Shown here: positions 1 to 52,656 of the stretch, in pieces | Layout of the letters: the number at the start of each line of letters is the position of its first letter | Numbering within the stretch: position 1 is the first letter of the stretch | Virus record (IMG/VR): IMGVR_UViG_3300049893_002244 | Span: 1-52,656 of that record | DNA from: a virus | Length of the DNA stretch: 52,656 nt | Direction: 5' to 3' (one strand) | Translations under genes and position numbers: made by a program | Notes under the pieces: model-generated | Databases searched by the model: none | What the model was told of the DNA's origin: nothing | What the model saw: the letters and a program-made list of their open reading frames with translations, nothing else

Positions 1-23
1 ATATTTAGGTGCCCCCCCCTCTT

Positions 24-242
24 ATGGACAAAGCAAAACAAGATATCATCGACTGTGTCGCTCAACTAGGTAAGCGAGCCCAAGAGCTAGGCTATGGCCC
101 TCTGGCAGCTAGCCTCTATGTCGTGGCAGGTAGCGCATATGAAGGTGGAGAATCTGAGGAGATTGTCGCCTATGTGCTGAAAGCATATGCCGAGAGCAGG
201 ATGCGGCAGATGAAGGGTGAGAGCGAGGAAACACAAACTTGA
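24..242 (+). CDS. hypothetical protein, 72 aa
   Basis: Small acidic, probably all-helical protein; I do not recognise a family. The ATG at 24 is preferred over an in-frame GTG at 9, which lies at the window edge in a C-tract. The next gene starts 8 nt after the stop, so the two are probably co-transcribed from a promoter outside the window. Confidence 0.65.
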   Translation: MDKAKQDIIDCVAQLGKRAQELGYGPLAASLYVVAGSAYEGGESEEIVAYVLKAYAESRMRQMKGESEETQT

Positions 243-249
243 CCTTCAT

Positions 250-456
250 ATGAAAGTGATTCTTCCCAGTAATTGGTTTGGCATATGCATCATGCTGCTT
301 GCGATTGCGCTCGTGATAACCGTTCCTTTCGTGCTGGTTCTTTGGTTGATGCTCAAAGTGGCACCGGCATATGTGGCACTGCCGCTTGCTATGCTGGCTT
401 CACTCGTGTCGTTTCTCGGCACCGTGAAGTATCGCCCGGAGCAGAAGCAGCCTTGA
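250..456 (+). CDS. small membrane protein, 68 aa
   Basis: Two hydrophobic segments (about residues 10-32 and 36-54) make this a two-helix inner-membrane protein with a short basic C-terminus. The ATG at 250 follows the stop of the upstream gene by 8 nt; an in-frame GTG at 217 would overlap that gene. There is no Shine-Dalgarno. Function unknown; it is one of many tiny membrane proteins in this region. Confidence 0.65.
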   Translation: MKVILPSNWFGICIMLLAIALVITVPFVLVLWLMLKVAPAYVALPLAMLASLVSFLGTVKYRPEQKQP

Positions 457-483
457 GGTTGATAGGGCCGTTCATGGCCGTGG

Positions 484-569
484 GTCTAGGGTGTTTACCC
501 TATGCTCGATATAGGGTGTTCTATCTATATGTCCATGAGGGGTTTCCGCATAGGGTAAACACCCTAGAC
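484..569. repeat. 21-bp perfect inverted repeat, each arm itself palindromic
   Basis: The arm at 484-504 is the exact reverse complement of 549-569. Each arm contains the palindrome TAGGGTGTTTACCCTA. Further TAGGGTGTT copies lie at about 512-520 and 595-603. Could bind a dimeric regulator or replication initiator, or form a cruciform or terminator; it lacks a U-tract. Confidence 0.7.
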
Positions 570-733
570 ATATGTCCATTTACCCCTAGCGACTCTAGGG
601 TGTTTCATCCCACGGGAAGTGTCAAGTGTAAAAACGGAATGCCTTATGTGGCAACGAGTTGTGCAATGTTATAAGTTGTGAATAACTAACAGGTTGCCAA
701 ATTGTAAAAAATTATAATCGCCCACGAATAATC

Positions 734-762
734 TGGACATTTTATAAAAAGTGTGCTATACT
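734..762 (+). promoter_or_regulatory. sigma70-like promoter in the intergenic region
   Basis: TGGACA, 17-nt spacer carrying TTTTATAAAAA, then TATACT. It is the best -10 box of all promoters here. The transcript would begin about 770 and run through the folded 780-900 stretch before the gene at 959, so it is not leaderless. Confidence 0.65.
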
Positions 763-958
763 ACTTGAGTCAGGGGGAGTCAAAAATTTCGAGGCATATG
801 TGCAGCCTCCGGTCCCCCACTCTAGGAGTTTCATCTCCGCAACTAGTATCTTCGGAATCGAGTCCTACTCTTTACTATGCATACAGTGTGATGCATTTAT
901 TATAAAAAGTCGAGCATATTCTTTAACTTTTTTCAACCCGCGCAAGTAGTTATATCTC

Positions 959-1141
959 ATGAGCCTCGGACAATCCTACACATCTGAAAACGCTGGCCAA
1001 CTGCGTTCTGCCCTAAACGGATTCAACGACGAGACGCCAATCAAGATAGTGTTCATCAACCCAGTCACGTCTCTCCCAGAAGAACGAGTTGTGACATTCA
1101 CAGTTGAGAGCACTGGTCTGGTGATAGATGTTTCTAGTTGA
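959..1141 (+). CDS. hypothetical protein, 60 aa
   Basis: Unrecognised small protein with an even mix of strand and helix propensity. The ATG at 959 has no Shine-Dalgarno. A degenerate copy of the early promoter core (ATAAAAAGT at about 902-910) lies upstream. Its stop overlaps the promoter of the next gene. Confidence 0.55.
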   Translation: MSLGQSYTSENAGQLRSALNGFNDETPIKIVFINPVTSLPEERVVTFTVESTGLVIDVSS

Positions 1142-1174
1142 CTTTTGATATTTTCCAACCAAGTTGGTTGGACA
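1138..1174 (+). promoter_or_regulatory. early-type promoter for the 1175 gene
   Basis: TTGACT with GATATTTT core; 37 nt from first T to ATG. The -10 part is degenerate. Confidence 0.5.
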
Positions 1175-1354
1175 ATGAAGACCATATCCTATGAAGGACG
1201 GCGATACCAAATCGCCTTCATTTTTGGTAACCAAGTCGTCGTTGAACTTCCTCCGACCAAGCGCTGGAGTCAATATGGACGTATGCCCATTCCTTTCAGT
1301 AGCCTCACGAAGCGTCAGCGCATCGCTCTGCGCAAGCTACAAGCCACTGTATGA
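1175..1354 (+). CDS. hypothetical protein, 59 aa
   Basis: Basic small protein with no family I recognise. The ATG at 1175 is chosen over an in-frame TTG at 1145 because it sits at the expected distance from the promoter. The ATGA overlap with the next gene implies translational coupling. Confidence 0.65.
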   Translation: MKTISYEGRRYQIAFIFGNQVVVELPPTKRWSQYGRMPIPFSSLTKRQRIALRKLQATV

Positions 1355-1587
1355 AAACCAAAACTATCGAATACCACACTTGGATGGTCGTCGCCAAGCT
1401 TATGGACGGCACCACATATTGTTATGGTCACGGCGAGGGTGTTCCCAAGAAGAAAGCCGCCACGCTGTTTGACCGTGTTGTGGCCTTGTCTCCGAAAGGA
1501 ACAAAGGTGAACCTCGTTCATACAGTCAAAACGGAAACGGTCACCACCAACTTGGAAAAAATCACGAAGTCTTCTATCACGGTATGA
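1351..1587 (+). CDS. hypothetical protein, 78 aa
   Basis: Starts in an ATGA overlap with the preceding gene. Basic, beta-rich sequence beginning KTKTIEYHTWMVVAKLMDGT. The phrase V-A-K-L-M-D-G-T resembles the V-I-V-R-L-M-D-G-T segment of the gene at 31977, so the two may be distant relatives. Confidence 0.65.
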   Translation: MKTKTIEYHTWMVVAKLMDGTTYCYGHGEGVPKKKAATLFDRVVALSPKGTKVNLVHTVKTETVTTNLEKITKSSITV

Positions 1588-1646
1588 ACCCGTCCGAGTC
1601 CATCCAGAGAGTAAATGAGCAGAAGCTCAAGAATTTTGGCACGTAA
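1584..1646 (+). CDS. possible 20-aa peptide
   Basis: A 20-codon frame (MNPSESIQRVNEQKLKNFGT) begins in an ATGA overlap with the gene above, the same junction used by clearly real genes here. That is the only support; it may be chance. Confidence 0.3.
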   Translation: MNPSESIQRVNEQKLKNFGT

Positions 1647-1675
1647 AGAACGTTCTATACGAACGATTGAAAAAA

Positions 1676-1716
1676 TTGACTTTTTATAAAAAGTCTTCAA
1701 GCTACTCATCATTCAA
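1676..1716 (+). promoter_or_regulatory. early-type promoter for the 1717 gene
   Basis: TTGACT with TTTTTATAAAAA core; 41 nt from first T to ATG, slightly longer than usual. Confidence 0.6.
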
Positions 1717-1839
1717 ATGAAGACCATCGACGCAATTGAACAGAACGAGGAATCCCTCGACACTATTCTCCCGCTGGACACAGATGCCGAGCTTGCAGAG
1801 CACTTTGGTATTTTCGTGCCCGCAGATGAGACTTCTTGA
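1717..1839 (+). CDS. hypothetical acidic protein, 40 aa
   Basis: A 40-codon acidic frame (MKTIDAIEQNEESLDTILPL...) immediately downstream of a good early promoter and starting with the ATG-AAR codon pair common in this genome. Small, unstructured-looking, unknown function; acidic mini-proteins of phages often inhibit host enzymes, but nothing specific shows that here. Confidence 0.5.
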   Translation: MKTIDAIEQNEESLDTILPLDTDAELAEHFGIFVPADETS

Positions 1840-1869
1840 TATTGTTTAACCGCTAACCAAAATACCACC

Positions 1870-2361
1870 ATGCCCAATCATTGTGACTCCGACCTGATTG
1901 TATCAGGCGACCCGAAGCTCCTTGACGAGATTCTCGCCAAGTTTTTCAACGAAGAGGGAGAACTCAACTGCGATGCCGTGATTCCATATCCCGACAAGTT
2001 CAAGCGGCTCGATGAAGCTGCAAAGAAGTGGGATGACGAAAAGAAGGGTTGGGAAGGCCGTCCGAAGGATGGTTTCAACTCTGGCGGCTACGAGTGGTGC
2101 TGCAACAACTGGGGAACCAAGTGGGGCACATATGACGGCTCTGGCGTCGAGCGCAAGCCTCGCAGCTTCAGCGTTCGCTTCAACAGCGCGTGGGCTCCTC
2201 CGACTCCGGTGGTGAACAAGCTGGCGGAAATGTATCCGACCATCAAGTTCTCCCTCGACGGCTACGAGCAGGGTGCGGCATATCACTACATCGGTCGCTG
2301 GGAGAACGGTGTGCAGACCCGTGATGAGGAACTCAGCTATCGCGGTGGACGTGGTGGTTGA
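1870..2361 (+). CDS. Api92-like / DUF1281-type ferredoxin-fold protein, 163 aa
   Basis: The N-terminus MPNHCDSDLIVSGD and the central segment GGYEWCCNNWGTKWGTYD match the pattern of the phage/plasmid family named Api92-like (DUF1281, YubB-type ferredoxin-like domain), recalled from memory. The role of that family is unknown. The ATG at 1870 fits the conserved MPN start. No clear early promoter precedes it, so it may be read from 1676. Confidence 0.75.
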   Translation: MPNHCDSDLIVSGDPKLLDEILAKFFNEEGELNCDAVIPYPDKFKRLDEAAKKWDDEKKGWEGRPKDGFNSGGYEWCCNNWGTKWGTYDGSGVERKPRSFSVRFNSAWAPPTPVVNKLAEMYPTIKFSLDGYEQGAAYHYIGRWENGVQTRDEELSYRGGRGG

Positions 2362-2363
2362 GC

Positions 2364-2398
2364 TTGACTTTTCATAAAAAGTCGCCACTGTTGACGAC
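2364..2398 (+). promoter_or_regulatory. early-type promoter for the helicase gene
   Basis: TTGACT, CATAAAAA core, CACTGT box; 35 nt from first T to ATG. Confidence 0.75.
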
Positions 2399-3793
2399 AT
2401 GCTAACCGATACCACCGGTCTTCTGCGTCCACAGATTCCGCACGCCAATACGCTGCTGCGTTCACTCGTTGAAAACGGTTTCGCTCTGGATATGAGCGAA
2501 ACCGGCACGGGCAAGAGCTATGCATCTGCGGCCATCGCCCGGGAACATCGTGGACCCGTCGTCCTCATTTCCCCAAAGGCAGTTATTCCGCAGTGGCTCA
2601 AGGTGCTGATGAAGTTCGGCGTCAAGCCTCTCGTGATTGTAAACTACGAGAAGATTGGACGTGGCAACACTCCTTGGATGAAGTGGAAGAAGCTGCCCGA
2701 CCCGATGAAGCCGTGGAAGGAAGGCGAGGTTGTGGAAATGCCTTTCTTCAAGTTTCCTGCCAACGCTCTGGTCATTCTTGACGAAGGCCATCGCTGCAAG
2801 GGCAATGACACCACCAATGCGTGGATGCTCATCGCGCTCAAGCGTCAGGGATACAAGGTGCTCGTGGCCTCTGCTACTCTCGCGACTACTCCGATGGAAA
2901 TGCGCGCCAGTGGATATCTCAGCGGTCTCCACGCGCTCTACAATTTCAGCGACTTCTGCCGCGTGCATGGTGCTGCGGACGTGGGTCGATATGGTGCTCT
3001 GTCTTGGAATGCGGACAATCCCGAAGCCAAGAAGGCCATGATGCTGCTCAACCAGTATCTCTTTGAAACCAGCAAGTGCGCATCTCGTATGCGCGTGGAA
3101 GACTTTGGAGACCTGTTTCCCGAGAGCCATATCGTGGCCGAGGCATATGACCTTGGTGCGAATTCCAGCAAGGTGCAGGAGGCTTACGAGGAAATGGAGC
3201 GCGAAATCGCCAAGCTGGAAAAGCGCTGTGAGAACTACAGCGAACACATCTTCGCCATCATGATGGCTGCACGTCGCAAGAGCGAACTCCTCAAGGTTCC
3301 TCTCTTTGCGGAAATGGTGGAAGACCTCTTCGACGAAGGCAAGAGCGTTTGCATCTTCCTCAACTTCGAAGACAGCATCGATGCCCTGCGTTCACGTCTC
3401 GTGAAGACGAAGAAGTTCGACAAGCTCATTGGATACATCGTCGGCGGCCAGAACGCTGAGACCCGGCAGAAGCATATCGATGAGTTCAATGCGGACCAGC
3501 GCCGGGTGATGCTCTGCAATATTAAGGCGGGCGGCATCGGTGTGAGCCTTCACGACCTCAACGGCAATTTTCCACGTGCTAGCATCGTGAGCCCGAACTT
3601 CAGCGCTTTCGAACTGGTGCAAGCCCTCGGTCGTGTCTGGCGTCAGGGTGGTTTGACCAAGTCCTATCAGAACATCGTGTTCGCAGCTGGCACAATTGAG
3701 GAGCAAGCTTGCCGACGTGTGCAGGCTCGCATCGACAACCTGTCTACGCTGAACGATGCCGACCTTCGCGAAGGCATTCAGATTTTCGGTTAG
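2399..3793 (+). CDS. SNF2-like superfamily 2 DNA helicase/translocase, 464 aa
   Basis: Walker A ETGTGKS (about residues 34-40), Walker B-type LVILDEGHRCKG (about 125), motif III-like VASATL, and a C-terminal RecA domain with FLNFEDS, the segment IKAGGIGVSLHDL and QALGRVWRQG (motif VI arginines). This is the SNF2/UvsW-like SF2 layout with both RecA lobes in a compact 464 residues and no accessory domain, as in phage remodelling or recombination helicases. It starts 35 nt from its own promoter and ends in a strong terminator, so it is monocistronic. Confidence 0.9.
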   Translation: MLTDTTGLLRPQIPHANTLLRSLVENGFALDMSETGTGKSYASAAIAREHRGPVVLISPKAVIPQWLKVLMKFGVKPLVIVNYEKIGRGNTPWMKWKKLPDPMKPWKEGEVVEMPFFKFPANALVILDEGHRCKGNDTTNAWMLIALKRQGYKVLVASATLATTPMEMRASGYLSGLHALYNFSDFCRVHGAADVGRYGALSWNADNPEAKKAMMLLNQYLFETSKCASRMRVEDFGDLFPESHIVAEAYDLGANSSKVQEAYEEMEREIAKLEKRCENYSEHIFAIMMAARRKSELLKVPLFAEMVEDLFDEGKSVCIFLNFEDSIDALRSRLVKTKKFDKLIGYIVGGQNAETRQKHIDEFNADQRRVMLCNIKAGGIGVSLHDLNGNFPRASIVSPNFSAFELVQALGRVWRQGGLTKSYQNIVFAAGTIEEQACRRVQARIDNLSTLNDADLREGIQIFG

Positions 3794-3802
3794 CCATAAA
3801 GT

Positions 3803-3833
3803 CCTCCGGGTGTGAGTGGTATCCACCCGGAGG
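3803..3833 (+). terminator. hairpin terminator after the helicase gene
   Basis: Ten-bp perfect stem CCTCCGGGTG / CACCCGGAGG with an 11-nt loop, followed by a weak T-rich stretch. Confidence 0.7.
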
Positions 3834-3843
3834 CAAATCTTTC

Positions 3844-3880
3844 TTGACTTTTTATAAAAATCCATCAACCTGAAAGCACT
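3844..3880 (+). promoter_or_regulatory. early-type promoter for the 3881 gene
   Basis: TTGACT with TTTTTATAAAAA core; 37 nt from first T to ATG. Confidence 0.65.
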
Positions 3881-4609
3881 ATGGGACTCGACATTTATCT
3901 TTACCGCTACGACAAGAGCCGTGCGGAAATCGAAAAGGAAGACGCTGCTTGGGAGAAAGTTTCCAGCGAAATTTTCCACAAGCATTTTGACCCCGTTGAA
4001 CAGGCTCGGGGCAAGGACGCCAATCTGACCGAAGCCGAGCGCGAAGCGTGGAAGAAGGAACAGAACCGCGCCGCTGAAGAGTTCGGTCGTGTTGGGGAGT
4101 GGCACGACAATCCCCACAAGCCGAAAATCGAAATCGACTCCGCGCTCTATCCTGAACATATGTTCAAGATTGGCTATTTCTGCTCGTCCTACAACGGCGG
4201 CGGCATCAACAACATTCTCAGCGACCGCATCGGGCAAGACCTTTACAGCGTCATCGGTCTTGACCACAACGAGTATGTCCAGCAACCCGACTGGAACAAG
4301 GTCATCGAAAATTGCGACCTTGCCATCGCCAAGTTCCGCGAAGTGGTCGCGAAGAATCCTTTCAGCTACATCGAGGTTTCTCCGAATATGTTCACGAATC
4401 CTTCGGAGCTTCCCAAGAACGGAGAAGAGGCACTCGAACTCGCTCGCACGACCATCGTGGACCGCAAGCCGTGCGAAATCATGGACGACGGTTTCAGCAA
4501 CCGTGACGGTAGCTGGTATCCGAAGGGTCTCAAGGTCTATGGCATCGTCCCCGGTGTCAATACCCTTTTCGGCAAGGCCCATCCCACGACCTACGTCATC
4601 GTTCGCTGA
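3881..4609 (+). CDS. hypothetical protein ending at an in-frame TGA, 242 aa
   Basis: Begins MGLDIYLYRYDKS, a start typical of phage hypothetical proteins, with a charged coiled segment (about 15-75) and a mixed C-terminal part containing YFCSSYNGGGINN. The reading frame continues past TGA (4607-4609) for 40 coding-like codons to a second TGA at 4730-4732. Either the gene carries a nonsense mutation or the stop is read through; the longer product would have 283 residues. Function unknown. Confidence 0.75.
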   Translation: MGLDIYLYRYDKSRAEIEKEDAAWEKVSSEIFHKHFDPVEQARGKDANLTEAEREAWKKEQNRAAEEFGRVGEWHDNPHKPKIEIDSALYPEHMFKIGYFCSSYNGGGINNILSDRIGQDLYSVIGLDHNEYVQQPDWNKVIENCDLAIAKFREVVAKNPFSYIEVSPNMFTNPSELPKNGEEALELARTTIVDRKPCEIMDDGFSNRDGSWYPKGLKVYGIVPGVNTLFGKAHPTTYVIVR

Positions 4610-4732
4610 GAAAAGGATGGCGAGGAACCGTTCAAGTGGTATGTCAATGCCCTTGAAATCGTGAAGGAGACCGCTCAGTGGGTGCTCAAGCAAGAGAACC
4701 CTGAGAAGTATTATCTTCACGTGTCTGGCTGA
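4610..4732 (+). other. in-frame coding-like extension after the TGA of the 3881 gene
   Basis: Forty sense codons in the same frame, with ordinary composition (…FKWYVNALEIVKETAQWVL…EKYYLHVSG) and no start codon of its own near the beginning. No other gene occupies this interval, and the next promoter lies just beyond it (4739). Confidence 0.55.
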
Positions 4733-4738
4733 ACCAGC

Positions 4739-4773
4739 TTGACTTTTCTTAAAAAAACTCAATCATCATCACC
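4739..4773 (+). promoter_or_regulatory. early-type promoter for the 4774 operon
   Basis: TTGACT, TCTTAAAAA core; 35 nt from first T to ATG. Confidence 0.65.
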
Positions 4774-4977
4774 ATGAACAAGACTCCCTACTTCATTCGC
4801 AACGAGAATGGAACGTTCACGTTCCTCGGCTACTTCACCAACCTCGCTGATGCGCAGGTTGCGCATCTCGGTCTCGGTGACGCCACCGTGGTCGATGCGT
4901 CGTTCCTCTACCGCACCATCGACGCGGCTAAGGACGCCCTGAACAACATGCCGCTGCCGGAAGGCTGCACCAAGTAA
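4774..4977 (+). CDS. hypothetical protein, 67 aa
   Basis: Small soluble protein beginning MNKTPYFIRNENGTFTFLGYF; unrecognised. First gene of a four-gene string (4774-5959) with 1-nt gaps or overlaps. Confidence 0.65.
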   Translation: MNKTPYFIRNENGTFTFLGYFTNLADAQVAHLGLGDATVVDASFLYRTIDAAKDALNNMPLPEGCTK

Positions 4978-4978
4978 C

Positions 4979-5488
4979 ATGGGCTACACAACCGAGTTCA
5001 CTGGGCGGTTTGAACTGGACCGTCCTCTCTCCGAGGCTCACGCCGCGTATCTCAATCAGTTTTCTGAGACGCGCCGCATGAAGCGCAACGCTGCGCTCAC
5101 CGAGGCTCGCCCCGACCCCCTTCGCATCGCCGCTGGTCTCCCGGTCGGTAAGCAAGGTGCCTACTTCGTGAACGAAGATGGCTTCGCTGGTCAGGGCAAT
5201 GGTCCCGATGTGCTCGACCACAATCTTCCGCCGAAGGGCCAGCCCGGTCTTTGGTGTCAGTGGGTTCCTTCTGCCGACCGCTCTGCTATTGAGTGGAACG
5301 GTGGCGAGAAGTTTTACTACTACACCGAATGGCTCGAATACATCATCGAGCACTTCCTCAAACCGTGGGGCTATGTGCTGAACGGTGAGGTGGCGTGGGA
5401 TGGTGAGGACCGAGGTGACATTGGCAAGATTGTTGTTGACAACAATTCTGTCAAGGCGCTGAATGGGCGTATCACTTATGGCGACTAA
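4979..5488 (+). CDS. conserved phage hypothetical protein (MGYTTEFTG type), 169 aa
   Basis: The start MGYTTEFTGRFELDRPLSEAH with YLNQFSETRRMKR, then GQPGLWCQW and a late FYYYTEWLEYIIEHFL...WGY segment, is a pattern I recall from many phage and bacterial genomes, always without assigned function. Its ATG follows the previous stop by one base, so translation is probably coupled. Confidence 0.75.
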   Translation: MGYTTEFTGRFELDRPLSEAHAAYLNQFSETRRMKRNAALTEARPDPLRIAAGLPVGKQGAYFVNEDGFAGQGNGPDVLDHNLPPKGQPGLWCQWVPSADRSAIEWNGGEKFYYYTEWLEYIIEHFLKPWGYVLNGEVAWDGEDRGDIGKIVVDNNSVKALNGRITYGD

Positions 5489-5744
5489 CGCCTCCAAAAT
5501 CCTGTTCATCAACAAAGCCGGTCAGTCCTCGTTGGTAACAAACTGCGAGTTCTTCGACGGCACCGATGATGAATTAAAGAAGTTCGTTCTTGACACGCTT
5601 AATCTGCTTGGCAAGTCGGCTCATGCATTAATCAAGCGGGGCGACAAGTTTTTTGTTGTTGACCACACCGCCCGCAAGGGTTTGAGTAAGGTGTATTGGG
5701 AACATGAAACCAAGTATCACCCCTACATGAAGGAACTCGTCTAA
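5478..5744 (+). CDS. hypothetical protein, 88 aa
   Basis: The ATG at 5478 (MATNASK) overlaps the upstream stop by 11 nt; an in-frame GTG-type start at 5463 is possible. Mixed alpha/beta, no recognised motif. The TAATG junction with the next gene suggests coupling. Confidence 0.65.
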   Translation: MATNASKILFINKAGQSSLVTNCEFFDGTDDELKKFVLDTLNLLGKSAHALIKRGDKFFVVDHTARKGLSKVYWEHETKYHPYMKELV

Positions 5745-5959
5745 TGTTCATCGTCTACGGTCAACGCTATCACGCTTACGAGCCTTTCGTTCTGACCAAG
5801 GATATCGCCGGTGTTGGTGAGGCCGGTGATGTTCTGGACGATGGTCAACCGAAGAAGATTATCCTCGGGCGTTGGGATGATGAGAAGATTGCGCAGAACT
5901 TTGCCGCCAATATCAAGGCGAGCGTTCCCAAGCGCAGTTGGAATGTTTGGGTAGAGTGA
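5744..5959 (+). CDS. hypothetical protein, 71 aa
   Basis: Begins MFIVYGQRYHAYEPF and ends SWNVWVE; unrecognised. Last gene before the large RNA region; it starts in the TAATG overlap with its neighbour. Confidence 0.6.
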   Translation: MFIVYGQRYHAYEPFVLTKDIAGVGEAGDVLDDGQPKKIILGRWDDEKIAQNFAANIKASVPKRSWNVWVE

Positions 5960-5990
5960 TATAAAAAATGCAGATTTCGTCACTTTTTTG

Positions 5991-6018
5991 TTGACGGTTG
6001 CATATATATCCGTAAAGT
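5991..6018 (+). promoter_or_regulatory. promoter of the first RNA locus
   Basis: TTGACG, 16-nt spacer, TAAAGT. The predicted start (about 6025) coincides with a boxA-like sequence. Confidence 0.55.
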
Positions 6019-6024
6019 TGGTCT

Positions 6025-6036
6025 TGTTCTTTGAGA
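6025..6036 (+). promoter_or_regulatory. boxA-like element 1
   Basis: TGTTCTTTGAGA resembles the bacterial rRNA boxA TGCTCTTTAACA and would lie at the very 5' end of the transcript. Confidence 0.5.
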
Positions 6037-6248
6037 GAGTTGTCACGACACACACATAAAAGCACCCCTTTGATGAACCCGTGGTGCGCCAATTTCGCGC
6101 CGCCAGTATAATGCAAACGCTGTAAGAAGTGGAAGCAAGAGTAAGGTGGATGAGAAGAGGTAGAGACGTAATGGAGATAGAGATTCCGTTTGTGAAAATC
6201 ACGGGCTGTGGGTAGAATGGAAAATCAGCGGATTTCTGAAAACAAGAC

Positions 6249-6276
6249 TTGACTTTTGATAAAAGTGTGCTAGAGT
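6249..6276 (+). promoter_or_regulatory. promoter of the tRNA / large RNA unit
   Basis: TTGACT, 16-nt spacer with GATAAAA, TAGAGT. Unlike the gene promoters it is followed by a non-coding transcript that opens with a boxA-like box. Confidence 0.65.
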
Positions 6277-6287
6277 GGTGGCTCAAT

Positions 6288-6300
6288 CAGTTCTTTGAAG
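6288..6300 (+). promoter_or_regulatory. boxA-like element 2
   Basis: CAGTTCTTTGAAG, about 5 nt after the predicted start from the promoter at 6249. Confidence 0.5.
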
Positions 6301-6375
6301 GTCTAAGAGTAAGCTGCTGGGAAATGCCGATGTGCCGTATGGCACACAAAACATCCCGACCTATTACAATTTCAT

Positions 6376-6450
6376 GGCAGGGTAGAGTATGTGGTAACTC
6401 AGCACGCTCATAATGTGCCGCAACGGATTCAAACGCCGTCCCTGCTCCCA
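6376..6450 (+). tRNA. tRNA with CAT anticodon (Met, or Ile2 if lysidine-modified)
   Basis: Cloverleaf read by eye: acceptor GGCAGGG/CCCTGCT (one G-U), D stem GAGT/ACTC, anticodon stem GCACG/TGTGC with loop CTCATAA (anticodon 6409-6411), T arm with loop TTCAAAC (one mismatch at the loop-closing pair), discriminator C and encoded CCA. The anticodon stem lacks the three G-C pairs of initiators, so this is an elongator or an AUA-reading tRNA-Ile. Confidence 0.85.
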
Positions 6451-6630
6451 ATTTGGACAACAGTCAAGTAGCGACGTTGGTATTATTCCAGCAAGCAAAC
6501 GTGAGTCCAAATCTGCTACAGAAGATAGTCTCTAGCCATCGGGCTAGTTAATATCATCTCTAGCAACAATTTCCGCCTACCATGTGTAGGAGAGGAGTTT
6601 AGCCTTCGTCCATGTGGCGCAGGCCGTTTT
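6451..6630 (+). ncRNA. structured spacer RNA between the tRNA and the large RNA
   Basis: Starts directly after the tRNA CCA. Contains an 8-bp helix ATTTGGAC/GTCCAAAT (6451-6458 with 6505-6512), the hairpin CTAGCC-ATCG-GGCTAG (6532-6547) flanked by GATA/TATC, and CCTAC/GTAGG (6576-6590). It may be a processing spacer or part of the following RNA. Confidence 0.5.
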
Positions 6631-6646
6631 CAGTTCTTTAACAATA
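6631..6646 (+). promoter_or_regulatory. boxA-like element 3 (best match)
   Basis: CAGTTCTTTAACAATA is nearly identical to the rRNA boxA core TGCTCTTTAACA and opens the large structured RNA. Confidence 0.6.
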
Positions 6647-7480
6647 CAATTTACGGGGGGTATGACCTCCGACAGCATCGCAAGATGTTGTGAAGATACG
6701 CCAATCGAAAGGTTGGGAAAGGTAGAGCACCCAAGCTCTATCGCCGCTTCGCGGTCAGTTATACAAGCGTAGTCTCTTGGCTTTACCCGTATGGAGTAGA
6801 GCTATGTTCGAAGAGTGATAGACTGTAGCCGTTCAAGTTCCAGAGCCAATCGGTGAGGATATAAGAAGGTGGAACCTTCCGGGGCGGTCTTACCAACATT
6901 CGAGAAAGGAAGATGAAGCGTATGATACATGCTGCGAGGTATTGCAACCGAGTGGTGAGTATCAGTTGGCGATGGTAGCGTTGGCTCGAAAGGGCTGGCT
7001 GTCTATCTTTGACAACCGGATAAACTACATGCAAGTAGAATCTAAGGCGATGGTTCTTATACACTGGCTCAAAAGGTCAGTCGTAGATGCCAGAGCACGT
7101 CGCTATTGGGTATCGCCCGCAAAGGGCACCGAATATTGAATTCGACCATACAAAAGCATAAGCCTCTGGCTCTGTGAACCGAAAAAGGTTTAAGTCCATC
7201 CGTAAGAAGGTGGAGCGCGTTGGGACCGCAAGTCCTGATGTGTTTGATAAGAGAAGTAAGCGTTGTGGGGGTTTAGCGGCCTTCGCACGTTGAAAGTCCT
7301 GTCGAGTAAGTTCACGGTAAACTCTACTGCATGAGTCTAAACTAGCAACCTTGGCCGATACGACCCGCGAGGGCGTGGACAAGCTGGGAAAAAATAATCC
7401 AGCGAAAGTCGGGACCGTTTAGGGTGTAATCTCAACCCGTTGAAAATCTTTAGGCCACTCTTAGCGGAGTGGCTTTTTTG
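6647..7480 (+). ncRNA. large structured non-coding RNA, about 0.8 kb
   Basis: No credible reading frame on either strand, but helices are dense: CAGCATC-GCAA-GATGTTG (6673-6690), CCAATC-GAAA-GGTTGG (6701-6716), CCGC/GCGG (6744-6754), GAAGGT-GGA-ACCTTC (6865-6879), TTGGCTC-GAAA-GGGCTGG (6981-6998), GCCC/GGGC (about 7115-7127), CCC-GCGA-GGG (7364-7373), GCTGG/CCAGC (7383-7403), and a terminal terminator. Four GNRA loops suggest a compact tertiary fold. Size, tRNA neighbour and phage context recall the giant ornate RNAs GOLLD and ROOL; identity with either is not shown. Confidence 0.65.
7454..7479 (+). terminator. intrinsic terminator ending the large RNA
   Basis: GCCACTC / GAGTGGC with a 6-nt loop followed by TTTTTT. 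Confidence 0.85.
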
Positions 7481-7515
7481 TTGACTATTTATAATCACCT
7501 GTCAACGTAGGGGAT
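7481..7515 (+). promoter_or_regulatory. early-type promoter for the 7516 gene
   Basis: TTGACT with ATTTATAAT core; 35 nt from first T to ATG. AGGGG just before the ATG is one of few Shine-Dalgarno-like strings in the region. Confidence 0.65.
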
Positions 7516-7734
7516 ATGGCTAAAACCAAAACCTACCGAATCCCTGTTTCGTGGTCTGTCATGGCCACTATCGAAGTCGAGGCGAAAAGTCTCGCAGAAG
7601 CAATCGAGGAAGCCGACAATCGTGCGCTTCCCACCGACCCGGAATATATCGACGGCTCGTTTGAAGTGAATCGCTCCTTCATCACCGCCGTCAACGAGAA
7701 TCTCTCGGAGAAAGACTTGGAAGAGTGTGAGTGA
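7516..7734 (+). CDS. hypothetical protein, 72 aa
   Basis: Reads MAKTKTYRIPVSWSVMATIEVEAKSLAEAIEEAD; the strand-strand-helix pattern with A-x-S-L-x-E-A-I-E-x-A is typical of small ssDNA/RNA-binding-like or DpnD/PcfM-like phage domains. This is only a resemblance. Monocistronic. Confidence 0.7.
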   Translation: MAKTKTYRIPVSWSVMATIEVEAKSLAEAIEEADNRALPTDPEYIDGSFEVNRSFITAVNENLSEKDLEECE

Positions 7735-7740
7735 AACGAC

Positions 7741-7775
7741 TTGACTTTTTATAAATCATCGTCCTTAATAACGAC
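7741..7775 (+). promoter_or_regulatory. early-type promoter for the 7776 gene
   Basis: TTGACT, TTTTATAAAT core, CTTAAT near -10; 35 nt from first T to ATG. Confidence 0.7.
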
Positions 7776-8111
7776 ATGAACCTCACTGAACTCGCCACCC
7801 TTCATGGTGTGAAGCTGTCCAAGCCCGATGCCAACCTGCTCGCCAAGCTGGATTCATATGGCATCGTTCTGTCCGACAACCCCACCGCCACGCTGACTGT
7901 GACCAATCCCATTTCTGGTTACAGCGCAGAAGTTCCGCGTCTCGTTGGTTGCCTCGTGAACCTCACCTACAAGCTCATGCAGAGCTACGAACGCAGCCCC
8001 AGCTACCAGATGACCTTCAACGGCCACAAGGTTGCCATCCAAACCTATGACCGGGTGAAGATGCTGGTGCTCAAGCTCGACCCGAAAGTTTACAGCAACT
8101 TCATCGACTGA
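7776..8111 (+). CDS. hypothetical protein, 111 aa
   Basis: Soluble alpha/beta protein with no family I recognise. It has its own promoter and a strong terminator (8142-8174), so it is monocistronic. Confidence 0.7.
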   Translation: MNLTELATLHGVKLSKPDANLLAKLDSYGIVLSDNPTATLTVTNPISGYSAEVPRLVGCLVNLTYKLMQSYERSPSYQMTFNGHKVAIQTYDRVKMLVLKLDPKVYSNFID

Positions 8112-8141
8112 GCGAAAAGTCAAGAAAAGTTTTGACATTAC

Positions 8142-8174
8142 AAAGACCGTTGCTATTTATTGGCAACGGTCTTT
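8142..8174 (+). terminator. intrinsic terminator
   Basis: Twelve-bp stem AAAGACCGTTGC / GCAACGGTCTTT followed by CTGTTTTTCC. Confidence 0.85.
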
Positions 8175-8189
8175 CTGTTTTTCCTAGCA

Positions 8190-8327
8190 ATGAAAATCTC
8201 CAATCGCAATTCCTTCGGCTTCATCGTTGCTAATCATCCAGTTATCAAGGTGAATGCCACTCCTCAAGTCCCTTCAAATCCTCCGCGCTTCACTGGCCCG
8301 AAGAAGGAATTGAAGAAAAAGTCTTGA
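8190..8327 (+). CDS. hypothetical basic protein, 45 aa
   Basis: A 45-codon frame (MKISNRNSFGFIVANHPVIK…) with a Pro-rich middle and a Lys-rich tail (FTGPKKELKKKS). It lies in the space between a terminator and the next promoter, whose TTGACT overlaps its stop, the same junction seen for many genes here. A TTGACATT string at 8132 may drive it. Confidence 0.5.
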   Translation: MKISNRNSFGFIVANHPVIKVNATPQVPSNPPRFTGPKKELKKKS

Positions 8328-8375
8328 CTTTTGATATGCGTGAGGTCATCGTGTGGCTTCTTCAATAGAAACCAT
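8324..8375 (+). promoter_or_regulatory. early-type promoter for the 8376 gene
   Basis: TTGACT with GATATGCG core; 52 nt to the ATG, so this transcript would have a short leader of about 17 nt. Confidence 0.5.
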
Positions 8376-9002
8376 ATGAAAATCCTCACTCGTCTGAGTC
8401 TCGTCGCGGCCCTGCTGTTCGCCGGTGCTGCTTTCGCCCAAGAGCAGTCTGCTCCGAAGCCCCAAGAAGTCGTCGTCCGCATCCAGCAAGATGCCCCGAA
8501 GCCCGCTGCCCCGGCTCCTACCGTCGCTCAGAAGGCGAATGAGTGGGTGGACGTTGGCACCAACCTCGGCACCGCGTTCGGTGCGGCTGCGAAGAGCATC
8601 CTGCACGAAACCCGTGACGCCACGTTCGGCAAGGACGTTTCCCTTGTGGATGGCATCGACAAGTTCAGCAAGACCGAAGCCGGTCGCTTTACGATGCTCA
8701 TGGTGGGCTGGAAGATTATGGGCAAGGACGCCGTGGATTTGCTCGACCGTGTGAAGAACGTCGCCATCGGTGTGCCGTTCCTTATCGGCTGGTCGTGGCT
8801 CTTCATCTGGTTCTACCGTCGAAACTTCATGACTTACAGTGTCAAGACTGGCTCCACCGGGCCGTTCTGGAACAAGACGCACACCTACAAGGTCGTGAAC
8901 GAGGACAACGATTTCAGTGACGGCAAGAGCGCAGGCGCAGTGATTTCCGGCCTCGTGTTCGCTGCCATCACCCTCGGCATCGCCATCAATGTCATCTTTT
9001 GA
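8376..9002 (+). CDS. secreted/membrane-anchored protein with signal peptide, 208 aa
   Basis: The N-terminus MKILTRLSLVAALLFAGAAFA then QEQS is a textbook Sec signal peptide with an AFA-Q cleavage site. A Pro/Ala/Gln-rich linker follows (about 22-50), then a soluble domain, a transmembrane helix (about 128-146) and a C-terminal helix (about 188-206). The ATG at 8376 is chosen over an upstream in-frame TTG-type start because it begins the signal peptide. TGATG overlap couples it to a Gly-rich membrane peptide. An envelope role (superinfection exclusion or lysis-related) is inference. Confidence 0.75.
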   Translation: MKILTRLSLVAALLFAGAAFAQEQSAPKPQEVVVRIQQDAPKPAAPAPTVAQKANEWVDVGTNLGTAFGAAAKSILHETRDATFGKDVSLVDGIDKFSKTEAGRFTMLMVGWKIMGKDAVDLLDRVKNVAIGVPFLIGWSWLFIWFYRRNFMTYSVKTGSTGPFWNKTHTYKVVNEDNDFSDGKSAGAVISGLVFAAITLGIAINVIF

Positions 9003-9145
9003 TGAGCATCATCCCGGCAGTAATCCACTCCACTATCTCTAGGAAAAGAGGTGGTGGGGGTGGAGGCGGCGGGGGTGATGGATGGAACTTTTTTGATTCC
9101 ATGCTCCTTGTCGCGCTCATTCTGCTCATCATCTTCTTTTGGTAA
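9002..9145 (+). CDS. glycine-rich single-helix membrane peptide, 47 aa
   Basis: Starts in the TGATG overlap. Short N-terminus with a KRK-type basic patch, a run of Gly (about residues 17-25), then a strong hydrophobic helix MLLVALILLIIFFW to the C-terminus. Probably co-translated with, and possibly partner of, the secreted protein upstream. Confidence 0.6.
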   Translation: MSIIPAVIHSTISRKRGGGGGGGGGDGWNFFDSMLLVALILLIIFFW

Positions 9146-9153
9146 GTTTCGAG

Positions 9154-9180
9154 CCCGCTCCCAAAAAGAGCGGGTTTTTT
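9154..9180 (+). terminator. intrinsic terminator
   Basis: CCCGCTC / GAGCGGG with loop CCAAAAA, then TTTTTT. Confidence 0.85.
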
Positions 9181-9181
9181 G

Positions 9182-9216
9182 TTGACATTTATAAAAACGC
9201 GGGCATTCTCTTTCAT
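9182..9216 (+). promoter_or_regulatory. early-type promoter for the RNA ligase gene
   Basis: TTGACA, TTTATAAAAA core, CATTCT box; 35 nt from first T to ATG. Confidence 0.75.
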
Positions 9217-10359
9217 ATGAAGCTCGACCTATCACTCGCTGACGCTGAAAACTTTATGTGCCACCAACACCTGATTGGTGAGCATCAAGTTATGCTTATC
9301 CAGCCGGTGCATATCGGCTGCAACTGGACCAAGGACAACATGGTTTTCCGTTCGGTTGTCGTGGACGTTGAAGGCAACATCGTTTCTGCCTCGTTCAAGA
9401 AGTTCGTCAACTGGGGCGAGAAGCCTCACCTGACCCCGCCGCCGACCAATCTGGCGAACGCTCGCCTCATGGAGAAGCTGGACGGTTCGACCCTGATTTT
9501 CTCCCGCTACAAGGGCCACACTGTTATCCGCACTCGTGGCACCGTGGATGCTCGTAAGCAAGAGAACGGCTACGAGATTGACATCCTGTGCGAGAAGTAT
9601 CCGCGACTCCTTGAAACCTTGGAGTCAACCGACACTCACACTGAGTCATTCATCTTCGAGTGGACCTCTCCCTCGAACAAGATTGTGCTGAACTATGGCG
9701 ACGAGCCGGACATGGTGCTGACTGGCATCATCGACCACACCGACTATTCCTATATGTCGCAGGCTCACCTCGACGTTGTGGCGAAGTCGCTTGGTCTGCG
9801 TCGTCCGAAGACCTACTCCTACAACTCGGTTGAGGAGATGCAGCAAGCCGTGACCGACATGAAGGGTATGGAGGGTCTGTGCATTTACTTCCACAACGAC
9901 CAAGAGATTCTCAAGGTCAAGTCGGCACAGTATCTTTATCTGCACCGTGCCAAGTCGGAGATTTCCTCGGTGGAGAAAGTGATGGACCTGTATCTGTCCT
10001 ATCGGGACGAGCTTGGTCACACTCCTTCCTATCAGGAGTTCTTCGCCTACCTTGAGAAGATGTTCGATTACGAGATTGCGACGATGGCAATCTCCAACGT
10101 TTCCCAAATCGCTGACGCGATGAAGGAGGTTGAGAACATCCTCGACGGCATGAAGCGTTTCATCGAGTCAATCCGTGTGCAGAAGATTGGCAACTACACC
10201 GTCACCCTCAACGACCGTCAGGTTCGTCGTGGTGCTGCGGAGCGCATCATTCAGGCTTATGGCAACACTGGTCGCTCTGCGATGGTGTTCAAGATGCTTG
10301 ACGGCAAGCCGCTGGTTGCCGATGATTACAAGAAGCTCCTCTTTCAAGTCCTCAAGTGA
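9217..10359 (+). CDS. T4 Rnl1-like RNA ligase, 380 aa
   Basis: Nucleotidyltransferase motif I EKLDGS with lysine 87 as the expected AMP-accepting residue, followed by IRTRGT. Motif IIIa-like FIFEWTSPSNKIVLNY, motif IV EGLCIYF and motif V LKVKS occur in order. The family seals 5'-phosphate/3'-OH RNA ends, for example tRNAs cut by host anticodon nucleases. The start at 9217 is set by the promoter; an in-frame start at 9139 would lie in the preceding terminator. A GTGA overlap couples it to the next gene. Presence beside tRNA and large-RNA loci fits an RNA repair role. Confidence 0.85.
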   Translation: MKLDLSLADAENFMCHQHLIGEHQVMLIQPVHIGCNWTKDNMVFRSVVVDVEGNIVSASFKKFVNWGEKPHLTPPPTNLANARLMEKLDGSTLIFSRYKGHTVIRTRGTVDARKQENGYEIDILCEKYPRLLETLESTDTHTESFIFEWTSPSNKIVLNYGDEPDMVLTGIIDHTDYSYMSQAHLDVVAKSLGLRRPKTYSYNSVEEMQQAVTDMKGMEGLCIYFHNDQEILKVKSAQYLYLHRAKSEISSVEKVMDLYLSYRDELGHTPSYQEFFAYLEKMFDYEIATMAISNVSQIADAMKEVENILDGMKRFIESIRVQKIGNYTVTLNDRQVRRGAAERIIQAYGNTGRSAMVFKMLDGKPLVADDYKKLLFQVLK

Positions 10360-10703
10360 ACATCCAAACCGTCATCGATAACCTATCTCGCACCATTGAC
10401 GGCAAGAACCAGTTTCTTGCCGCTTTGGAGCGGGAAGGTTCCACTTTCAACCTTGGCATCGCCAAGATAGTCCGGCTCAATATCGAAGAGCTTGAACGAA
10501 TCAAGGCTGACCTTGAGGCGTGCCAAGTCAAATGGAAGGTCGAGTGCTGGTATCAATACAAGATTGGTAACGGCCCTTTTGAGCACAATCCCACTCGCGA
10601 CGTTTATTTCACAACCGAAGAGAAGGCCAACGAATATGCCCGAAACGCTGACAGCGGTTTTTCTGGCGATACTCGCTTTCGTTACAAGGTGGTTCCTGCT
10701 TGA
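10356..10703 (+). CDS. hypothetical protein, 115 aa
   Basis: GTG start in a GTGA overlap with the ligase stop. An N-terminal helical half (1-60, amphipathic, L-E-E-L-E-R-I-K) is followed by a beta half beginning VECWYQYKIG. Unknown function; co-translated with the ligase. Confidence 0.65.
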   Translation: MNIQTVIDNLSRTIDGKNQFLAALEREGSTFNLGIAKIVRLNIEELERIKADLEACQVKWKVECWYQYKIGNGPFEHNPTRDVYFTTEEKANEYARNADSGFSGDTRFRYKVVPA

Positions 10704-10734
10704 CTTTTCATAACAATTCGTCACTCTAACTCAC
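10700..10734 (+). promoter_or_regulatory. early-type promoter for the 10735 gene
   Basis: TTGACT, CATAACAA core, CACTCT box; 35 nt from first T to ATG. Confidence 0.75.
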
Positions 10735-11406
10735 ATGGGTTACACTCATTACATGAACAACAAGCCTGCCTTCACTGATGCTCAGTGGGCGGCTTTCTGT
10801 GCAGACGTTCGTGCCATCTTGGCCGAACATTCCGATGAAGTTGCCAACGCCAACGGCGTTGCGCGCAGCAAGCCCAGCATCACCCGAAACGAAATCTGTT
10901 TCAACGGCATCGAAGATGACTCTCACGAAACCTGCTGCGTTCGTCGTGGCCGGGTCAAGTTCGAGTTCTGCAAGACCGCCCGCAAGCCTTATGACAAGGT
11001 TGTGGTGAAGGTCTACAAGCTCGTCAAGAAGTATCTGCCGGAAACCAAGCTGCTGTCCGATGGCGGCGAGGCTGTGTTTGGCAACGTGGTTGTCGTGGAA
11101 GCTCCCAACGGCAAGAAGCTGACCTACTCTGCTGGCGATTGGTCCGTCAAGGTTGGCGATACCGTCATTCTTCCGCCGCTGTCCTATGACAAGTATGGCG
11201 ACGAGTGGAGCGCCAAGGTTGTTTCCACCGAAACCGACTATGAGGGTCGGTTGGTTGAAATCCTCGGAGTGGAGGAAGAGGTTAAGCCAAAGGCTTCGCT
11301 TGAGGATGAAATCGCCGTCATCATTCACAATGAGACCGGCGCGACTGTCAATCTCGACGTTGCGGCCAAGGAAATCATCTTGCTCGTCAAGTCCCGTTTG
11401 GAGTAA
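10735..11406 (+). CDS. conserved phage hypothetical protein (MGYTHY type), 223 aa
   Basis: The start MGYTHYMNNKPAFTDAQW, the pattern FNGIEDDSHETCCV and FEFCKTARKPYDKVVVKV match a hypothetical family I recall from many phages and bacteria (about 150 aa); function unknown. Here an extra C-terminal part of about 70 residues contains a beta segment (YSAGDWSVKVGDTVILPPLSYD) and an acidic helix. Confidence 0.75.
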   Translation: MGYTHYMNNKPAFTDAQWAAFCADVRAILAEHSDEVANANGVARSKPSITRNEICFNGIEDDSHETCCVRRGRVKFEFCKTARKPYDKVVVKVYKLVKKYLPETKLLSDGGEAVFGNVVVVEAPNGKKLTYSAGDWSVKVGDTVILPPLSYDKYGDEWSAKVVSTETDYEGRLVEILGVEEEVKPKASLEDEIAVIIHNETGATVNLDVAAKEIILLVKSRLE

Positions 11407-11412
11407 TTTTGG

Positions 11413-11442
11413 TTGACGAAACCCGGGATAACCCCATAGTTA
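11413..11442 (+). promoter_or_regulatory. possible promoter of the tRNA-Thr/tRNA-Glu unit
   Basis: TTGACG, 18-nt spacer, TAGTTA. The predicted start near 11449 falls in the boxA-like string. Confidence 0.4.
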
Positions 11443-11446
11443 TCCC

Positions 11447-11457
11447 TGTTCTTTGAT
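11447..11457 (+). promoter_or_regulatory. boxA-like element 4
   Basis: TGTTCTTTGAT directly abuts the first base of tRNA-Thr. Confidence 0.45.
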
Positions 11458-11532
11458 GCCGAGTTAGCTCAATGGTAGAGCACCTGTTTTGTAAACAGGC
11501 GGTTGTCGGTTCGAGTCCGACACTCGGCTCCA
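11458..11532 (+). tRNA. tRNA-Thr (TGT)
   Basis: Full cloverleaf: acceptor GCCGAGT/ACTCGGC, D stem GCTC/GAGC, anticodon stem CCTGT/ACAGG with loop TTTGTAA, T stem GTCGG/CCGAC with TTCGAGT, discriminator T and encoded CCA. All stems perfectly paired. Confidence 0.97.
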
Positions 11533-11535
11533 TAC

Positions 11536-11612
11536 GTCCCTATCGTCTAGTTGGTCTAGGACACCACCCTTTCACGGTGAGAACCCGGGTTCAAATCCCG
11601 GTGGGGACGCCA
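11536..11612 (+). tRNA. tRNA-Glu (TTC)
   Basis: Acceptor GTCCC.../...GGGAC, anticodon loop CTTTCAC, T arm CCGGG-TTCAAAT-CCCGG and encoded CCA, closely resembling bacterial tRNA-Glu. The outermost anticodon-stem pair is a C-A mismatch. Three bases separate it from tRNA-Thr. Confidence 0.95.
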
Positions 11613-11865
11613 CTTTCAAGCGCCGGATTTTCGACCGACGCCTCGTAGATGGTAGCGCAGACCGAAACACTAGGAAATCATATTACCTCTGGGAATCCTG
11701 CTTCTCCTTATGTGCTGATGGGATTCAAACGAGCCAGCGGGCCATCTACTTTTAATTTCCGACTAAGCGCGCAAAAGTCGGCGCAGATTTGGTAGCTGCG
11801 TCAACAAAGACTCACCCGGGGCTGGCCCGACCGAAATATCGTGGCCACTATTTTTCAGTTTGTGC
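11613..11865 (+). ncRNA. structured RNA downstream of tRNA-Glu
   Basis: No gene. An 8-bp helix GTAGATGG/CCATCTAC (11645-11652 with 11742-11749) closes a roughly 105-nt element containing ATTCAAAC like a T loop, but it does not form a cloverleaf. CCGACT/AGTCGG (11759-11781) and CGCAG/CTGCG (about 11782-11800) follow. May be a tRNA-derived or processing element. Confidence 0.5.
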
Positions 11866-11902
11866 TTGCTTTTTATAACAGGACAGTCATTCTATATCAA
11901 TC
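11866..11902 (+). promoter_or_regulatory. early-type promoter for the 11903 gene
   Basis: TTGCTT (variant -35) with TTTATAACA core, CATTCT box; 37 nt from first T to ATG. Confidence 0.55.
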
Positions 11903-12211
11903 ATGCCACTAACACTCGGAGAAGTTAAGACTGCTATCATCGTTGGCGACCTCGATGCCAACCTCGACGCCCTCAAGCAAGCCATCAAGACCCGCGAGGG
12001 TATGAAGGCCATCCAACTCAAGAGCGAACTCAGCATCGGTGACACGGTGTATTTCACGAACAAGGTGCGCCCTGCCTATATGGCCGGTGCCGCTGCCACG
12101 GTCAAGGAAATCAATCGCGTTCGCATCGTGGTTGACCTCGTGAAGCCCGCTGGTCGCTTCAACAAGAATGTCACGGTTCCCGTCGAACTGGTGACGACAG
12201 TGAAGCCCTAA
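11903..12211 (+). CDS. hypothetical protein, 102 aa
   Basis: Helical N-terminus (1-38), then a beta region SIGDTVYFTNKVRPAYMAGAAATVKEIN…RIVVDL that resembles a KOW/SH3-type barrel. Family not recognised. Monocistronic between two RNA loci. Confidence 0.65.
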   Translation: MPLTLGEVKTAIIVGDLDANLDALKQAIKTREGMKAIQLKSELSIGDTVYFTNKVRPAYMAGAAATVKEINRVRIVVDLVKPAGRFNKNVTVPVELVTTVKP

Positions 12212-12216
12212 AAGGC

Positions 12217-12245
12217 TTGACTTTTGATAAGAACAGTATCACACT
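12217..12245 (+). promoter_or_regulatory. promoter of the 12.2-12.85 kb RNA locus
   Basis: TTGACT, GATAAGAA core, CACACT near -10. A perfect 9-bp hairpin AAGAACAGT/ACTGTTCTT (12229-12251) overlaps the -10 region, which could be an operator. Confidence 0.55.
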
Positions 12246-12251
12246 GTTCTT

Positions 12252-12850
12252 CCAATCGTGAGGTGGGCCTCACAACAACTCCAACGCCGGGTAGGCCCGG
12301 CAATCACTTTCAGTTCTTTGTATACAAACACCGATAAGAGGGGCGTGTGAAATAAAACGCCGAAGAACTTCACCCTCTGATTGTGGGGACCGCTGGTCCC
12401 ACGGCGAGAGCCATCGGAAACCCAGCAAACAATTTCTATCCCTTAGAGCCGATGCCATGTGTGCTAGGATTGGGATATGTGGGGACGTTATACCCTGATG
12501 CCCGAAAGGGGGTTTATGGGAAGTTGCCACAAAGATTTCGGTGTAGCATGTGGCGTTAGGGGAAATCCCGAAGCGTCAAAGGAATGCAGCCTCACTTTGA
12601 ACGAGGAAGCGTGGGTTTCGAGCCCCACACACTGATTATGACCGAGCGCACCCGGGGTAAACTGGGGGGACCGTGGTGAAAATCCCGGCATCGTCCAAAA
12701 GCGGCGGTGTGGTGTAACTAAGAGGTCATTGGGGTGTCCTGAGCATGACGTTAAAAGGTTCTTGGCGTTCACGCGCCGTAAACACCTCTCTGCGTCCAAA
12801 ACCGGGCGGGAGTTCGTGAAGGTGGGGTAAAAGTCCCAAAACCATTTCTT
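12252..12850 (+). ncRNA. second large structured non-coding RNA, about 0.6 kb
   Basis: No credible gene. Helices in order: GTGAGG-TGGG-CCTCAC (12258-12273), GCCGGG-TAGG-CCCGGC (12286-12301), GGGACC-GCT-GGTCCC (12386-12400), CCC-GAAA-GGG (12501-12510), a tRNA-like part with GTGGG/CCCAC around TTTCGAG (about 12610-12630), and GGCG/CGCC (12764-12777) inside AGAGGT/ACCTCT (12721-12726 with 12784-12789). No clear terminator before the gene at 12854. Class unknown. Confidence 0.6.
12311..12324 (+). promoter_or_regulatory. boxA-like element 5
   Basis: CAGTTCTTTGTATA, 60 nt into the second large RNA, after two leader hairpins. Confidence 0.45.
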
Positions 12851-12853
12851 TCA

Positions 12854-13297
12854 ATGTTCAAATTCAACGACCAGCTATCCGTGGGTGGGAGCGGGGAAGC
12901 ATTCTTCCTTTCGCTCCATCCTTGGTTGAACAAGGCTGACGGCATCAAGTTTGACTTTGAACGCGACGGCAAGAGTGTCGAGTTGAAAACCGACACCTAC
13001 TCCATGAAGCGCACGCCAAACTTCTTCATGGAACGATACAGCGACACCGAGCGAGGAACGCTTGGTGGTCCGTGGCGAGCCGCCCGAGACAACGTAGACT
13101 ATTTCGTTTACATGTATGCCACCGAGAAGGTGTGCTTCTGGTTCGACAGCAAAGAGCTTGTAGCGTTTCTCGATGAGTATTGCAAGAGCAAGCGCCTCGT
13201 GGAGATTCCCAACAAGAGTTGGGTGACGACAGGATATCTCGTGCCACGCTCTGCTGTTGAGCATCTTGTGAAAGTTAAAAGTGGCAACAAAACTTGA
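12854..13297 (+). CDS. PD-(D/E)XK nuclease-like protein, 147 aa
   Basis: GSGEAFFLSL (Glu15), KADGIKFDFERDGKSVELKTD with Asp34 and Glu43-Leu-Lys45 form the Glu...Asp...E-x-K signature of restriction-endonuclease-like folds. The middle RTPNFFMERYSD segment resembles phage resolvase/endonuclease relatives. Small size suits a single-domain nuclease cutting DNA junctions or host DNA. Expressed from the 3' end of the RNA locus, as no separate early promoter precedes it. Confidence 0.65.
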   Translation: MFKFNDQLSVGGSGEAFFLSLHPWLNKADGIKFDFERDGKSVELKTDTYSMKRTPNFFMERYSDTERGTLGGPWRAARDNVDYFVYMYATEKVCFWFDSKELVAFLDEYCKSKRLVEIPNKSWVTTGYLVPRSAVEHLVKVKSGNKT

Positions 13298-13328
13298 CAT
13301 TCATAAAAAGTCTGCCAAGATAAACGAC
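13294..13328 (+). promoter_or_regulatory. early-type promoter for the 13329 operon
   Basis: TTGACA, CATAAAAA core; 35 nt from first T to ATG. Confidence 0.65.
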
Positions 13329-13448
13329 ATGAAACCTCGCTCCACTGTTGGCAAGAACCTGAACCTAACCACTCGTGTTGAGAAGCAGCGCCGTGGCACG
13401 GGCAGCTATTCCCGCAAGACCAAGTATGGTAAGCGGTGGGAGGACTGA
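13329..13448 (+). CDS. small basic protein, 39 aa
   Basis: Very basic frame (MKPRSTVGKNLNLTTRV… SYSRKTKYGKRWED) located exactly 35 nt from a promoter and 3 nt before the next gene. Charge suggests nucleic-acid or ribosome binding; function unknown. Confidence 0.6.
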   Translation: MKPRSTVGKNLNLTTRVEKQRRGTGSYSRKTKYGKRWED

Positions 13449-13451
13449 GCC

Positions 13452-13634
13452 ATGAAGCACGAGTGGTGGGTATATTCCACCTGTCTTTCCACCGGCTGGC
13501 TTATGCTTGAGTGTGCTATCACCAAACAGACGGCATATGTCAAGAATCCCAGCAAGCAAGAATGGAGCGAAGCGTGGCGTGCTCCTAGCCATCCATATCG
13601 GTGGTATGATGAATCTCGGGTAGAACTTTCTTAA
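13452..13634 (+). CDS. hypothetical protein, 60 aa
   Basis: Trp-rich small protein (MKHEWWVYSTCLSTGWLML…). Unrecognised. Second gene of a three-gene string. Confidence 0.6.
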   Translation: MKHEWWVYSTCLSTGWLMLECAITKQTAYVKNPSKQEWSEAWRAPSHPYRWYDESRVELS

Positions 13635-13638
13635 CATC

Positions 13639-13788
13639 ATGGACAAACAAAAAATCAATCTCATCGGACGCTGGGCCATCATGGGCATTCTTGCTTGTGG
13701 TGGCGTGGCTTGTGTTTTCACTGGCAAGGCAGAATACGCTGTCGGCTTCGCGGTGGCGGCTTTCTGGTTCTGGATAATTACGGATTGA
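13639..13788 (+). CDS. small membrane protein, 49 aa
   Basis: Two hydrophobic segments (about 13-28 and 33-48) with a short basic N-terminus. Starts 4 nt after the upstream stop, and its own stop precedes the next promoter by 2 nt. Confidence 0.6.
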   Translation: MDKQKINLIGRWAIMGILACGGVACVFTGKAEYAVGFAVAAFWFWIITD

Positions 13789-13790
13789 CC

Positions 13791-13825
13791 TTGACTTTTG
13801 ATAAAACTCGGTCACTTTAATAGAC
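13791..13825 (+). promoter_or_regulatory. early-type promoter for the 13826 operon
   Basis: TTGACT, GATAAAA core, CACTTT box; 35 nt from first T to ATG. Confidence 0.75.
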
Positions 13826-14008
13826 ATGCCGAGATGCTTCAAACGAAACGGGTGGGTCTGGTTGGACAATGAACCAGTCTGTCTGAACATGGACACGAAG
13901 AAATCCGCCAAGCAGCTGGTCCGTGAACACATTCTCGACCAAGATGCATATATAAAACGCTTGACAGACCGTCTATCCCGCATCAAGAATACTCTCCATG
14001 CCTCGTAA
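13826..14008 (+). CDS. hypothetical protein, 60 aa
   Basis: N-terminus MPRCFKRNGWVWLDNEPVCL has two Cys and a beta look; the C-terminal half is a charged helix. Overlaps the next gene by 11 nt. Confidence 0.6.
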   Translation: MPRCFKRNGWVWLDNEPVCLNMDTKKSAKQLVREHILDQDAYIKRLTDRLSRIKNTLHAS

Positions 14009-14678
14009 AGCCCAACCTCGCATCAAGCGCCCGTCTGGTATCGAACAGAGTGCCAACGGTAAATACTTCTACTGGAAGTGCAACATCAGCGGTCTCGAAA
14101 CCTTTGCTGACGAAAAGCGCTTCAAGGAAGTGGTCAAGAGCTACGGCGGCGAAGACAAGCTGTTCAAGGAATACGTGCTGCGTCCTGCACAGAAGTATAT
14201 CGATGCCGGGTTTGACGCGGAATATGTTCGCGAACTCGCCAAACGCTCCGGTGGCAAGAAGCTTCCTCGCATCGATGCTGGTGAGAAGGCCCGCAAGAAG
14301 GAAATCAAGGAACTGAACAAGGGCAAGAAGCGTGGTCGCAAACCGAAGCTCAAGAGTTTCGCCAATGGCGAGACGGTGGAGACGGTGGTTAACAGCGACG
14401 GCGTCTCCGAGGAAGTTGTGCGCAAGGTATACCCTTGGAGCAACAACCCCGACTATTTCAAGTCGCCGCCCGCGATGATGGAAATCAGCGAAGCCACGAA
14501 AGACACGTGCCTGTTTCCCAACCGATATCTCGACGATGCCTGCTACGGCTGTCCGGTTTACGCCAACTGCGCCTGCAAGCTCAAGATGGGTGAGGAGGAT
14601 TGGAAGCAGCCAAAAAAGAAGCAGGATGTCAAGATTACTCCGATTCGTGCGTTTGAGCCGGAAGAAATCGAATCTTGA
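13998..14678 (+). CDS. probable DNA-binding protein with AT-hook-like and Cys-rich parts, 226 aa
   Basis: A basic middle with KKRGRKPKLKS (AT-hook-like R-G-R-K-P, about residue 110-120) is followed by a Cys-rich segment CLFPNRYLDDACYGCPVYANCACK (about 172-196) that could bind zinc or an iron-sulfur cluster. Overall strongly basic. Probably binds DNA; partner unknown. Confidence 0.65.
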   Translation: MPRKAQPRIKRPSGIEQSANGKYFYWKCNISGLETFADEKRFKEVVKSYGGEDKLFKEYVLRPAQKYIDAGFDAEYVRELAKRSGGKKLPRIDAGEKARKKEIKELNKGKKRGRKPKLKSFANGETVETVVNSDGVSEEVVRKVYPWSNNPDYFKSPPAMMEISEATKDTCLFPNRYLDDACYGCPVYANCACKLKMGEEDWKQPKKKQDVKITPIRAFEPEEIES

Positions 14679-14709
14679 CTTTGTATAACCCGTTGTCACT
14701 CTATGGCTC
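14675..14709 (+). promoter_or_regulatory. early-type promoter for the 14710 gene
   Basis: TTGACT, TGTATAAC core, CACTCT box; 35 nt from first T to ATG. Confidence 0.75.
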
Positions 14710-15120
14710 ATGGCTAACTACTATGAGTCCGCGAGGACAAATTACTTCCGCGTGAAGGACGTTGCTGCCTTCATCGCGTTCATCGAAACCGTGCCGGGGT
14801 GTGAGCATCACGCCTCGTTTAACAACCCCGACCAGTTTTGTGTTCTGTTCACTGACGAGACTGTGCCGAACAGTCGCTACAATGAAGAGACGCAGGATTA
14901 TGACGAGTTCGACTTCATGGATGAACTCGCTCCTCATCTCGCTGACGGAAGTATCGCGGTTCTTCAGGCATCCGGGCACGAGAAGCTGCGTTACATCACG
15001 GGATATGCAATTGCCATTGACAACACTGGCAAAAGCGTCAGCGTGAACATCGACAACATCTACGACCTTGCCAAGAAGAAATTTGGTAAGGAGGCTGAAA
15101 TCACTCAGGCACACTACTAA
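14710..15120 (+). CDS. conserved hypothetical protein (MANYYESARTNYF type), 136 aa
   Basis: The start MANYYESARTNYFRVKDVAAFIAFI recalls a hypothetical family of phages and plasmids. Acidic middle (EETQDYDEFDFMDEL) and a C-terminal Lys-rich helix. No catalytic motif. Followed by a hairpin terminator. Confidence 0.7.
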   Translation: MANYYESARTNYFRVKDVAAFIAFIETVPGCEHHASFNNPDQFCVLFTDETVPNSRYNEETQDYDEFDFMDELAPHLADGSIAVLQASGHEKLRYITGYAIAIDNTGKSVSVNIDNIYDLAKKKFGKEAEITQAHY

Positions 15121-15130
15121 CAAAAAACGA

Positions 15131-15156
15131 GGGAGAACGAAAGTTCTCCCTTGACT
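15131..15156 (+). terminator. hairpin terminator overlapping the next promoter
   Basis: GGGAGAAC-GAAA-GTTCTCCC (15131-15150), with the next promoter's TTGACT starting at 15151. Confidence 0.7.
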
Positions 15157-15184
15157 TTTTATATATTTAAGTCAACCTAGTCCC
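15151..15184 (+). promoter_or_regulatory. early-type promoter for the 15185 operon
   Basis: TTGACT, TTTATATAT core; 34 nt from first T to ATG. It directly abuts a terminator stem. Confidence 0.7.
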
Positions 15185-15529
15185 ATGCTCACTCCTCTGA
15201 CTATTCGCCAACAGCAACTCATCGTCGCCTCGTTCCGCAAGGTGTTTCAGACGGACAACATCGAACACCTCACGAAGTCGGCCTACAACTTCATCTATCT
15301 TTCGAGCGGGTTCATCGCTCACTACAACCTCCACGGCTTCCGTGACCACTACGCGAACGTGAACGACCTCAAGCGAGCCATTGCTCGCAACTACGGTGCG
15401 AATCAGTGGCGCAACTTCCGCCCCGGCGAGCGCGACTACGAGTATCAGATGGCCAAGCGCGACTGCTACAACAGCATCGCCGCGCTGCTCGAAGCCGAAG
15501 GCTATGAACTCAATCAGGGCTTCTGGTAA
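15185..15529 (+). CDS. hypothetical protein, 114 aa
   Basis: Helical, aromatic-rich soluble protein with no recognised motif. One base separates its stop from the next ATG. Confidence 0.65.
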   Translation: MLTPLTIRQQQLIVASFRKVFQTDNIEHLTKSAYNFIYLSSGFIAHYNLHGFRDHYANVNDLKRAIARNYGANQWRNFRPGERDYEYQMAKRDCYNSIAALLEAEGYELNQGFW

Positions 15530-15530
15530 C

Positions 15531-16019
15531 ATGGAAAAAGCCGACATCATTTCCGCTGTGCGGGGTCTTGACCACGAAACTCTCAAGACCCTTCTTCCCA
15601 TCGTTCAGGCCGAACTGGACCGCAAGAACCCTGAGAACATCGAGCGTGACCGCCGCATGAATGCGTTCTGGGCTGAACAGAAGCGCAAGAACGATGCTCG
15701 GGAATCCGAGCGGGCTGCGCTCGTTGGGGTTTTCAAGGCAAAGCTGGTCCCGGGTATGCTCCTCAAGATGCGTGGCTGTCGGGATGGTGGTGGACTGCGC
15801 GAGTTCATCAAGTGGGACGGTGACAAGGTTGTGTGCTGGCAGGTTGTTTCGCGCCGCTGGTGGAAGGCCACAGGTCGGGGCGATTCCGGCAGCTATGTCA
15901 CCACTTTCGAGAACACCCATCAAGCAACGACGCACATGGTTGACAAGATTGCTGGTGTCTATATCACTGGAACCAGAACGCTTGTGAAGACGGCACAGAT
16001 TGTCGCCGGTTCTTCTTGA
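15531..16019 (+). CDS. hypothetical protein, 162 aa
   Basis: N-terminal amphipathic and charged helices (1-65, coiled-coil-like), then a beta domain (VPGMLLKMRGCRDGGGLREF..WDGDKVVCWQVV) rich in Trp and Arg. The ATG at 15531 follows the upstream stop; an earlier in-frame start at 15381 lies inside the upstream gene. Confidence 0.65.
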   Translation: MEKADIISAVRGLDHETLKTLLPIVQAELDRKNPENIERDRRMNAFWAEQKRKNDARESERAALVGVFKAKLVPGMLLKMRGCRDGGGLREFIKWDGDKVVCWQVVSRRWWKATGRGDSGSYVTTFENTHQATTHMVDKIAGVYITGTRTLVKTAQIVAGSS

Positions 16020-16050
16020 CATTTATAAATAATCCGTCACTCTTGTTGGT
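16016..16050 (+). promoter_or_regulatory. early-type promoter for the 16051 gene
   Basis: TTGACA, TTTATAAAT core, CACTCT box; 35 nt from first T to ATG. Confidence 0.75.
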
Positions 16051-16440
16051 ATGAAAGCTACCAAGAGCAACGTTCTCTCCTTCGTCAAGAATCAGCTGGC
16101 GACCAACCGTGCTTGGGCGCTCAAGGGTCTGGTCCGCATCTTCGAACGTCAGACTGCCGACGAGCAGAGCAGCGAAAGCACCAGCCACGACAACGGCATT
16201 GGCTTCACTGGTGCGGACGCCAATTTTCTCACCAGCCTCGCCAAGCAGTATATGCAGCGCGGCAGCTTGAGCGACAAGCAGATGGCTTTCGTCTTCAAGA
16301 AGATGCCGAAGTATGCGGGCCAAATCGTCAGCATCAGTGACGTGGCCAAGCTCAACAAGATGGTCGAGGCCACCCCGGTTCGCGTCTATCCGAGCTTCAA
16401 CGCATATCTCCGCGACAATTTTCGCAGTGAGTGCGAGTGA
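16051..16440 (+). CDS. hypothetical protein, 129 aa
   Basis: Mostly helical; the segment GANFLTSLAKQYMQRGSLSDKQMAFVFKKMPKYAGQI is reminiscent of a small phage/plasmid helical domain that follows 'NDKQ…' patterns. Not assigned. Confidence 0.65.
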   Translation: MKATKSNVLSFVKNQLATNRAWALKGLVRIFERQTADEQSSESTSHDNGIGFTGADANFLTSLAKQYMQRGSLSDKQMAFVFKKMPKYAGQIVSISDVAKLNKMVEATPVRVYPSFNAYLRDNFRSECE

Positions 16441-16443
16441 GAC

Positions 16444-16478
16444 TTGACTTTTATAACAAATCATTCAGTCTGGTTTCA
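16444..16478 (+). promoter_or_regulatory. early-type promoter for the HNH gene
   Basis: TTGACT, TTATAACAA core; 35 nt from first T to ATG. Confidence 0.7.
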
Positions 16479-17069
16479 ATGAAAGTCGTCGCCACTCTTC
16501 CTATCAAGGAGACGCTGTATCGCAGTCTCCGTGTCAGCAAAAACCGCAGCATTGTAATTGAGGGCAAGCGGTTCAGCATCGCCAACCTCACAACCTTTGC
16601 GATTCATGGGTGCAAGTGTGTGCGCTGTGGCCGTGAGGGTAATCAGCTTCTCGCGTGGATTGACAACGGCGGCGGGCATCACGTTGACCTGTTCAGTGTG
16701 AATCCTGCGGAGAAGTTTCATCCCAAGCATGTGCTCATGAACCGGGACCATATCATCCCCAAGAGCAAGCACGGCGGCAACACAAACTGGAACTACCAGC
16801 CGATGTGCGTCAAGTGCAACTCCAAGAAGGGTAATAACGAGTGTGCTCGGGACAAGAAGCTCAGTCTCTTCCGCAACCACTGGAAGAAGATTTACATGCG
16901 GACTCACGAGTTTTTCACCCGCTATGTTCTGCGCCATCTGCACAAGCATCCTGCGCTTTACAGCTTTGGGCAGACGGTTCGTGAGGTTCATCTGCACAAG
17001 ATTACCTTTGTGCTCGCCAAGTTCACTTCACCTTTCGCCACGCTGGAATCTCACGGACGAGTGATTTGA
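16479..17069 (+). CDS. HNH endonuclease, 196 aa
   Basis: Two zinc-knuckle pairs (CKCVRC, 45-50, and CVKC, 110-113) bracket the catalytic core LMNRDHIIPKSKHGGNTNWN: Asp90-His91 and the downstream Asn are the HNH residues. This is the zinc-supported McrA/5-methylcytosine-type layout of free-standing phage HNH nucleases, which nick DNA and may be homing enzymes or act on host DNA. The C-terminal 70 residues are basic and unrecognised. Own promoter; the NaeI-like nuclease follows. Confidence 0.85.
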   Translation: MKVVATLPIKETLYRSLRVSKNRSIVIEGKRFSIANLTTFAIHGCKCVRCGREGNQLLAWIDNGGGHHVDLFSVNPAEKFHPKHVLMNRDHIIPKSKHGGNTNWNYQPMCVKCNSKKGNNECARDKKLSLFRNHWKKIYMRTHEFFTRYVLRHLHKHPALYSFGQTVREVHLHKITFVLAKFTSPFATLESHGRVI

Positions 17070-17070
17070 A

Positions 17071-17105
17071 TTGACTTTTATAAAAAATAACCCACTCTCT
17101 CAGCA
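17071..17105 (+). promoter_or_regulatory. early-type promoter for the NaeI-like gene
   Basis: TTGACT, TTATAAAAAA core, CACTCT box; 35 nt from first T to ATG. Confidence 0.75.
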
Positions 17106-17645
17106 ATGAAACATTCTCCTGCCATTTCCAAGGTGTCGCAAACCATTCTCTCCAAGTTCAACAGTGGTGCTGAACTGACCGAGAAGTTCCACAATCTCGT
17201 TCGTCAGAGCATTGACGAAGTGGTTGACACCGCTCGCACTGGCCGCACTTCCCTGTCGGAACTGGAAAAGACCGAGAAAACCTACATTGGCACGAAGGTC
17301 GAAATCCTCACTCGCGCCATGCTCGGCTTGACGAAGGGCGAGCGTCTGGACCTCAAGGTGGCTGGCATCGAGGTTGACGTGAAGTTCACCGTTGGCAAGA
17401 CGTGGATGATTCCGATGGAGGCTTTTGGTGAAATCTGCCTGCTCATCTACGGCAACGAGAAGAAGGGCACCTTCGGCGTCGGCCTGCTCAAAATGACTCC
17501 GGGCAATCTCACCAAGGGAGCCAACCGCGACCGCAAGCTCAGTGTTTCCTCGCGGGGCAAGAAGAACATCGTTTGGCTGGCTCACGCTGGCCTCATGTCT
17601 GCCAGCGAAGTTCTTGCCATCAAGGAGAAGCACAACCGGAAGTAA
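17106..17645 (+). CDS. NaeI-type restriction endonuclease domain protein, 179 aa
   Basis: EKTYIGTKVEI (Glu66), LDLKVAGIEVDVKF (Asp82, Asp91, Lys93), WMIPMEAFGEICLL and NRDRKLSVSSRGKKNIVWL follow the catalytic domain of the type IIE enzyme NaeI. Its active-site residues, from memory Glu70, Asp86, Asp95 and Lys97, have the same 16-9-2 spacing. The phage protein has only the cleavage (Endo) domain and lacks NaeI's C-terminal Topo effector-binding domain. No methyltransferase is adjacent, so it is likely a host-DNA-degrading or mobile nuclease, not half of a restriction system. Confidence 0.8.
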   Translation: MKHSPAISKVSQTILSKFNSGAELTEKFHNLVRQSIDEVVDTARTGRTSLSELEKTEKTYIGTKVEILTRAMLGLTKGERLDLKVAGIEVDVKFTVGKTWMIPMEAFGEICLLIYGNEKKGTFGVGLLKMTPGNLTKGANRDRKLSVSSRGKKNIVWLAHAGLMSASEVLAIKEKHNRK

Positions 17646-17652
17646 AAACTTC

Positions 17653-17720
17653 TTGACTTTTTACAAAACACATATCAACCTTTCACCCGTAATCATCAAC
17701 ATCAACCAAATCAAAACAAC
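17653..17720 (+). promoter_or_regulatory. early-type promoter with a 5' leader for the 17721 gene
   Basis: TTGACT with TTTTACAAAA core, 68 nt from the ATG. The roughly 33-nt unstructured A/C-rich leader is an exception to the leaderless pattern. Confidence 0.6.
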
Positions 17721-18002
17721 ATGAGCGTCACCGCCCCTGCCACATCGTCCAAGCGCGCCCCCTACGGCTTCAAGCTGGACTTCCCCACCAACGATTTCAC
17801 GATGCGCGACCTGCGCAAGCAGAAGTCGCACAAGGTCAAGTATATCACGCTCTACATGCGTGTCAAGAACGCCCTCAAGGACGGCACCCTCATCGTCGCC
17901 GGTGAGAAGGCTCCGAGCAAGGTCCGTCGTGGCCGCAAGGAACTGGTGTTCCGTCGCGTGGACGCCAAGACCAACTTCGTCACCGTCACGCCCGTTTCCT
18001 AA
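17721..18002 (+). CDS. hypothetical basic protein, 93 aa
   Basis: Basic protein (SKRAPYGFKLDFPTNDFTMRDLRKQ...KVRRGRKELVFRRVD) resembling winged-helix or histone-like small DNA-binding proteins that carry MRDLRxxK...VxxRVxxALKDG. Own promoter with a leader and a strong terminator suggest high expression. Confidence 0.65.
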   Translation: MSVTAPATSSKRAPYGFKLDFPTNDFTMRDLRKQKSHKVKYITLYMRVKNALKDGTLIVAGEKAPSKVRRGRKELVFRRVDAKTNFVTVTPVS

Positions 18003-18026
18003 CCGAAAAGGAACAAATTGTTTGAC

Positions 18027-18062
18027 AAGAAACCCATCGCCAACAACGATGGGTTTCTTCTT
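18027..18062 (+). terminator. intrinsic terminator
   Basis: Thirteen-bp stem AAGAAACCCATCG / CGATGGGTTTCTT with loop CCAACAA, then CTTC. An embedded TTGACA (18022) may drive the next gene. Confidence 0.8.
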
Positions 18063-18066
18063 CTCC

Positions 18067-18468
18067 ATGAAGTTTGCTCCCAAACTGCCACGTTACATGA
18101 CAACGGATGACTTGGTAAACCAAGTCGAGGTTCTTGACAACACCAAACAGACATCCGGTCTGGGCTGGTCGCGTTTCACGAGCACATATCGCACCCTTCA
18201 GGCATATCGCCACAAGGCTCTCGGTATCGTGCTCAAGAAACCGAACTGTATCCTCGAACCCCGCACACCACTCTCAGTGCGCGTTCCCACGGTGAAGCTC
18301 AAGAACGGCTGGGTCATGCAACCACTGGTGAAGAAGGTCGAACTGCGCAAGGCGTGTGATATCATCTCCGGTCATCTCAAGGATGCTCGCGAGCGACAGA
18401 TTTATCCCGACCTTCACACCGGCAACGTCGGCTGGTATAACGGCCATCCGGTCATGTTCGATTGGTAA
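18067..18468 (+). CDS. minimal protein-kinase-like protein, 133 aa
   Basis: GIVLKKP (53-59) fits the N-lobe strand with the ATP-contacting lysine, WVMQPLV (82-88) the hinge, DLHTGN (115-120) the catalytic loop D-x-H-x-G-N of APH/RIO-type kinases, and MFDW (130-133) the Mg-binding aspartate where DFG would be. The protein stops right there, with no activation segment or C-lobe. The gene at 26161 has the same order and end. Could bind nucleotide, act as a pseudokinase, or phosphorylate host factors. Confidence 0.6.
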   Translation: MKFAPKLPRYMTTDDLVNQVEVLDNTKQTSGLGWSRFTSTYRTLQAYRHKALGIVLKKPNCILEPRTPLSVRVPTVKLKNGWVMQPLVKKVELRKACDIISGHLKDARERQIYPDLHTGNVGWYNGHPVMFDW

Positions 18469-18477
18469 AACAAAATC

Positions 18478-18513
18478 TTGACTTTTCATAACAACTCAAC
18501 CAACCTCATTCAC
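18478..18513 (+). promoter_or_regulatory. early-type promoter for the 18514 operon
   Basis: TTGACT, CATAACAA core; 36 nt from first T to ATG. Confidence 0.65.
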
Positions 18514-18729
18514 ATGAAAGCATCTGCAATCATCAGCATCATCATCACCGTCGTTCTTCTCGCGCTTCTCATCTCGGTCATCCTCGCCCTACCGGTGATG
18601 TGGCTCTGGAACGCCACGCTGCCGGAACTGTTCAAGTTCCCCGAAATCGGCCTGTGGATGGCGTGGAAGCTCGCCTTCCTTTCCAGCCTGCTCTTCAAGA
18701 GCACCAGCACCACCACCTCCAAATCCTAA
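18514..18729 (+). CDS. small membrane protein of the LWN-LPELF type, 71 aa
   Basis: A long N-terminal hydrophobic helix (4-33) is followed by WLWNATLPELFKFPEIGLWMAWKLAFLSSLLFK, a pattern I recall from widespread bacterial one-helix proteins with W-N-x-L-M-P-x-L-F; their role is unknown. Ser/Thr-rich tail. Confidence 0.65.
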   Translation: MKASAIISIIITVVLLALLISVILALPVMWLWNATLPELFKFPEIGLWMAWKLAFLSSLLFKSTSTTTSKS

Positions 18730-18743
18730 AAGGAAACACTACC

Positions 18744-19067
18744 ATGCCCTGCCGCTCATACGAAGACGACTCCCCGAGAGTGGTCTATCAGGATGACCCG
18801 AAGACCAAGAAGCTGGTGGAGGACCAGAAGACCAAGCTCGACCTTCTCACCCGCCTGCTCTGCTTTGTGCTCACCAATGCGACGGACTCGTTTTGGCTCA
18901 CACTGAGCAAGGTCAAGAAGACCGCCGCGCACGGTGATGCCTTCAAGGAACTGTCTGTGTGGTGGGAACAGCACAAAGCCGACGACAAGCGCGAGCGCAA
19001 GAAGATTCGTCAGGCTGCTCTCGCCAAGCTCTCCCCCGAGGAAAAAGAAGCTCTCGGCCTCGACTGA
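18744..19067 (+). CDS. hypothetical protein, 107 aa
   Basis: MPC start, then LDLLTRLLCFVLT and LSVWWEQHKADDKRER: the arrangement recalls a phage hypothetical family with MPCxD...R.TRMLC...WW..H. The ATG at 18744 has AAGGAAA upstream, one of the few plausible Shine-Dalgarno sites, fitting its internal operon position. Confidence 0.65.
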   Translation: MPCRSYEDDSPRVVYQDDPKTKKLVEDQKTKLDLLTRLLCFVLTNATDSFWLTLSKVKKTAAHGDAFKELSVWWEQHKADDKRERKKIRQAALAKLSPEEKEALGLD

Positions 19068-19070
19068 GGC

Positions 19071-19105
19071 TTGACTTTTATAAAAAAATCGTCACTGTTG
19101 GCAGC
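19071..19105 (+). promoter_or_regulatory. early-type promoter for the 19106 operon
   Basis: TTGACT, TTATAAAAAAA core, CACTGT box; 35 nt from first T to ATG. Confidence 0.75.
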
Positions 19106-19366
19106 ATGAACTCTTGCTATACCGAAACGCTTGGTCAGGCGATGGAAGCCATCGTCAAGGACATTGAAGCTCGTGGTATCGTTCTTGCTGAAATCAACAA
19201 GGACTGGCTCGATGCGTTTAATTTCGGTGGGCTGTCATATGGTCAGGACCGCGAGGTTCATGCCGAAATCGAAACCATCAAGGGCAAGAAGACTTGGAAG
19301 TTTGCCCATGCCCACATCTGGCGTTTCGAGAACGGTCGCTACGAGTGGCTGGTTTACGTTCTGTGA
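19106..19366 (+). CDS. hypothetical protein, 86 aa
   Basis: Alpha/beta protein ending in the amphipathic beta pattern TWKFAHAHIWRFENGRYEWLVYVL. The start at 19106 is set by the promoter. First of a five-gene string to 20036. Confidence 0.65.
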   Translation: MNSCYTETLGQAMEAIVKDIEARGIVLAEINKDWLDAFNFGGLSYGQDREVHAEIETIKGKKTWKFAHAHIWRFENGRYEWLVYVL

Positions 19367-19368
19367 CC

Positions 19369-19509
19369 ATGAAAGCAATCCCCTGCAATCTCATCGTGCA
19401 TGGCAAGTGGACTGAACTGGATATGGGCAACTTCCCGTCCATCCGAGCCGCAAAGAAATATGTTGCGGTTTTGAACAAGCCTCACACCATCAAGCGACTC
19501 AAGAAATGA
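19369..19509 (+). CDS. hypothetical protein, 46 aa
   Basis: Basic short protein (MKAIPCNLIVHGKWTELDMG…) in a tight operon: 2 nt after the previous stop, with an ATGA overlap to the next gene. Confidence 0.6.
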   Translation: MKAIPCNLIVHGKWTELDMGNFPSIRAAKKYVAVLNKPHTIKRLKK

Positions 19510-19682
19510 ACAACTGGACCCTCCGCGTCTACGACTTCGACGGTCGCACTCGACTGCACGAGGAATCTTTCTTCGCCAGCACGGAAGTCACGGCTGACAA
19601 GACTGCGCTTGCCATCGTGGAGCGCGACTGGCCGGGACACGAGTGGTCCCTCATGCCGCTCGACTGGCAAGAACAATCTTAA
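19506..19682 (+). CDS. hypothetical protein, 58 aa
   Basis: Acidic, Trp-rich frame (MNNWTLRVYDFDGRTRLHEE… and a tail SLMPLDWQEQS) begun in an ATGA overlap. Unrecognised; the operon position and even codon use make it real. Confidence 0.6.
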   Translation: MNNWTLRVYDFDGRTRLHEESFFASTEVTADKTALAIVERDWPGHEWSLMPLDWQEQS

Positions 19683-19693
19683 CCAAGAAAACA

Positions 19694-19906
19694 ATGACAC
19701 CCACAACCCTGCTCATCATCGGTATCATCAGCCTCTTCATCGGGGCCATCGCCGCCTTCATCAACATCGCGACGGCGTCTTCAACCGGGCGTTCCATTCT
19801 CTCCGTGATGGTCTGCCACGCCTTCGCTGGACTGTTCTGGATTGGTGGTGGTATCACCACCCTCGTCGCCATCGTCATGTTCCTCATCAACTACGCCAAG
19901 CACTAA
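19694..19906 (+). CDS. small membrane protein, 70 aa
   Basis: Two transmembrane helices (about 4-27 and 38-66). Co-transcribed with its neighbours; no Shine-Dalgarno. Confidence 0.65.
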   Translation: MTPTTLLIIGIISLFIGAIAAFINIATASSTGRSILSVMVCHAFAGLFWIGGGITTLVAIVMFLINYAKH

Positions 19907-19907
19907 C

Positions 19908-20036
19908 ATGGACTCCTTCTACAAGTTCGCTTCCGAGAATCCGTGGCTCACGTTTTTCCTCGCCGTCGTCATTGGCAACACCATCTACTACAGCGTGGAG
20001 AAGATTTGCGGGGTTTTCACTTCCCGCAAAAAGTAA
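19908..20036 (+). CDS. small membrane protein, 42 aa
   Basis: One hydrophobic helix (about 13-29) and a basic tail (FTSRKK). Starts 1 nt after the previous stop; probably translated by coupling. Confidence 0.55.
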   Translation: MDSFYKFASENPWLTFFLAVVIGNTIYYSVEKICGVFTSRKK

Positions 20037-20039
20037 GCC

Positions 20040-20074
20040 TTGACTTTTATAAAATCTCTGCCACTTTAATTGGC
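20040..20074 (+). promoter_or_regulatory. early-type promoter for the 20075 operon
   Basis: TTGACT, TTATAAAAT core, CACTTT box; 35 nt from first T to ATG. Confidence 0.75.
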
Positions 20075-20200
20075 ATGGACTCAAAGGACATTCTTCAAAA
20101 ACTCGTTGTCGAGATGGTTGACAACGGTTCTGTCACCATCAAACTCGGCACCCCTGAATCCAAGGCACTCATCGCTGCGGCTCTTGGGAAGAAAAAGTAA
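20075..20200 (+). CDS. hypothetical protein, 41 aa
   Basis: Short helix-strand-helix protein (MDSKDILQKLVVEMVDNGSV… ALGKKK) placed exactly at a promoter; 1 nt before the next gene. Confidence 0.6.
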   Translation: MDSKDILQKLVVEMVDNGSVTIKLGTPESKALIAAALGKKK

Positions 20201-20201
20201 C

Positions 20202-20594
20202 ATGAATCGCCCTTGGCCAGAAGACCGTTCCAAAACCGTGGTGTTCGATGAACTCTCGGACCCACTTCGCAAGGCGTTTCGTTCGCTCTATTCCATGCGG
20301 CGCAAAGCCAATGGAACTGATTGGACCGGTCTGGATATCGGCAGGAGCCTGAAGGCTGGTTGCACCTCGCCTGACGATAATCTCTCGAAGGAAGGGCTGG
20401 CATACCACCGTGAACAAGGTCGGGATGCTCTCGACGCGCTAATCCAAGTTGCTCTGCAAACTGGCATGGAGCAGGGTGAACGTATGCTGCGGGAACGTCA
20501 GAAAACGATGGTCATGCTGCTCAAGATACTCGCCAAGGATTCCAAGAACCGCGATAGTATTCTTCAGGCCATCGAGTGTCTCGAAGAGTCTTGA
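20202..20594 (+). CDS. hypothetical helical protein, 130 aa
   Basis: Almost entirely helical and charged, with a possible coiled coil in the last 60 residues (EQGERMLRERQKTMVMLL). Unrecognised. Confidence 0.65.
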   Translation: MNRPWPEDRSKTVVFDELSDPLRKAFRSLYSMRRKANGTDWTGLDIGRSLKAGCTSPDDNLSKEGLAYHREQGRDALDALIQVALQTGMEQGERMLRERQKTMVMLLKILAKDSKNRDSILQAIECLEES

Positions 20595-20625
20595 CATTTA
20601 TAAAATCTCTGGCACTTTAATCGAT
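20591..20625 (+). promoter_or_regulatory. early-type promoter for the 20626 gene
   Basis: TTGACA, TTTATAAAAT core, CACTTT box; 35 nt from first T to ATG. Overlaps the upstream stop. Confidence 0.75.
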
Positions 20626-21513
20626 ATGGAACTCGACTTCCGCAACGTTATTGCCGAGCCGCCCTATGACCAGATGGGTGCGGACTTCAAGGAAATCTTC
20701 GGCAAGTGGGTGAACGAAACCCAGCTTCACAATCCGAACGAGCTTAATCAGCTTGCCTTTGGTTTGTTCCGTATGCGGCTGGCTCTGGCTCAGAAGTATA
20801 ACACCTACTTCGCCAAGCAGGTTACGGCTGGCGGCAAGGAACTCTGGAAAGAACGCTATGCTGGTGTGGGCAATGAGCCGTGTTATTCATTCGCCAGCCC
20901 ACTTGTTCCCCGGACCCTGCGCTTCTACAAGTGGACCATTCAGCGCAATCTCGAAGATACCCGCATCAACACCACGATTCGCTACTGGAATACGAACTAC
21001 GCTGAATATCCGACCTTTCCTGTCCCGGTGACGCCGTTCAAGGACATGATTGTGTGGTCCAGCACTTATCAGCCTCGTTTCACCGCTCGCACAGGTGGTC
21101 CGTTTGAAGTTCGCCGGATGCTCTATGGCTTGTCTGAGCAGGAAGGTTCTGCCGGTGAGCGCATGTTTCTTTTCGAGCATCCCCGCAGCCGTTGGATTGG
21201 CCAGATTCGTTCCGAGGCCACCACGTTCTGGAACATCGCTTGGGACAAGAACAACGACCAATACACCCGCTTTGCTGCCCTCGCCTCGTTTGAGTGGCTG
21301 TGGAACTGGGCGAATCCCTTCATGCGTTCTGGTGCGCTCACCAGCGATGCCTTGAGCCTCGTGATGCAGAAGCATATCGGAGCCAAGAGCCGTGAATCGT
21401 TCTATCATCAGGACTGCGAAGCTCTGCTTCTGCCCTTCGATGAATATGTCACAAAGCGAGTGAACGACATGACCCACGGTTTTGTTCCTCGGTTTGATAT
21501 GAATGTCGCTTGA
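20626..21513 (+). CDS. hypothetical protein, 295 aa
   Basis: The largest unknown of the early half. Soluble, rich in Trp, Tyr, Arg and Phe, with no nucleotide-binding or zinc motif. The start is set by the promoter; an earlier in-frame start at 20449 lies inside the upstream gene. Confidence 0.7.
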   Translation: MELDFRNVIAEPPYDQMGADFKEIFGKWVNETQLHNPNELNQLAFGLFRMRLALAQKYNTYFAKQVTAGGKELWKERYAGVGNEPCYSFASPLVPRTLRFYKWTIQRNLEDTRINTTIRYWNTNYAEYPTFPVPVTPFKDMIVWSSTYQPRFTARTGGPFEVRRMLYGLSEQEGSAGERMFLFEHPRSRWIGQIRSEATTFWNIAWDKNNDQYTRFAALASFEWLWNWANPFMRSGALTSDALSLVMQKHIGAKSRESFYHQDCEALLLPFDEYVTKRVNDMTHGFVPRFDMNVA

Positions 21514-21543
21514 CATTTATAAAAATCGGTTCATCTTCGTCGC
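21510..21543 (+). promoter_or_regulatory. early-type promoter for the 21544 gene
   Basis: TTGACA, TTTATAAAAA core, CATCTT box; 34 nt from first T to ATG. Confidence 0.75.
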
Positions 21544-21912
21544 ATGGAAACAACGCTTGACCAAAAGCTGATTCGTCTTGCTTTCGACCCCGGTGCCACC
21601 GAGGGTGAAGCCGTCAATGCCTTTCTCATGTATCGGAGAAAGTTTGGCAAGATGCCTTCGCTTACGGTGGAGGCTCCGAAACCATCCCGGTTTACCAGCA
21701 AATGGGAAATCACCGTTGGCGCAAAGAAGATGGATGGTCTGCTCTATATTCTTTCGCATTGGAGCAAAGAGGCGTTCTATGTCATCATCTACGAGGACAT
21801 GCGCAAGGGACTGTTCGACTCTTGGAAGATTCAACTCGCTGTGCGGTTTGACTCTCAGGATGAACTGGACAACTTCAATGGCTATTTCAAGAAAGCGTTC
21901 GACCTTCTTTAA
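21544..21912 (+). CDS. hypothetical protein with DUF2786-like N-terminus, 122 aa
   Basis: LIRLAFDPGATEGEAVNAFLMYRR resembles the short helix-GATEGEA-helix unit of DUF2786-type proteins. The rest is an alpha/beta segment ending in YFKKAFDLL. The resemblance is weak and function unknown. Confidence 0.65.
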   Translation: METTLDQKLIRLAFDPGATEGEAVNAFLMYRRKFGKMPSLTVEAPKPSRFTSKWEITVGAKKMDGLLYILSHWSKEAFYVIIYEDMRKGLFDSWKIQLAVRFDSQDELDNFNGYFKKAFDLL

Positions 21913-21914
21913 CC

Positions 21915-21948
21915 TTGACTTTTCATAAAACATCAACATATTACCACC
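21915..21948 (+). promoter_or_regulatory. early-type promoter for the 21949 gene
   Basis: TTGACT, CATAAAAC core, CAACAT box; 34 nt from first T to ATG. Confidence 0.7.
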
Positions 21949-22203
21949 ATGCTCAAAATTCTACCTGACGAAGTTCCCGAAATTACTCCCGATACCCGCA
22001 TCGAAAATGGCGACCCGACCTACGGTGCCACGGTTGGCAAGCTTGATGAGTTTGTCGGTAAGAACGTGTTTGTCACCCTCATCACTGGCGAATTTTTCGT
22101 GGGTCGCTGTGAGTCCGTCGTTCATGATGGACGAACGATGTTCACCGTCGGTCAGTGCCAACGGTTTCACCAAAGCTTTGTCGAATCGGTGCGCGAAACC
22201 TGA
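21949..22203 (+). CDS. hypothetical protein, 84 aa
   Basis: Beta-rich C-terminal two thirds (LDEFVGKNVFVTLITGEFFVGRCESVVH) looks like an Sm/SH3-type small barrel. Not assigned. Confidence 0.6.
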   Translation: MLKILPDEVPEITPDTRIENGDPTYGATVGKLDEFVGKNVFVTLITGEFFVGRCESVVHDGRTMFTVGQCQRFHQSFVESVRET

Positions 22204-22205
22204 GC

Positions 22206-22257
22206 TTGACTTTTTTATAACATATGGCAGTGTGAAGACCTCACACTGCCTTTTTTT
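22206..22257 (+). promoter_or_regulatory. early-type promoter followed by an attenuator for the 22258 gene
   Basis: TTGACT with TTTTTATAAC core. Instead of the usual CACTYT-N7-ATG the downstream part is a complete terminator ending at the ATG. Confidence 0.65.
22226..22257 (+). terminator. intrinsic terminator abutting the 22258 start codon
   Basis: Perfect 10-bp stem GGCAGTGTGA / TCACACTGCC, loop AGACC, then seven T directly joined to ATG. It may end the upstream operon or attenuate the downstream gene. Confidence 0.8.
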
Positions 22258-22500
22258 ATGACCAAAACAATCGAAAACTTTCAACACGGTTTCACCATCC
22301 TCGGAGTCATCGCGTTTGTGCTCATTCTGCTGGTGCTGGCGTTTCATACATTCAACATTTTGAAGAATGCCATCCGAGACACCCTCAAGTGGCCGTTCAA
22401 TTATAAACTTCCTCTCGTGTTCCTTGGGAACCTGTGGGACCAGTTCATCGCTGAGTGCCAAGGTCAGGAAGTCGTGATTAGTCCAGTCAAAAAGGATTGA
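22258..22500 (+). CDS. small membrane protein, 80 aa
   Basis: One hydrophobic helix (about 14-34), then a soluble tail with WPFNYKLPLVFLGNLWDQF. The ATG follows a terminator T-tract with no leader, so expression probably depends on escape from the terminator. Confidence 0.65.
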   Translation: MTKTIENFQHGFTILGVIAFVLILLVLAFHTFNILKNAIRDTLKWPFNYKLPLVFLGNLWDQFIAECQGQEVVISPVKKD

Positions 22501-22533
22501 CTTTCATAAAAAGTCGATTCTTAATATAACGAC
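22497..22533 (+). promoter_or_regulatory. early-type promoter for the 22534 gene
   Basis: TTGACT, CATAAAAA core; 37 nt from first T to ATG. Confidence 0.65.
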
Positions 22534-22725
22534 ATGAACCCTCACACTCTGGAATTCGCTCTCGGTCTTGGCGGCTCTCTGTTTGGAGCAATCGCATTTG
22601 CTGCGTATCTCATCGCTGACCGCAGTCGTGGCGAGCCGTCAATCTACAAGGCGCATATGGCGTGGGCCATCGGCCTTGGTCTCGCCTCGGTTGGCTGCTT
22701 CATCGGGCTTCATCTTCTTTCTTGA
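22534..22725 (+). CDS. small membrane protein, 63 aa
   Basis: Two hydrophobic helices (about 7-28 and 43-62) joined by RSRGEPSIYKAHM. Unknown role. Confidence 0.65.
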   Translation: MNPHTLEFALGLGGSLFGAIAFAAYLIADRSRGEPSIYKAHMAWAIGLGLASVGCFIGLHLLS

Positions 22726-22756
22726 CTTTTTATAATTAATCGTCACTCTCTTGTGT
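22723..22756 (+). promoter_or_regulatory. early-type promoter upstream of a tRNA-like leader
   Basis: TTGACT, TTTATAATT core, CACTCT box. No ATG follows at the usual place; transcription enters the element at 22757-22818 and then the gene at 22828. Confidence 0.65.
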
Positions 22757-22818
22757 AGGGTCGGGTGGCAAGGTGCCACTGGATGATAGCCCAAGAGTTC
22801 GATTCTCTCCTTCCCACC
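22757..22818 (+). other. tRNA-like element (degenerate tRNA or tRNA mimic)
   Basis: GGGTCGG at the 5' end, a 6-bp hairpin GTGGCA-AGG-TGCCAC in the D-arm place, a T-arm AGAG-TTCGATT-CTCT and a terminal ACCA give a tRNA silhouette of about 62 nt. The anticodon arm does not form and the acceptor has two mismatches. It lies between a promoter and the ATG at 22828, where other genes have no leader. Confidence 0.4.
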
Positions 22819-22827
22819 AATTTCAAA

Positions 22828-23082
22828 ATGAACACCATCCTCGCCACCACCGAAGTCGTAGTTTACACTCCGCTCGAAAACTTCTTCTACAACACCCGCG
22901 AAGGTCAGGTTTTTCTCGGTGGGCTGTCGATGATTCTTCTCGCGGTGCTCGTCGGCTTCGTCGTTTGGGCGATGGTCGAGAGCAAGCTTCAATACAAGCG
23001 CAACGGCCACACGATTGCCACGGTCATTGGTGTTGCCGCTGGTCTGCTCGCTGGCTACGGCGTCTTCAGCTACATTTTCTAA
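22828..23082 (+). CDS. small membrane protein, 84 aa
   Basis: Two transmembrane helices (about 30-50 and 61-82), with a Lys/Arg-containing cytoplasmic loop (ESKLQYKRNG). Preceded by the tRNA-like element; 6 nt before the next membrane protein. Confidence 0.65.
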   Translation: MNTILATTEVVVYTPLENFFYNTREGQVFLGGLSMILLAVLVGFVVWAMVESKLQYKRNGHTIATVIGVAAGLLAGYGVFSYIF

Positions 23083-23088
23083 ACCAAC

Positions 23089-23352
23089 ATGAACGAATAT
23101 CTCCTGTTCTTCTCCCTGTTCTTCCCGCGCATTTCTCTCTTTGTCGCGTGGCTTTCTGGTGCCATTCCTCCGAACGGCGTGCCCTTCTGGTTCGAGTTCT
23201 TCCTCACCCTGTTCGTTCCGCGTGCGCTGATTATCTTCTACATCGGCACCACGCTCGGCTGGAACAGCGGTTGGTTGGTCGCACATGTCATCGCGTGGCT
23301 CCTCGCCATGCTGTTCGGTGGAAGTTCTGCCTCGAAGAGCAAAAAGAGTTGA
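23089..23352 (+). CDS. small membrane protein, 87 aa
   Basis: Strongly hydrophobic with about three helices and a Ser/Lys-rich tail (SASKSKKS). Probably made together with the preceding membrane protein. Confidence 0.65.
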   Translation: MNEYLLFFSLFFPRISLFVAWLSGAIPPNGVPFWFEFFLTLFVPRALIIFYIGTTLGWNSGWLVAHVIAWLLAMLFGGSSASKSKKS

Positions 23353-23383
23353 CATTTATAAAAAAGCAGTCACTCTCCTAGCT
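23349..23383 (+). promoter_or_regulatory. early-type promoter for the 23384 gene
   Basis: TTGACA, TTTATAAAAA core, CACTCT box; 35 nt from first T to ATG. Confidence 0.75.
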
Positions 23384-23824
23384 ATGAACTACAGCTACAA
23401 GTTTGACCCCAAGAAGCTCGCGAAGGAGACGGCCAACATCCCCGCCGCTGGTTTCTTCACCTCGTGGAATCGCGTCGTGCGTCTGCTGGCCGAACGCCAT
23501 TTCAACATTTGGGAGGCCGAAGCTCTCATCAAGTCCAACGTGCTGAAGCTCGCTGTCAAGGGCGTTTCGGCTACCAAGGTGGCCACTTCCGGCACCCTCG
23601 CCAGCTACTTCGACAATCACGGCATCGCTCCGGGCAGTAAGTTCGTGAACGACCTCGTGATGAAGACTTTCGCCAAGGAATATGACCTCGAACTCAACGA
23701 GAAGGGTCAGCCCTGCCGTCGAGGCACGATGCCGGGCAACTATCACCCGAATCGCACCATCCTCGTTCCCCTCGGCACGCCTGCTTGCTGCGACCCGACC
23801 AGCGAAACTTACTGGTCGATGTAA
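23384..23824 (+). CDS. hypothetical protein, 146 aa
   Basis: Helical protein; NVLKLAVKGVSATKVATSGTLASYFDNHGI may be a small DNA-binding helical unit, and the C-terminus has CCDPTSETYW. No family assigned. The start at 23384 is set by the promoter. Confidence 0.65.
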   Translation: MNYSYKFDPKKLAKETANIPAAGFFTSWNRVVRLLAERHFNIWEAEALIKSNVLKLAVKGVSATKVATSGTLASYFDNHGIAPGSKFVNDLVMKTFAKEYDLELNEKGQPCRRGTMPGNYHPNRTILVPLGTPACCDPTSETYWSM

Positions 23825-23861
23825 TTTCAACCACCCAAACACATGGACGACAACTAGAGGC

Positions 23862-23895
23862 TTGACTTTTATAAAAATTCCATCATCGTGATGGC
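23862..23895 (+). promoter_or_regulatory. early-type promoter with small palindrome for the 23896 operon
   Basis: TTGACT, TTATAAAAA core; 34 nt from first T to ATG. CCATCA-TCG-TGATGG overlaps the -10 to +1 region and could be an operator. Confidence 0.7.
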
Positions 23896-24246
23896 ATGAA
23901 ACTCATCAAGACATCCCATTCGTCCAGCGGCGAGTATTACGAGAACGGTCACATGTATCCGGCCTCGATGGGCAGCGTGAGCATGGAAGTCGCTCCCGAG
24001 AACCACAACGCCGCTATCTACTGGAAGCACTACTACGCCAACCTCGGCAACATGAAGGAGCAGATTTCTCGCGAAGAGTATCTCAGCCTTCTCGGCAAGA
24101 TTCTCGCTTCCCACGGCACGAACCATCCCACTTACGGTTGCAAGATGAGCGTCTGGATGAACGTGGAGCAGTGTGAGGGCTCTGGTTATGACTGGACCGG
24201 TCGCAACGCCATGCCCATCAATTTCGGTCTTGGTCGTCGTGGATAA
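23896..24246 (+). CDS. hypothetical protein, 116 aa
   Basis: Soluble, rich in His, Tyr and Met (MKLIKTSHSSSGEYYENGHM…). No recognised motif. First of three overlapping genes. Confidence 0.65.
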   Translation: MKLIKTSHSSSGEYYENGHMYPASMGSVSMEVAPENHNAAIYWKHYYANLGNMKEQISREEYLSLLGKILASHGTNHPTYGCKMSVWMNVEQCEGSGYDWTGRNAMPINFGLGRRG

Positions 24247-24409
24247 CATCAAGGACATGACCGACGAGGAACTGCGGTCGCATATCCTCACCTGCGATTA
24301 CAAGGGCAAGAGCTTCAAGGCTCTTGTCCTGCAAGAAATCATCAACCGCGAAGTAACGGAAGCATATCTCACCGGACAATACGATGCCAAAAACGAACAT
24401 CACCCCTGA
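24239..24409 (+). CDS. hypothetical protein, 56 aa
   Basis: Acidic helical protein. A GTG at 24239 overlaps the upstream stop; an ATG at 24257 (MTDEEL) is an equally possible start giving 50 residues. Its 3' end overlaps the next gene by 26 nt. Confidence 0.55.
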   Translation: MDNIKDMTDEELRSHILTCDYKGKSFKALVLQEIINREVTEAYLTGQYDAKNEHHP

Positions 24410-24671
24410 AATCGGCAAGATTTATCTTGGTCGGCGCTACCACAACAGCAAGCGCATTGTGTGGGAACCGTTTCGCGTGGAATCAGAAAACATCAGCACC
24501 GTGGCCTTCTATCGCTATCGTGGCACGTGGTTGCTGGACAATTCACCGGGTTCTGCTGGCAGTTTCAAGGATTATGACCCGAAGTGGACCGCTCGCAAGG
24601 TCTGTGACCTTGAGCGTGAGGTGAAAATGCTTCAGGACCAAATCAATCAATTGAAGAGCATACAGGCTTGA
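24384..24671 (+). CDS. hypothetical protein, 95 aa
   Basis: Beta-rich N-terminal part (IGKIYLGRRYHNSKRIVWEPFRV) and a C-terminal leucine-zipper-like helix (VCDLEREVKMLQDQINQLKSIQ) that suggests dimerisation. Confidence 0.65.
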   Translation: MPKTNITPEIGKIYLGRRYHNSKRIVWEPFRVESENISTVAFYRYRGTWLLDNSPGSAGSFKDYDPKWTARKVCDLEREVKMLQDQINQLKSIQA

Positions 24672-24702
24672 CTTTCATAAAAAGCCTGCCACTTTAATTG
24701 AC
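24668..24702 (+). promoter_or_regulatory. early-type promoter for the 24703 operon
   Basis: TTGACT, CATAAAAA core, CACTTT box; 35 nt from first T to ATG. Confidence 0.75.
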
Positions 24703-24912
24703 ATGAAGATTTACATTGTCAGTGAAAGCAATCTCGACTGTGAGGGCCGCTCTTATTTGCCGCCGACGCACAAATATTTCCTCAAGCGGGAGAAGGCAAT
24801 TGACTTCATCAACCGCAAGCTCAAGACGTGCGAGGATGCCAAGAAGGTTGAAAGCACTCGCTGGACTCATTACTGGGGGGAATACAGGCTGCGCGTCGTA
24901 AACGCAACGTAA
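24703..24912 (+). CDS. hypothetical protein, 69 aa
   Basis: Short alpha/beta protein beginning MKIYIVSESNLDCEGRS; unrecognised. Confidence 0.65.
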   Translation: MKIYIVSESNLDCEGRSYLPPTHKYFLKREKAIDFINRKLKTCEDAKKVESTRWTHYWGEYRLRVVNAT

Positions 24913-24943
24913 CCTTCTCAAAAACATCAACCTCTCAACTCAT

Positions 24944-25165
24944 ATGACTGAATATCTTTCCGTTGGCTGCTGGGTGCTGTATATCATCTGGTTCATCGTC
25001 TGGATGGTGCTGACGCCGCCCGCCAATACTTGGAGCGTTGGTCAGTGGGTTTTCGTCACTCTGATGGCCGGGCCGGTTGCATGGGCCATCGCTGTAGTGT
25101 GCGGCCTGTTTGCTGGCGTGGCGTGGCTTTGGAATTTTCTTGGTCGCTGGGGTAAACCCAACTGA
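24944..25165 (+). CDS. small membrane protein, 73 aa (paralogue A)
   Basis: Two transmembrane helices around WFIVWMVLTPPANTWSVGQWVF. The pattern W-F-x3-M-x2-T-P-P-x3-W-x3-Q...G-P-V-x-W is shared with the gene at 25906, so the pair arose by duplication. Follows the 24703 gene by 31 nt without a separate early promoter. Confidence 0.65.
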   Translation: MTEYLSVGCWVLYIIWFIVWMVLTPPANTWSVGQWVFVTLMAGPVAWAIAVVCGLFAGVAWLWNFLGRWGKPN

Positions 25166-25171
25166 ACTGAC

Positions 25172-25206
25172 TTGACTTTTATAAAAACTCTGTCACTTTA
25201 ATTGAC
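25172..25206 (+). promoter_or_regulatory. early-type promoter for the 25207 operon
   Basis: TTGACT, TTATAAAAA core, CACTTT box; 35 nt from first T to ATG. Confidence 0.75.
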
Positions 25207-25422
25207 ATGAAGAAAAAGGTCAACCACAAGAACTGGACCACGTTCGGCGTGGTCAAGGTTTCCGAAGGCGGCATGGGCGTGAGCCACGCCAAGTTTCTGC
25301 TCCACGAGGCTGGCATTCCCACTCGTCCGGGCTATTCCCCGTTTGTCGGTGAATCCGGCATCATGGTTCCCGACACGAAGAAAATCGTTCGCAAAACCGA
25401 GCGCATCCTCTACCGGTCATGA
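25207..25422 (+). CDS. hypothetical basic protein, 71 aa
   Basis: Basic small protein, ending with an ATGA overlap to the phosphoribosyltransferase gene. Unrecognised. Confidence 0.65.
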   Translation: MKKKVNHKNWTTFGVVKVSEGGMGVSHAKFLLHEAGIPTRPGYSPFVGESGIMVPDTKKIVRKTERILYRS

Positions 25423-25874
25423 ACTACCCCAAAGTGGTTTTTCCCGAGTGCGCTTCGCACTTGAGCAAGGCGTTTGGCAACCGTGAAGCACATCAGGCAT
25501 ATGCCGCCGAGCAGTTGAAGACGGTTGACTTTGACACCATCGTTGTCACAGGCATCAGCGGCATGGTGTTCGGCAGCGTGCTTTCTTTTCTCATGAAGAA
25601 GCATCTGGTGGTCGTGCGCAAGGGTGGCGACCGCTGTCATTCTTTCCGCAAGGTGGAAACCTCGTTTGTTGAACGCGATGGTCATCTGAGCAAGGTTTCG
25701 TTCCGCTGGGTCTTTCTCGATGACCTTGTGGACAGCGGCAAGACTTTCAAGCGTGTTCGCAGGAAGGTCAAGGAAATGCTTCCCGGTGGTGTGTATGTTG
25801 GACGGTATATGTTTGACACTCACAACTTTGTGTCGGTGAAGGAAGACGGTCGATTTGCCAAGCTTGGTGCTTGA
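25419..25874 (+). CDS. phosphoribosyltransferase-fold protein, 151 aa
   Basis: WVFLDDLVDSGKTF (97-110) is the PRPP-binding loop of type I phosphoribosyltransferases (two acidic residues, then S/T-G-K-T). Upstream, IVVTGISGMVFGSVLSFLM corresponds to the strand-loop that binds pyrophosphate, and VVVRKGGDRCHS to the central part. The family transfers ribose-5-phosphate to bases in purine/pyrimidine salvage; substrate not deducible. Starts in an ATGA overlap. Confidence 0.8.
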   Translation: MNYPKVVFPECASHLSKAFGNREAHQAYAAEQLKTVDFDTIVVTGISGMVFGSVLSFLMKKHLVVVRKGGDRCHSFRKVETSFVERDGHLSKVSFRWVFLDDLVDSGKTFKRVRRKVKEMLPGGVYVGRYMFDTHNFVSVKEDGRFAKLGA

Positions 25875-25905
25875 CTTCAATAAAATCTCAATCACTTTAA
25901 TTCCC
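25871..25905 (+). promoter_or_regulatory. early-type promoter for the 25906 gene
   Basis: TTGACT, CAATAAAAT core, CACTTT box; 35 nt from first T to ATG. Confidence 0.75.
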
Positions 25906-26130
25906 ATGCACGACATACTCACTTCACCCGGCTTCTGGTTTTACAGCGTCATTTGGTTCGCTCTCGTCATGATGTTCACCCCACCTTTCGAGGACTGGAA
26001 CTGGAAGCAAGGCATATTCGCTGGTGTGATTTCTGGCCCGGTTGGATGGGTGCTCGGTAGCATCGTCACAATCCTCTTTGGCATCGCAACTCTTTGGGAT
26101 TTGCTCAAAGACAAACCGAAGAAGTCTTGA
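25906..26130 (+). CDS. small membrane protein, 74 aa (paralogue B)
   Basis: Two transmembrane helices with VIWFALVMMFTPPFEDWNWKQ and SGPVGWVLGSIV, matching the gene at 24944 position for position. Ends in a basic tail KDKPKKS. Confidence 0.65.
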   Translation: MHDILTSPGFWFYSVIWFALVMMFTPPFEDWNWKQGIFAGVISGPVGWVLGSIVTILFGIATLWDLLKDKPKKS

Positions 26131-26160
26131 CATTTATAAAATAGAAGTCACTCTAGCGCC
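26127..26160 (+). promoter_or_regulatory. early-type promoter for the 26161 gene
   Basis: TTGACA, TTTATAAAAT core, CACTCT box; 34 nt from first T to ATG. Confidence 0.75.
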
Positions 26161-26655
26161 ATGTCCTTCACTGTTTCTCTGAAGCCTTACTGCCCGAGAA
26201 TCACTCGGAGCAAAATCGCCAAGCTTTCCCACGAACTGCGCGCCGCAATGAATCGTGTGAAATACACGGACAAGACCACGTGGCGTGACGTTGTCAGGAA
26301 GCTCGACCCCTGTTGGAAGTTTGAAATCGTGCGAGCCGCTGGTCTCAGTGGTCACATCGCCATCAGCAAGACTCATGGTATTGTGGTCAAGTGTCCCTAC
26401 AACGCGGACATTGATGCCACGCCCGACCATGCGATTTTCACACGGACTATTCCCCTGAAGCGGCAGAGCTACGCCGACGACAACGAGTATATTTTCATCC
26501 AGCCTCTCGCGGACGTTACCGCCAATGCTCGTAGTCGCGCCTGTGAACTGATTCAGGAAGCGGTCGAGAGCGGTGAAATTGAAAACGCCGCCGATGATGA
26601 CCATGACGGCAACGTGGCAATTTTCTACGGTAAGGCGGTTGCCATCGACTGGTAA
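26161..26655 (+). CDS. minimal protein-kinase-like protein, 164 aa
   Basis: GIVVKCP (73-79), YIFIQPLAD (110-118), DDDHDGN (145-151) and AIDW (161-164) parallel the N-lobe lysine strand, hinge, catalytic loop and Mg-binding Asp of kinases, and the protein ends at that Asp-Trp exactly as the one at 18067 does. It has about 35 extra residues at the N-terminus. The catalytic loop has D-x-H with an extra Asp before Gly-Asn. Activity is unproven. Confidence 0.55.
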   Translation: MSFTVSLKPYCPRITRSKIAKLSHELRAAMNRVKYTDKTTWRDVVRKLDPCWKFEIVRAAGLSGHIAISKTHGIVVKCPYNADIDATPDHAIFTRTIPLKRQSYADDNEYIFIQPLADVTANARSRACELIQEAVESGEIENAADDDHDGNVAIFYGKAVAIDW

Positions 26656-26658
26656 GGC

Positions 26659-26693
26659 TTGACTTTTATAAATAAGTCGTCACTCTCATCACC
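26659..26693 (+). promoter_or_regulatory. early-type promoter for the 26694 gene
   Basis: TTGACT, TTATAAAT core, CACTCT box; 35 nt from first T to ATG. Confidence 0.75.
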
Positions 26694-27014
26694 ATGACCG
26701 ACCCACTTCGCTATCTCATCTCGGAAGGTTTCATCGCGCTGTTCTACTATCCAAACCTTGACCAGTTTGGAAAGTTCTCGGGCAGGTTGCGCACCACCGA
26801 GAACGTGAGAAACTCTGTCAGCATCCTCACGCTCAACGGCAAAAAGTGTATGCGCGTTGGTTTGATGGTCTATCCCATCGACGCCGATTTCTGGCTCGAA
26901 TATGGCGTGCGCTGCACCGATGCGGACGATGCTCTCGCCAAGTCGGAAGCGTGGGCGAAGGAAACGAACGAGCTTTACGAGATTTTCTCGAAGCAGCAGG
27001 AGACTGCATCGTAA
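26694..27014 (+). CDS. hypothetical protein, 106 aa
   Basis: Alpha/beta protein with an acidic C-terminal helix; no motif recognised. Confidence 0.65.
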   Translation: MTDPLRYLISEGFIALFYYPNLDQFGKFSGRLRTTENVRNSVSILTLNGKKCMRVGLMVYPIDADFWLEYGVRCTDADDALAKSEAWAKETNELYEIFSKQQETAS

Positions 27015-27028
27015 ATTTCACGTTCCGC

Positions 27029-27063
27029 TTGACATTTCAAAAAAACTCCAACACTCTATCACC
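27029..27063 (+). promoter_or_regulatory. early-type promoter for the 27064 operon
   Basis: TTGACA, TTTCAAAAAA core, CACTCT box; 35 nt from first T to ATG. Confidence 0.7.
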
Positions 27064-27459
27064 ATGAGCAAACAAAGCATCGAAGACATTCTGGCCGACT
27101 ACCAGCGCAACAAGAACAAAGAGAGCAATCTAGCCAAGCTGATTATCTCGCTTTTCGCAGTGCTGCTCACGATTCCGTCGTCTCTCCTGCGCGGCTGGGT
27201 CATCAATCTCTACTGGGGTTGGTTCATCACGTTGATTTTCAACGTGCCTGCGCCGGGCACGCTGCTCTGCACCGCGCTCTACTTCATGTGGAATCTGCCC
27301 AAGGGCGTTTACTACAAGAACGTCGAGGAACTGGAAGAAGCCTCAAATGCCGATGCGGGCGATACCTTCAAGGTGTCCGTGTCGAATGTGGTTCTCAGTG
27401 TGTTGTATTCTCTCTCCGCTGGCTTCTTCGGCTGGATTCTGCATCTGCTCACTTCCTGA
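27064..27459 (+). CDS. membrane protein with three or four helices, 131 aa
   Basis: Hydrophilic N-terminus (1-22), then hydrophobic segments at about 23-45, 50-66, 68-82 and 108-128, with a charged loop between. Start set by the promoter. Unknown role in the host envelope. Confidence 0.65.
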   Translation: MSKQSIEDILADYQRNKNKESNLAKLIISLFAVLLTIPSSLLRGWVINLYWGWFITLIFNVPAPGTLLCTALYFMWNLPKGVYYKNVEELEEASNADAGDTFKVSVSNVVLSVLYSLSAGFFGWILHLLTS

Positions 27460-27463
27460 AAAC

Positions 27464-27640
27464 ATGAACGACTACCACTACTTTCAGCAGCTCGTCTCGT
27501 ATTACAACATCGCTGATGCCATCAACATCATGTTGAACAAACATCCCGAAGCCGAGGTTTTTTCCGTCATCGGTTCATCCAACAACAACGGTGGTCAGGG
27601 CGATGCCATCATCCTCTATCGCAAGCCCATCACTCGGTAA
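27464..27640 (+). CDS. hypothetical protein, 58 aa
   Basis: Soluble, Tyr/Asn-rich (MNDYHYFQQLVSYYNIADAI…). Starts 4 nt after the membrane protein's stop. Confidence 0.6.
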   Translation: MNDYHYFQQLVSYYNIADAINIMLNKHPEAEVFSVIGSSNNNGGQGDAIILYRKPITR

Positions 27641-27646
27641 TTTACC

Positions 27647-27820
27647 ATGAGAGCCAGTCTGTGGTGGGCGGTGGTTCTTCCAAACACCGGCGTTGTTGGT
27701 CAACTTTACGTTACGAAGGGAGCCGCCGACATGAGTTGGGGAAACGTTGATGGTGCAAAGTTCATTCAAGTCAAACTCGTTCCCGTCAAGACCAAGAAGA
27801 AAACCAATCGAAAGTCTTGA
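27647..27820 (+). CDS. hypothetical protein, 57 aa
   Basis: A 57-codon frame (MRASLWWAVVLPNTGVVGQL… NRKS) with a basic tail, 6 nt after the previous gene and ending in the next promoter. Operon position supports it. Confidence 0.55.
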   Translation: MRASLWWAVVLPNTGVVGQLYVTKGAADMSWGNVDGAKFIQVKLVPVKTKKKTNRKS

Positions 27821-27851
27821 CATTTATAAAAAAACTGTCACTTTGATACCC
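27817..27851 (+). promoter_or_regulatory. early-type promoter for the 27852 gene
   Basis: TTGACA, TTTATAAAAA core, CACTTT box; 35 nt from first T to ATG. Confidence 0.75.
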
Positions 27852-28187
27852 ATGAAAACTTCTGTTGTCATCGATTCGTGTGTCATGGCCGGTCTGAACG
27901 AGATGGACAAGCGTTTCCTCCGCGATTATCAGGAGCTTCGCTGCAACGACATTAGCGCCAATGGCTGTCACCTTACGGTGTATCGCCAATATCATGTTTG
28001 GGATGATGACGCTGGTGATTTCTATCCCGACAACGACGGTTATTATCTCAGCGAAGACACCATTCGTTGCTTCAACAAGAAAGTGACGCCCAAGGAGTTT
28101 TGCGACGACCTCAATCGTCAGATGAACGATTTCTTCGACCGCAATGGCATCGAGGGCGACACCTTCCTCCTTTACGTTTCGTGGTAA
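27852..28187 (+). CDS. hypothetical acidic protein, 111 aa
   Basis: Acidic (many Asp, DDDAGDFYPDNDGYY). No recognised motif; the Asp-rich loop might bind a metal ion. Confidence 0.65.
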   Translation: MKTSVVIDSCVMAGLNEMDKRFLRDYQELRCNDISANGCHLTVYRQYHVWDDDAGDFYPDNDGYYLSEDTIRCFNKKVTPKEFCDDLNRQMNDFFDRNGIEGDTFLLYVSW

Positions 28188-28195
28188 CGAAGGGC

Positions 28196-28230
28196 TTGAC
28201 ATTTATAAAAATGTCTGCACACTGGGGACC
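28196..28230 (+). promoter_or_regulatory. early-type promoter for the 28231 operon
   Basis: TTGACA, TTTATAAAAA core, CACACT box; 35 nt from first T to ATG. Confidence 0.75.
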
Positions 28231-28515
28231 ATGAAGAACAACATTCGCCTTCACTTCGGTCAAGCCATCGCAGTTGAGCCCAAGGCGGTGGGCAAGCCGG
28301 TGGACAGCGGCAATGGCTATTACAGCTACAGCTACTATCTCCTGCCCTACACTGGCACGCTGACCACCGAGGCTGGCGCTGCGGTTCGCCGCCATCTTCA
28401 CAACAAGCACTATCACTATCCGTTCACCAGTCTGAACTGTGTGGAGGTGTTCGGCAGTCAGAACGAAAACAACGGTCTGTTGCTCGTCAGCACGACCTAT
28501 CACCACGGAGACTGA
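28231..28515 (+). CDS. hypothetical protein, 94 aa
   Basis: Beta-rich with many Tyr and His; no family recognised. 3 nt before a membrane protein gene. Confidence 0.65.
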   Translation: MKNNIRLHFGQAIAVEPKAVGKPVDSGNGYYSYSYYLLPYTGTLTTEAGAAVRRHLHNKHYHYPFTSLNCVEVFGSQNENNGLLLVSTTYHHGD

Positions 28516-28518
28516 GCC

Positions 28519-28734
28519 ATGCCAGCGATTCTTATTCTCCTACTCGCTCTGCGCAACCGGGATGAAAGCGGGCCGTTTTTCCCGCTGCTCGACACCAATC
28601 CTCCGACCAAAACGGAGAAGTTCCTCAACTGGCTGCTCAAGGCTTGGCTTTGGGTTGCTGGGGTGGTTGTCGTGCTCGGTCTGCTGTGGGTCGTGTTTCT
28701 CATCGGCTTTGCAATTTACACTCTCTTCACATGA
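28519..28734 (+). CDS. small membrane protein, 71 aa
   Basis: Short hydrophobic start, a Pro-rich loop (FPLLDTNPPTK), then a strong helix AWLWVAGVVVVLGLLWVVFLIGFAIYTLF. ATGA overlap with the next gene. Confidence 0.65.
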   Translation: MPAILILLLALRNRDESGPFFPLLDTNPPTKTEKFLNWLLKAWLWVAGVVVVLGLLWVVFLIGFAIYTLFT

Positions 28735-28973
28735 AATTCATTGTCTCAGATTCCAAACGTTGGGGTGCTCGTGGAAACGGTATTCGCTGGGGCATTCTCT
28801 GCACGGACAGTAATGGCACGCAATCACTTTATCAAATTGACCGCTGCCATTTCTACATCGCTGATTACAAGGAGCAGGCTCGCCTGTATCTCATCAAGCT
28901 CGACCCACACATGCGCAAGGCGTGGAAGATGAAAGTTGTCAAGTTGCAGGAAGCATATCATCTTGCGTCTTGA
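28731..28973 (+). CDS. hypothetical basic protein, 80 aa
   Basis: Basic alpha/beta protein. Started in an ATGA overlap, so made with the membrane protein upstream. Confidence 0.65.
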   Translation: MKFIVSDSKRWGARGNGIRWGILCTDSNGTQSLYQIDRCHFYIADYKEQARLYLIKLDPHMRKAWKMKVVKLQEAYHLAS

Positions 28974-29004
28974 CTTTTATAAGAACTTCGTCACTTTAAT
29001 CCAC
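28970..29004 (+). promoter_or_regulatory. early-type promoter for the 29005 gene
   Basis: TTGACT, TTATAAGAA core, CACTTT box; 35 nt from first T to ATG. Confidence 0.75.
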
Positions 29005-29241
29005 ATGAATCTCATCATCATCCTCGCCGCCATTCTCTTCGTCGTCGCTCTGTTCAACATCAAGAAGATTGGCAGCTTCATCCACGCCTTCACCATCTGG
29101 CCGTGGGAATTGCTTCTCGACAACAAGGCGAGCACTGGTAATGGAGCCGGAATGTTCGGCCCAATCCTCGGTCTGATTCTCGTCGCGGGTCAACTTCTCG
29201 TGGTCATCGTGGGAGTCATCCTCTGGCTGATTTTTGGTTGA
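29005..29241 (+). CDS. small membrane protein, 78 aa
   Basis: Two hydrophobic helices (about 2-18 and 50-77) separated by a polar loop with an amphipathic FIHAFTIWPWELL. Confidence 0.65.
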   Translation: MNLIIILAAILFVVALFNIKKIGSFIHAFTIWPWELLLDNKASTGNGAGMFGPILGLILVAGQLLVVIVGVILWLIFG

Positions 29242-29272
29242 CTTTTATAATAAACCTCTCATTCTTCTCGTC
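29238..29272 (+). promoter_or_regulatory. early-type promoter for the 29273 gene
   Basis: TTGACT, TTATAATAA core, CATTCT box; 35 nt from first T to ATG. Confidence 0.75.
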
Positions 29273-29677
29273 ATGGGCTACCTTACCACCATCACCATTC
29301 ACAACGACGCGCTGCACGCTTTCGAGAAGAACCCCGAGCAGTTTGGCAAGGCCATCCTCGAAGGCATCTCCCGTGCCCGCATGGAACGCAAGGCCGTTGA
29401 CGTTGGCTTTGACGGTTACTGCAATTACATCACCGTCGAGCCGAGCCGTCATGCCGATGACCATACTGTGTTCGTTCACACTGGCAACACCGTTTTCAAC
29501 GTGAATCCTTACAACGAGGACTTCCGTGAACTGCTTGCTCGCAGTCCCGAAGTGGCCGCGCAGTTCGTCGGAGTGGCTGACGGAGTGGTGGCAATGGCCA
29601 AAGAGAAGCTCAAGGTGGAAGCCAAGAAGAAGAAGAAGGCTCTCAGCCACCGCGAAGAATTTGGAAGTGGTTCTTGA
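29273..29677 (+). CDS. conserved hypothetical protein (MGYLTTITIHND type), 134 aa
   Basis: MGYLTTITIHNDALHAFEKNPEQFGKAI recalls a phage hypothetical family with the same start. The Lys-rich segment VEAKKKKKA near the C-terminus is probably flexible. Confidence 0.7.
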   Translation: MGYLTTITIHNDALHAFEKNPEQFGKAILEGISRARMERKAVDVGFDGYCNYITVEPSRHADDHTVFVHTGNTVFNVNPYNEDFRELLARSPEVAAQFVGVADGVVAMAKEKLKVEAKKKKKALSHREEFGSGS

Positions 29678-29707
29678 CTTTCATAAAAAATCCTCACTCT
29701 TTTCAAC
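29674..29707 (+). promoter_or_regulatory. early-type promoter for the 29708 operon
   Basis: TTGACT, CATAAAAAA core, CACTCT box; 34 nt from first T to ATG. Confidence 0.75.
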
Positions 29708-29854
29708 ATGAACCCCATCGCATTCGGTATCGGCCTGTTCATCGGCAACACTCTCGGTCAACGCCTGATTGCTCATAAATCGTGGTCCGAGAGCATTGGC
29801 GTTGGAATCCTCTCCGGGTTAATCGGCTGGCTTGTGCTCATCACCATCTCCTAA
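29708..29854 (+). CDS. small membrane protein, 48 aa
   Basis: Two glycine-rich hydrophobic segments (MNPIAFGIGLFIGNTLGQ and IGVGILSGLIGWLVLITIS). Located at a promoter's leaderless start position. Confidence 0.6.
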   Translation: MNPIAFGIGLFIGNTLGQRLIAHKSWSESIGVGILSGLIGWLVLITIS

Positions 29855-29866
29855 CCAACCAATCTC

Positions 29867-30265
29867 ATGACCACCGCTCAAATTCTTCTTTATAGCTTTT
29901 TCGGATGCGCTTCCACAGCCGCCATCAGCTTTTACTACATCATCACTCGTTCGTGGAGTTGTCCAAACAGTGTGCGCGCCATCGGCGCTGTTTCCGTCGT
30001 CGGCGCGTTCGCGCTGTTCATCGTCTGTCTGGGCCATCCTGTGCGTCATTCGGCAATCAAGCCCACGGACCTTCAAATCACGAAATCTCGTGACATGGTG
30101 CTAATTCAAGGTGTTGTGGACGGCCAGACGTTCGTTGAAACAAACACCAGTGCATTCTTTTTCAATCACGTTGACGACTCTGCCTACGAGGTTATTCATG
30201 AAACAGAGGCTTCGGCGTTTGGTTTGACCACCGCCCGCCGCTACGTTCTTCGCAAGAAGGCTTGA
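29867..30265 (+). CDS. membrane-anchored protein, 132 aa
   Basis: Two transmembrane helices (about 4-26 and 36-56), then a soluble 75-residue domain of mostly beta character (LQITKSRDMVLIQGVVDG…). Same operon as the small membrane protein before it. Confidence 0.65.
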   Translation: MTTAQILLYSFFGCASTAAISFYYIITRSWSCPNSVRAIGAVSVVGAFALFIVCLGHPVRHSAIKPTDLQITKSRDMVLIQGVVDGQTFVETNTSAFFFNHVDDSAYEVIHETEASAFGLTTARRYVLRKKA

Positions 30266-30296
30266 CTTTTATAATAATTGAGTCACTCTCTCATCC
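30262..30296 (+). promoter_or_regulatory. early-type promoter for the 30297 gene
   Basis: TTGACT, TTATAATAA core, CACTCT box; 35 nt from first T to ATG. Confidence 0.75.
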
Positions 30297-30581
30297 ATGA
30301 AGACACTCATCGCCTCCCTCAAGAAGTTCTGCATTCGCCACTTCACCCCGAGTAAGTGGGAAACGGTGTATGCCGCTCGCTGCTCCACCCGCGCCATCTG
30401 GATGTTTGAGGATTATGGTCGCGTGTCAGCCGTGGTCAAGATTCAAGTGGAGCGCCGCAAGAACCTCGCTCGCGGCATCATCGAGGCAATGGGCGATGCA
30501 TCAACTTGCTCTCTCGCTGAGATTGTTCTCGGCAACCTCGAAGCGCAGCGCGTTTGTGCCCGCGAGAACATTTCGATTTGA
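30297..30581 (+). CDS. hypothetical helical protein, 94 aa
   Basis: Basic, helical; no recognised motif. Confidence 0.65.
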   Translation: MKTLIASLKKFCIRHFTPSKWETVYAARCSTRAIWMFEDYGRVSAVVKIQVERRKNLARGIIEAMGDASTCSLAEIVLGNLEAQRVCARENISI

Positions 30582-30612
30582 CTTTTATAAAAAAGTCCTC
30601 ACTCTACCTGTC
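30579..30612 (+). promoter_or_regulatory. early-type promoter for the 30613 operon
   Basis: TTGACT, TTATAAAAAA core, CACTCT box; 34 nt from first T to ATG. Confidence 0.75.
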
Positions 30613-30957
30613 ATGAATCTTCCCCCCGCCGTCGATGTTCTCCGCAAGCAAATCGAAGCTGCTCGCGACCGCAGCCTCGCAAAGCCCCGCAAGGCGGCTG
30701 ATGGCACCATCGAGCGACTGAACGTCCACCTCACCGCTCTGCTGGCGAATCCCGAGAAGTTTACCTCGCACACCACTTTCAGCGAAGAGATGCCTGCGAA
30801 CGCATATCACGGCGGCTCTTACGCTGCTTTTCTCGACGCTCTGCGAGCCAAGCTCACTCCGCTCGGTTATCGGGTGGAACAGTCCCATGACGGCGGCGGG
30901 CAGTATTCCACTGTGGTCATTCGCTGGGATTTGGAGAAGACCGTTCGCCGTTTCTGA
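30613..30957 (+). CDS. hypothetical protein, 114 aa
   Basis: N-terminal helices (1-50), then an alpha/beta part LDALRAKLTPLGYRVEQSHDGGGQYSTVVIRW. Start set by the promoter. Unrecognised. Confidence 0.65.
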   Translation: MNLPPAVDVLRKQIEAARDRSLAKPRKAADGTIERLNVHLTALLANPEKFTSHTTFSEEMPANAYHGGSYAAFLDALRAKLTPLGYRVEQSHDGGGQYSTVVIRWDLEKTVRRF

Positions 30958-30967
30958 AATTTTCACC

Positions 30968-31129
30968 ATGAACTCACTACAATTGCTCGGTCTCACGGTC
31001 GGCACGGTCGGCATTCTTCTCAACGCCTCGGGTTATATCATCTATCGCGGGAAGGGGTTTCTCATCGGCCTTGCGCTGGGCGTGATTGGAACGGGGATGA
31101 CTCTCTTGAGCATCTTCTCTTCGACTTGA
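30968..31129 (+). CDS. small membrane protein, 53 aa
   Basis: Two hydrophobic helices with a short YRGKG turn (about 4-24 and 29-50), 10 nt after the preceding stop. Its stop overlaps the next promoter. Confidence 0.6.
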   Translation: MNSLQLLGLTVGTVGILLNASGYIIYRGKGFLIGLALGVIGTGMTLLSIFSST

Positions 31130-31160
31130 CTTTTATAAGAAAGCCGTCAGGCTCTCAGCC
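31126..31160 (+). promoter_or_regulatory. early-type promoter for the 31161 operon
   Basis: TTGACT, TTATAAGAA core, CAGGCT box; 35 nt from first T to ATG. Confidence 0.7.
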
Positions 31161-31352
31161 ATGTTCAAGAATCTCTCCAAGCGCAAAATCAAGATGACCG
31201 TCACGCTCAAGTCGGGCAAGACCGTCACCTTTGCTTGTTCCAACTTCGTCATCGAGAAGAACGGCAATGATATCGTCAGCCTGAAGGTTGAGGATTGCCC
31301 CGAGTATTTTTATATTCGACTTGACGAAATCGCTCTCATCATCAAGTCATGA
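31161..31352 (+). CDS. hypothetical protein, 63 aa
   Basis: Beta-rich small protein (KMTVTLKSGKTVTFACSNFVI…), possibly an SH3-type barrel. ATGA overlap with the next gene. Confidence 0.65.
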   Translation: MFKNLSKRKIKMTVTLKSGKTVTFACSNFVIEKNGNDIVSLKVEDCPEYFYIRLDEIALIIKS

Positions 31353-31786
31353 TGACCATCACACACCCCAAGCACTTCAAATGGTTGCGCTTGGTGCTGT
31401 CGTCACTCAAGGCGTTCGATTACACGGAAGGCGACTATCCCAGTCGCATCGACCCGAACGCCAGCAAAACAGATGGTGCTGAATACGTTACGCCAAACGT
31501 CGTTCACAAGCTGACCTTCACCGACGCGGGGGTTTTCTACAGAAGCGTTGATGAGCGACTTGGCTGGGTCATTGTCAAGGAATACACCTTCACCATGTTG
31601 CCCAAGGGCAAGGTCAAGGAGGAAAAGGTTGAACATCAATACTTCCGCTCCCAAGAGTGGATTGACAAGGCGAAGGCCGACTTCGAGCAGTATCTCATCA
31701 ACAACCCCAACATGAGAGAATGGGGCGAGAACGCTCGTAAAAATCAAACATACGAACTTCTTCCGCTTGACTTTTATAATAATTAA
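31349..31786 (+). CDS. hypothetical protein, 145 aa
   Basis: Soluble alpha/beta protein without recognised motifs. Its stop lies inside the next promoter, so promoter and coding sequence overlap by about 20 nt. Confidence 0.65.
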   Translation: MMTITHPKHFKWLRLVLSSLKAFDYTEGDYPSRIDPNASKTDGAEYVTPNVVHKLTFTDAGVFYRSVDERLGWVIVKEYTFTMLPKGKVKEEKVEHQYFRSQEWIDKAKADFEQYLINNPNMREWGENARKNQTYELLPLDFYNN

Positions 31787-31801
31787 GTCACTCTCTCAAA
31801 T
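31767..31801 (+). promoter_or_regulatory. early-type promoter for the 31802 operon
   Basis: TTGACT, TTATAATAA core, CACTCT box; 35 nt from first T to ATG. Last one of the continuous array. Confidence 0.75.
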
Positions 31802-31984
31802 ATGAAATTCCTTGGCGTCAACATCGACTTCAACAAGAACTACTCGGAAACCGAGCTTGAAGAGCTTGAGGAACAGCTTGACGCGGCCTTTGGCCGCTTC
31901 GTTCGTCGGCTGCTGCGCTTCATGTTCCTCCTCATCGTGCTCGCCGTGCTGGTGAAGTTTGGATATCAACTCTGTCATGGTTGA
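31802..31984 (+). CDS. single-pass membrane protein, 60 aa
   Basis: Acidic helix (ETELEELEEQLDAAFGR) followed by one transmembrane helix (LLRFMFLLIVLAVLVKFGY). Confidence 0.65.
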   Translation: MKFLGVNIDFNKNYSETELEELEEQLDAAFGRFVRRLLRFMFLLIVLAVLVKFGYQLCHG

Positions 31985-32183
31985 GTATTACAAATATCCC
32001 GGTGACGGATATAACAACTGGAAGGTTATTGTCCGGTTGATGGATGGAACATATGCTGGCACGACGAGGGTATATCCTTCCGGCCTGCTGCTCGACCCAC
32101 TGACAACCTACTGGCGCGAGGCTGACCCTGCTTGGGGCAAACCCATCAGCTTGGAAGAGGCAGTAGCTCTTACTGCCCGCTAA
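31977..32183 (+). CDS. hypothetical protein, 68 aa
   Basis: The ATG at 31977 overlaps the previous gene by 8 nt. WKVIVRLMDGTYAGTTRVYPSG resembles the start of the 1351 gene. Last gene of the early block; followed by the C/G-tract junction. Confidence 0.65.
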   Translation: MVEYYKYPGDGYNNWKVIVRLMDGTYAGTTRVYPSGLLLDPLTTYWREADPAWGKPISLEEAVALTAR

Positions 32184-32532
32184 CCCTCCCCCGGTGGGGG
32201 TGTGGGACGGGGGTTTTAACCCCCCTTCTACCCCCCTCTAGGTGGGGGTTCTAGGTGTCTTCTAGGTGGGGTAAAGACCCCCCTCCCCCGGGGGCTCCCC
32301 ATACCTTTTATTTACGAGGTCAATTTTTTCTCCCCACTTTTCATATATACACCAACCCCTCGCAAACATCATCTGGTTTTCCAGTTAGGGCCAGATATAA
32401 CGCCTTCATGTTTTCAGAAACCTCTTTTTAGAGTTTTCCTATACCAGATTTTTCGACCCTCTAACTCGATTTTCGAAAATAACCGTGGAGAAAATTTTTC
32501 TCTGGGGTTTTCGTATATATGATTTCTTTCTT
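32184..32532. terminator. G/C-tract hairpin cluster between convergent genes
   Basis: No gene. Several strong stems: CCCCC-GGT-GGGGG (32188-32200), GGGGGTT/AACCCCC (32209-32224), ACCCCC/GGGGGT (about 32230-32250) and CCCCCGGGGG (about 32285). TCTAGGTG occurs three times (32237, 32250, 32261). Further on is the A/T palindrome GAGAAAATTTTTCTC near 32490. It lies between the last + gene and the 3' end of a - gene, so it probably terminates both. Confidence 0.6.
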
Positions 32533-33054
32533 TCAAGAAACCTTCTTGCGCAGGTCTATGCGTTTTATCGAAGATATACCGCTTTTGTCCCAAATGCAGC
32601 CCGATGCCACGTCCCAACCATAATACCACATATATTCATGACGATAGTGCCACTGATAGGGCGCTATCTCGACACCCGAGTAGTCCTTTGCTACCTTTTC
32701 CCAATTTATGTATAGGTTGTGCTTGGGACTATACTTGAACCCGGTGGTTTTGTTGGCCTCACCATAGTTCTTCATCAGCATTTCGAACTTTGGCATAGTG
32801 TCGATTCTGAGCACTTTATTTGATATCTCTATTTTATAAAATACCTTGCCTAGCCAATGCGGCATTTCGCTTTCTATCCATTCTATCCATTCTGTTCCCA
32901 CTGCATACCACAATCCTGATGGTTTACCCATTGTGGAAGTATTCTTGTCTTGCTCCACGGGAAACTTGAGTGGCAGTATATCTTTCTTCGCCATGATGAT
33001 TCTGTCATTTGGCTGAATCCGAGATTTTACTTTTACGAGTTTGGCGGCGTCCAT
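32533..33054 (-). CDS. hypothetical protein, 173 aa (minus strand)
   Basis: First of only two minus-strand genes. Soluble, Trp/Tyr/Lys-rich, ending GWDVASGCIWDKSGISS…; I cannot assign a family. The ATG (complement of 33052-33054) is 6 nt from a TATTTATA box on the minus strand, exactly as its + neighbour at 33099 is on the other strand. Confidence 0.75.
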   Translation of the reverse strand: MDAAKLVKVKSRIQPNDRIIMAKKDILPLKFPVEQDKNTSTMGKPSGLWYAVGTEWIEWIESEMPHWLGKVFYKIEISNKVLRIDTMPKFEMLMKNYGEANKTTGFKYSPKHNLYINWEKVAKDYSGVEIAPYQWHYRHEYMWYYGWDVASGCIWDKSGISSIKRIDLRKKVS

Positions 33055-33060
33055 TTTAGG

Positions 33061-33092
33061 TATAAATATGCGGGCGGTGGTTCATATTTATA
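33061..33092. promoter_or_regulatory. mirror-image divergent late promoters
   Basis: TATAAATATG (33061-33070) and CATATTTATA (33083-33092) form a 10-bp inverted repeat around a 12-nt GC-rich centre. Read outward, each strand carries TATTTATA followed by 6 nt and ATG (33054 minus, 33099 plus). Confidence 0.7.
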
Positions 33093-33098
33093 CTCATC

Positions 33099-33836
33099 AT
33101 GAGATACAAAGACTTTTTCCCTTTGAACGAAAGCATGACCACCTCTGTTCGTGGGGCCGATTATAGCAAGCAAGACCTTGACAACATGCTCGGTCTTTCC
33201 TTCGCTTTGAAGAACAAGGTGGTGACTTCCGTGGTGAACGCTCTGGGTGAGTTCGACAAGGAGAATTTCTATCAAAACCGCAACATGGAAATCATCGTTC
33301 CTGACGGCGAGAACACCTTTGACCCCATTGGCACGATGAATTTCTATACTTCTGGCTTCAATGAGGCTGGCGTGCAGGCCGTGATTGATGGTGTGAAAAA
33401 GTATCTGCCGATGATTGGTGCGGCGGTGGGTAGTGTTCGCGGGCCTGAAAAGAGCGGCATGTATAAAAGTCCGGTCGTGCGCTTCGAAATCACCAAGAAC
33501 GACAACGCTGAACGCGGCGGGGAAGTTCCTGAAGTGAACATGAGCAACGCAAATGCCCGCATCATCTATCGCGACGTGCTTGGCCTTGACGATTTCGAAG
33601 AAGGATATAGCATCAAGGCGATTGACCTTTACAATCGCATCAAGGCGGTGTTGGACAACGACAAGAACGATTTGGACAAGGTGCAAAGACTTCCTTCGAT
33701 GGATGCCGGTAATGGTGGAGCCATGATGTATACCGGAGCACTGCGCAGCGATGATATTGTGGAAAGACTGCATCGCATTGCGGAAGTTTGCCTTTATGCG
33801 ATGAAACATGGCCATGCGGAGATTAGCATCGGATGA
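33099..33836 (+). CDS. hypothetical late protein, 245 aa
   Basis: Soluble protein (MRYKDFFPLNESMTTSV…) with no recognised domain. The start MRYKDFFPLNES resembles short N-terminal segments of several T4-like virion proteins, but this is weak. ATGA overlap couples it to the methyltransferase. Confidence 0.7.
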   Translation: MRYKDFFPLNESMTTSVRGADYSKQDLDNMLGLSFALKNKVVTSVVNALGEFDKENFYQNRNMEIIVPDGENTFDPIGTMNFYTSGFNEAGVQAVIDGVKKYLPMIGAAVGSVRGPEKSGMYKSPVVRFEITKNDNAERGGEVPEVNMSNANARIIYRDVLGLDDFEEGYSIKAIDLYNRIKAVLDNDKNDLDKVQRLPSMDAGNGGAMMYTGALRSDDIVERLHRIAEVCLYAMKHGHAEISIG

Positions 33837-34663
33837 TACTTTTGTCTGAAATCGTCCACGAGCTTGGGTTTGAGCCGCTTGACGAGATGGCTCCACCGAT
33901 TGCGAACTATGACGATTACATCGGTAGCATGAACAAGAGCATCGGTGAAAAGACTTGGTTTGTGAACAAGCTCGATTTTGATTGCCTCGTGGATTTTGGC
34001 TGTGCGGACGGCACATTGCTCAAGAAGGTGCATGAAATGAAACCCGAGGCCAAGCTCATTGGCTATGACATTGACCCCGGGATGGAAGCTCGCTTCAAGA
34101 AGAACAATCCCGAGCTTGACTTCACGAGTAAGTTTTCTGACGCGGTGAAGGTGGCACGTAAATTTAGCGCGCCCGCCATTCTCCTGAGCAGCGTCATTCA
34201 TGAAGTTTACTCGTATGCCGACAGCACCCATCAACTCAACCGTTTTTGGAAAGACGTTTTTGGCAGCGGCTTCAAATATGTCATCATTCGTGACACCATC
34301 CCTGACCGCATCGACATCGTGAAGCCAAAGGAATTTGCGGAAGACGTGGCGAAGGTGAAGGCCAAGGTTGACCCGAAATATCTCGAAGACTTTGAAAAGA
34401 AGTGGGGTCCGATTGACAAGAGCTATCGCCTGTTTGTCCGTTTCATCTTGACCTATCGCTATAAAGACAACTGGGACCGTGAAAGCCTTGAGAACTATAT
34501 GCCGCTTTCGTATAGCACACTCTTGCGCCGCATTCCTAGCAACTATAAAATCGTCGATGGTGCAAACTACAAATTTCAACCCGTCGCCGCCAACTTCAAG
34601 GATGAATATGACATTGTGTTGCGCGTGAACACACATCTCAGCATGATATTGTCCCGAGCCTGA
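33833..34663 (+). CDS. class I SAM-dependent methyltransferase, 276 aa
   Basis: VDFGCADGTLL (53-63) is the SAM-binding motif I, AKLIGYDIDPG (73-83) motif II with the acidic ribose-binding Asp, followed by a DAVKVARKFSAPAILLSSVIHEV region (motifs III-IV). No DPPY/NPPY DNA-amino motif is present, so the target is more likely a protein, RNA or small molecule. Coupled to the preceding gene. Confidence 0.8.
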   Translation: MILLSEIVHELGFEPLDEMAPPIANYDDYIGSMNKSIGEKTWFVNKLDFDCLVDFGCADGTLLKKVHEMKPEAKLIGYDIDPGMEARFKKNNPELDFTSKFSDAVKVARKFSAPAILLSSVIHEVYSYADSTHQLNRFWKDVFGSGFKYVIIRDTIPDRIDIVKPKEFAEDVAKVKAKVDPKYLEDFEKKWGPIDKSYRLFVRFILTYRYKDNWDRESLENYMPLSYSTLLRRIPSNYKIVDGANYKFQPVAANFKDEYDIVLRVNTHLSMILSRA

Positions 34664-34671
34664 TATATATA
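34664..34671 (+). promoter_or_regulatory. late-type promoter for the 34679 gene
   Basis: TATATATA, 7 nt before the ATG. Confidence 0.55.
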
Positions 34672-34678
34672 GAAACAT

Positions 34679-35788
34679 ATGGCATCAGGTAGTATTTATC
34701 TTTCCGACCTAGCATCAAGCTATTTGGCAGTTTCCGCTAGCCAAGATTTTTCGTTTGGTATTGGTGACTATACGGTAGAGTGGTGGCAATTGCAGAGTCA
34801 AGCTCCGGGCAGAACTCGTCCAACGATTTTGTCCATCTCCGGTTCGCTCAACGTCGAAATGCGCAATGGTTCGGTGGCGGTTCTTGAACGTGGGCAAACG
34901 GTAATCAGTGCGTCGGTTGTTGAGTGGCAGGACAGATGGTCGAACTATTCCATCAGCCGCATTTCCGATGTTGTTTTTGCATTTGAAAATGGTAGGTTGA
35001 TTGGCACGGGCTCGTCGAACAACGATTTGTCTTCTGCAACTCCGTCACTGTTCATTGGTGCGGATATCAACAGTCTTGATAGCACCGGTCCAACCTACTA
35101 TCGCGGCAATATCACCAATCTTCATTTGGTTAGGGGCATCGGCATGTATTCCGGTTCCGTGGTGGGTCATACCAGTTACTCACCACCAATCCCAGCAGTG
35201 GTCAATGCCAACACCGTCCTTTATCTTGGCGTTCCAGATTCAGCCAGCTATCTTGCAGACGGTAGCGTATACAACAGAACGGTTGATATGTTTGGCGGCG
35301 GCATGTATCAAACATACTATCCCGTCCCACTGCCGACGCCGACTCCGACTCCGACGCCAACACCAACGGCGACGACTCCTCCAACTCCAACTCCGACAGT
35401 CACGCCGACGCCGACACCAACGGTCACTCCAACCCCGACCCCGACGCCGACGCCGACACCAACACCGATTTTCAATCTGTCGATTCAACCGATTCTTATC
35501 ACCGAGGCCGGATTCCCGCTTGGGGTGGAAGAGATTCAAACCGACGTGTCAACATTCAGTCCGGGGCAAGTGGTGGAACTGAGGGCGACTCAGGAGAAAT
35601 ACAGCTTTGACTATTACGAAGTGTGGCCACCAAACCAAGTTTACATTTCCGGGGCATCTCACTACATTACACGATATGGATTCACCTCGTCCTTTGACCC
35701 AGTGACCTCGGTTGTTCTCAACGACACCGCCAGCATCACGGGCACCGGACTGAATCGCCGTTCCGGTATCGTGGCTCGCTATCGCTAA
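34679..35788 (+). CDS. LamG-like structural protein with Thr-Pro linker, 369 aa
   Basis: Residues 1-215 have a concanavalin-like LamG pattern (DYTVEWWQLQ..., NGRLIGTGS, TPSLFIGADINS, YYRGNITNLHLVRGIGMY), a fold of carbohydrate-binding virion proteins. A (TP)n linker follows (DNA 35330-35465), then a beta-rich C-terminal domain. Likely a tail-fibre or capsid-decoration protein; part of the four-member linker family of this window. Confidence 0.7.
   Translation: MASGSIYLSDLASSYLAVSASQDFSFGIGDYTVEWWQLQSQAPGRTRPTILSISGSLNVEMRNGSVAVLERGQTVISASVVEWQDRWSNYSISRISDVVFAFENGRLIGTGSSNNDLSSATPSLFIGADINSLDSTGPTYYRGNITNLHLVRGIGMYSGSVVGHTSYSPPIPAVVNANTVLYLGVPDSASYLADGSVYNRTVDMFGGGMYQTYYPVPLPTPTPTPTPTPTATTPPTPTPTVTPTPTPTVTPTPTPTPTPTPTPIFNLSIQPILITEAGFPLGVEEIQTDVSTFSPGQVVELRATQEKYSFDYYEVWPPNQVYISGASHYITRYGFTSSFDPVTSVVLNDTASITGTGLNRRSGIVARYR
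35330..35465 (+). repeat. CCNACN tandem repeat coding a Thr-Pro linker
   Basis: Imperfect 6-bp units encoding Thr-Pro, with short interruptions (ATTPP, TVTP). Confidence 0.85.
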
Positions 35789-35797
35789 CTTTACACT

Positions 35798-35977
35798 ATG
35801 AAACCAGACCTATCCGAAATCGGTAAGATTGTTCGGGACATGACTCCCAAAAATGGCACGCCCGGCTACAACGCCGCAGCGGCAGAAATCGTCAAGCAAG
35901 GTATCGACGACAAGCAGAAGGCCCGCTACAATTACGAGCCAATGCTCACCAAACCATCGCCTAAAAAAACACTGTAA
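35798..35977 (+). CDS. hypothetical protein, 59 aa
   Basis: A 59-codon frame (MKPDLSEIGKIVRDMTPKNG… KPSPKKTL) 9 nt after the LamG-like gene, helical with a basic tail. Unknown; probably co-transcribed. Confidence 0.6.
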   Translation: MKPDLSEIGKIVRDMTPKNGTPGYNAAAAEIVKQGIDDKQKARYNYEPMLTKPSPKKTL

Positions 35978-36006
35978 GTCGGTGTCCATAATGTGCGCCC
36001 AACCTA

Positions 36007-36014
36007 TATTTATA
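36007..36014 (+). promoter_or_regulatory. late-type promoter for the 36022 gene
   Basis: TATTTATA, 7 nt before the ATG; embedded in CCTATATTTATAGG. Confidence 0.6.
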
Positions 36015-36021
36015 GGTATAT

Positions 36022-36891
36022 ATGAAGCGCCGCGTTCCACTGGACATTGAATTTTTGCTTGAGGGGATTCTGAGTGAATCTCCTGACGAAGTTCGTTCGT
36101 CGGACCATGTATGCGACTGGACGGACGATGATGCGATGAGCTTCATGATTTTTGACACGTTCAGCGTAATGGCTCCGAAGAGACCACACTATACCATAAT
36201 GAGCAACCTGCATCGGGTGTATGAAAGCATAACCGGTGGTAAAGCGATACTCAAATTGCTCGAAGACACCGGCAAATTCTACGTCTCGGACATTGACGCG
36301 GCGGTAATTGAGATAAAGTCAAAAGAGAGTGCATTGGGAAAATATTTCAAGCGATATGGCCAATATGAAAACGACATGATGTATCGCACCAAGCTCGGTT
36401 TAACGGGAAGGCTTTGGATGGATGTCAAAGTGATATCCTTCTGGAATAAATCAACCGACGTGGCAACAAAGATGCCCCAACTTGAGAAAATGTTTGTTCG
36501 CTTCGCAAAGCAACTTGGAAAGCTTGATGACTATCGAGTTGATTTTTTGGAACGTGGGTCAGACCGTAAAACCACATTGCCTCTAATTTCATCAATTCGC
36601 TCCTCATCCGACCCAGAGCAAACCGACTTCATGCAAAATTTGTTTGGTGGAAATGCAGCCAAACTTTCAGATGACCAAATCAAGCAGCTGCAAAAGAAAA
36701 TCCACACTCTTCCACCAGAAAAGAAAAAACAAGTGTTCGACATGCTCGGAGTAAAGAATTTCAAGGCATCTGAAATCGCTGCCAAACTGGGCATCAGTGT
36801 TGCGGAGTTCAATCACATCATGCAGGTCAACGAAGATGAATTTCCGAGCCTGACAGAAATCATCAGGGAAATTCGCAACAAGAAGATATAA
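36022..36891 (+). CDS. hypothetical late protein, 289 aa
   Basis: Helical protein with [19 protein letters not shown] at the start and a C-terminal helix-turn-helix-like stretch ([21 protein letters not shown]) preceded by a charged helical region ([23 protein letters not shown]). Could be a late regulator or a virion component. 2 nt before the next gene. Confidence 0.65.
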
Positions 36892-36893
36892 CC

Positions 36894-38687
36894 ATGTCCA
36901 AGTATATCGCATACAACGGAAATCCAGAGGGAAAAATCTACGGTAAGATTGGCACAATCATTCGCACCGACGAAGGAAAAATTTACTACAAGCAGTATGA
37001 CGATGCAATGAATACTGGTTGGGTGGATATCACTCCGGTTGTTCCTACTCCGACCCCTACACCTACGCCGACACCAACACCTACTTATTTGCCTGCGTTT
37101 TACACTCCAACGCCCACACCAACAAGCACGGCAACGCCAACCCCGACGCCAACCCCGACGCTTGTTCCCGGCAATCCAACACCAACGCCGACGCCAACCC
37201 CGACGCCAACACCTTCACCAACTCCAACCCCGACCCCGACGCCAACCCCAACGTTGCCGCCGACACCAACCCCGTCGGCATTCTACTATCTTTCAGTCAA
37301 CGGTGGCCCAAACATGACCACGTCTGGAAGTGGAACCTATGCCACTGGTTCGGTGGTAAACATCGTTGGGTATCCAAACGCAGGATATGTCTTCAAGGAG
37401 TGGTCGGATTATGGCGTGGGTTATTTACTGGATGGTGGTGTTCAGGCACAATTCACCAACCCAAATCGCGTTCAAATTCCGGCTTCGCCTTATGGAAATC
37501 CAATCGTCATCACGGCGGTTCCTGAAGTGAATCCGGTTCCCGGTGTGAGAAATTTCGTGGACGGCACGGAGTCTGGACCTGTGAACTATACCACCGGAAA
37601 GAATTCTATTTTGTCCACCATCATCACCGACACACCACTGCATACTTTGAGTGTTGTGACCATGTCCATCGTGTGTGCTGGTCGTGGCATCAATCGCAAC
37701 TGGTATTATCTCCAACCATTCTCCTTTGATGGCTATCATACCACAACAAAGAGCGAGACATATTCGTTTGACTTGAGCGGCACTTACACTCTGACGGCGT
37801 ATGCAAAGAATGCCTATGGCACCAACTCAGCCAGCTCAATTAGTGTTGTCGTGACCGGCGCGGACACTTACGCCGCTCCCACATTCAACACGATGATTGC
37901 AAGCGGCAAGGTCTACTTCAATTCCGGCAATCAACTCGTCGCCATGTGGACTCAGACTGGAACAACGACGGTGTCTTATGTTGTAACATGGGACCGCGCT
38001 GCATCTGCAAGCGACCCAGTGCTAATTACCGGTGTTGTGTCAGCGACCCGCACATCGGGCAACAGCTATTCTGGAACCGTTACGAACGGTGCTGGCACAT
38101 TTATCATCAACGTATATCGCAACTCAACCGTCGAAGACAATGTGCGAATTATCATCAACAATGCTTCCGGTGGGGCTCTGAGCAAGGCTTATGTTCAGGG
38201 TCGCATCACAAACATCAATGACATTGGTTTGGATGTTACGGGCCTCAACGGATACTATCGATATAACCGCCGCAATTGCACACTTGGAACAAATCTCACC
38301 AGCGCGGTGCTTAATAACACTTCCGAAACTCTGACAAAGAACACGGCGGGAGATTACCCACAAAGTCCGGCAATAGGCGTGATTGAGTTGGTGAAATATG
38401 ACGACAATTTTAGCACGCCAACCTTGTCGCCAACTGCTCCAAGCACGGGATTCCAATACATCAACGCCATTACCGATAATCTCGGTCGCGCACGCTTTAA
38501 GTATATTTCCTACAACTTGTCTGAACAGGAATACAACATCACCTCAACGCCAACCACCACCATTTACTTTGTGGCATGTGGTATCTCTGTCACCAGCACC
38601 ACTTATGGTTGGTATGAAATGAGTGGCGTGCCATGTTACGGCGACGTGGGTAGCCAAGGTGGATGGGGCAACTTCGCTGCGAACTAA
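36894..38687 (+). CDS. fibre-like protein with Thr-Pro linkers and InlB-type repeat, 597 aa
   Basis: Short N-terminal domain (1-48), a Thr-Pro linker (DNA 37045-37280), then [27 protein letters not shown]...[10 protein letters not shown], which fits the bacterial/InlB B-type repeat fold, followed by an immunoglobulin-like part ([19 protein letters not shown]...[11 protein letters not shown]-type) and a long beta C-terminus. A virion adhesin or tail-fibre protein is likely. Confidence 0.7.
37045..37280 (+). repeat. CCNACN tandem repeats coding Thr-Pro linkers
   Basis: Two Thr-Pro tracts split by YLPAFYTP and LVPGNP. Confidence 0.85.
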
Positions 38688-38862
38688 TAGTTCCAGCTAA
38701 AAAACGTTCTGTAAATCCCTCTTATAAAGGGACTTGGGTTTTTGCCCGTGCGTATGCATCTCAAGACGCACTTGAAGTGAATGTAACCATGCAATATTCT
38801 GTCTTTCGCAGAGAATGATGGTTTTGCCATGAGATATAAATAGTCTGCGCTAATGAAAACCC
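38688..38862 (+). other. intergenic interval with weak terminator and late promoter
   Basis: Contains TCCCT-N7-AGGGA (38716-38732) followed by a T-rich run, a TATAAATA box (38835-38842), and a four-codon frame (MKTP, 38853) that merges into the next promoter. Confidence 0.45.
38835..38842 (+). promoter_or_regulatory. late-type promoter for the 38901 operon
   Basis: TATAAATA, the classic T4 late box, upstream of an early-type promoter for the same gene. Confidence 0.5.
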
Positions 38863-38900
38863 CTTGACATTTTACAAACTAGCAGCCAATCTATCACCCG
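38863..38900 (+). promoter_or_regulatory. early-type promoter for the 38901 operon
   Basis: TTGACA, TTTTACAAAC core; 38 nt from first T to ATG. It is the only early-type unit inside the late block before 51261. Confidence 0.55.
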
Positions 38901-39083
38901 ATGAAGAAAACATCTAATACAGCAACCAAGCGCGGTCGTCCTAAGAAGGTCGTAACGGTTGAAAACACAGAGCGGAAGGCTGTTCAGAAGGTTGGAGTGC
39001 CTCTTTGGCTTGAGCCGACAGAGCATGATATTTCCGATGAACTGAGCCGTTTGGACAGTTTCAACTACTCGCGTCGTTTCTAA
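38901..39083 (+). CDS. small basic protein with AT-hook, 60 aa
   Basis: TKRGRPKKVV is an AT-hook DNA-binding motif (R-G-R-P, residues 10-18). The rest is acidic and helical. Probably binds the minor groove of A/T-rich DNA such as the promoters here; that link is inference. Confidence 0.65.
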   Translation: MKKTSNTATKRGRPKKVVTVENTERKAVQKVGVPLWLEPTEHDISDELSRLDSFNYSRRF

Positions 39084-39095
39084 CAAATACAACAT

Positions 39096-39320
39096 ATGCC
39101 TGACAATACCGTTGAGGTAAACAACACACCAACATACGCCGTTTTTCGGAATGGCGTTCGCGTATCGGACTCGGAATACGAGAACAAGATGCACGCCCAG
39201 CACGAATACAACTACTGGGCCGGAATTCTCAAGCGCTGGCCGGATGGCTCAAAGCTTGATGTGAGAGAAGTGTTTCGTCGTCGTCGCCCCGCCGCTTCGA
39301 CTGAAAAGACAAACGCCTAA
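39096..39320 (+). CDS. hypothetical protein, 74 aa
   Basis: Basic C-terminus (VFRRRRPAAS). Unrecognised; 12 nt after the AT-hook gene. Confidence 0.65.
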   Translation: MPDNTVEVNNTPTYAVFRNGVRVSDSEYENKMHAQHEYNYWAGILKRWPDGSKLDVREVFRRRRPAASTEKTNA

Positions 39321-39325
39321 ACTTT

Positions 39326-39541
39326 ATGCAAGGACTACGTCAAAAAATCCTCGCAGCTACTTCCGAGGTGGAAGTGACCCAGCTGCTTGAGGCAGGTAAG
39401 AAATTTGAATTTGCCAGTCGCAAGATGGTAAATTCTTGGAAGAGTGCCGCTCGTCGAGCACTCAAACAAAAGCCAGCCGCTCCAACAGAAGTTGTTGAAG
39501 AGGTTGAAGCTCCGAAGAAAAATCGCAAGCGCAAGAAGTAA
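39326..39541 (+). CDS. hypothetical helical protein, 71 aa
   Basis: Helical N-terminal 45 residues and a Pro/Glu/Lys-rich tail (EEVEAPKKNRKRKK). Unknown. Confidence 0.65.
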   Translation: MQGLRQKILAATSEVEVTQLLEAGKKFEFASRKMVNSWKSAARRALKQKPAAPTEVVEEVEAPKKNRKRKK

Positions 39542-39543
39542 TC

Positions 39544-39569
39544 AAGGGGAGCGAAAGCTCCCCTTCTCT
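39544..39569 (+). terminator. hairpin terminator
   Basis: AAGGGGAGC-GAAA-GCTCCCCTT followed by CTCTTT. Confidence 0.8.
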
Positions 39570-39574
39570 TTCGA

Positions 39575-40039
39575 ATGAAAACGATTGGCTCAAAAGAACG
39601 TGGCTGGATTGGTTTACGGTTGTATGCCATCAACCACTCATTTGGGATGATGTGGAATCGGTTTGAACCAATGCAATTCAGAGACGATGTTGAAACCGTG
39701 GAGTTGGAGATTCACAAGAACAATTTTCGCATCGTCGCCAATGGAGAATTTTGGGAATGTTGCGGTGAAACAAAGCGACTTTTTCTCATATGCCACGAAA
39801 TGTGTCATGTGATGTTTGCTCACTGGCTCGTTCCCGAAAATGTAAATCGCGAGTGGTGGAACGTTGCACAGGATATTGAAGTGAACGAGTATCTGCTCAA
39901 GACATTTTTCAAGGACAAGCATCTGAAAAAGGACGAAGACATTCTTACCATCAAGGGAGTGTTTCGTCACAAGAGCGGGGTGGTCAAGAAAGACCGCGAC
40001 CACAAATATTACTACGACCTGATAATGCAGTGCGTCTAG
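39575..40039 (+). CDS. putative metallopeptidase-domain protein (DUF2201 N-type), 154 aa
   Basis: LICHEMCHVMFAHW places His74-Glu75-x-x-His78 and His83 as a zincin site, followed by WWNVAQDIEVN, the pattern of the DUF2201/VWA-associated putative metallopeptidase domain. The usual C-terminal VWA domain is absent. No early promoter; the upstream hairpin may act as an attenuator. Confidence 0.7.
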   Translation: MKTIGSKERGWIGLRLYAINHSFGMMWNRFEPMQFRDDVETVELEIHKNNFRIVANGEFWECCGETKRLFLICHEMCHVMFAHWLVPENVNREWWNVAQDIEVNEYLLKTFFKDKHLKKDEDILTIKGVFRHKSGVVKKDRDHKYYYDLIMQCV

Positions 40040-40046
40040 CGCATAC

Positions 40047-40054
40047 TATTTATT
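40047..40054 (+). promoter_or_regulatory. late-type promoter for the 40061 gene
   Basis: TATTTATT, 6 nt before the ATG. Confidence 0.5.
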
Positions 40055-40060
40055 GATATC

Positions 40061-40264
40061 ATGAATCTCGTGATATCAGACAAAGAAGTAAGCGTGCGCA
40101 GAGCACAAGGAACGGTATATCTTTGCCGCCCATGCTCAGATTTGAAGCGCAAGAACGTTCTTGTGTCCACCGACCTCAATGGACCAAAAGAGGTTCGTTA
40201 TTCTCTATGTGAGAATTGCAAGAAGCTGCTGACCGGGTGCTCTACTTGTCGGGGGCTGAGATAG
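40061..40264 (+). CDS. small zinc-ribbon protein, 67 aa
   Basis: Four Cys pairs (CRPC, CENC, CSTC) suggest one or two zinc knuckles. Its last 23 nt overlap the 3' end of the minus-strand gene. Confidence 0.6.
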   Translation: MNLVISDKEVSVRRAQGTVYLCRPCSDLKRKNVLVSTDLNGPKEVRYSLCENCKKLLTGCSTCRGLR

Positions 40265-40523
40265 AATTCCAGCGGGCGGGGATATCGGGGCAAACGCTGC
40301 TCGGGATGTAAAGTTTTAGCACGCTGCATCCACACAGAGAACAGCCACCCATCCCACCAAAGTCGGTGGGTTTCCAATGGGGACACGAGTTGCAGATACC
40401 GTGCCGTATTTGAAAATCTTCACTGGAAACAGAGGAAAATTTGTCAGTGGTTGCCCAGTCGTATATAGCGCCGCCAAAATTTTTGGCTTTGTTCAGCAAA
40501 TTGACATCTTCGGGGGTTTCCAT
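40242..40523 (-). CDS. small Cys-rich protein, 93 aa (minus strand)
   Basis: HGICNSCPHWKPTDFGGMGGCSLCGCSV has five Cys in a zinc-ribbon-like array; the same kind of segment occurs in phage proteins of unknown function. The ATG is 6 nt from TAGTTATA on the minus strand. Divergent to the gene at 40538. Confidence 0.7.
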   Translation of the reverse strand: METPEDVNLLNKAKNFGGAIYDWATTDKFSSVSSEDFQIRHGICNSCPHWKPTDFGGMGGCSLCGCSVLKLYIPSSVCPDIPARWNSISAPDK

Positions 40524-40525
40524 GA

Positions 40526-40537
40526 TACTTATAACTA
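40526..40537. promoter_or_regulatory. divergent late-type promoters
   Basis: TACTTATA on the + strand (40526-40533, 4 nt before a GTG start) and TAGTTATA on the minus strand (40537-40530, 6 nt before the ATG at 40523) overlap. Confidence 0.5.
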
Positions 40538-40936
40538 GTGTTTACAGAGGACAAAACTACCCTGCAAATTCCTAGCCAATTCACCTTGTTTGGTCATAGC
40601 TACAGCGTCTCGTTTGACAAAGACCTGTATGAAAAGGAAGGGTGTTATGGAACCGCCGACGACGACCTCAAACAGATTCGTTTACAGCCTCCCGGTGAAG
40701 TTGTGAAGAGATATGAAGATGAGGGTGTGATGAAAGAAGACAAAATGGTTATCACGAACAATGTGGTTATCGAAACCTTTTTTCACGAAGTCAACCATAT
40801 CATCTTGGACGCGATGGGAGAAACCGAATTGTCCGAAAACGAGAAGTTTGTGAACATGCTCGGAAAAGCGTGGCTGGAAATATACTTATCCAATAGACAT
40901 GAAGAAGTCTCCAAAGAAAAAGAAGCCAGCATCTAA
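40538..40936 (+). CDS. HExxH metallopeptidase-like phage protein, 132 aa
   Basis: ETFFHEVNHIILDAMGE gives His83-Glu84-x-x-His87; the context V-I-E-T-F-F-H-E-V-N-H with L-S-E-N-E-K-F-V is a pattern I recall for a conserved phage zincin-like family of unknown role. The start is GTG at 40538; no in-frame ATG precedes the conserved part. Overlaps the next gene by 38 nt. Confidence 0.7.
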   Translation: MFTEDKTTLQIPSQFTLFGHSYSVSFDKDLYEKEGCYGTADDDLKQIRLQPPGEVVKRYEDEGVMKEDKMVITNNVVIETFFHEVNHIILDAMGETELSENEKFVNMLGKAWLEIYLSNRHEEVSKEKEASI

Positions 40937-41267
40937 GTCAACGCTACGCTATGAGGTCACGGAACTTCCATCCGACAACAACGGTATGGAAGAATACGTA
41001 AAAAAGAACCGCAAAGAGTTGAACGAACGCATCGTCGCCAACATCGAGTATGCGCTCAAAAATCGTCTCGGGGGCGTGGAAGTCTTCTGCTTCGAGAATT
41101 CAAGTTTCGTGGTTGTCATCAATCGCAAAGATTTCAGAGAAGCCCTTCAAGGCGTCTTTGATTATTGCCTCGACAACGAACAGTTTGAACTGTGCGAAAA
41201 AACAAAGCGGGCCATCAACAAAATGGATAAGCTTAGTTACGTCTACTCATACACAAAGGTAAAATAA
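40899..41267 (+). CDS. hypothetical protein, 122 aa
   Basis: Basic N-terminus (KKSPKKKKPASKS) and a helical/alpha-beta body. Translation probably coupled to the upstream gene. One base before phoH. Confidence 0.65.
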   Translation: MKKSPKKKKPASKSTLRYEVTELPSDNNGMEEYVKKNRKELNERIVANIEYALKNRLGGVEVFCFENSSFVVVINRKDFREALQGVFDYCLDNEQFELCEKTKRAINKMDKLSYVYSYTKVK

Positions 41268-41268
41268 C

Positions 41269-42036
41269 ATGTCCAAATCAAAACGACTGAAGAACCAAAA
41301 ACTAAAACAGCTAGACGCCCAAAACCCAAACCAAAAGAAAGACAGAAGCCCAGTAGTATACCAACGCGACAAGATTCAAACTCCGCTCTCAATCATCCAT
41401 CGAGAATTGACTGAGAAGCAAAAAAAGTTCATTGAACTAGCTCTCGATAAAAAAGTCAAAATGGTGTTAGTGTCCGGTCCTGCCGGAACCACCAAAACAT
41501 ATCTCGCCGTTCTTGCAGCACTCATGCTGATGAACGAAAAACGAGTCAGCGACATTCTCTATGTTCGCAGTATCGTTGAAAGTGCCGATGTTAAAATGGG
41601 CACGCTTCCCGGCGAGGCTGACGACAAACTTTCTCCATACACTCGTCCGTTGCTGGATAAGCTGGACGAGCTTCTACCAAAAGACAATGTGCAGTATCTC
41701 ATCAAAGACCAACGTGTGGAAGGTCTTCCTGTTGGATATCTCCGTGGTCTAAACTGGAACGCCAAGGCAGTGGTTGGCGATGAAATGCAAAACCTCACCA
41801 AAAAGGAACTGGTCACTCTCATGACCCGTGCCGGTGAATTCAGCAAGTTATTCCTGTGCGGCGACCCGCAACAATCCGACATCAACGGTCGGTCGGGATT
41901 CCAGTCCATTTTCAACCTGTTCAACGACGACGGAAGCAAAGAGCAAGGAATTTACACTTTCGAGTTCACCGAAGAGGACATTCTGCGAAGCGCACTCGTA
42001 AAATACATCGTATCGAAGGTCAAGAGCCTCGGTTAA
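41269..42036 (+). CDS. phoH: PhoH-like ATPase, 255 aa
   Basis: Walker A SGPAGTTKT (69-77), Walker B-like AVVGDEMQN (about 163-171), sensor FLCGDPQQSD and a C-terminal segment FEFTEEDILRSALVKYI are those of PhoH family P-loop ATPases, common in phages and often linked to RNA metabolism. About 40 basic residues precede the ATPase core. Function in phage infection is not settled. Confidence 0.92.
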   Translation: MSKSKRLKNQKLKQLDAQNPNQKKDRSPVVYQRDKIQTPLSIIHRELTEKQKKFIELALDKKVKMVLVSGPAGTTKTYLAVLAALMLMNEKRVSDILYVRSIVESADVKMGTLPGEADDKLSPYTRPLLDKLDELLPKDNVQYLIKDQRVEGLPVGYLRGLNWNAKAVVGDEMQNLTKKELVTLMTRAGEFSKLFLCGDPQQSDINGRSGFQSIFNLFNDDGSKEQGIYTFEFTEEDILRSALVKYIVSKVKSLG

Positions 42037-42099
42037 GATATAATAATTCCGGGTGGTTTCTGGTTTGGCCAATATATACACATTTTGGCCATGTGTTGA

Positions 42100-42107
42100 T
42101 ATTTATA
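42100..42107 (+). promoter_or_regulatory. late-type promoter for the 42118 gene
   Basis: TATTTATA, 10 nt before the ATG. A 7-codon frame (42108) also starts here out of frame. Confidence 0.55.
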
Positions 42108-42117
42108 ATGAAACCGT

Positions 42118-44361
42118 ATGATACAACATAGTCAGAAAACAAGCGAGCTGCTGATTCTATCTGGTAGTGAGGTTCAACGAGGCGACACGATTGGCCTCGT
42201 TGACATCACAGCCAGTTTGTATCCTCCACACGAGGAAACGAAGAAAATCACCGCCGAAGCGCTTGCTCGATATCTGTTTTCTGCCAGCGGTCAGTGGAGC
42301 AACAACCAACACGGATATCTTCGCAGCAACGGTTTGGGTTTTGACCCCTCGGTTGTTCCAGCGGGCGATGTTGATTTGCGTTGCTATGGCAGCATCCCAG
42401 CATTGCTCACCGATTATACCATCATGGCGCGGGTGTTTGTGCCACAAGGGTTTGAAACGTCTTCGCTCACAAGAGCCTTTGTTGGTGTTGGCGAATCGCT
42501 CGATAAATTGTCAGGAGGTGCGAACGTCGCGTTTATTGGTGTTCAAGGAACGGACATTGTCGCTGGCGTGGACGGATTGACTTTCCCAATTTCATATCCT
42601 TTCTTCTTTGAATATTACGGCAATCACGTGCTACACACCGCATTGAGCGTCTCGAATGGAACGGCTTCATTTTATGTGAACGCCGCACTCGTGGGTCAGT
42701 TGTATGGCGCGGTTCCAATTTACAACAAGGTGATTGCGCTGGGTAACGGCACCGAGACCGAAGCGAACATTGATTGCAAAATCTATGACGTTTCCGTGTT
42801 CGGTGTTGGTTTGAGTGAACAAGAAATTTACCAGAGTTTCCACGCCGGTATCAGTGCAACCGATTCGAGGCTGGTGGCGAGTTACAGTCCAGTCAACCTG
42901 AACCCGGGTCCAACACAATGGCTTGATGGCACCAACGGAAATCATTTGCTGCTGCCATTGCGCGGGGCAAGCGCCACCCGTCCAAGAAAGGATTTCCATC
43001 TTCGCTTCAAGAGTGATGGTTTGGATGGATATCTCGGCAATGGAAATAAGCGTCAGGTGTTGCCGGAAAACTACGTGCTGACTAACTGTTTCGTTTACAG
43101 CGTTGGTTCTCCATCACTTTCAGTTGGCACTACTTCATCGGTTGCCCCCGCTGGCGCAAGCAATGTGTATTCGTGGCGTGACAACCGCGTTGCACTAACT
43201 GATGCAATCTATAGCAAGAATTTGCTTGAGTTGGACTACTTTGGTGTGGCCCACATGGACAAGACTCTGTATGTTTATCACAACAGCAACGCGGCACCAT
43301 GCACGTTCAGTTTTGAGGGATACACGGCTCCGTATGACGTAGTTTCATACATCCAGCCGCCGACACCAACACCAACGTCCACCCCGACGCCAACACCTAC
43401 TCCGACCCCAACTCCGACCCCAACGGCGACGGCTACCCCAACACCTACTCCGACCCCGACAGCCACACCAACGCCAACGCCGACCTCTACTCCAACACCA
43501 ACACCGACGTTGACCCCAACTCCGACCCCGGTTCCTGCGACCCCAACTCCGACACCAACTCCGTCGCCAACTCCGACTCCGACTCCGACGCCAACTCCAA
43601 CTTCTCTCTATTCTCTATCGGTCAACGGTGGAGCTAATATCGCCAGCACCACTGGCACAGGCAACTATGCTGGTGGCTCGTCGATTAACATCAGCGCCAC
43701 GATTGACAGTGGTTATCAACTGGATTACTGGTCAACCACACCAAGCATTACGGTTTCGGGTCAATACAACATTGGTCAGACATGGTATGGAACCATCACC
43801 ATGCCAGCATATGCTCAAAGCATTACTCCGGTTGCAATGGCCGGTGTGGCTCCAACCCCAACCCCAACGTTGACGCCAACTCCGACCCCAACGCCTACAC
43901 CAACCCCAACCCCAACCCCGGGACTGGTAACTGACACGTTGTTTAGCGGAGGAGCCGGTAGTGGCACAACAAACGTGAACTTGAACAGCTACAGCTCAAC
44001 CTACATCGAATCGTTGTATATCAACGCCTACAGCTTTGGTGAGTTCAATGGTGTGGCCAGCTCGGAAACTCGCATCAATGGCACTAACTATGGTGCGGAC
44101 AAGACCGACACAGGATTTGAGGCTGAATGCACAGTGTCCTTGACGGCCACCGGAATCAACAAGGTTGGTCCAGACTGGATTGCGGATTCTATCACCGCAA
44201 CCTACACCACTTTCCATAGCGGCAATTACTCCAACACGGTTTATAGCGTCAATCTTGGTGACGGCACAGCGGTTGCCTTGTTTGCTCTCGCCAATGCAAG
44301 TTCGGATTCTCCGGGCGTCGAGGGTGCCTCAAGAACCATCCAGATTTCTTATTATACGTGA
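42118..44361 (+). CDS. tail-fibre-like protein with LamG-like part and Thr-Pro linkers, 747 aa
   Basis: N-terminus [31 protein letters not shown] is of the tail-fibre attachment type (x-x-T-K-x-I-T-x-x-x-L). A LamG-like region (about 65-280), a segment [35 protein letters not shown], a Thr-Pro linker (DNA 43362-43605), an InlB-type repeat ([13 protein letters not shown]...), a second Thr-Pro tract (43850-43920) and a beta C-terminus follow. Close paralogue of the next gene. Confidence 0.75.
43362..43605 (+). repeat. CCNACN tandem repeats coding a long Thr-Pro linker
   Basis: About 80 codons of mostly alternating Pro and Thr with a few Ala, Ser and Leu. Confidence 0.85.
43850..43920 (+). repeat. 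second Thr-Pro repeat of the 42118 gene
   Basis: Thr-Pro repeats between the InlB-type repeat and the C-terminal domain. Confidence 0.8.
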
Positions 44362-44380
44362 TAGAACCGCCGCGACTTAA

Positions 44381-44388
44381 TATATATT
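44381..44388 (+). promoter_or_regulatory. late-type promoter for the 44396 gene
   Basis: TATATATT, 7 nt before the ATG. Confidence 0.5.
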
Positions 44389-44395
44389 CATAGCA

Positions 44396-47300
44396 ATGTC
44401 TAACCAGAAAATTACAGACCTAAACAGACTTGTCGTGGGCAACGTGGTTGCCGGTGACTTGATTCCAATCGTTGACGTAAGCGCAACCAGCAGCGCGACC
44501 GGCGAGACCAAGGCCATCACAGTTGAGCAATTGGGTCAGTATATGGCTTCGGGTGGGTTCTTTGAATGGAACATGCCACAACAGTCGTTCCAAAATGCGA
44601 ACGGCTTGCGCTTCACCGGTTCTGCTTCCAACGTCTCCTTGAACGACCGCTGTTACTCAAGCTTCCCGATGCAGGGCAATGAATATACCCTGATGGTTCG
44701 CGCCGCCATCCCTGAAAACTTTTTTGCTACCTCATCCCAGCGCGTTCTTTTTGGTCTCGGTGAAAGCGCATATGACCTGACGAGCAACGGAAACCAGTCT
44801 TTCATCGGTGTGAGAAACAATGACCTCGTTGGATATATCAGCGGCTTGCCAGCCTATCTCACCAGTTCCAATTTTGTGACGAACAATCAGAGTCACGCTT
44901 TTGAGGCGGTGATGACAGTGAATCGTGGCACAGCCTCGCTTTACATCAACGGTGATTTTGTTACCAGTGGCAGCGGATATGTTGGCACCACCAGTTCATT
45001 CGCCGTGATGGGCAACGGCGTTGAAATCGGACCAAACATCGACTGCACAATTTACGAAGCACATGTCTTCAACATTGCTCTTGCTCCAAGCGCAGTGAAA
45101 TCAATGTTCTATTCCGGCGTTAACTGTGCCAGCGGTCAATTGATTTCTTCTTACCTCTCCGAGAATCTCAATCCGGGTCCAACTCAATGGCTCGACGCCG
45201 TGGGCACGAATCATATGCTCATCCCGACCGGCAGCAATGTTCGCGCAACCAATCCAAGCAAGAGATTCCAGCTGTATTTCAAGCAGAGTGGTTCCGGTTA
45301 TCTTGGCAACGGCACAAAGCGGGACGTGTTGCCAGACAATTACGTTTTGACCGAATGCTTCCTGTATACCACGGGTTCCGCACTGCTCACCATCGGCACC
45401 AGCGCATCGGTTGCTCCATATGGTGCATCTGGTGTTGGTTCTTGGCGCGATAACCGCGTTGGTCTTGTCAATGCCATCTTCAATCGCAACAATCTTCCTC
45501 TGACCGAGTTCGGCGTGGCTCACACCGAAAAGAGCATCTATACTTTCCTCAGTTCCAGCAACGCTCCATGCACATTCAGCTTTGTGGGCTATGTTTCGGA
45601 ATACGGTCCATTGTATTACACCCCACCAGCACCGGTTATCACAAGCAGTCTGCTACTCAATGGCGAAGTGAACGGCGCATTCAATTATCAGATTGGCGCA
45701 ACAAACGCACCAACCCGCTACAGCGCAAGCGGATTCACGTGGGGCAGTATCGGCATCAACCCAACAACGGGCACACTCACCGGCACCAACTACGGCGCTG
45801 CTGGAACATATTACGGTTTCGTGTTCGCTTCAAATCTTTACGGCACAGGTAGTGCGGCAGTCACCATGTCTTTGGTTCCGCAACCTACCCCAACTCCGAC
45901 CCCGACGGTCACGCCAACCCCAACACCAACGTCTACCCCGACGCCAACTCCAACGGTCACGCCAACACCAACCCCGACCGTTACTCCAACACCAACCCCA
46001 ACCGTTACTCCAACACCAACGGTCACAATTGGGCCAACCCCAACCCCAACTCCAACGCCGACGCCAACCCCAACACCTTCTGGTGCTACATTGGCCAGTG
46101 TGCGCAGTTTCGTGGATGGCTTCGAAGCTGGTATCACTGGCTCGGTTGCTGGAAACACCGTCACTCTCACCGCGCTGGTCACGGATGCAACTCATACCGT
46201 GTCACTCATCACCATGACCATCTCTGGTCCAACTTCCCAAACTTGGAACTACAGTGGCGGTGCCTTGACTTACAGTGGTAATGACATCACGAAGAATGAA
46301 TCCTTCACGTTCACCACGGCTGGAACATACACCCTCAACGTCACCGGCATCAACGTGGCGGGAGCCAACTATGCTTCGTCGATTCAAATCAACGTTGCTT
46401 CGGCTCCTACTCCGACCCCAACGCCGACGCCAACCCCAACTCCGACCCCAACACCGGTCGCTGACTTGACCTACACCTCGGCAGACTATGTTGGCTGGAT
46501 TTACAGTTCCGGTTGGTATTACGGCACGCGCTACGCGAACAACTTCAACGCTGGCTTCATCGTGAACGGTGCAGCCGGTGCAACCTCGGTTCAGGTTTAT
46601 GTCTGCGACGACGGCGCGGGCAATTTCCCATATCCGATGAACATCGTCATCACGGAAAATGGCTCGACCATCGCAAGCGCAACCGGCGTTACCGCAGCAC
46701 AAACCTTCAATATCAGCACGTCTGAATTGGAAGACGGTAAGTCTTACAACGTGGCCGTCACCTTCAACGGAAGCCCGAACAGCGCAGTCAAGTGTCGCGT
46801 TTCGACTTCTATCACCGCTGGTTCTGGTAAGTTCGTTGACTCCTCCCTCGCAACCTCTGGTCAAACCAGTGGACCAAGCGGCATGGGTTGGACCGATGGC
46901 TACATCACCATCCACGGAGCCCCAGCCGGATGCAATATCCCATATCTCAGCGTGGCCGACAACACCATTGGTGGTTACATGACGAGCAATAACACATACT
47001 ATCAGCGTTATTGGAATTTCAACGGCGACACAACAACGAGCCCGGCCTACAAGACCAACACCACACACGGCGGCGGCGATTTCAACATCAATGCTTCTTG
47101 GAACATGCAGGGTGCCACGAGCTTCGAACTCGGTATCTCGCGCTATGCTCCACCAAATCCATCTACTCCTAACTACACCCTGACAACGAACACGTCTGGT
47201 GACGGAAGTGTGACGGCTGGTGGCACCTATGCGGCTGGCACGACCCACGTCTTGGTGGCAACCGAAGGCAGCGACTTCTGGGATGGTTGGAATTCGACCG

Positions 47301-47401
47301 GCACCGGTATCAACAATACCGTTATCACGAACGACACGTCACAGACCGTCACGGTGTTCATGGACGGCAACCGCACTGTCACCGCGATGTTCTCGCCATA
47401 A
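44396..47401 (+). CDS. giant tail-fibre-like protein with LamG-like part and Thr-Pro linkers, 1001 aa
   Basis: The start [45 protein letters not shown] is the tail-fibre attachment pattern. The next 400 residues align by eye with the gene at 42118 (LamG-like body; [27 protein letters not shown]). Then come a putative-Ig part ([20 protein letters not shown]), Thr-Pro linkers (45886-46083, 46399-46458), an Ig-like module, a beta domain and a C-terminal InlB-type repeat ([29 protein letters not shown]). Largest gene in the window. Confidence 0.8.
45886..46083 (+). repeat. CCNACN tandem repeats coding a Thr-Pro linker (44396 gene)
   Basis: Long run of Thr-Pro with TVTP and STPTP variants and one IGP break. 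Confidence 0.85.
46399..46458 (+). repeat. second Thr-Pro repeat of the 44396 gene
   Basis: Thr-Pro dipeptides, coded by CCNACN units. Confidence 0.85.
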
Positions 47402-47447
47402 GATTTGGCCGAGTTATTTTACTTGGCCATTTCTTATTTTTAACTTG

Positions 47448-47479
47448 TATATATAGAAAACTAGTCTATATAACAGGTT
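47448..47479 (+). promoter_or_regulatory. late-type promoter region for the glycosyltransferase block
   Basis: TATATATA (47448-47455) and TATATAA (47467-47473, 6 nt before the ATG at 47480). Confidence 0.5.
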
Positions 47480-48691
47480 ATGAGTAATCGCAAAATCTTC
47501 GTTCAAATCGCGTCTTATCGCGACCCCGAGTTGCTTCCAACAATTCGTGACTGTATCACCAAGGCTGCAAAGCCGGAACTTCTCACCTTCGGCATTTGCT
47601 GGCAACGTGATGAAAACGAAACAATGGCTGAATTCGCCAGTGACCCACGTTTCACCATTTTGGATATTCCGTGGCAGCAGAGCAAAGGTCTTTGCTGGGC
47701 TCGCAGCCTGATTCAACCGATGTGGAAGGGTGAAGAGTATACCCTTCAGCTTGACTCACACCATCGCTTCTTGCAAAACTGGGACGAAGAGCTTATCGAA
47801 ATGATGCGACTCACCGGCAGTCCGAAGCCAATTGTGGGCTCATACGCTGGCATGTATTCTCCCAAAGAGAACAAGCTGCTCAACGTTGACCCATACAAGA
47901 TGGTTCCGTCCAATTTCACGGAAGGCGGCACGATTCTTTTCTATCCTCACAGCATCGCTGGTTGGGAAAATCTCAAGAAGCCAATCCGCGCCCGCTTTGT
48001 CAGCGGTCACTATTTCTTCACCATCGGTCAACACTGTCAGGAATACAAGTATGACCCGAACATCTACTTCGCGGGCGACGAAATCAGCTTGAGCATTCGT
48101 TCGTTCACGCTCGGTTATGATTTGTTCCATCCCCACAAAACCATCATCTGGCACGAATATACCCGCGAAGGCCGCACAAAGCACTGGTCAGACCATGACC
48201 AAAAGCTGAAAGAGCAGGGGTTGACTGAACTCACTTGGTATGAGCGCGACGTGGCATCCAAGCGCCGTTTGCGTCACATGCTTCGTGAAGAAGACAACAA
48301 CATCGACCTCACGATTTACGGTCTCGGCACCGTTCGCACCCACCACGACTATGAGTTGTATGCTGGTATCGATTTTGCCAAACGCAAACTGCATCCTCGT
48401 TCTATCCTTGGCGACGAGCCACCAATCAACGATACCACCGATTGGGCCAAGCTTGAGGAAAAAGAATACAGTTACACCCTGACCCTGCCTCCACTCGCTG
48501 ACCAGAACATCAAGTTCATTTACGTTGGCGTGGAATCTCAGCACGGTCGCGTGCTTTTCCGCCAAGACCTCGCCGCTTACACCCCAACCCATGATGTAAA
48601 ATTCAAGTCATTCGATGAACCAAAAAAGTGGGTATTCTGGCCGCATGGCACTGATGGGCAATGGAAGAACCGGGTAGATACTCCGCTCTGA
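47480..48691 (+). CDS. GlcNAc-transferase-type glycosyltransferase (GT60/PF11397-like), 403 aa
   Basis: IFVQIASYRDPELLPTI (6-22), FGICWQ, WQQSKGLCWAR (65-75), YTLQLDSHHRF (87-97; Asp92-Ser-His94 as the DXD-type metal site), RFVSGHYFFTIG, YDPNIYFAGDEISLSIR and the later W-H-Y-E-R/KHWSDHD are the hallmarks of the family that includes the Skp1 hydroxyproline GlcNAc-transferase. The C-terminal 130 residues are extra. First of four glycosyltransferase genes directly after the Thr-Pro-rich fibre genes. Confidence 0.85.
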   Translation: MSNRKIFVQIASYRDPELLPTIRDCITKAAKPELLTFGICWQRDENETMAEFASDPRFTILDIPWQQSKGLCWARSLIQPMWKGEEYTLQLDSHHRFLQNWDEELIEMMRLTGSPKPIVGSYAGMYSPKENKLLNVDPYKMVPSNFTEGGTILFYPHSIAGWENLKKPIRARFVSGHYFFTIGQHCQEYKYDPNIYFAGDEISLSIRSFTLGYDLFHPHKTIIWHEYTREGRTKHWSDHDQKLKEQGLTELTWYERDVASKRRLRHMLREEDNNIDLTIYGLGTVRTHHDYELYAGIDFAKRKLHPRSILGDEPPINDTTDWAKLEEKEYSYTLTLPPLADQNIKFIYVGVESQHGRVLFRQDLAAYTPTHDVKFKSFDEPKKWVFWPHGTDGQWKNRVDTPL

Positions 48692-49440
48692 TGAACGAAA
48701 AATTCCTCATCATCCTCTTCTATTATAACCGCCCAAACCTAGTCAAATACGGACTAAACAGCGTCAAGGGACAAGCATACACCAACTGGGAGATTGCGTT
48801 CATTGATGATGGTTCTGAGACTCCGGGTGAACCCATCGCACGTGAAGTTCTTGGTGCAGACGCACACAAAGCCAAGTTTTATCGCATCAACGACACGATA
48901 GAAGAGAAGATGAAGAGAAACGGCGTCAACGGTTCTCTCATGGGCAAGTATGCCAATGAAGCTATCGCCGCCAGCAACGCGGATTATGTTTTCATGCTCT
49001 GCGACGACGATTCGCTTTATGGCGACTATCTTGCCAATCTGAGGCGCTGGTTTCTGGAACATCCCTCAAAAAACTACGTTTACAGCCACATCAAGCAATA
49101 TAATCCGCCCGCAGAGATTCCAGTGGAACCGCTCGAATTCAGGAATCACACTCTGAACAAAACGGGCACCATTCACCCATACTATGCGCTGGATATGTCT
49201 CAAATCGCTTGGCGGCGCAAGGCATTCATTGACTCCAAGATTGAGTTCCCATATCCATTCACGGTGAACATTGACGCGGAAGTGTTCTTGCAGATGGCAA
49301 GAGAATGGGGGCATGTCGATTTCTCCGGGTTCATTGGACAATACAAGGCCATCCACCTTGACAATCTCAGTCATCGCATGGGCAATGTTATCGGAAAGAG
49401 GCAACAAACAACTCACGTATACGAAATAGGAACAAAATAA
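48691..49440 (+). CDS. GT-A family 2 glycosyltransferase, 249 aa
   Basis: IILFYYNRPNLVKYGLNSVKGQ, WEIAFIDDGS (33-42) and FMLCDDDSLY (about 100) are the nucleotide-sugar and DXD metal signatures of GT2 enzymes. Starts at ATG 48691 in an ATGA overlap; an in-frame ATG at 48661 would overlap further. Unknown sugar donor. Confidence 0.85.
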   Translation: MNEKFLIILFYYNRPNLVKYGLNSVKGQAYTNWEIAFIDDGSETPGEPIAREVLGADAHKAKFYRINDTIEEKMKRNGVNGSLMGKYANEAIAASNADYVFMLCDDDSLYGDYLANLRRWFLEHPSKNYVYSHIKQYNPPAEIPVEPLEFRNHTLNKTGTIHPYYALDMSQIAWRRKAFIDSKIEFPYPFTVNIDAEVFLQMAREWGHVDFSGFIGQYKAIHLDNLSHRMGNVIGKRQQTTHVYEIGTK

Positions 49441-49441
49441 C

Positions 49442-50461
49442 ATGACAGAACTATGGTTTTACAGTGGTCGGGTGGGAAATTGCATGTTCATGCACGCATT
49501 CACGCGCATCGTTGCCGACGCGCTTGGCACCGCCGTCAATATTCCCAAGGGCACGGAAATAACCGAATTCCCTCTTATCGCTGAAGCCACCAAGGACGTG
49601 GCCAAACATGACGACAAATTCACGATGAACGAGCATCTGCCACAGAACGTTCGCACGATAGTCCACGACAACGACAACATGGCGTGGTTTATCGACCCAC
49701 ATTTTCAGGGCAAGAAGGTCGAGAAATATTCCGACATCATCACGGTCAAGAAAATCTTGGACACCCCGGATATCCACAAAAAGTGGCTGGTTCTTCTCGG
49801 CAATTTCGAAATCGGAGACAACTATCACGCATATCGCAACAAGCTCAAAGCTTGGTATAAGTTCCCAGAAATCGACATGAGCAAGTTTGAGTTTTTCAAG
49901 CTGCACCCGGACCTTGGCACAAGAAACTGGTTTAACCGTTACGAGTTTGATGGTAATATTCATCCCGACGACCTTGTTATTTCTCTGCGCTTGGAAGACT
50001 ATACCAACGACCAGAACAAGGACCGTTTGCTTGGTTTCGATTTCTTCAAGATTGTCCTTGAGAGCCGCAAGTGGAATCGCGTGTTCATCATTACCAACCC
50101 GGGTAGCATTGGGCACAACAACCAATATCAGTATCTCAAGGAGTTCTATCCATACGACCCAATTTTTGTGCGCATTTACGACCGCCCGATTATGTCGATG
50201 GCCTTCGGTGCGAAGTTTCAGCATATCGCCATCTCGCAGAGCACATATTCGTGGTGGGTAGCATTCTTGTCAGACGCCAAGACGGTTTACTATCCAATGC
50301 CAATCACCGGCCCGTTCGCGCTAGGAGACATGAAATATCCTGCGTGCGACCTGCGTGTTCCTCTTTCTGAATGGAAGTATGTGGACTACGCCACAAGAAC
50401 GGTTCTTCCTGACGACTATTACAAGCGCATCGACTATACCAACCGCTCATGGAAAACCTAG
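49442..50461 (+). CDS. GT11-like (fucosyltransferase-type) glycosyltransferase, 339 aa
   Basis: GRVGNCMFMHAFTR (9-22; compare G-R-L-G-N-Q-M-F-Q), VISLRLEDY (about 178-186) and IAISQSTYSWWVAFLSDAKTVYYP (about 266-290; compare S-N-S-T-F-S-W-W) are the GT11/alpha-1,2-fucosyltransferase motifs. It may add fucose or a related sugar. One base after the preceding stop, then a 13-nt overlap with the next gene. Confidence 0.75.
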   Translation: MTELWFYSGRVGNCMFMHAFTRIVADALGTAVNIPKGTEITEFPLIAEATKDVAKHDDKFTMNEHLPQNVRTIVHDNDNMAWFIDPHFQGKKVEKYSDIITVKKILDTPDIHKKWLVLLGNFEIGDNYHAYRNKLKAWYKFPEIDMSKFEFFKLHPDLGTRNWFNRYEFDGNIHPDDLVISLRLEDYTNDQNKDRLLGFDFFKIVLESRKWNRVFIITNPGSIGHNNQYQYLKEFYPYDPIFVRIYDRPIMSMAFGAKFQHIAISQSTYSWWVAFLSDAKTVYYPMPITGPFALGDMKYPACDLRVPLSEWKYVDYATRTVLPDDYYKRIDYTNRSWKT

Positions 50462-51249
50462 AAATTCACACCCTGATTTGCAAACGCGATGTCAATCTGT
50501 GGATTGATACCATCAAGCTATTCAAGCACCACACCGGTTTGAATTTTCTCACCGTCGTTCATGAAGATGGCTCGTTTGATGACATGGACATACTCACGTT
50601 GTCAATGGCTATCCAACCATTGAAAATATGGCGCAGGAAGGATGCTGATGCTGCTGTGGCTCCACTGCTCATCAACCATCCACACTGCTTCCATTTCCGC
50701 TTCGCGGCCCATCATACCATTTTCAGAATCAAGTTGTTTGACCCATTCCTGCTTTCTGAAAGCGGTCGAGTGATTCAGATGGACGCAGACATTCTTTTCT
50801 GCCGTCGCCCCGAAGCATTGCTTGATTGCGTTCGCCGTGGAGTTGGTTTCTATTTCCGCGACACGTGGTCTGCTTACTGCGTTCCATTCCGCGATGAAGA
50901 CAACGACACAACGATTCGACGCAACATCAATGCGGGCATGACTTTCTTTCCGTCCAAGAGCCACTTCTCACTTGACGAAGTTGAAAAATGTTTGGAGATA
51001 TTATATCGCCACGGTTCTCGTGGAGCCACTCACCCGTTCTTGGAACAAAATTGCATCGCGTATCTAATCAGCCGTCAGTTAGAAAAAGGCATCAATTTTT
51101 CTCAATTGCCACACCCGGACTATTGCATTCCCACATTTGGTGAGTTTCGTCCAGAACACGGCTGCGTTGCTCTTCATTTGAATAGCTCGCCGCTCGTTGG
51201 TAAATTCAAGGACGCCCACTACCAACACGAACTCAGCAAGATTCGCTGA
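50449..51249 (+). CDS. GT8-like glycosyltransferase, 266 aa
   Basis: GRVIQMDADILFCRRP (106-121) has the DXD motif (Asp112-Ala-Asp114) of retaining GT-A enzymes such as GT8, and RRNINAGMTFFPS corresponds to the conserved N-x-G region after it. C-terminal HLNSSPLVGKFK is consistent with the lid. The 13-nt overlap with the previous gene implies coupled translation. Confidence 0.75.
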   Translation: MENLEIHTLICKRDVNLWIDTIKLFKHHTGLNFLTVVHEDGSFDDMDILTLSMAIQPLKIWRRKDADAAVAPLLINHPHCFHFRFAAHHTIFRIKLFDPFLLSESGRVIQMDADILFCRRPEALLDCVRRGVGFYFRDTWSAYCVPFRDEDNDTTIRRNINAGMTFFPSKSHFSLDEVEKCLEILYRHGSRGATHPFLEQNCIAYLISRQLEKGINFSQLPHPDYCIPTFGEFRPEHGCVALHLNSSPLVGKFKDAHYQHELSKIR

Positions 51250-51260
51250 GTTCTTATAGA

Positions 51261-51295
51261 TTGACTTTTGTTTGTGTGCTCCCTACACATAAGGG
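51261..51295 (+). promoter_or_regulatory. early-type promoter for the 51296 operon
   Basis: TTGACT, 17 nt, TACACA; 35 nt from first T to ATG. The spacer lacks the ATAAAA core of the other units. AAGGG precedes the ATG. Confidence 0.6.
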
Positions 51296-51733
51296 ATGAC
51301 AAATATCTATTCGCAGTTGTCCCGGGCATCAAAAGGCGTGATACAATCGCTAGAAAAACAAGGCTGGGAATTCTTGGACGACTCTTGGGAGTATATTCGC
51401 AAGGGCGACGAATACAAGGATGTTCGTTTCAAGAGCCCGAACATGAGACGATTCGCGAGTATACCAGAACGCCATTGGAAAGAAGTCTCTTTGGAATATC
51501 TCTTGGAGCGCGAAGCGCACCACGCTGCGAACGACTGGGCCAGCGACGTGTTTCATTATACGAGCGTTGTCACCAATCCAGTCACAAAGGAATTGAAAGA
51601 ACATTTCTTGAAAACGAAGAACAGCAAATTTTCCCCGCTATATGCCTCTTCCGCCGAATTTGATGTAAAGGTTTCTCCGAACATCGCCAACAACACCCCC
51701 AGAAAAGTCAAAGTGACAATTGAAATCATATGA
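51296..51733 (+). CDS. hypothetical protein, 145 aa
   Basis: Soluble, charged; no recognised motif. ATGA overlap with the HD-domain gene. Confidence 0.65.
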   Translation: MTNIYSQLSRASKGVIQSLEKQGWEFLDDSWEYIRKGDEYKDVRFKSPNMRRFASIPERHWKEVSLEYLLEREAHHAANDWASDVFHYTSVVTNPVTKELKEHFLKTKNSKFSPLYASSAEFDVKVSPNIANNTPRKVKVTIEII

Positions 51734-52434
51734 GTTACAACTTCCATAATGGACACGTATTGAACGAAAACCAAATTCAAGAGAACTACAACTACTTCCT
51801 TGAGTTTTTGAAAACAAGCTTCAAAGGCGAACGCCTCGAAGGCTTGCTTCACATGTATAGCGAAAACGAGCTTGGCTTGTCTCTCGCAACTGCGCCAGCC
51901 TCATCCTATCTTCATTTCCACCATGCGTGGGAGGGTGGTTATCTCCAACACGTGTTGCACGTTGAACGAGCATCTCGTGGCGTGGCCAAACTTTATGCGG
52001 CCATCGGCGGCGAAGCCAGTTTCACAGACGAAGAGCGCATCTTCGCCGCACTGCACCACGACCTTGGTAAGCTTGGTGACGTTGAAAGCGGTCCCCAATA
52101 CATTCCAAACACGAGCGAGTGGCACGTCAAAAACCGTGGCGAAATCTACAAGTTCAATCCCAAGTTGCAATTCATGACAGTTCCAGACCGTGCCCTGTTC
52201 CAGCTTCAAAAGTATGGCATCAAAGTCACGATGGCAGAAACGCTGGGCATCAAGCTCGCAGATGGTCTGTATGACGAAGCTTCCCACGACTACTTTATCA
52301 CCAAGAACAGCGACCAGAACCTCAAAACCAATCTGCCGTATGTTCTCCACGTTTCAGACCTTCTCGCTTGTCGTGCTGAACACGATGAATGGAAGCGTTT
52401 GAATTCATCCGAAAACCTAAAGGATATCGAATGA
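51730..52434 (+). CDS. HD-domain phosphohydrolase-like protein, 234 aa
   Basis: HFHHAWEGGYLQHVLHV (62-78) with AALHHDLGKLGD (106-117) carries the metal-binding His...His-Asp pattern of the HD superfamily; a later Asp (HVSDLLACR) completes it. HD enzymes hydrolyse phosphates of nucleotides or cyclic dinucleotides. Whether this one is a dNTPase, an anti-signalling nuclease or other is not shown. Coupled to both neighbours. Confidence 0.8.
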   Translation: MSYNFHNGHVLNENQIQENYNYFLEFLKTSFKGERLEGLLHMYSENELGLSLATAPASSYLHFHHAWEGGYLQHVLHVERASRGVAKLYAAIGGEASFTDEERIFAALHHDLGKLGDVESGPQYIPNTSEWHVKNRGEIYKFNPKLQFMTVPDRALFQLQKYGIKVTMAETLGIKLADGLYDEASHDYFITKNSDQNLKTNLPYVLHVSDLLACRAEHDEWKRLNSSENLKDIE

Positions 52435-52532
52435 GCAACTACAAATCGATAAAAAGAAATGTGAAGCAAATCGAGATGTTGATTCAATCTCTGGATTTTG
52501 AACTAGAATCCCGAGATTTGCAGGATTTGTAA
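52431..52532 (+). CDS. hypothetical protein, 33 aa
   Basis: A 33-codon helical frame (MSNYKSIKRNVKQIEMLIQS…) starting in an ATGA overlap with the HD gene. Short but in the style of the coupled genes here. Confidence 0.5.
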   Translation: MSNYKSIKRNVKQIEMLIQSLDFELESRDLQDL

Positions 52533-52619
52533 TTGGCAACCCGCGTTCAAGACATTGCTTACTTCGTCGATAAATTGAAGTTGGAAGCCAACCGACTCGC
52601 AAGAAACAACAAAGATTAA
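52533..52619 (+). CDS. possible 28-aa protein with TTG start
   Basis: A TTG start directly after the previous stop gives (L/M)ATRVQDIAYFVDKLKLEANRL…, a plausible amphipathic helix. The rare start codon and length make it uncertain. Confidence 0.35.
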   Translation: MATRVQDIAYFVDKLKLEANRLARNNKD

Positions 52620-52624
52620 CACAC

Positions 52625-52656
52625 ATGAAACTCAAACTGACACGACCCGAGGTCTA
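52625..52656 (+). CDS. start of a gene cut by the window end
   Basis: ATG followed by KLKLTRPEV in the same frame to the window edge, 5 nt after the preceding stop. Confidence 0.45.
   Translation, partial: MKLKLTRPEV

Follow-up and report, generated by a model that had tools for sequence, protein, structure and literature searches.

Does a phage that already carries one giant noncoding RNA encode a second, unrelated one, and would such an RNA act on its own or as the leader of the next gene? GOLLD, ROOL and other large RNAs of phages are abundant and functionally unexplained. The question arose for a 52,656-nt IMG/VR virus record (IMGVR_UViG_3300049893_002244), which was analysed as a whole and is called the window here. 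A preliminary description had placed a large structured RNA at 12217-12850 (+ strand), here named RNA2, and considered it different in make-up from another RNA at 6.6-7.5 kb. The window has T4-like features, namely RNA ligase, PhoH and weak similarity to baseplate wedge proteins, and RNA2 adjoins tRNAs and the RNA ligase in this phage; ARAGORN places tRNA-Thr and tRNA-Glu at 11458-11612, just upstream.

RNA2 has a conserved fold in two phages

A homologue of RNA2, 79% identical, was found in one related phage (contig L001, in G001); contig L002 carries the same version. Both are IMG/VR contigs and were reached via the protein encoded downstream. RNA2 is known in two distinct sequences, and support for its base pairs comes from one pairwise comparison. 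Protein searches with the downstream gene, the upstream gene and the helicase as queries returned G001 and G002 only, and exact-pattern scans of viral contigs with stretches of RNA2 found the known relatives only. Three candidate relatives (L005, L007 and L008) were rejected as chance matches within coding DNA. Among 50,697 phage records, blastn with RNA2 matched only the pseudoknot element described below. Of the covariance-model searches that had been suggested, a full Rfam scan of 12217-12850 matched no family even at E<=5, and models of two parts of RNA2 found nothing else among 1 Mb of loci.

The two-sequence consensus fold computed with RNAalifold reached -392.6 kcal/mol, compared with -305.1 +/- 9.4 in column shuffles (z -9.3), and 16 pairs are fully compensatory, with both sides changed between the window and the homologue. 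The same procedure gave z -8.5 for the GOLLD RNA of the same two phages and, for two coding segments with comparable identity, z -2.9 and -1.6. Single-sequence folding was only mildly unusual (z -1.3 for the window, z -2.5 for the homologue), hence folding of one sequence alone would have missed the structure. Both minus-strand ORFs spanning RNA2 are broken in the homologue and, as judged from the sequences, RNA2 is not coding. Because of the consensus-fold z, the compensatory pairs and the broken minus-strand ORFs, all from one pairwise comparison, we conclude that 12217-12850 encodes a real conserved structured RNA. The proposed second large structured RNA is therefore borne out, and the conserved pairing in a related phage that had been set beforehand as its test is present.

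The flanks of the homologue differ: RNA2 is preceded there by an extra gene and followed by 127 nt of other sequence. Since RNA2 and its promoter are nevertheless found in both phages, the element behaves as a module. The 127-nt segment (L001 5869-5990), located between RNA2 and the next gene, is itself a module confined to the homologue and is closed by CGTAGG/CCTACG. A third conserved noncoding element was observed at 11645-11749, between tRNA-Glu and a 102-aa gene. It has a tRNA-like 3' half and is closed by GTAGATGG/CCATCTAC, which reads ATAGGTGG/CCACCTAT in the homologue and amounts to two compensatory changes; the fold test of the whole region, made on a poor global alignment, was not significant (z -0.8).

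Promoter, predicted start and boxA

RNA2 is preceded by a phage-type promoter, CTTGACTTTTGATAA...TCACACT (12216-12251, +), which belongs to a set of 70 promoters, from the window and from G001, whose consensus is CTTGAC(T/A)TTT..ATAA..TCACTCT. In most of these an ATG lies exactly 36 nt past the first C; therefore, most genes of the phage are probably expressed from mRNAs that are leaderless or nearly so. By the same rule, transcription of RNA2 would start at about 12252, directly 3' of a perfect 9-bp inverted repeat (12229-12237/12243-12251, +) that lies within the promoter. The promoter and the overlapping hairpin that had been noted are both present in the sequence, the hairpin probably outside the RNA. 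As the predicted start follows the repeat, we regard this dyad as a promoter feature and not as a part of the RNA; it is probably not transcribed and probably serves as an operator. In the homologue it reads AAGACTAGT/GCTAGTCTT; two of the changes are compensatory and one is a wobble change. A comparable dyad occurs at no other promoter, save two that are followed by a terminator-like hairpin. At 22205-22260 and at G001 49461, a promoter is followed at once, before the ATG, by a hairpin of 9-10 bp that resembles a terminator and has a T-run; such units may produce a very short RNA or act as an attenuator.

Downstream of the predicted start, two perfect 6-bp hairpins (12258-12273, GTGAGG/CCTCAC, and 12286-12301, GCCGGG/CCCGGC; +) have stems that are unchanged in the homologue, and a 12-base palindrome lies at 12317-12328. 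Three consecutive perfect hairpins had originally been described after the dyad (12229-12251); the two hairpins and the palindrome were confirmed in the sequence, as was the boxA-like antitermination element AGTTCTTTG (12312-12320, +; GTTCTTT[GA] copy at 12313). BoxA is typical of untranslated stable RNA. A GTTCTTTRA-type box near the 5' end of the untranslated RNA2 has the sequence and the position of an rRNA-type boxA, and the spacer of the E. coli rrnA operon carries boxes of the same kind, GTTCTTTGAA and GCTCTTTAAA. Five of the seven + strand GTTCTTT[GA] copies of the window fall in the tRNA, GOLLD and RNA2 regions (6026, 6290, 6633, 11448 and 12313), and in G001 all three copies are in stable-RNA regions, at matching sites.

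Domains of the RNA2 body

The body of RNA2 (+ strand) begins with a three-way junction (12337-12341/12374-12378, 12342-12346/12357-12361 and 12362-12371), in which two pairs are compensatory and none is broken. It is followed by a 7-bp hairpin, GTGGGGAC/GTCCCAC (12383-12402), with one compensatory pair and a pair probability of 0.99. Two further arms, 12437-12442/12472-12477 and a long one at 12478-12486/12523-12531, show one compensatory and several one-sided changes, and a 16-nt insertion in the homologue lengthens an arm within 12437-12531. The long arm (12478-12531) is tipped by a CCC-GAAA-GGG hairpin; this loop had been reported before and is indeed found, as CCCGAAAGGG, at 12501-12510.

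A tRNA-like cloverleaf occupies 12538-12635 (+). In the predicted fold, a 7-bp acceptor-like stem (12538-12544/12629-12635) encloses an enlarged D-arm (12546-12587), an anticodon-like arm (12590-12606) and a T-arm (12611-12628) that is stacked directly on the acceptor-like stem. The segment agrees with a tRNA in the order of the arms, the 7-bp acceptor-like stem with the T-arm upon it and a variable region of 4 nt; it differs in its 42-nt D-arm with internal helices, its 4-bp anticodon-like arm with a 9-nt loop and the lack of a CCA end. The earlier assignment of a tRNA-like segment with a T-arm is backed by the acceptor-like stem, in which two changes are compensatory and two one-sided, and by the D-arm, with one compensatory change; the T and anticodon-like stems are invariant. 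The best non-self match of a cloverleaf covariance model in 1 Mb was a true tRNA, at an E-value of 0.66 only.

The next domain is a multi-helix junction (12646-12649/12712-12715, with hairpins 12651-12666, 12671-12688 and 12689-12709; +), whose five compensatory pairs belong to the outer helix or to the third hairpin. The closing helix proposed at 12721-12789 fared less well: four of its six pairs are kept in the homologue, two are lost, and its pair probability is low (0.28). The 3' region (12793-12837, +) consists of a hairpin at 12793-12808, with one compensatory change, and a T-loop-like hairpin, GGG-TAAAAGT-CCC, at 12825-12837. The last 31 nt of RNA2 are invariant in both phages.

A pseudoknot shared with many phages

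RNA2 also contains a pseudoknot domain (12735-12762, +) that is absent from the preliminary description. It is a copy of a phage-wide H-type motif, NGWC-CUGAGYAU-GWCN-NUAAACUGCUCA. P1 (12735-12738/12747-12750) and its loop read TGTC-CTGAGCAT-GACG in the window and GGTC-CTGAGTAT-GACA in the homologue, where the outer pair is lost. In the motif, the tail AAACUGCUC(A) pairs with UGAG of the loop to form P2. The homologue has this canonical sequence (L001 5744-5772), whereas the tail of the window has diverged to AAAAGGTTCT in place of AAACTGCTCA, limiting the candidate P2 (12741-12743/12759-12761) to GAG/TTC. A competing helix, 12758-12760/12781-12783, has one compensatory change, and within RNA2 itself P2 lacks support of its own.

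The lead to the motif was a weak blastn match, which revealed that unrelated phages also have the GTCCTGAGTATGACACTAAACTGCTC of the homologue, just past stop codons. The pattern CCTGAGTATGNCNNTAAANTGCTC matches at least 120 viral contigs. A slightly stricter pattern with 21 fixed bases matched only seven stretches in 257 Gb of prokaryote genomes, and the pseudoknot is very rare in bacterial genomes. The motif had no match in Rfam 15, and a literature search for its sequence returned nothing on phages. Across 136 distinct copies, the three pairs of P1 are the top three covarying column pairs (with two-sided changes in 67, 21 and 65 cells), and one position of P2 (UGAG/CUCA) covaries (125 G-C, 8 A-T, 3 G-T). 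The loci considered are 12735-12762 of the window together with L020-L138, L015-L019 and L148-L163. Copies usually lie between a stop and the next start, with median distances of about 16 nt from the stop and 47 nt to the start of the next ORF. Elsewhere the pseudoknot mostly stands alone between genes, whereas in RNA2 it forms a domain within a long RNA.

Up to seven copies occur per locus (L039), or seven in tandem (L077). In the latter array (1340-1730), seven variants, some with a longer linker, are arranged between two genes in a manner reminiscent of type III antitoxin repeats. Contig L029 has the pseudoknot directly 3' of a permuted tmRNA gene (2885-3284). In Chaseviridae coliphages and in the crAss-like Burzaovirus, the pseudoknot is found within regions of 0.6-1.2 kb that lack ORFs and adjoin tRNAs or tRNA-like segments; RNA2 is placed similarly. 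The region of the Chaseviridae, of about 1 kb (L153 843-1863, L148 1295-2222, L152 653-1868), contains the pseudoknot, then a covarying AAAG hairpin and, in most cases, a tRNA-like segment with an enlarged D-loop; it is probably another uncharacterised phage lncRNA. Homology between this RNA and RNA2 beyond the pseudoknot was looked for and could not be shown. In Burzaovirus, the pseudoknot is near the 3' end of a region of about 0.6 kb (L149 982-1614, L151 983-1530), and in cr124_1 two tRNA-Val genes follow. A general tie of the pseudoknot to tRNA-like RNAs was rejected, as T-arms nearby are not enriched (0.088 vs 0.076 per kb). Mimicry of 16S rRNA h6-h7 was likewise unsupported: 5 of 150 shuffles scored just as well, with four targets tried.

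Relation to GOLLD, ROOL and tRNA genes

The first RNA (6.6-7.5 kb) could be identified as GOLLD. Model RF02032 matches 7045-7438 over all 416 model positions (E 7e-39), with a score of 140.3 bits that is just below the Rfam curated cut-off of 150. This RNA has a tRNA-Met upstream and ends in an intrinsic terminator (7452-7475); a scan for its pattern found G001 only. RNA2 would share much with it, being large, branched, phage-encoded and, as the location of GOLLD in phages near tRNA genes would have it, just past tRNA-Thr and tRNA-Glu, with the true GOLLD 5 kb upstream. Both units have a phage promoter and boxA-like elements. It is this setting, along with a similar size and a multi-branched fold, that could make RNA2 a very divergent GOLLD or ROOL RNA. 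However, the GOLLD model has its single match in the phage at 7045-7438 and none in 12217-12850 at E<=5; the ROOL model (RF03087) matched nothing in this region at E<=5 and, in a search that had no working positive control, nothing across 20 records. RNA2 shares no significant sequence with the first RNA (best blastn E 0.43), is shorter, lacks the intrinsic terminator and contains, besides a tRNA-like domain, a pseudoknot module that belongs to another family. We hold this kinship to be most improbable, and the claim of a different make-up stands. Because the model tests failed despite the similar setting, which for ROOL also means a large phage RNA beside tRNA islands, RNA2 was filed under neither family. 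Highly improbable, too, is an origin of RNA2 from a cluster of tRNAs by decay or rearrangement, with its helices as tRNA remnants. Its place downstream of the two tRNA genes, the tRNA-Ala that sits between the tRNAs and RNA2 in the homologue, and the cloverleaf with its T-arm plus other T-loop-like hairpins would suit such an origin, but a decayed cluster would not show compensatory changes along all 600 nt, at a strength like that of GOLLD. Moreover, one segment only is tRNA-like, and neither ARAGORN nor Rfam calls a tRNA or tmRNA within RNA2.

Other phages offer parallels. Phage K produces two abundant lncRNAs, lnc001 and lnc002, each beside tRNAs (PMC9241854), and in ICP1 an unclassified RNA of ~800 nt is the most abundant transcript (PMC7567579). 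RNA2 resembles these abundant ORF-less RNAs of 0.6-1.1 kb from lytic phages, although its models R1 and R2 match nothing in the phage K regions.

A free-standing RNA or a leader

The gene that follows (12854-13297, +) encodes a 147-aa protein, a possible PD-(D/E)xK nuclease, and has no promoter of its own. The homologous protein is 88% identical. Searches of Pfam, PHROG and PDB returned no match, the AlphaFold model has a pLDDT of 38.7, and the PD-(D/E)xK-like motif is visible by eye only. As had been pointed out, there is no terminator ahead of the gene (12790-12854); in either phage, neither a terminator nor a CTTGAC-type promoter lies between RNA2 and the gene. Read-through is therefore expected, and the downstream gene is probably expressed in this way. 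The same lack of a boundary in both phages would fit a very long structured 5' leader that controls the gene in cis, like a multi-domain riboswitch or a protein-binding leader; a very long leader had been put forward as an alternative in the preliminary description. In both phages this gene comes next after RNA2, in the window the ATG lies 17 nt past the end of the last hairpin, and elsewhere the pseudoknot module lies upstream of start codons. In the homologue, however, an unrelated, foldable stretch of 127 nt intervenes between RNA2 and the gene, hence no fixed expression platform would reach the start codon. BoxA, the tRNA-like fold and a structure of ~590 nt are unlike known leaders, and in a phage whose genes mostly appear leaderless a 600-nt mRNA leader would be exceptional. 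Because most other promoters appear to fire at the start codon and because of this 127-nt spacer, we consider a leader unlikely and give preference, with some reserve, to a processed RNA acting in trans.

On balance, we thus lean towards RNA2 as a boxA-transcribed, trans-acting, free-standing noncoding RNA with read-through into the next gene. In favour of this reading are a fold as strong as that of GOLLD, the 16 compensatory pairs, the absence of coding, the module-like occurrence, the concentration of boxA copies in the tRNA, GOLLD and RNA2 regions, the GOLLD/ROOL-like context and the precedent of the two lncRNAs beside tRNAs in phage K (PMC9241854). The lack of an intrinsic terminator, unlike GOLLD of the same phage, speaks against it. 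RNA2 would be an RNA of ~590 nt (~12252-12840), transcribed from its own phage-type promoter with the operator-like dyad. Antitermination of the rRNA type at boxA would allow this long, untranslated and highly folded RNA to be completed; the polymerase would continue into the next gene, and processing would release the stable RNA. It might then act in trans as a modular scaffold that combines the cloverleaf with its enlarged D-arm and the pseudoknot module, the most likely target being the translation machinery (the ribosome or tRNA-handling factors). This choice of target was guided by the tRNA-like domain and by the reported binding of ribosomes to GOLLD in pull-downs (PMC12286853). The conserved structure, the promoter class, the enrichment of boxA, the tRNA-like fold, the kinship of the pseudoknot and the missing terminator were observed directly; we infer the start, the processing, the action in trans and the target, and the suggested link to translation derives from the anatomy of RNA2 and the GOLLD report.

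Implications

More tentatively, and with doubt prevailing, RNA2 could be the first to be described of a new class of large noncoding RNAs in phages, one that is distinct from GOLLD and ROOL. Its pseudoknot, which otherwise lies between genes, might recruit or block one conserved host component (the ribosome, RNA polymerase or an RNase), in mRNAs as well as in RNA2. The presence of GOLLD and a second, unrelated giant RNA in one phage, with the same promoter type and boxA, suggests a broader RNA toolkit, and the shared boxA suggests that rRNA antitermination machinery protects the synthesis of large phage RNAs. RNA2 has also led to a compact, strongly covarying pseudoknot that occurs in more than 100 diverse phage contigs and is absent from Rfam. 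As this pseudoknot is found in cultivable E. coli phages, the Chaseviridae, its function is open to direct testing.
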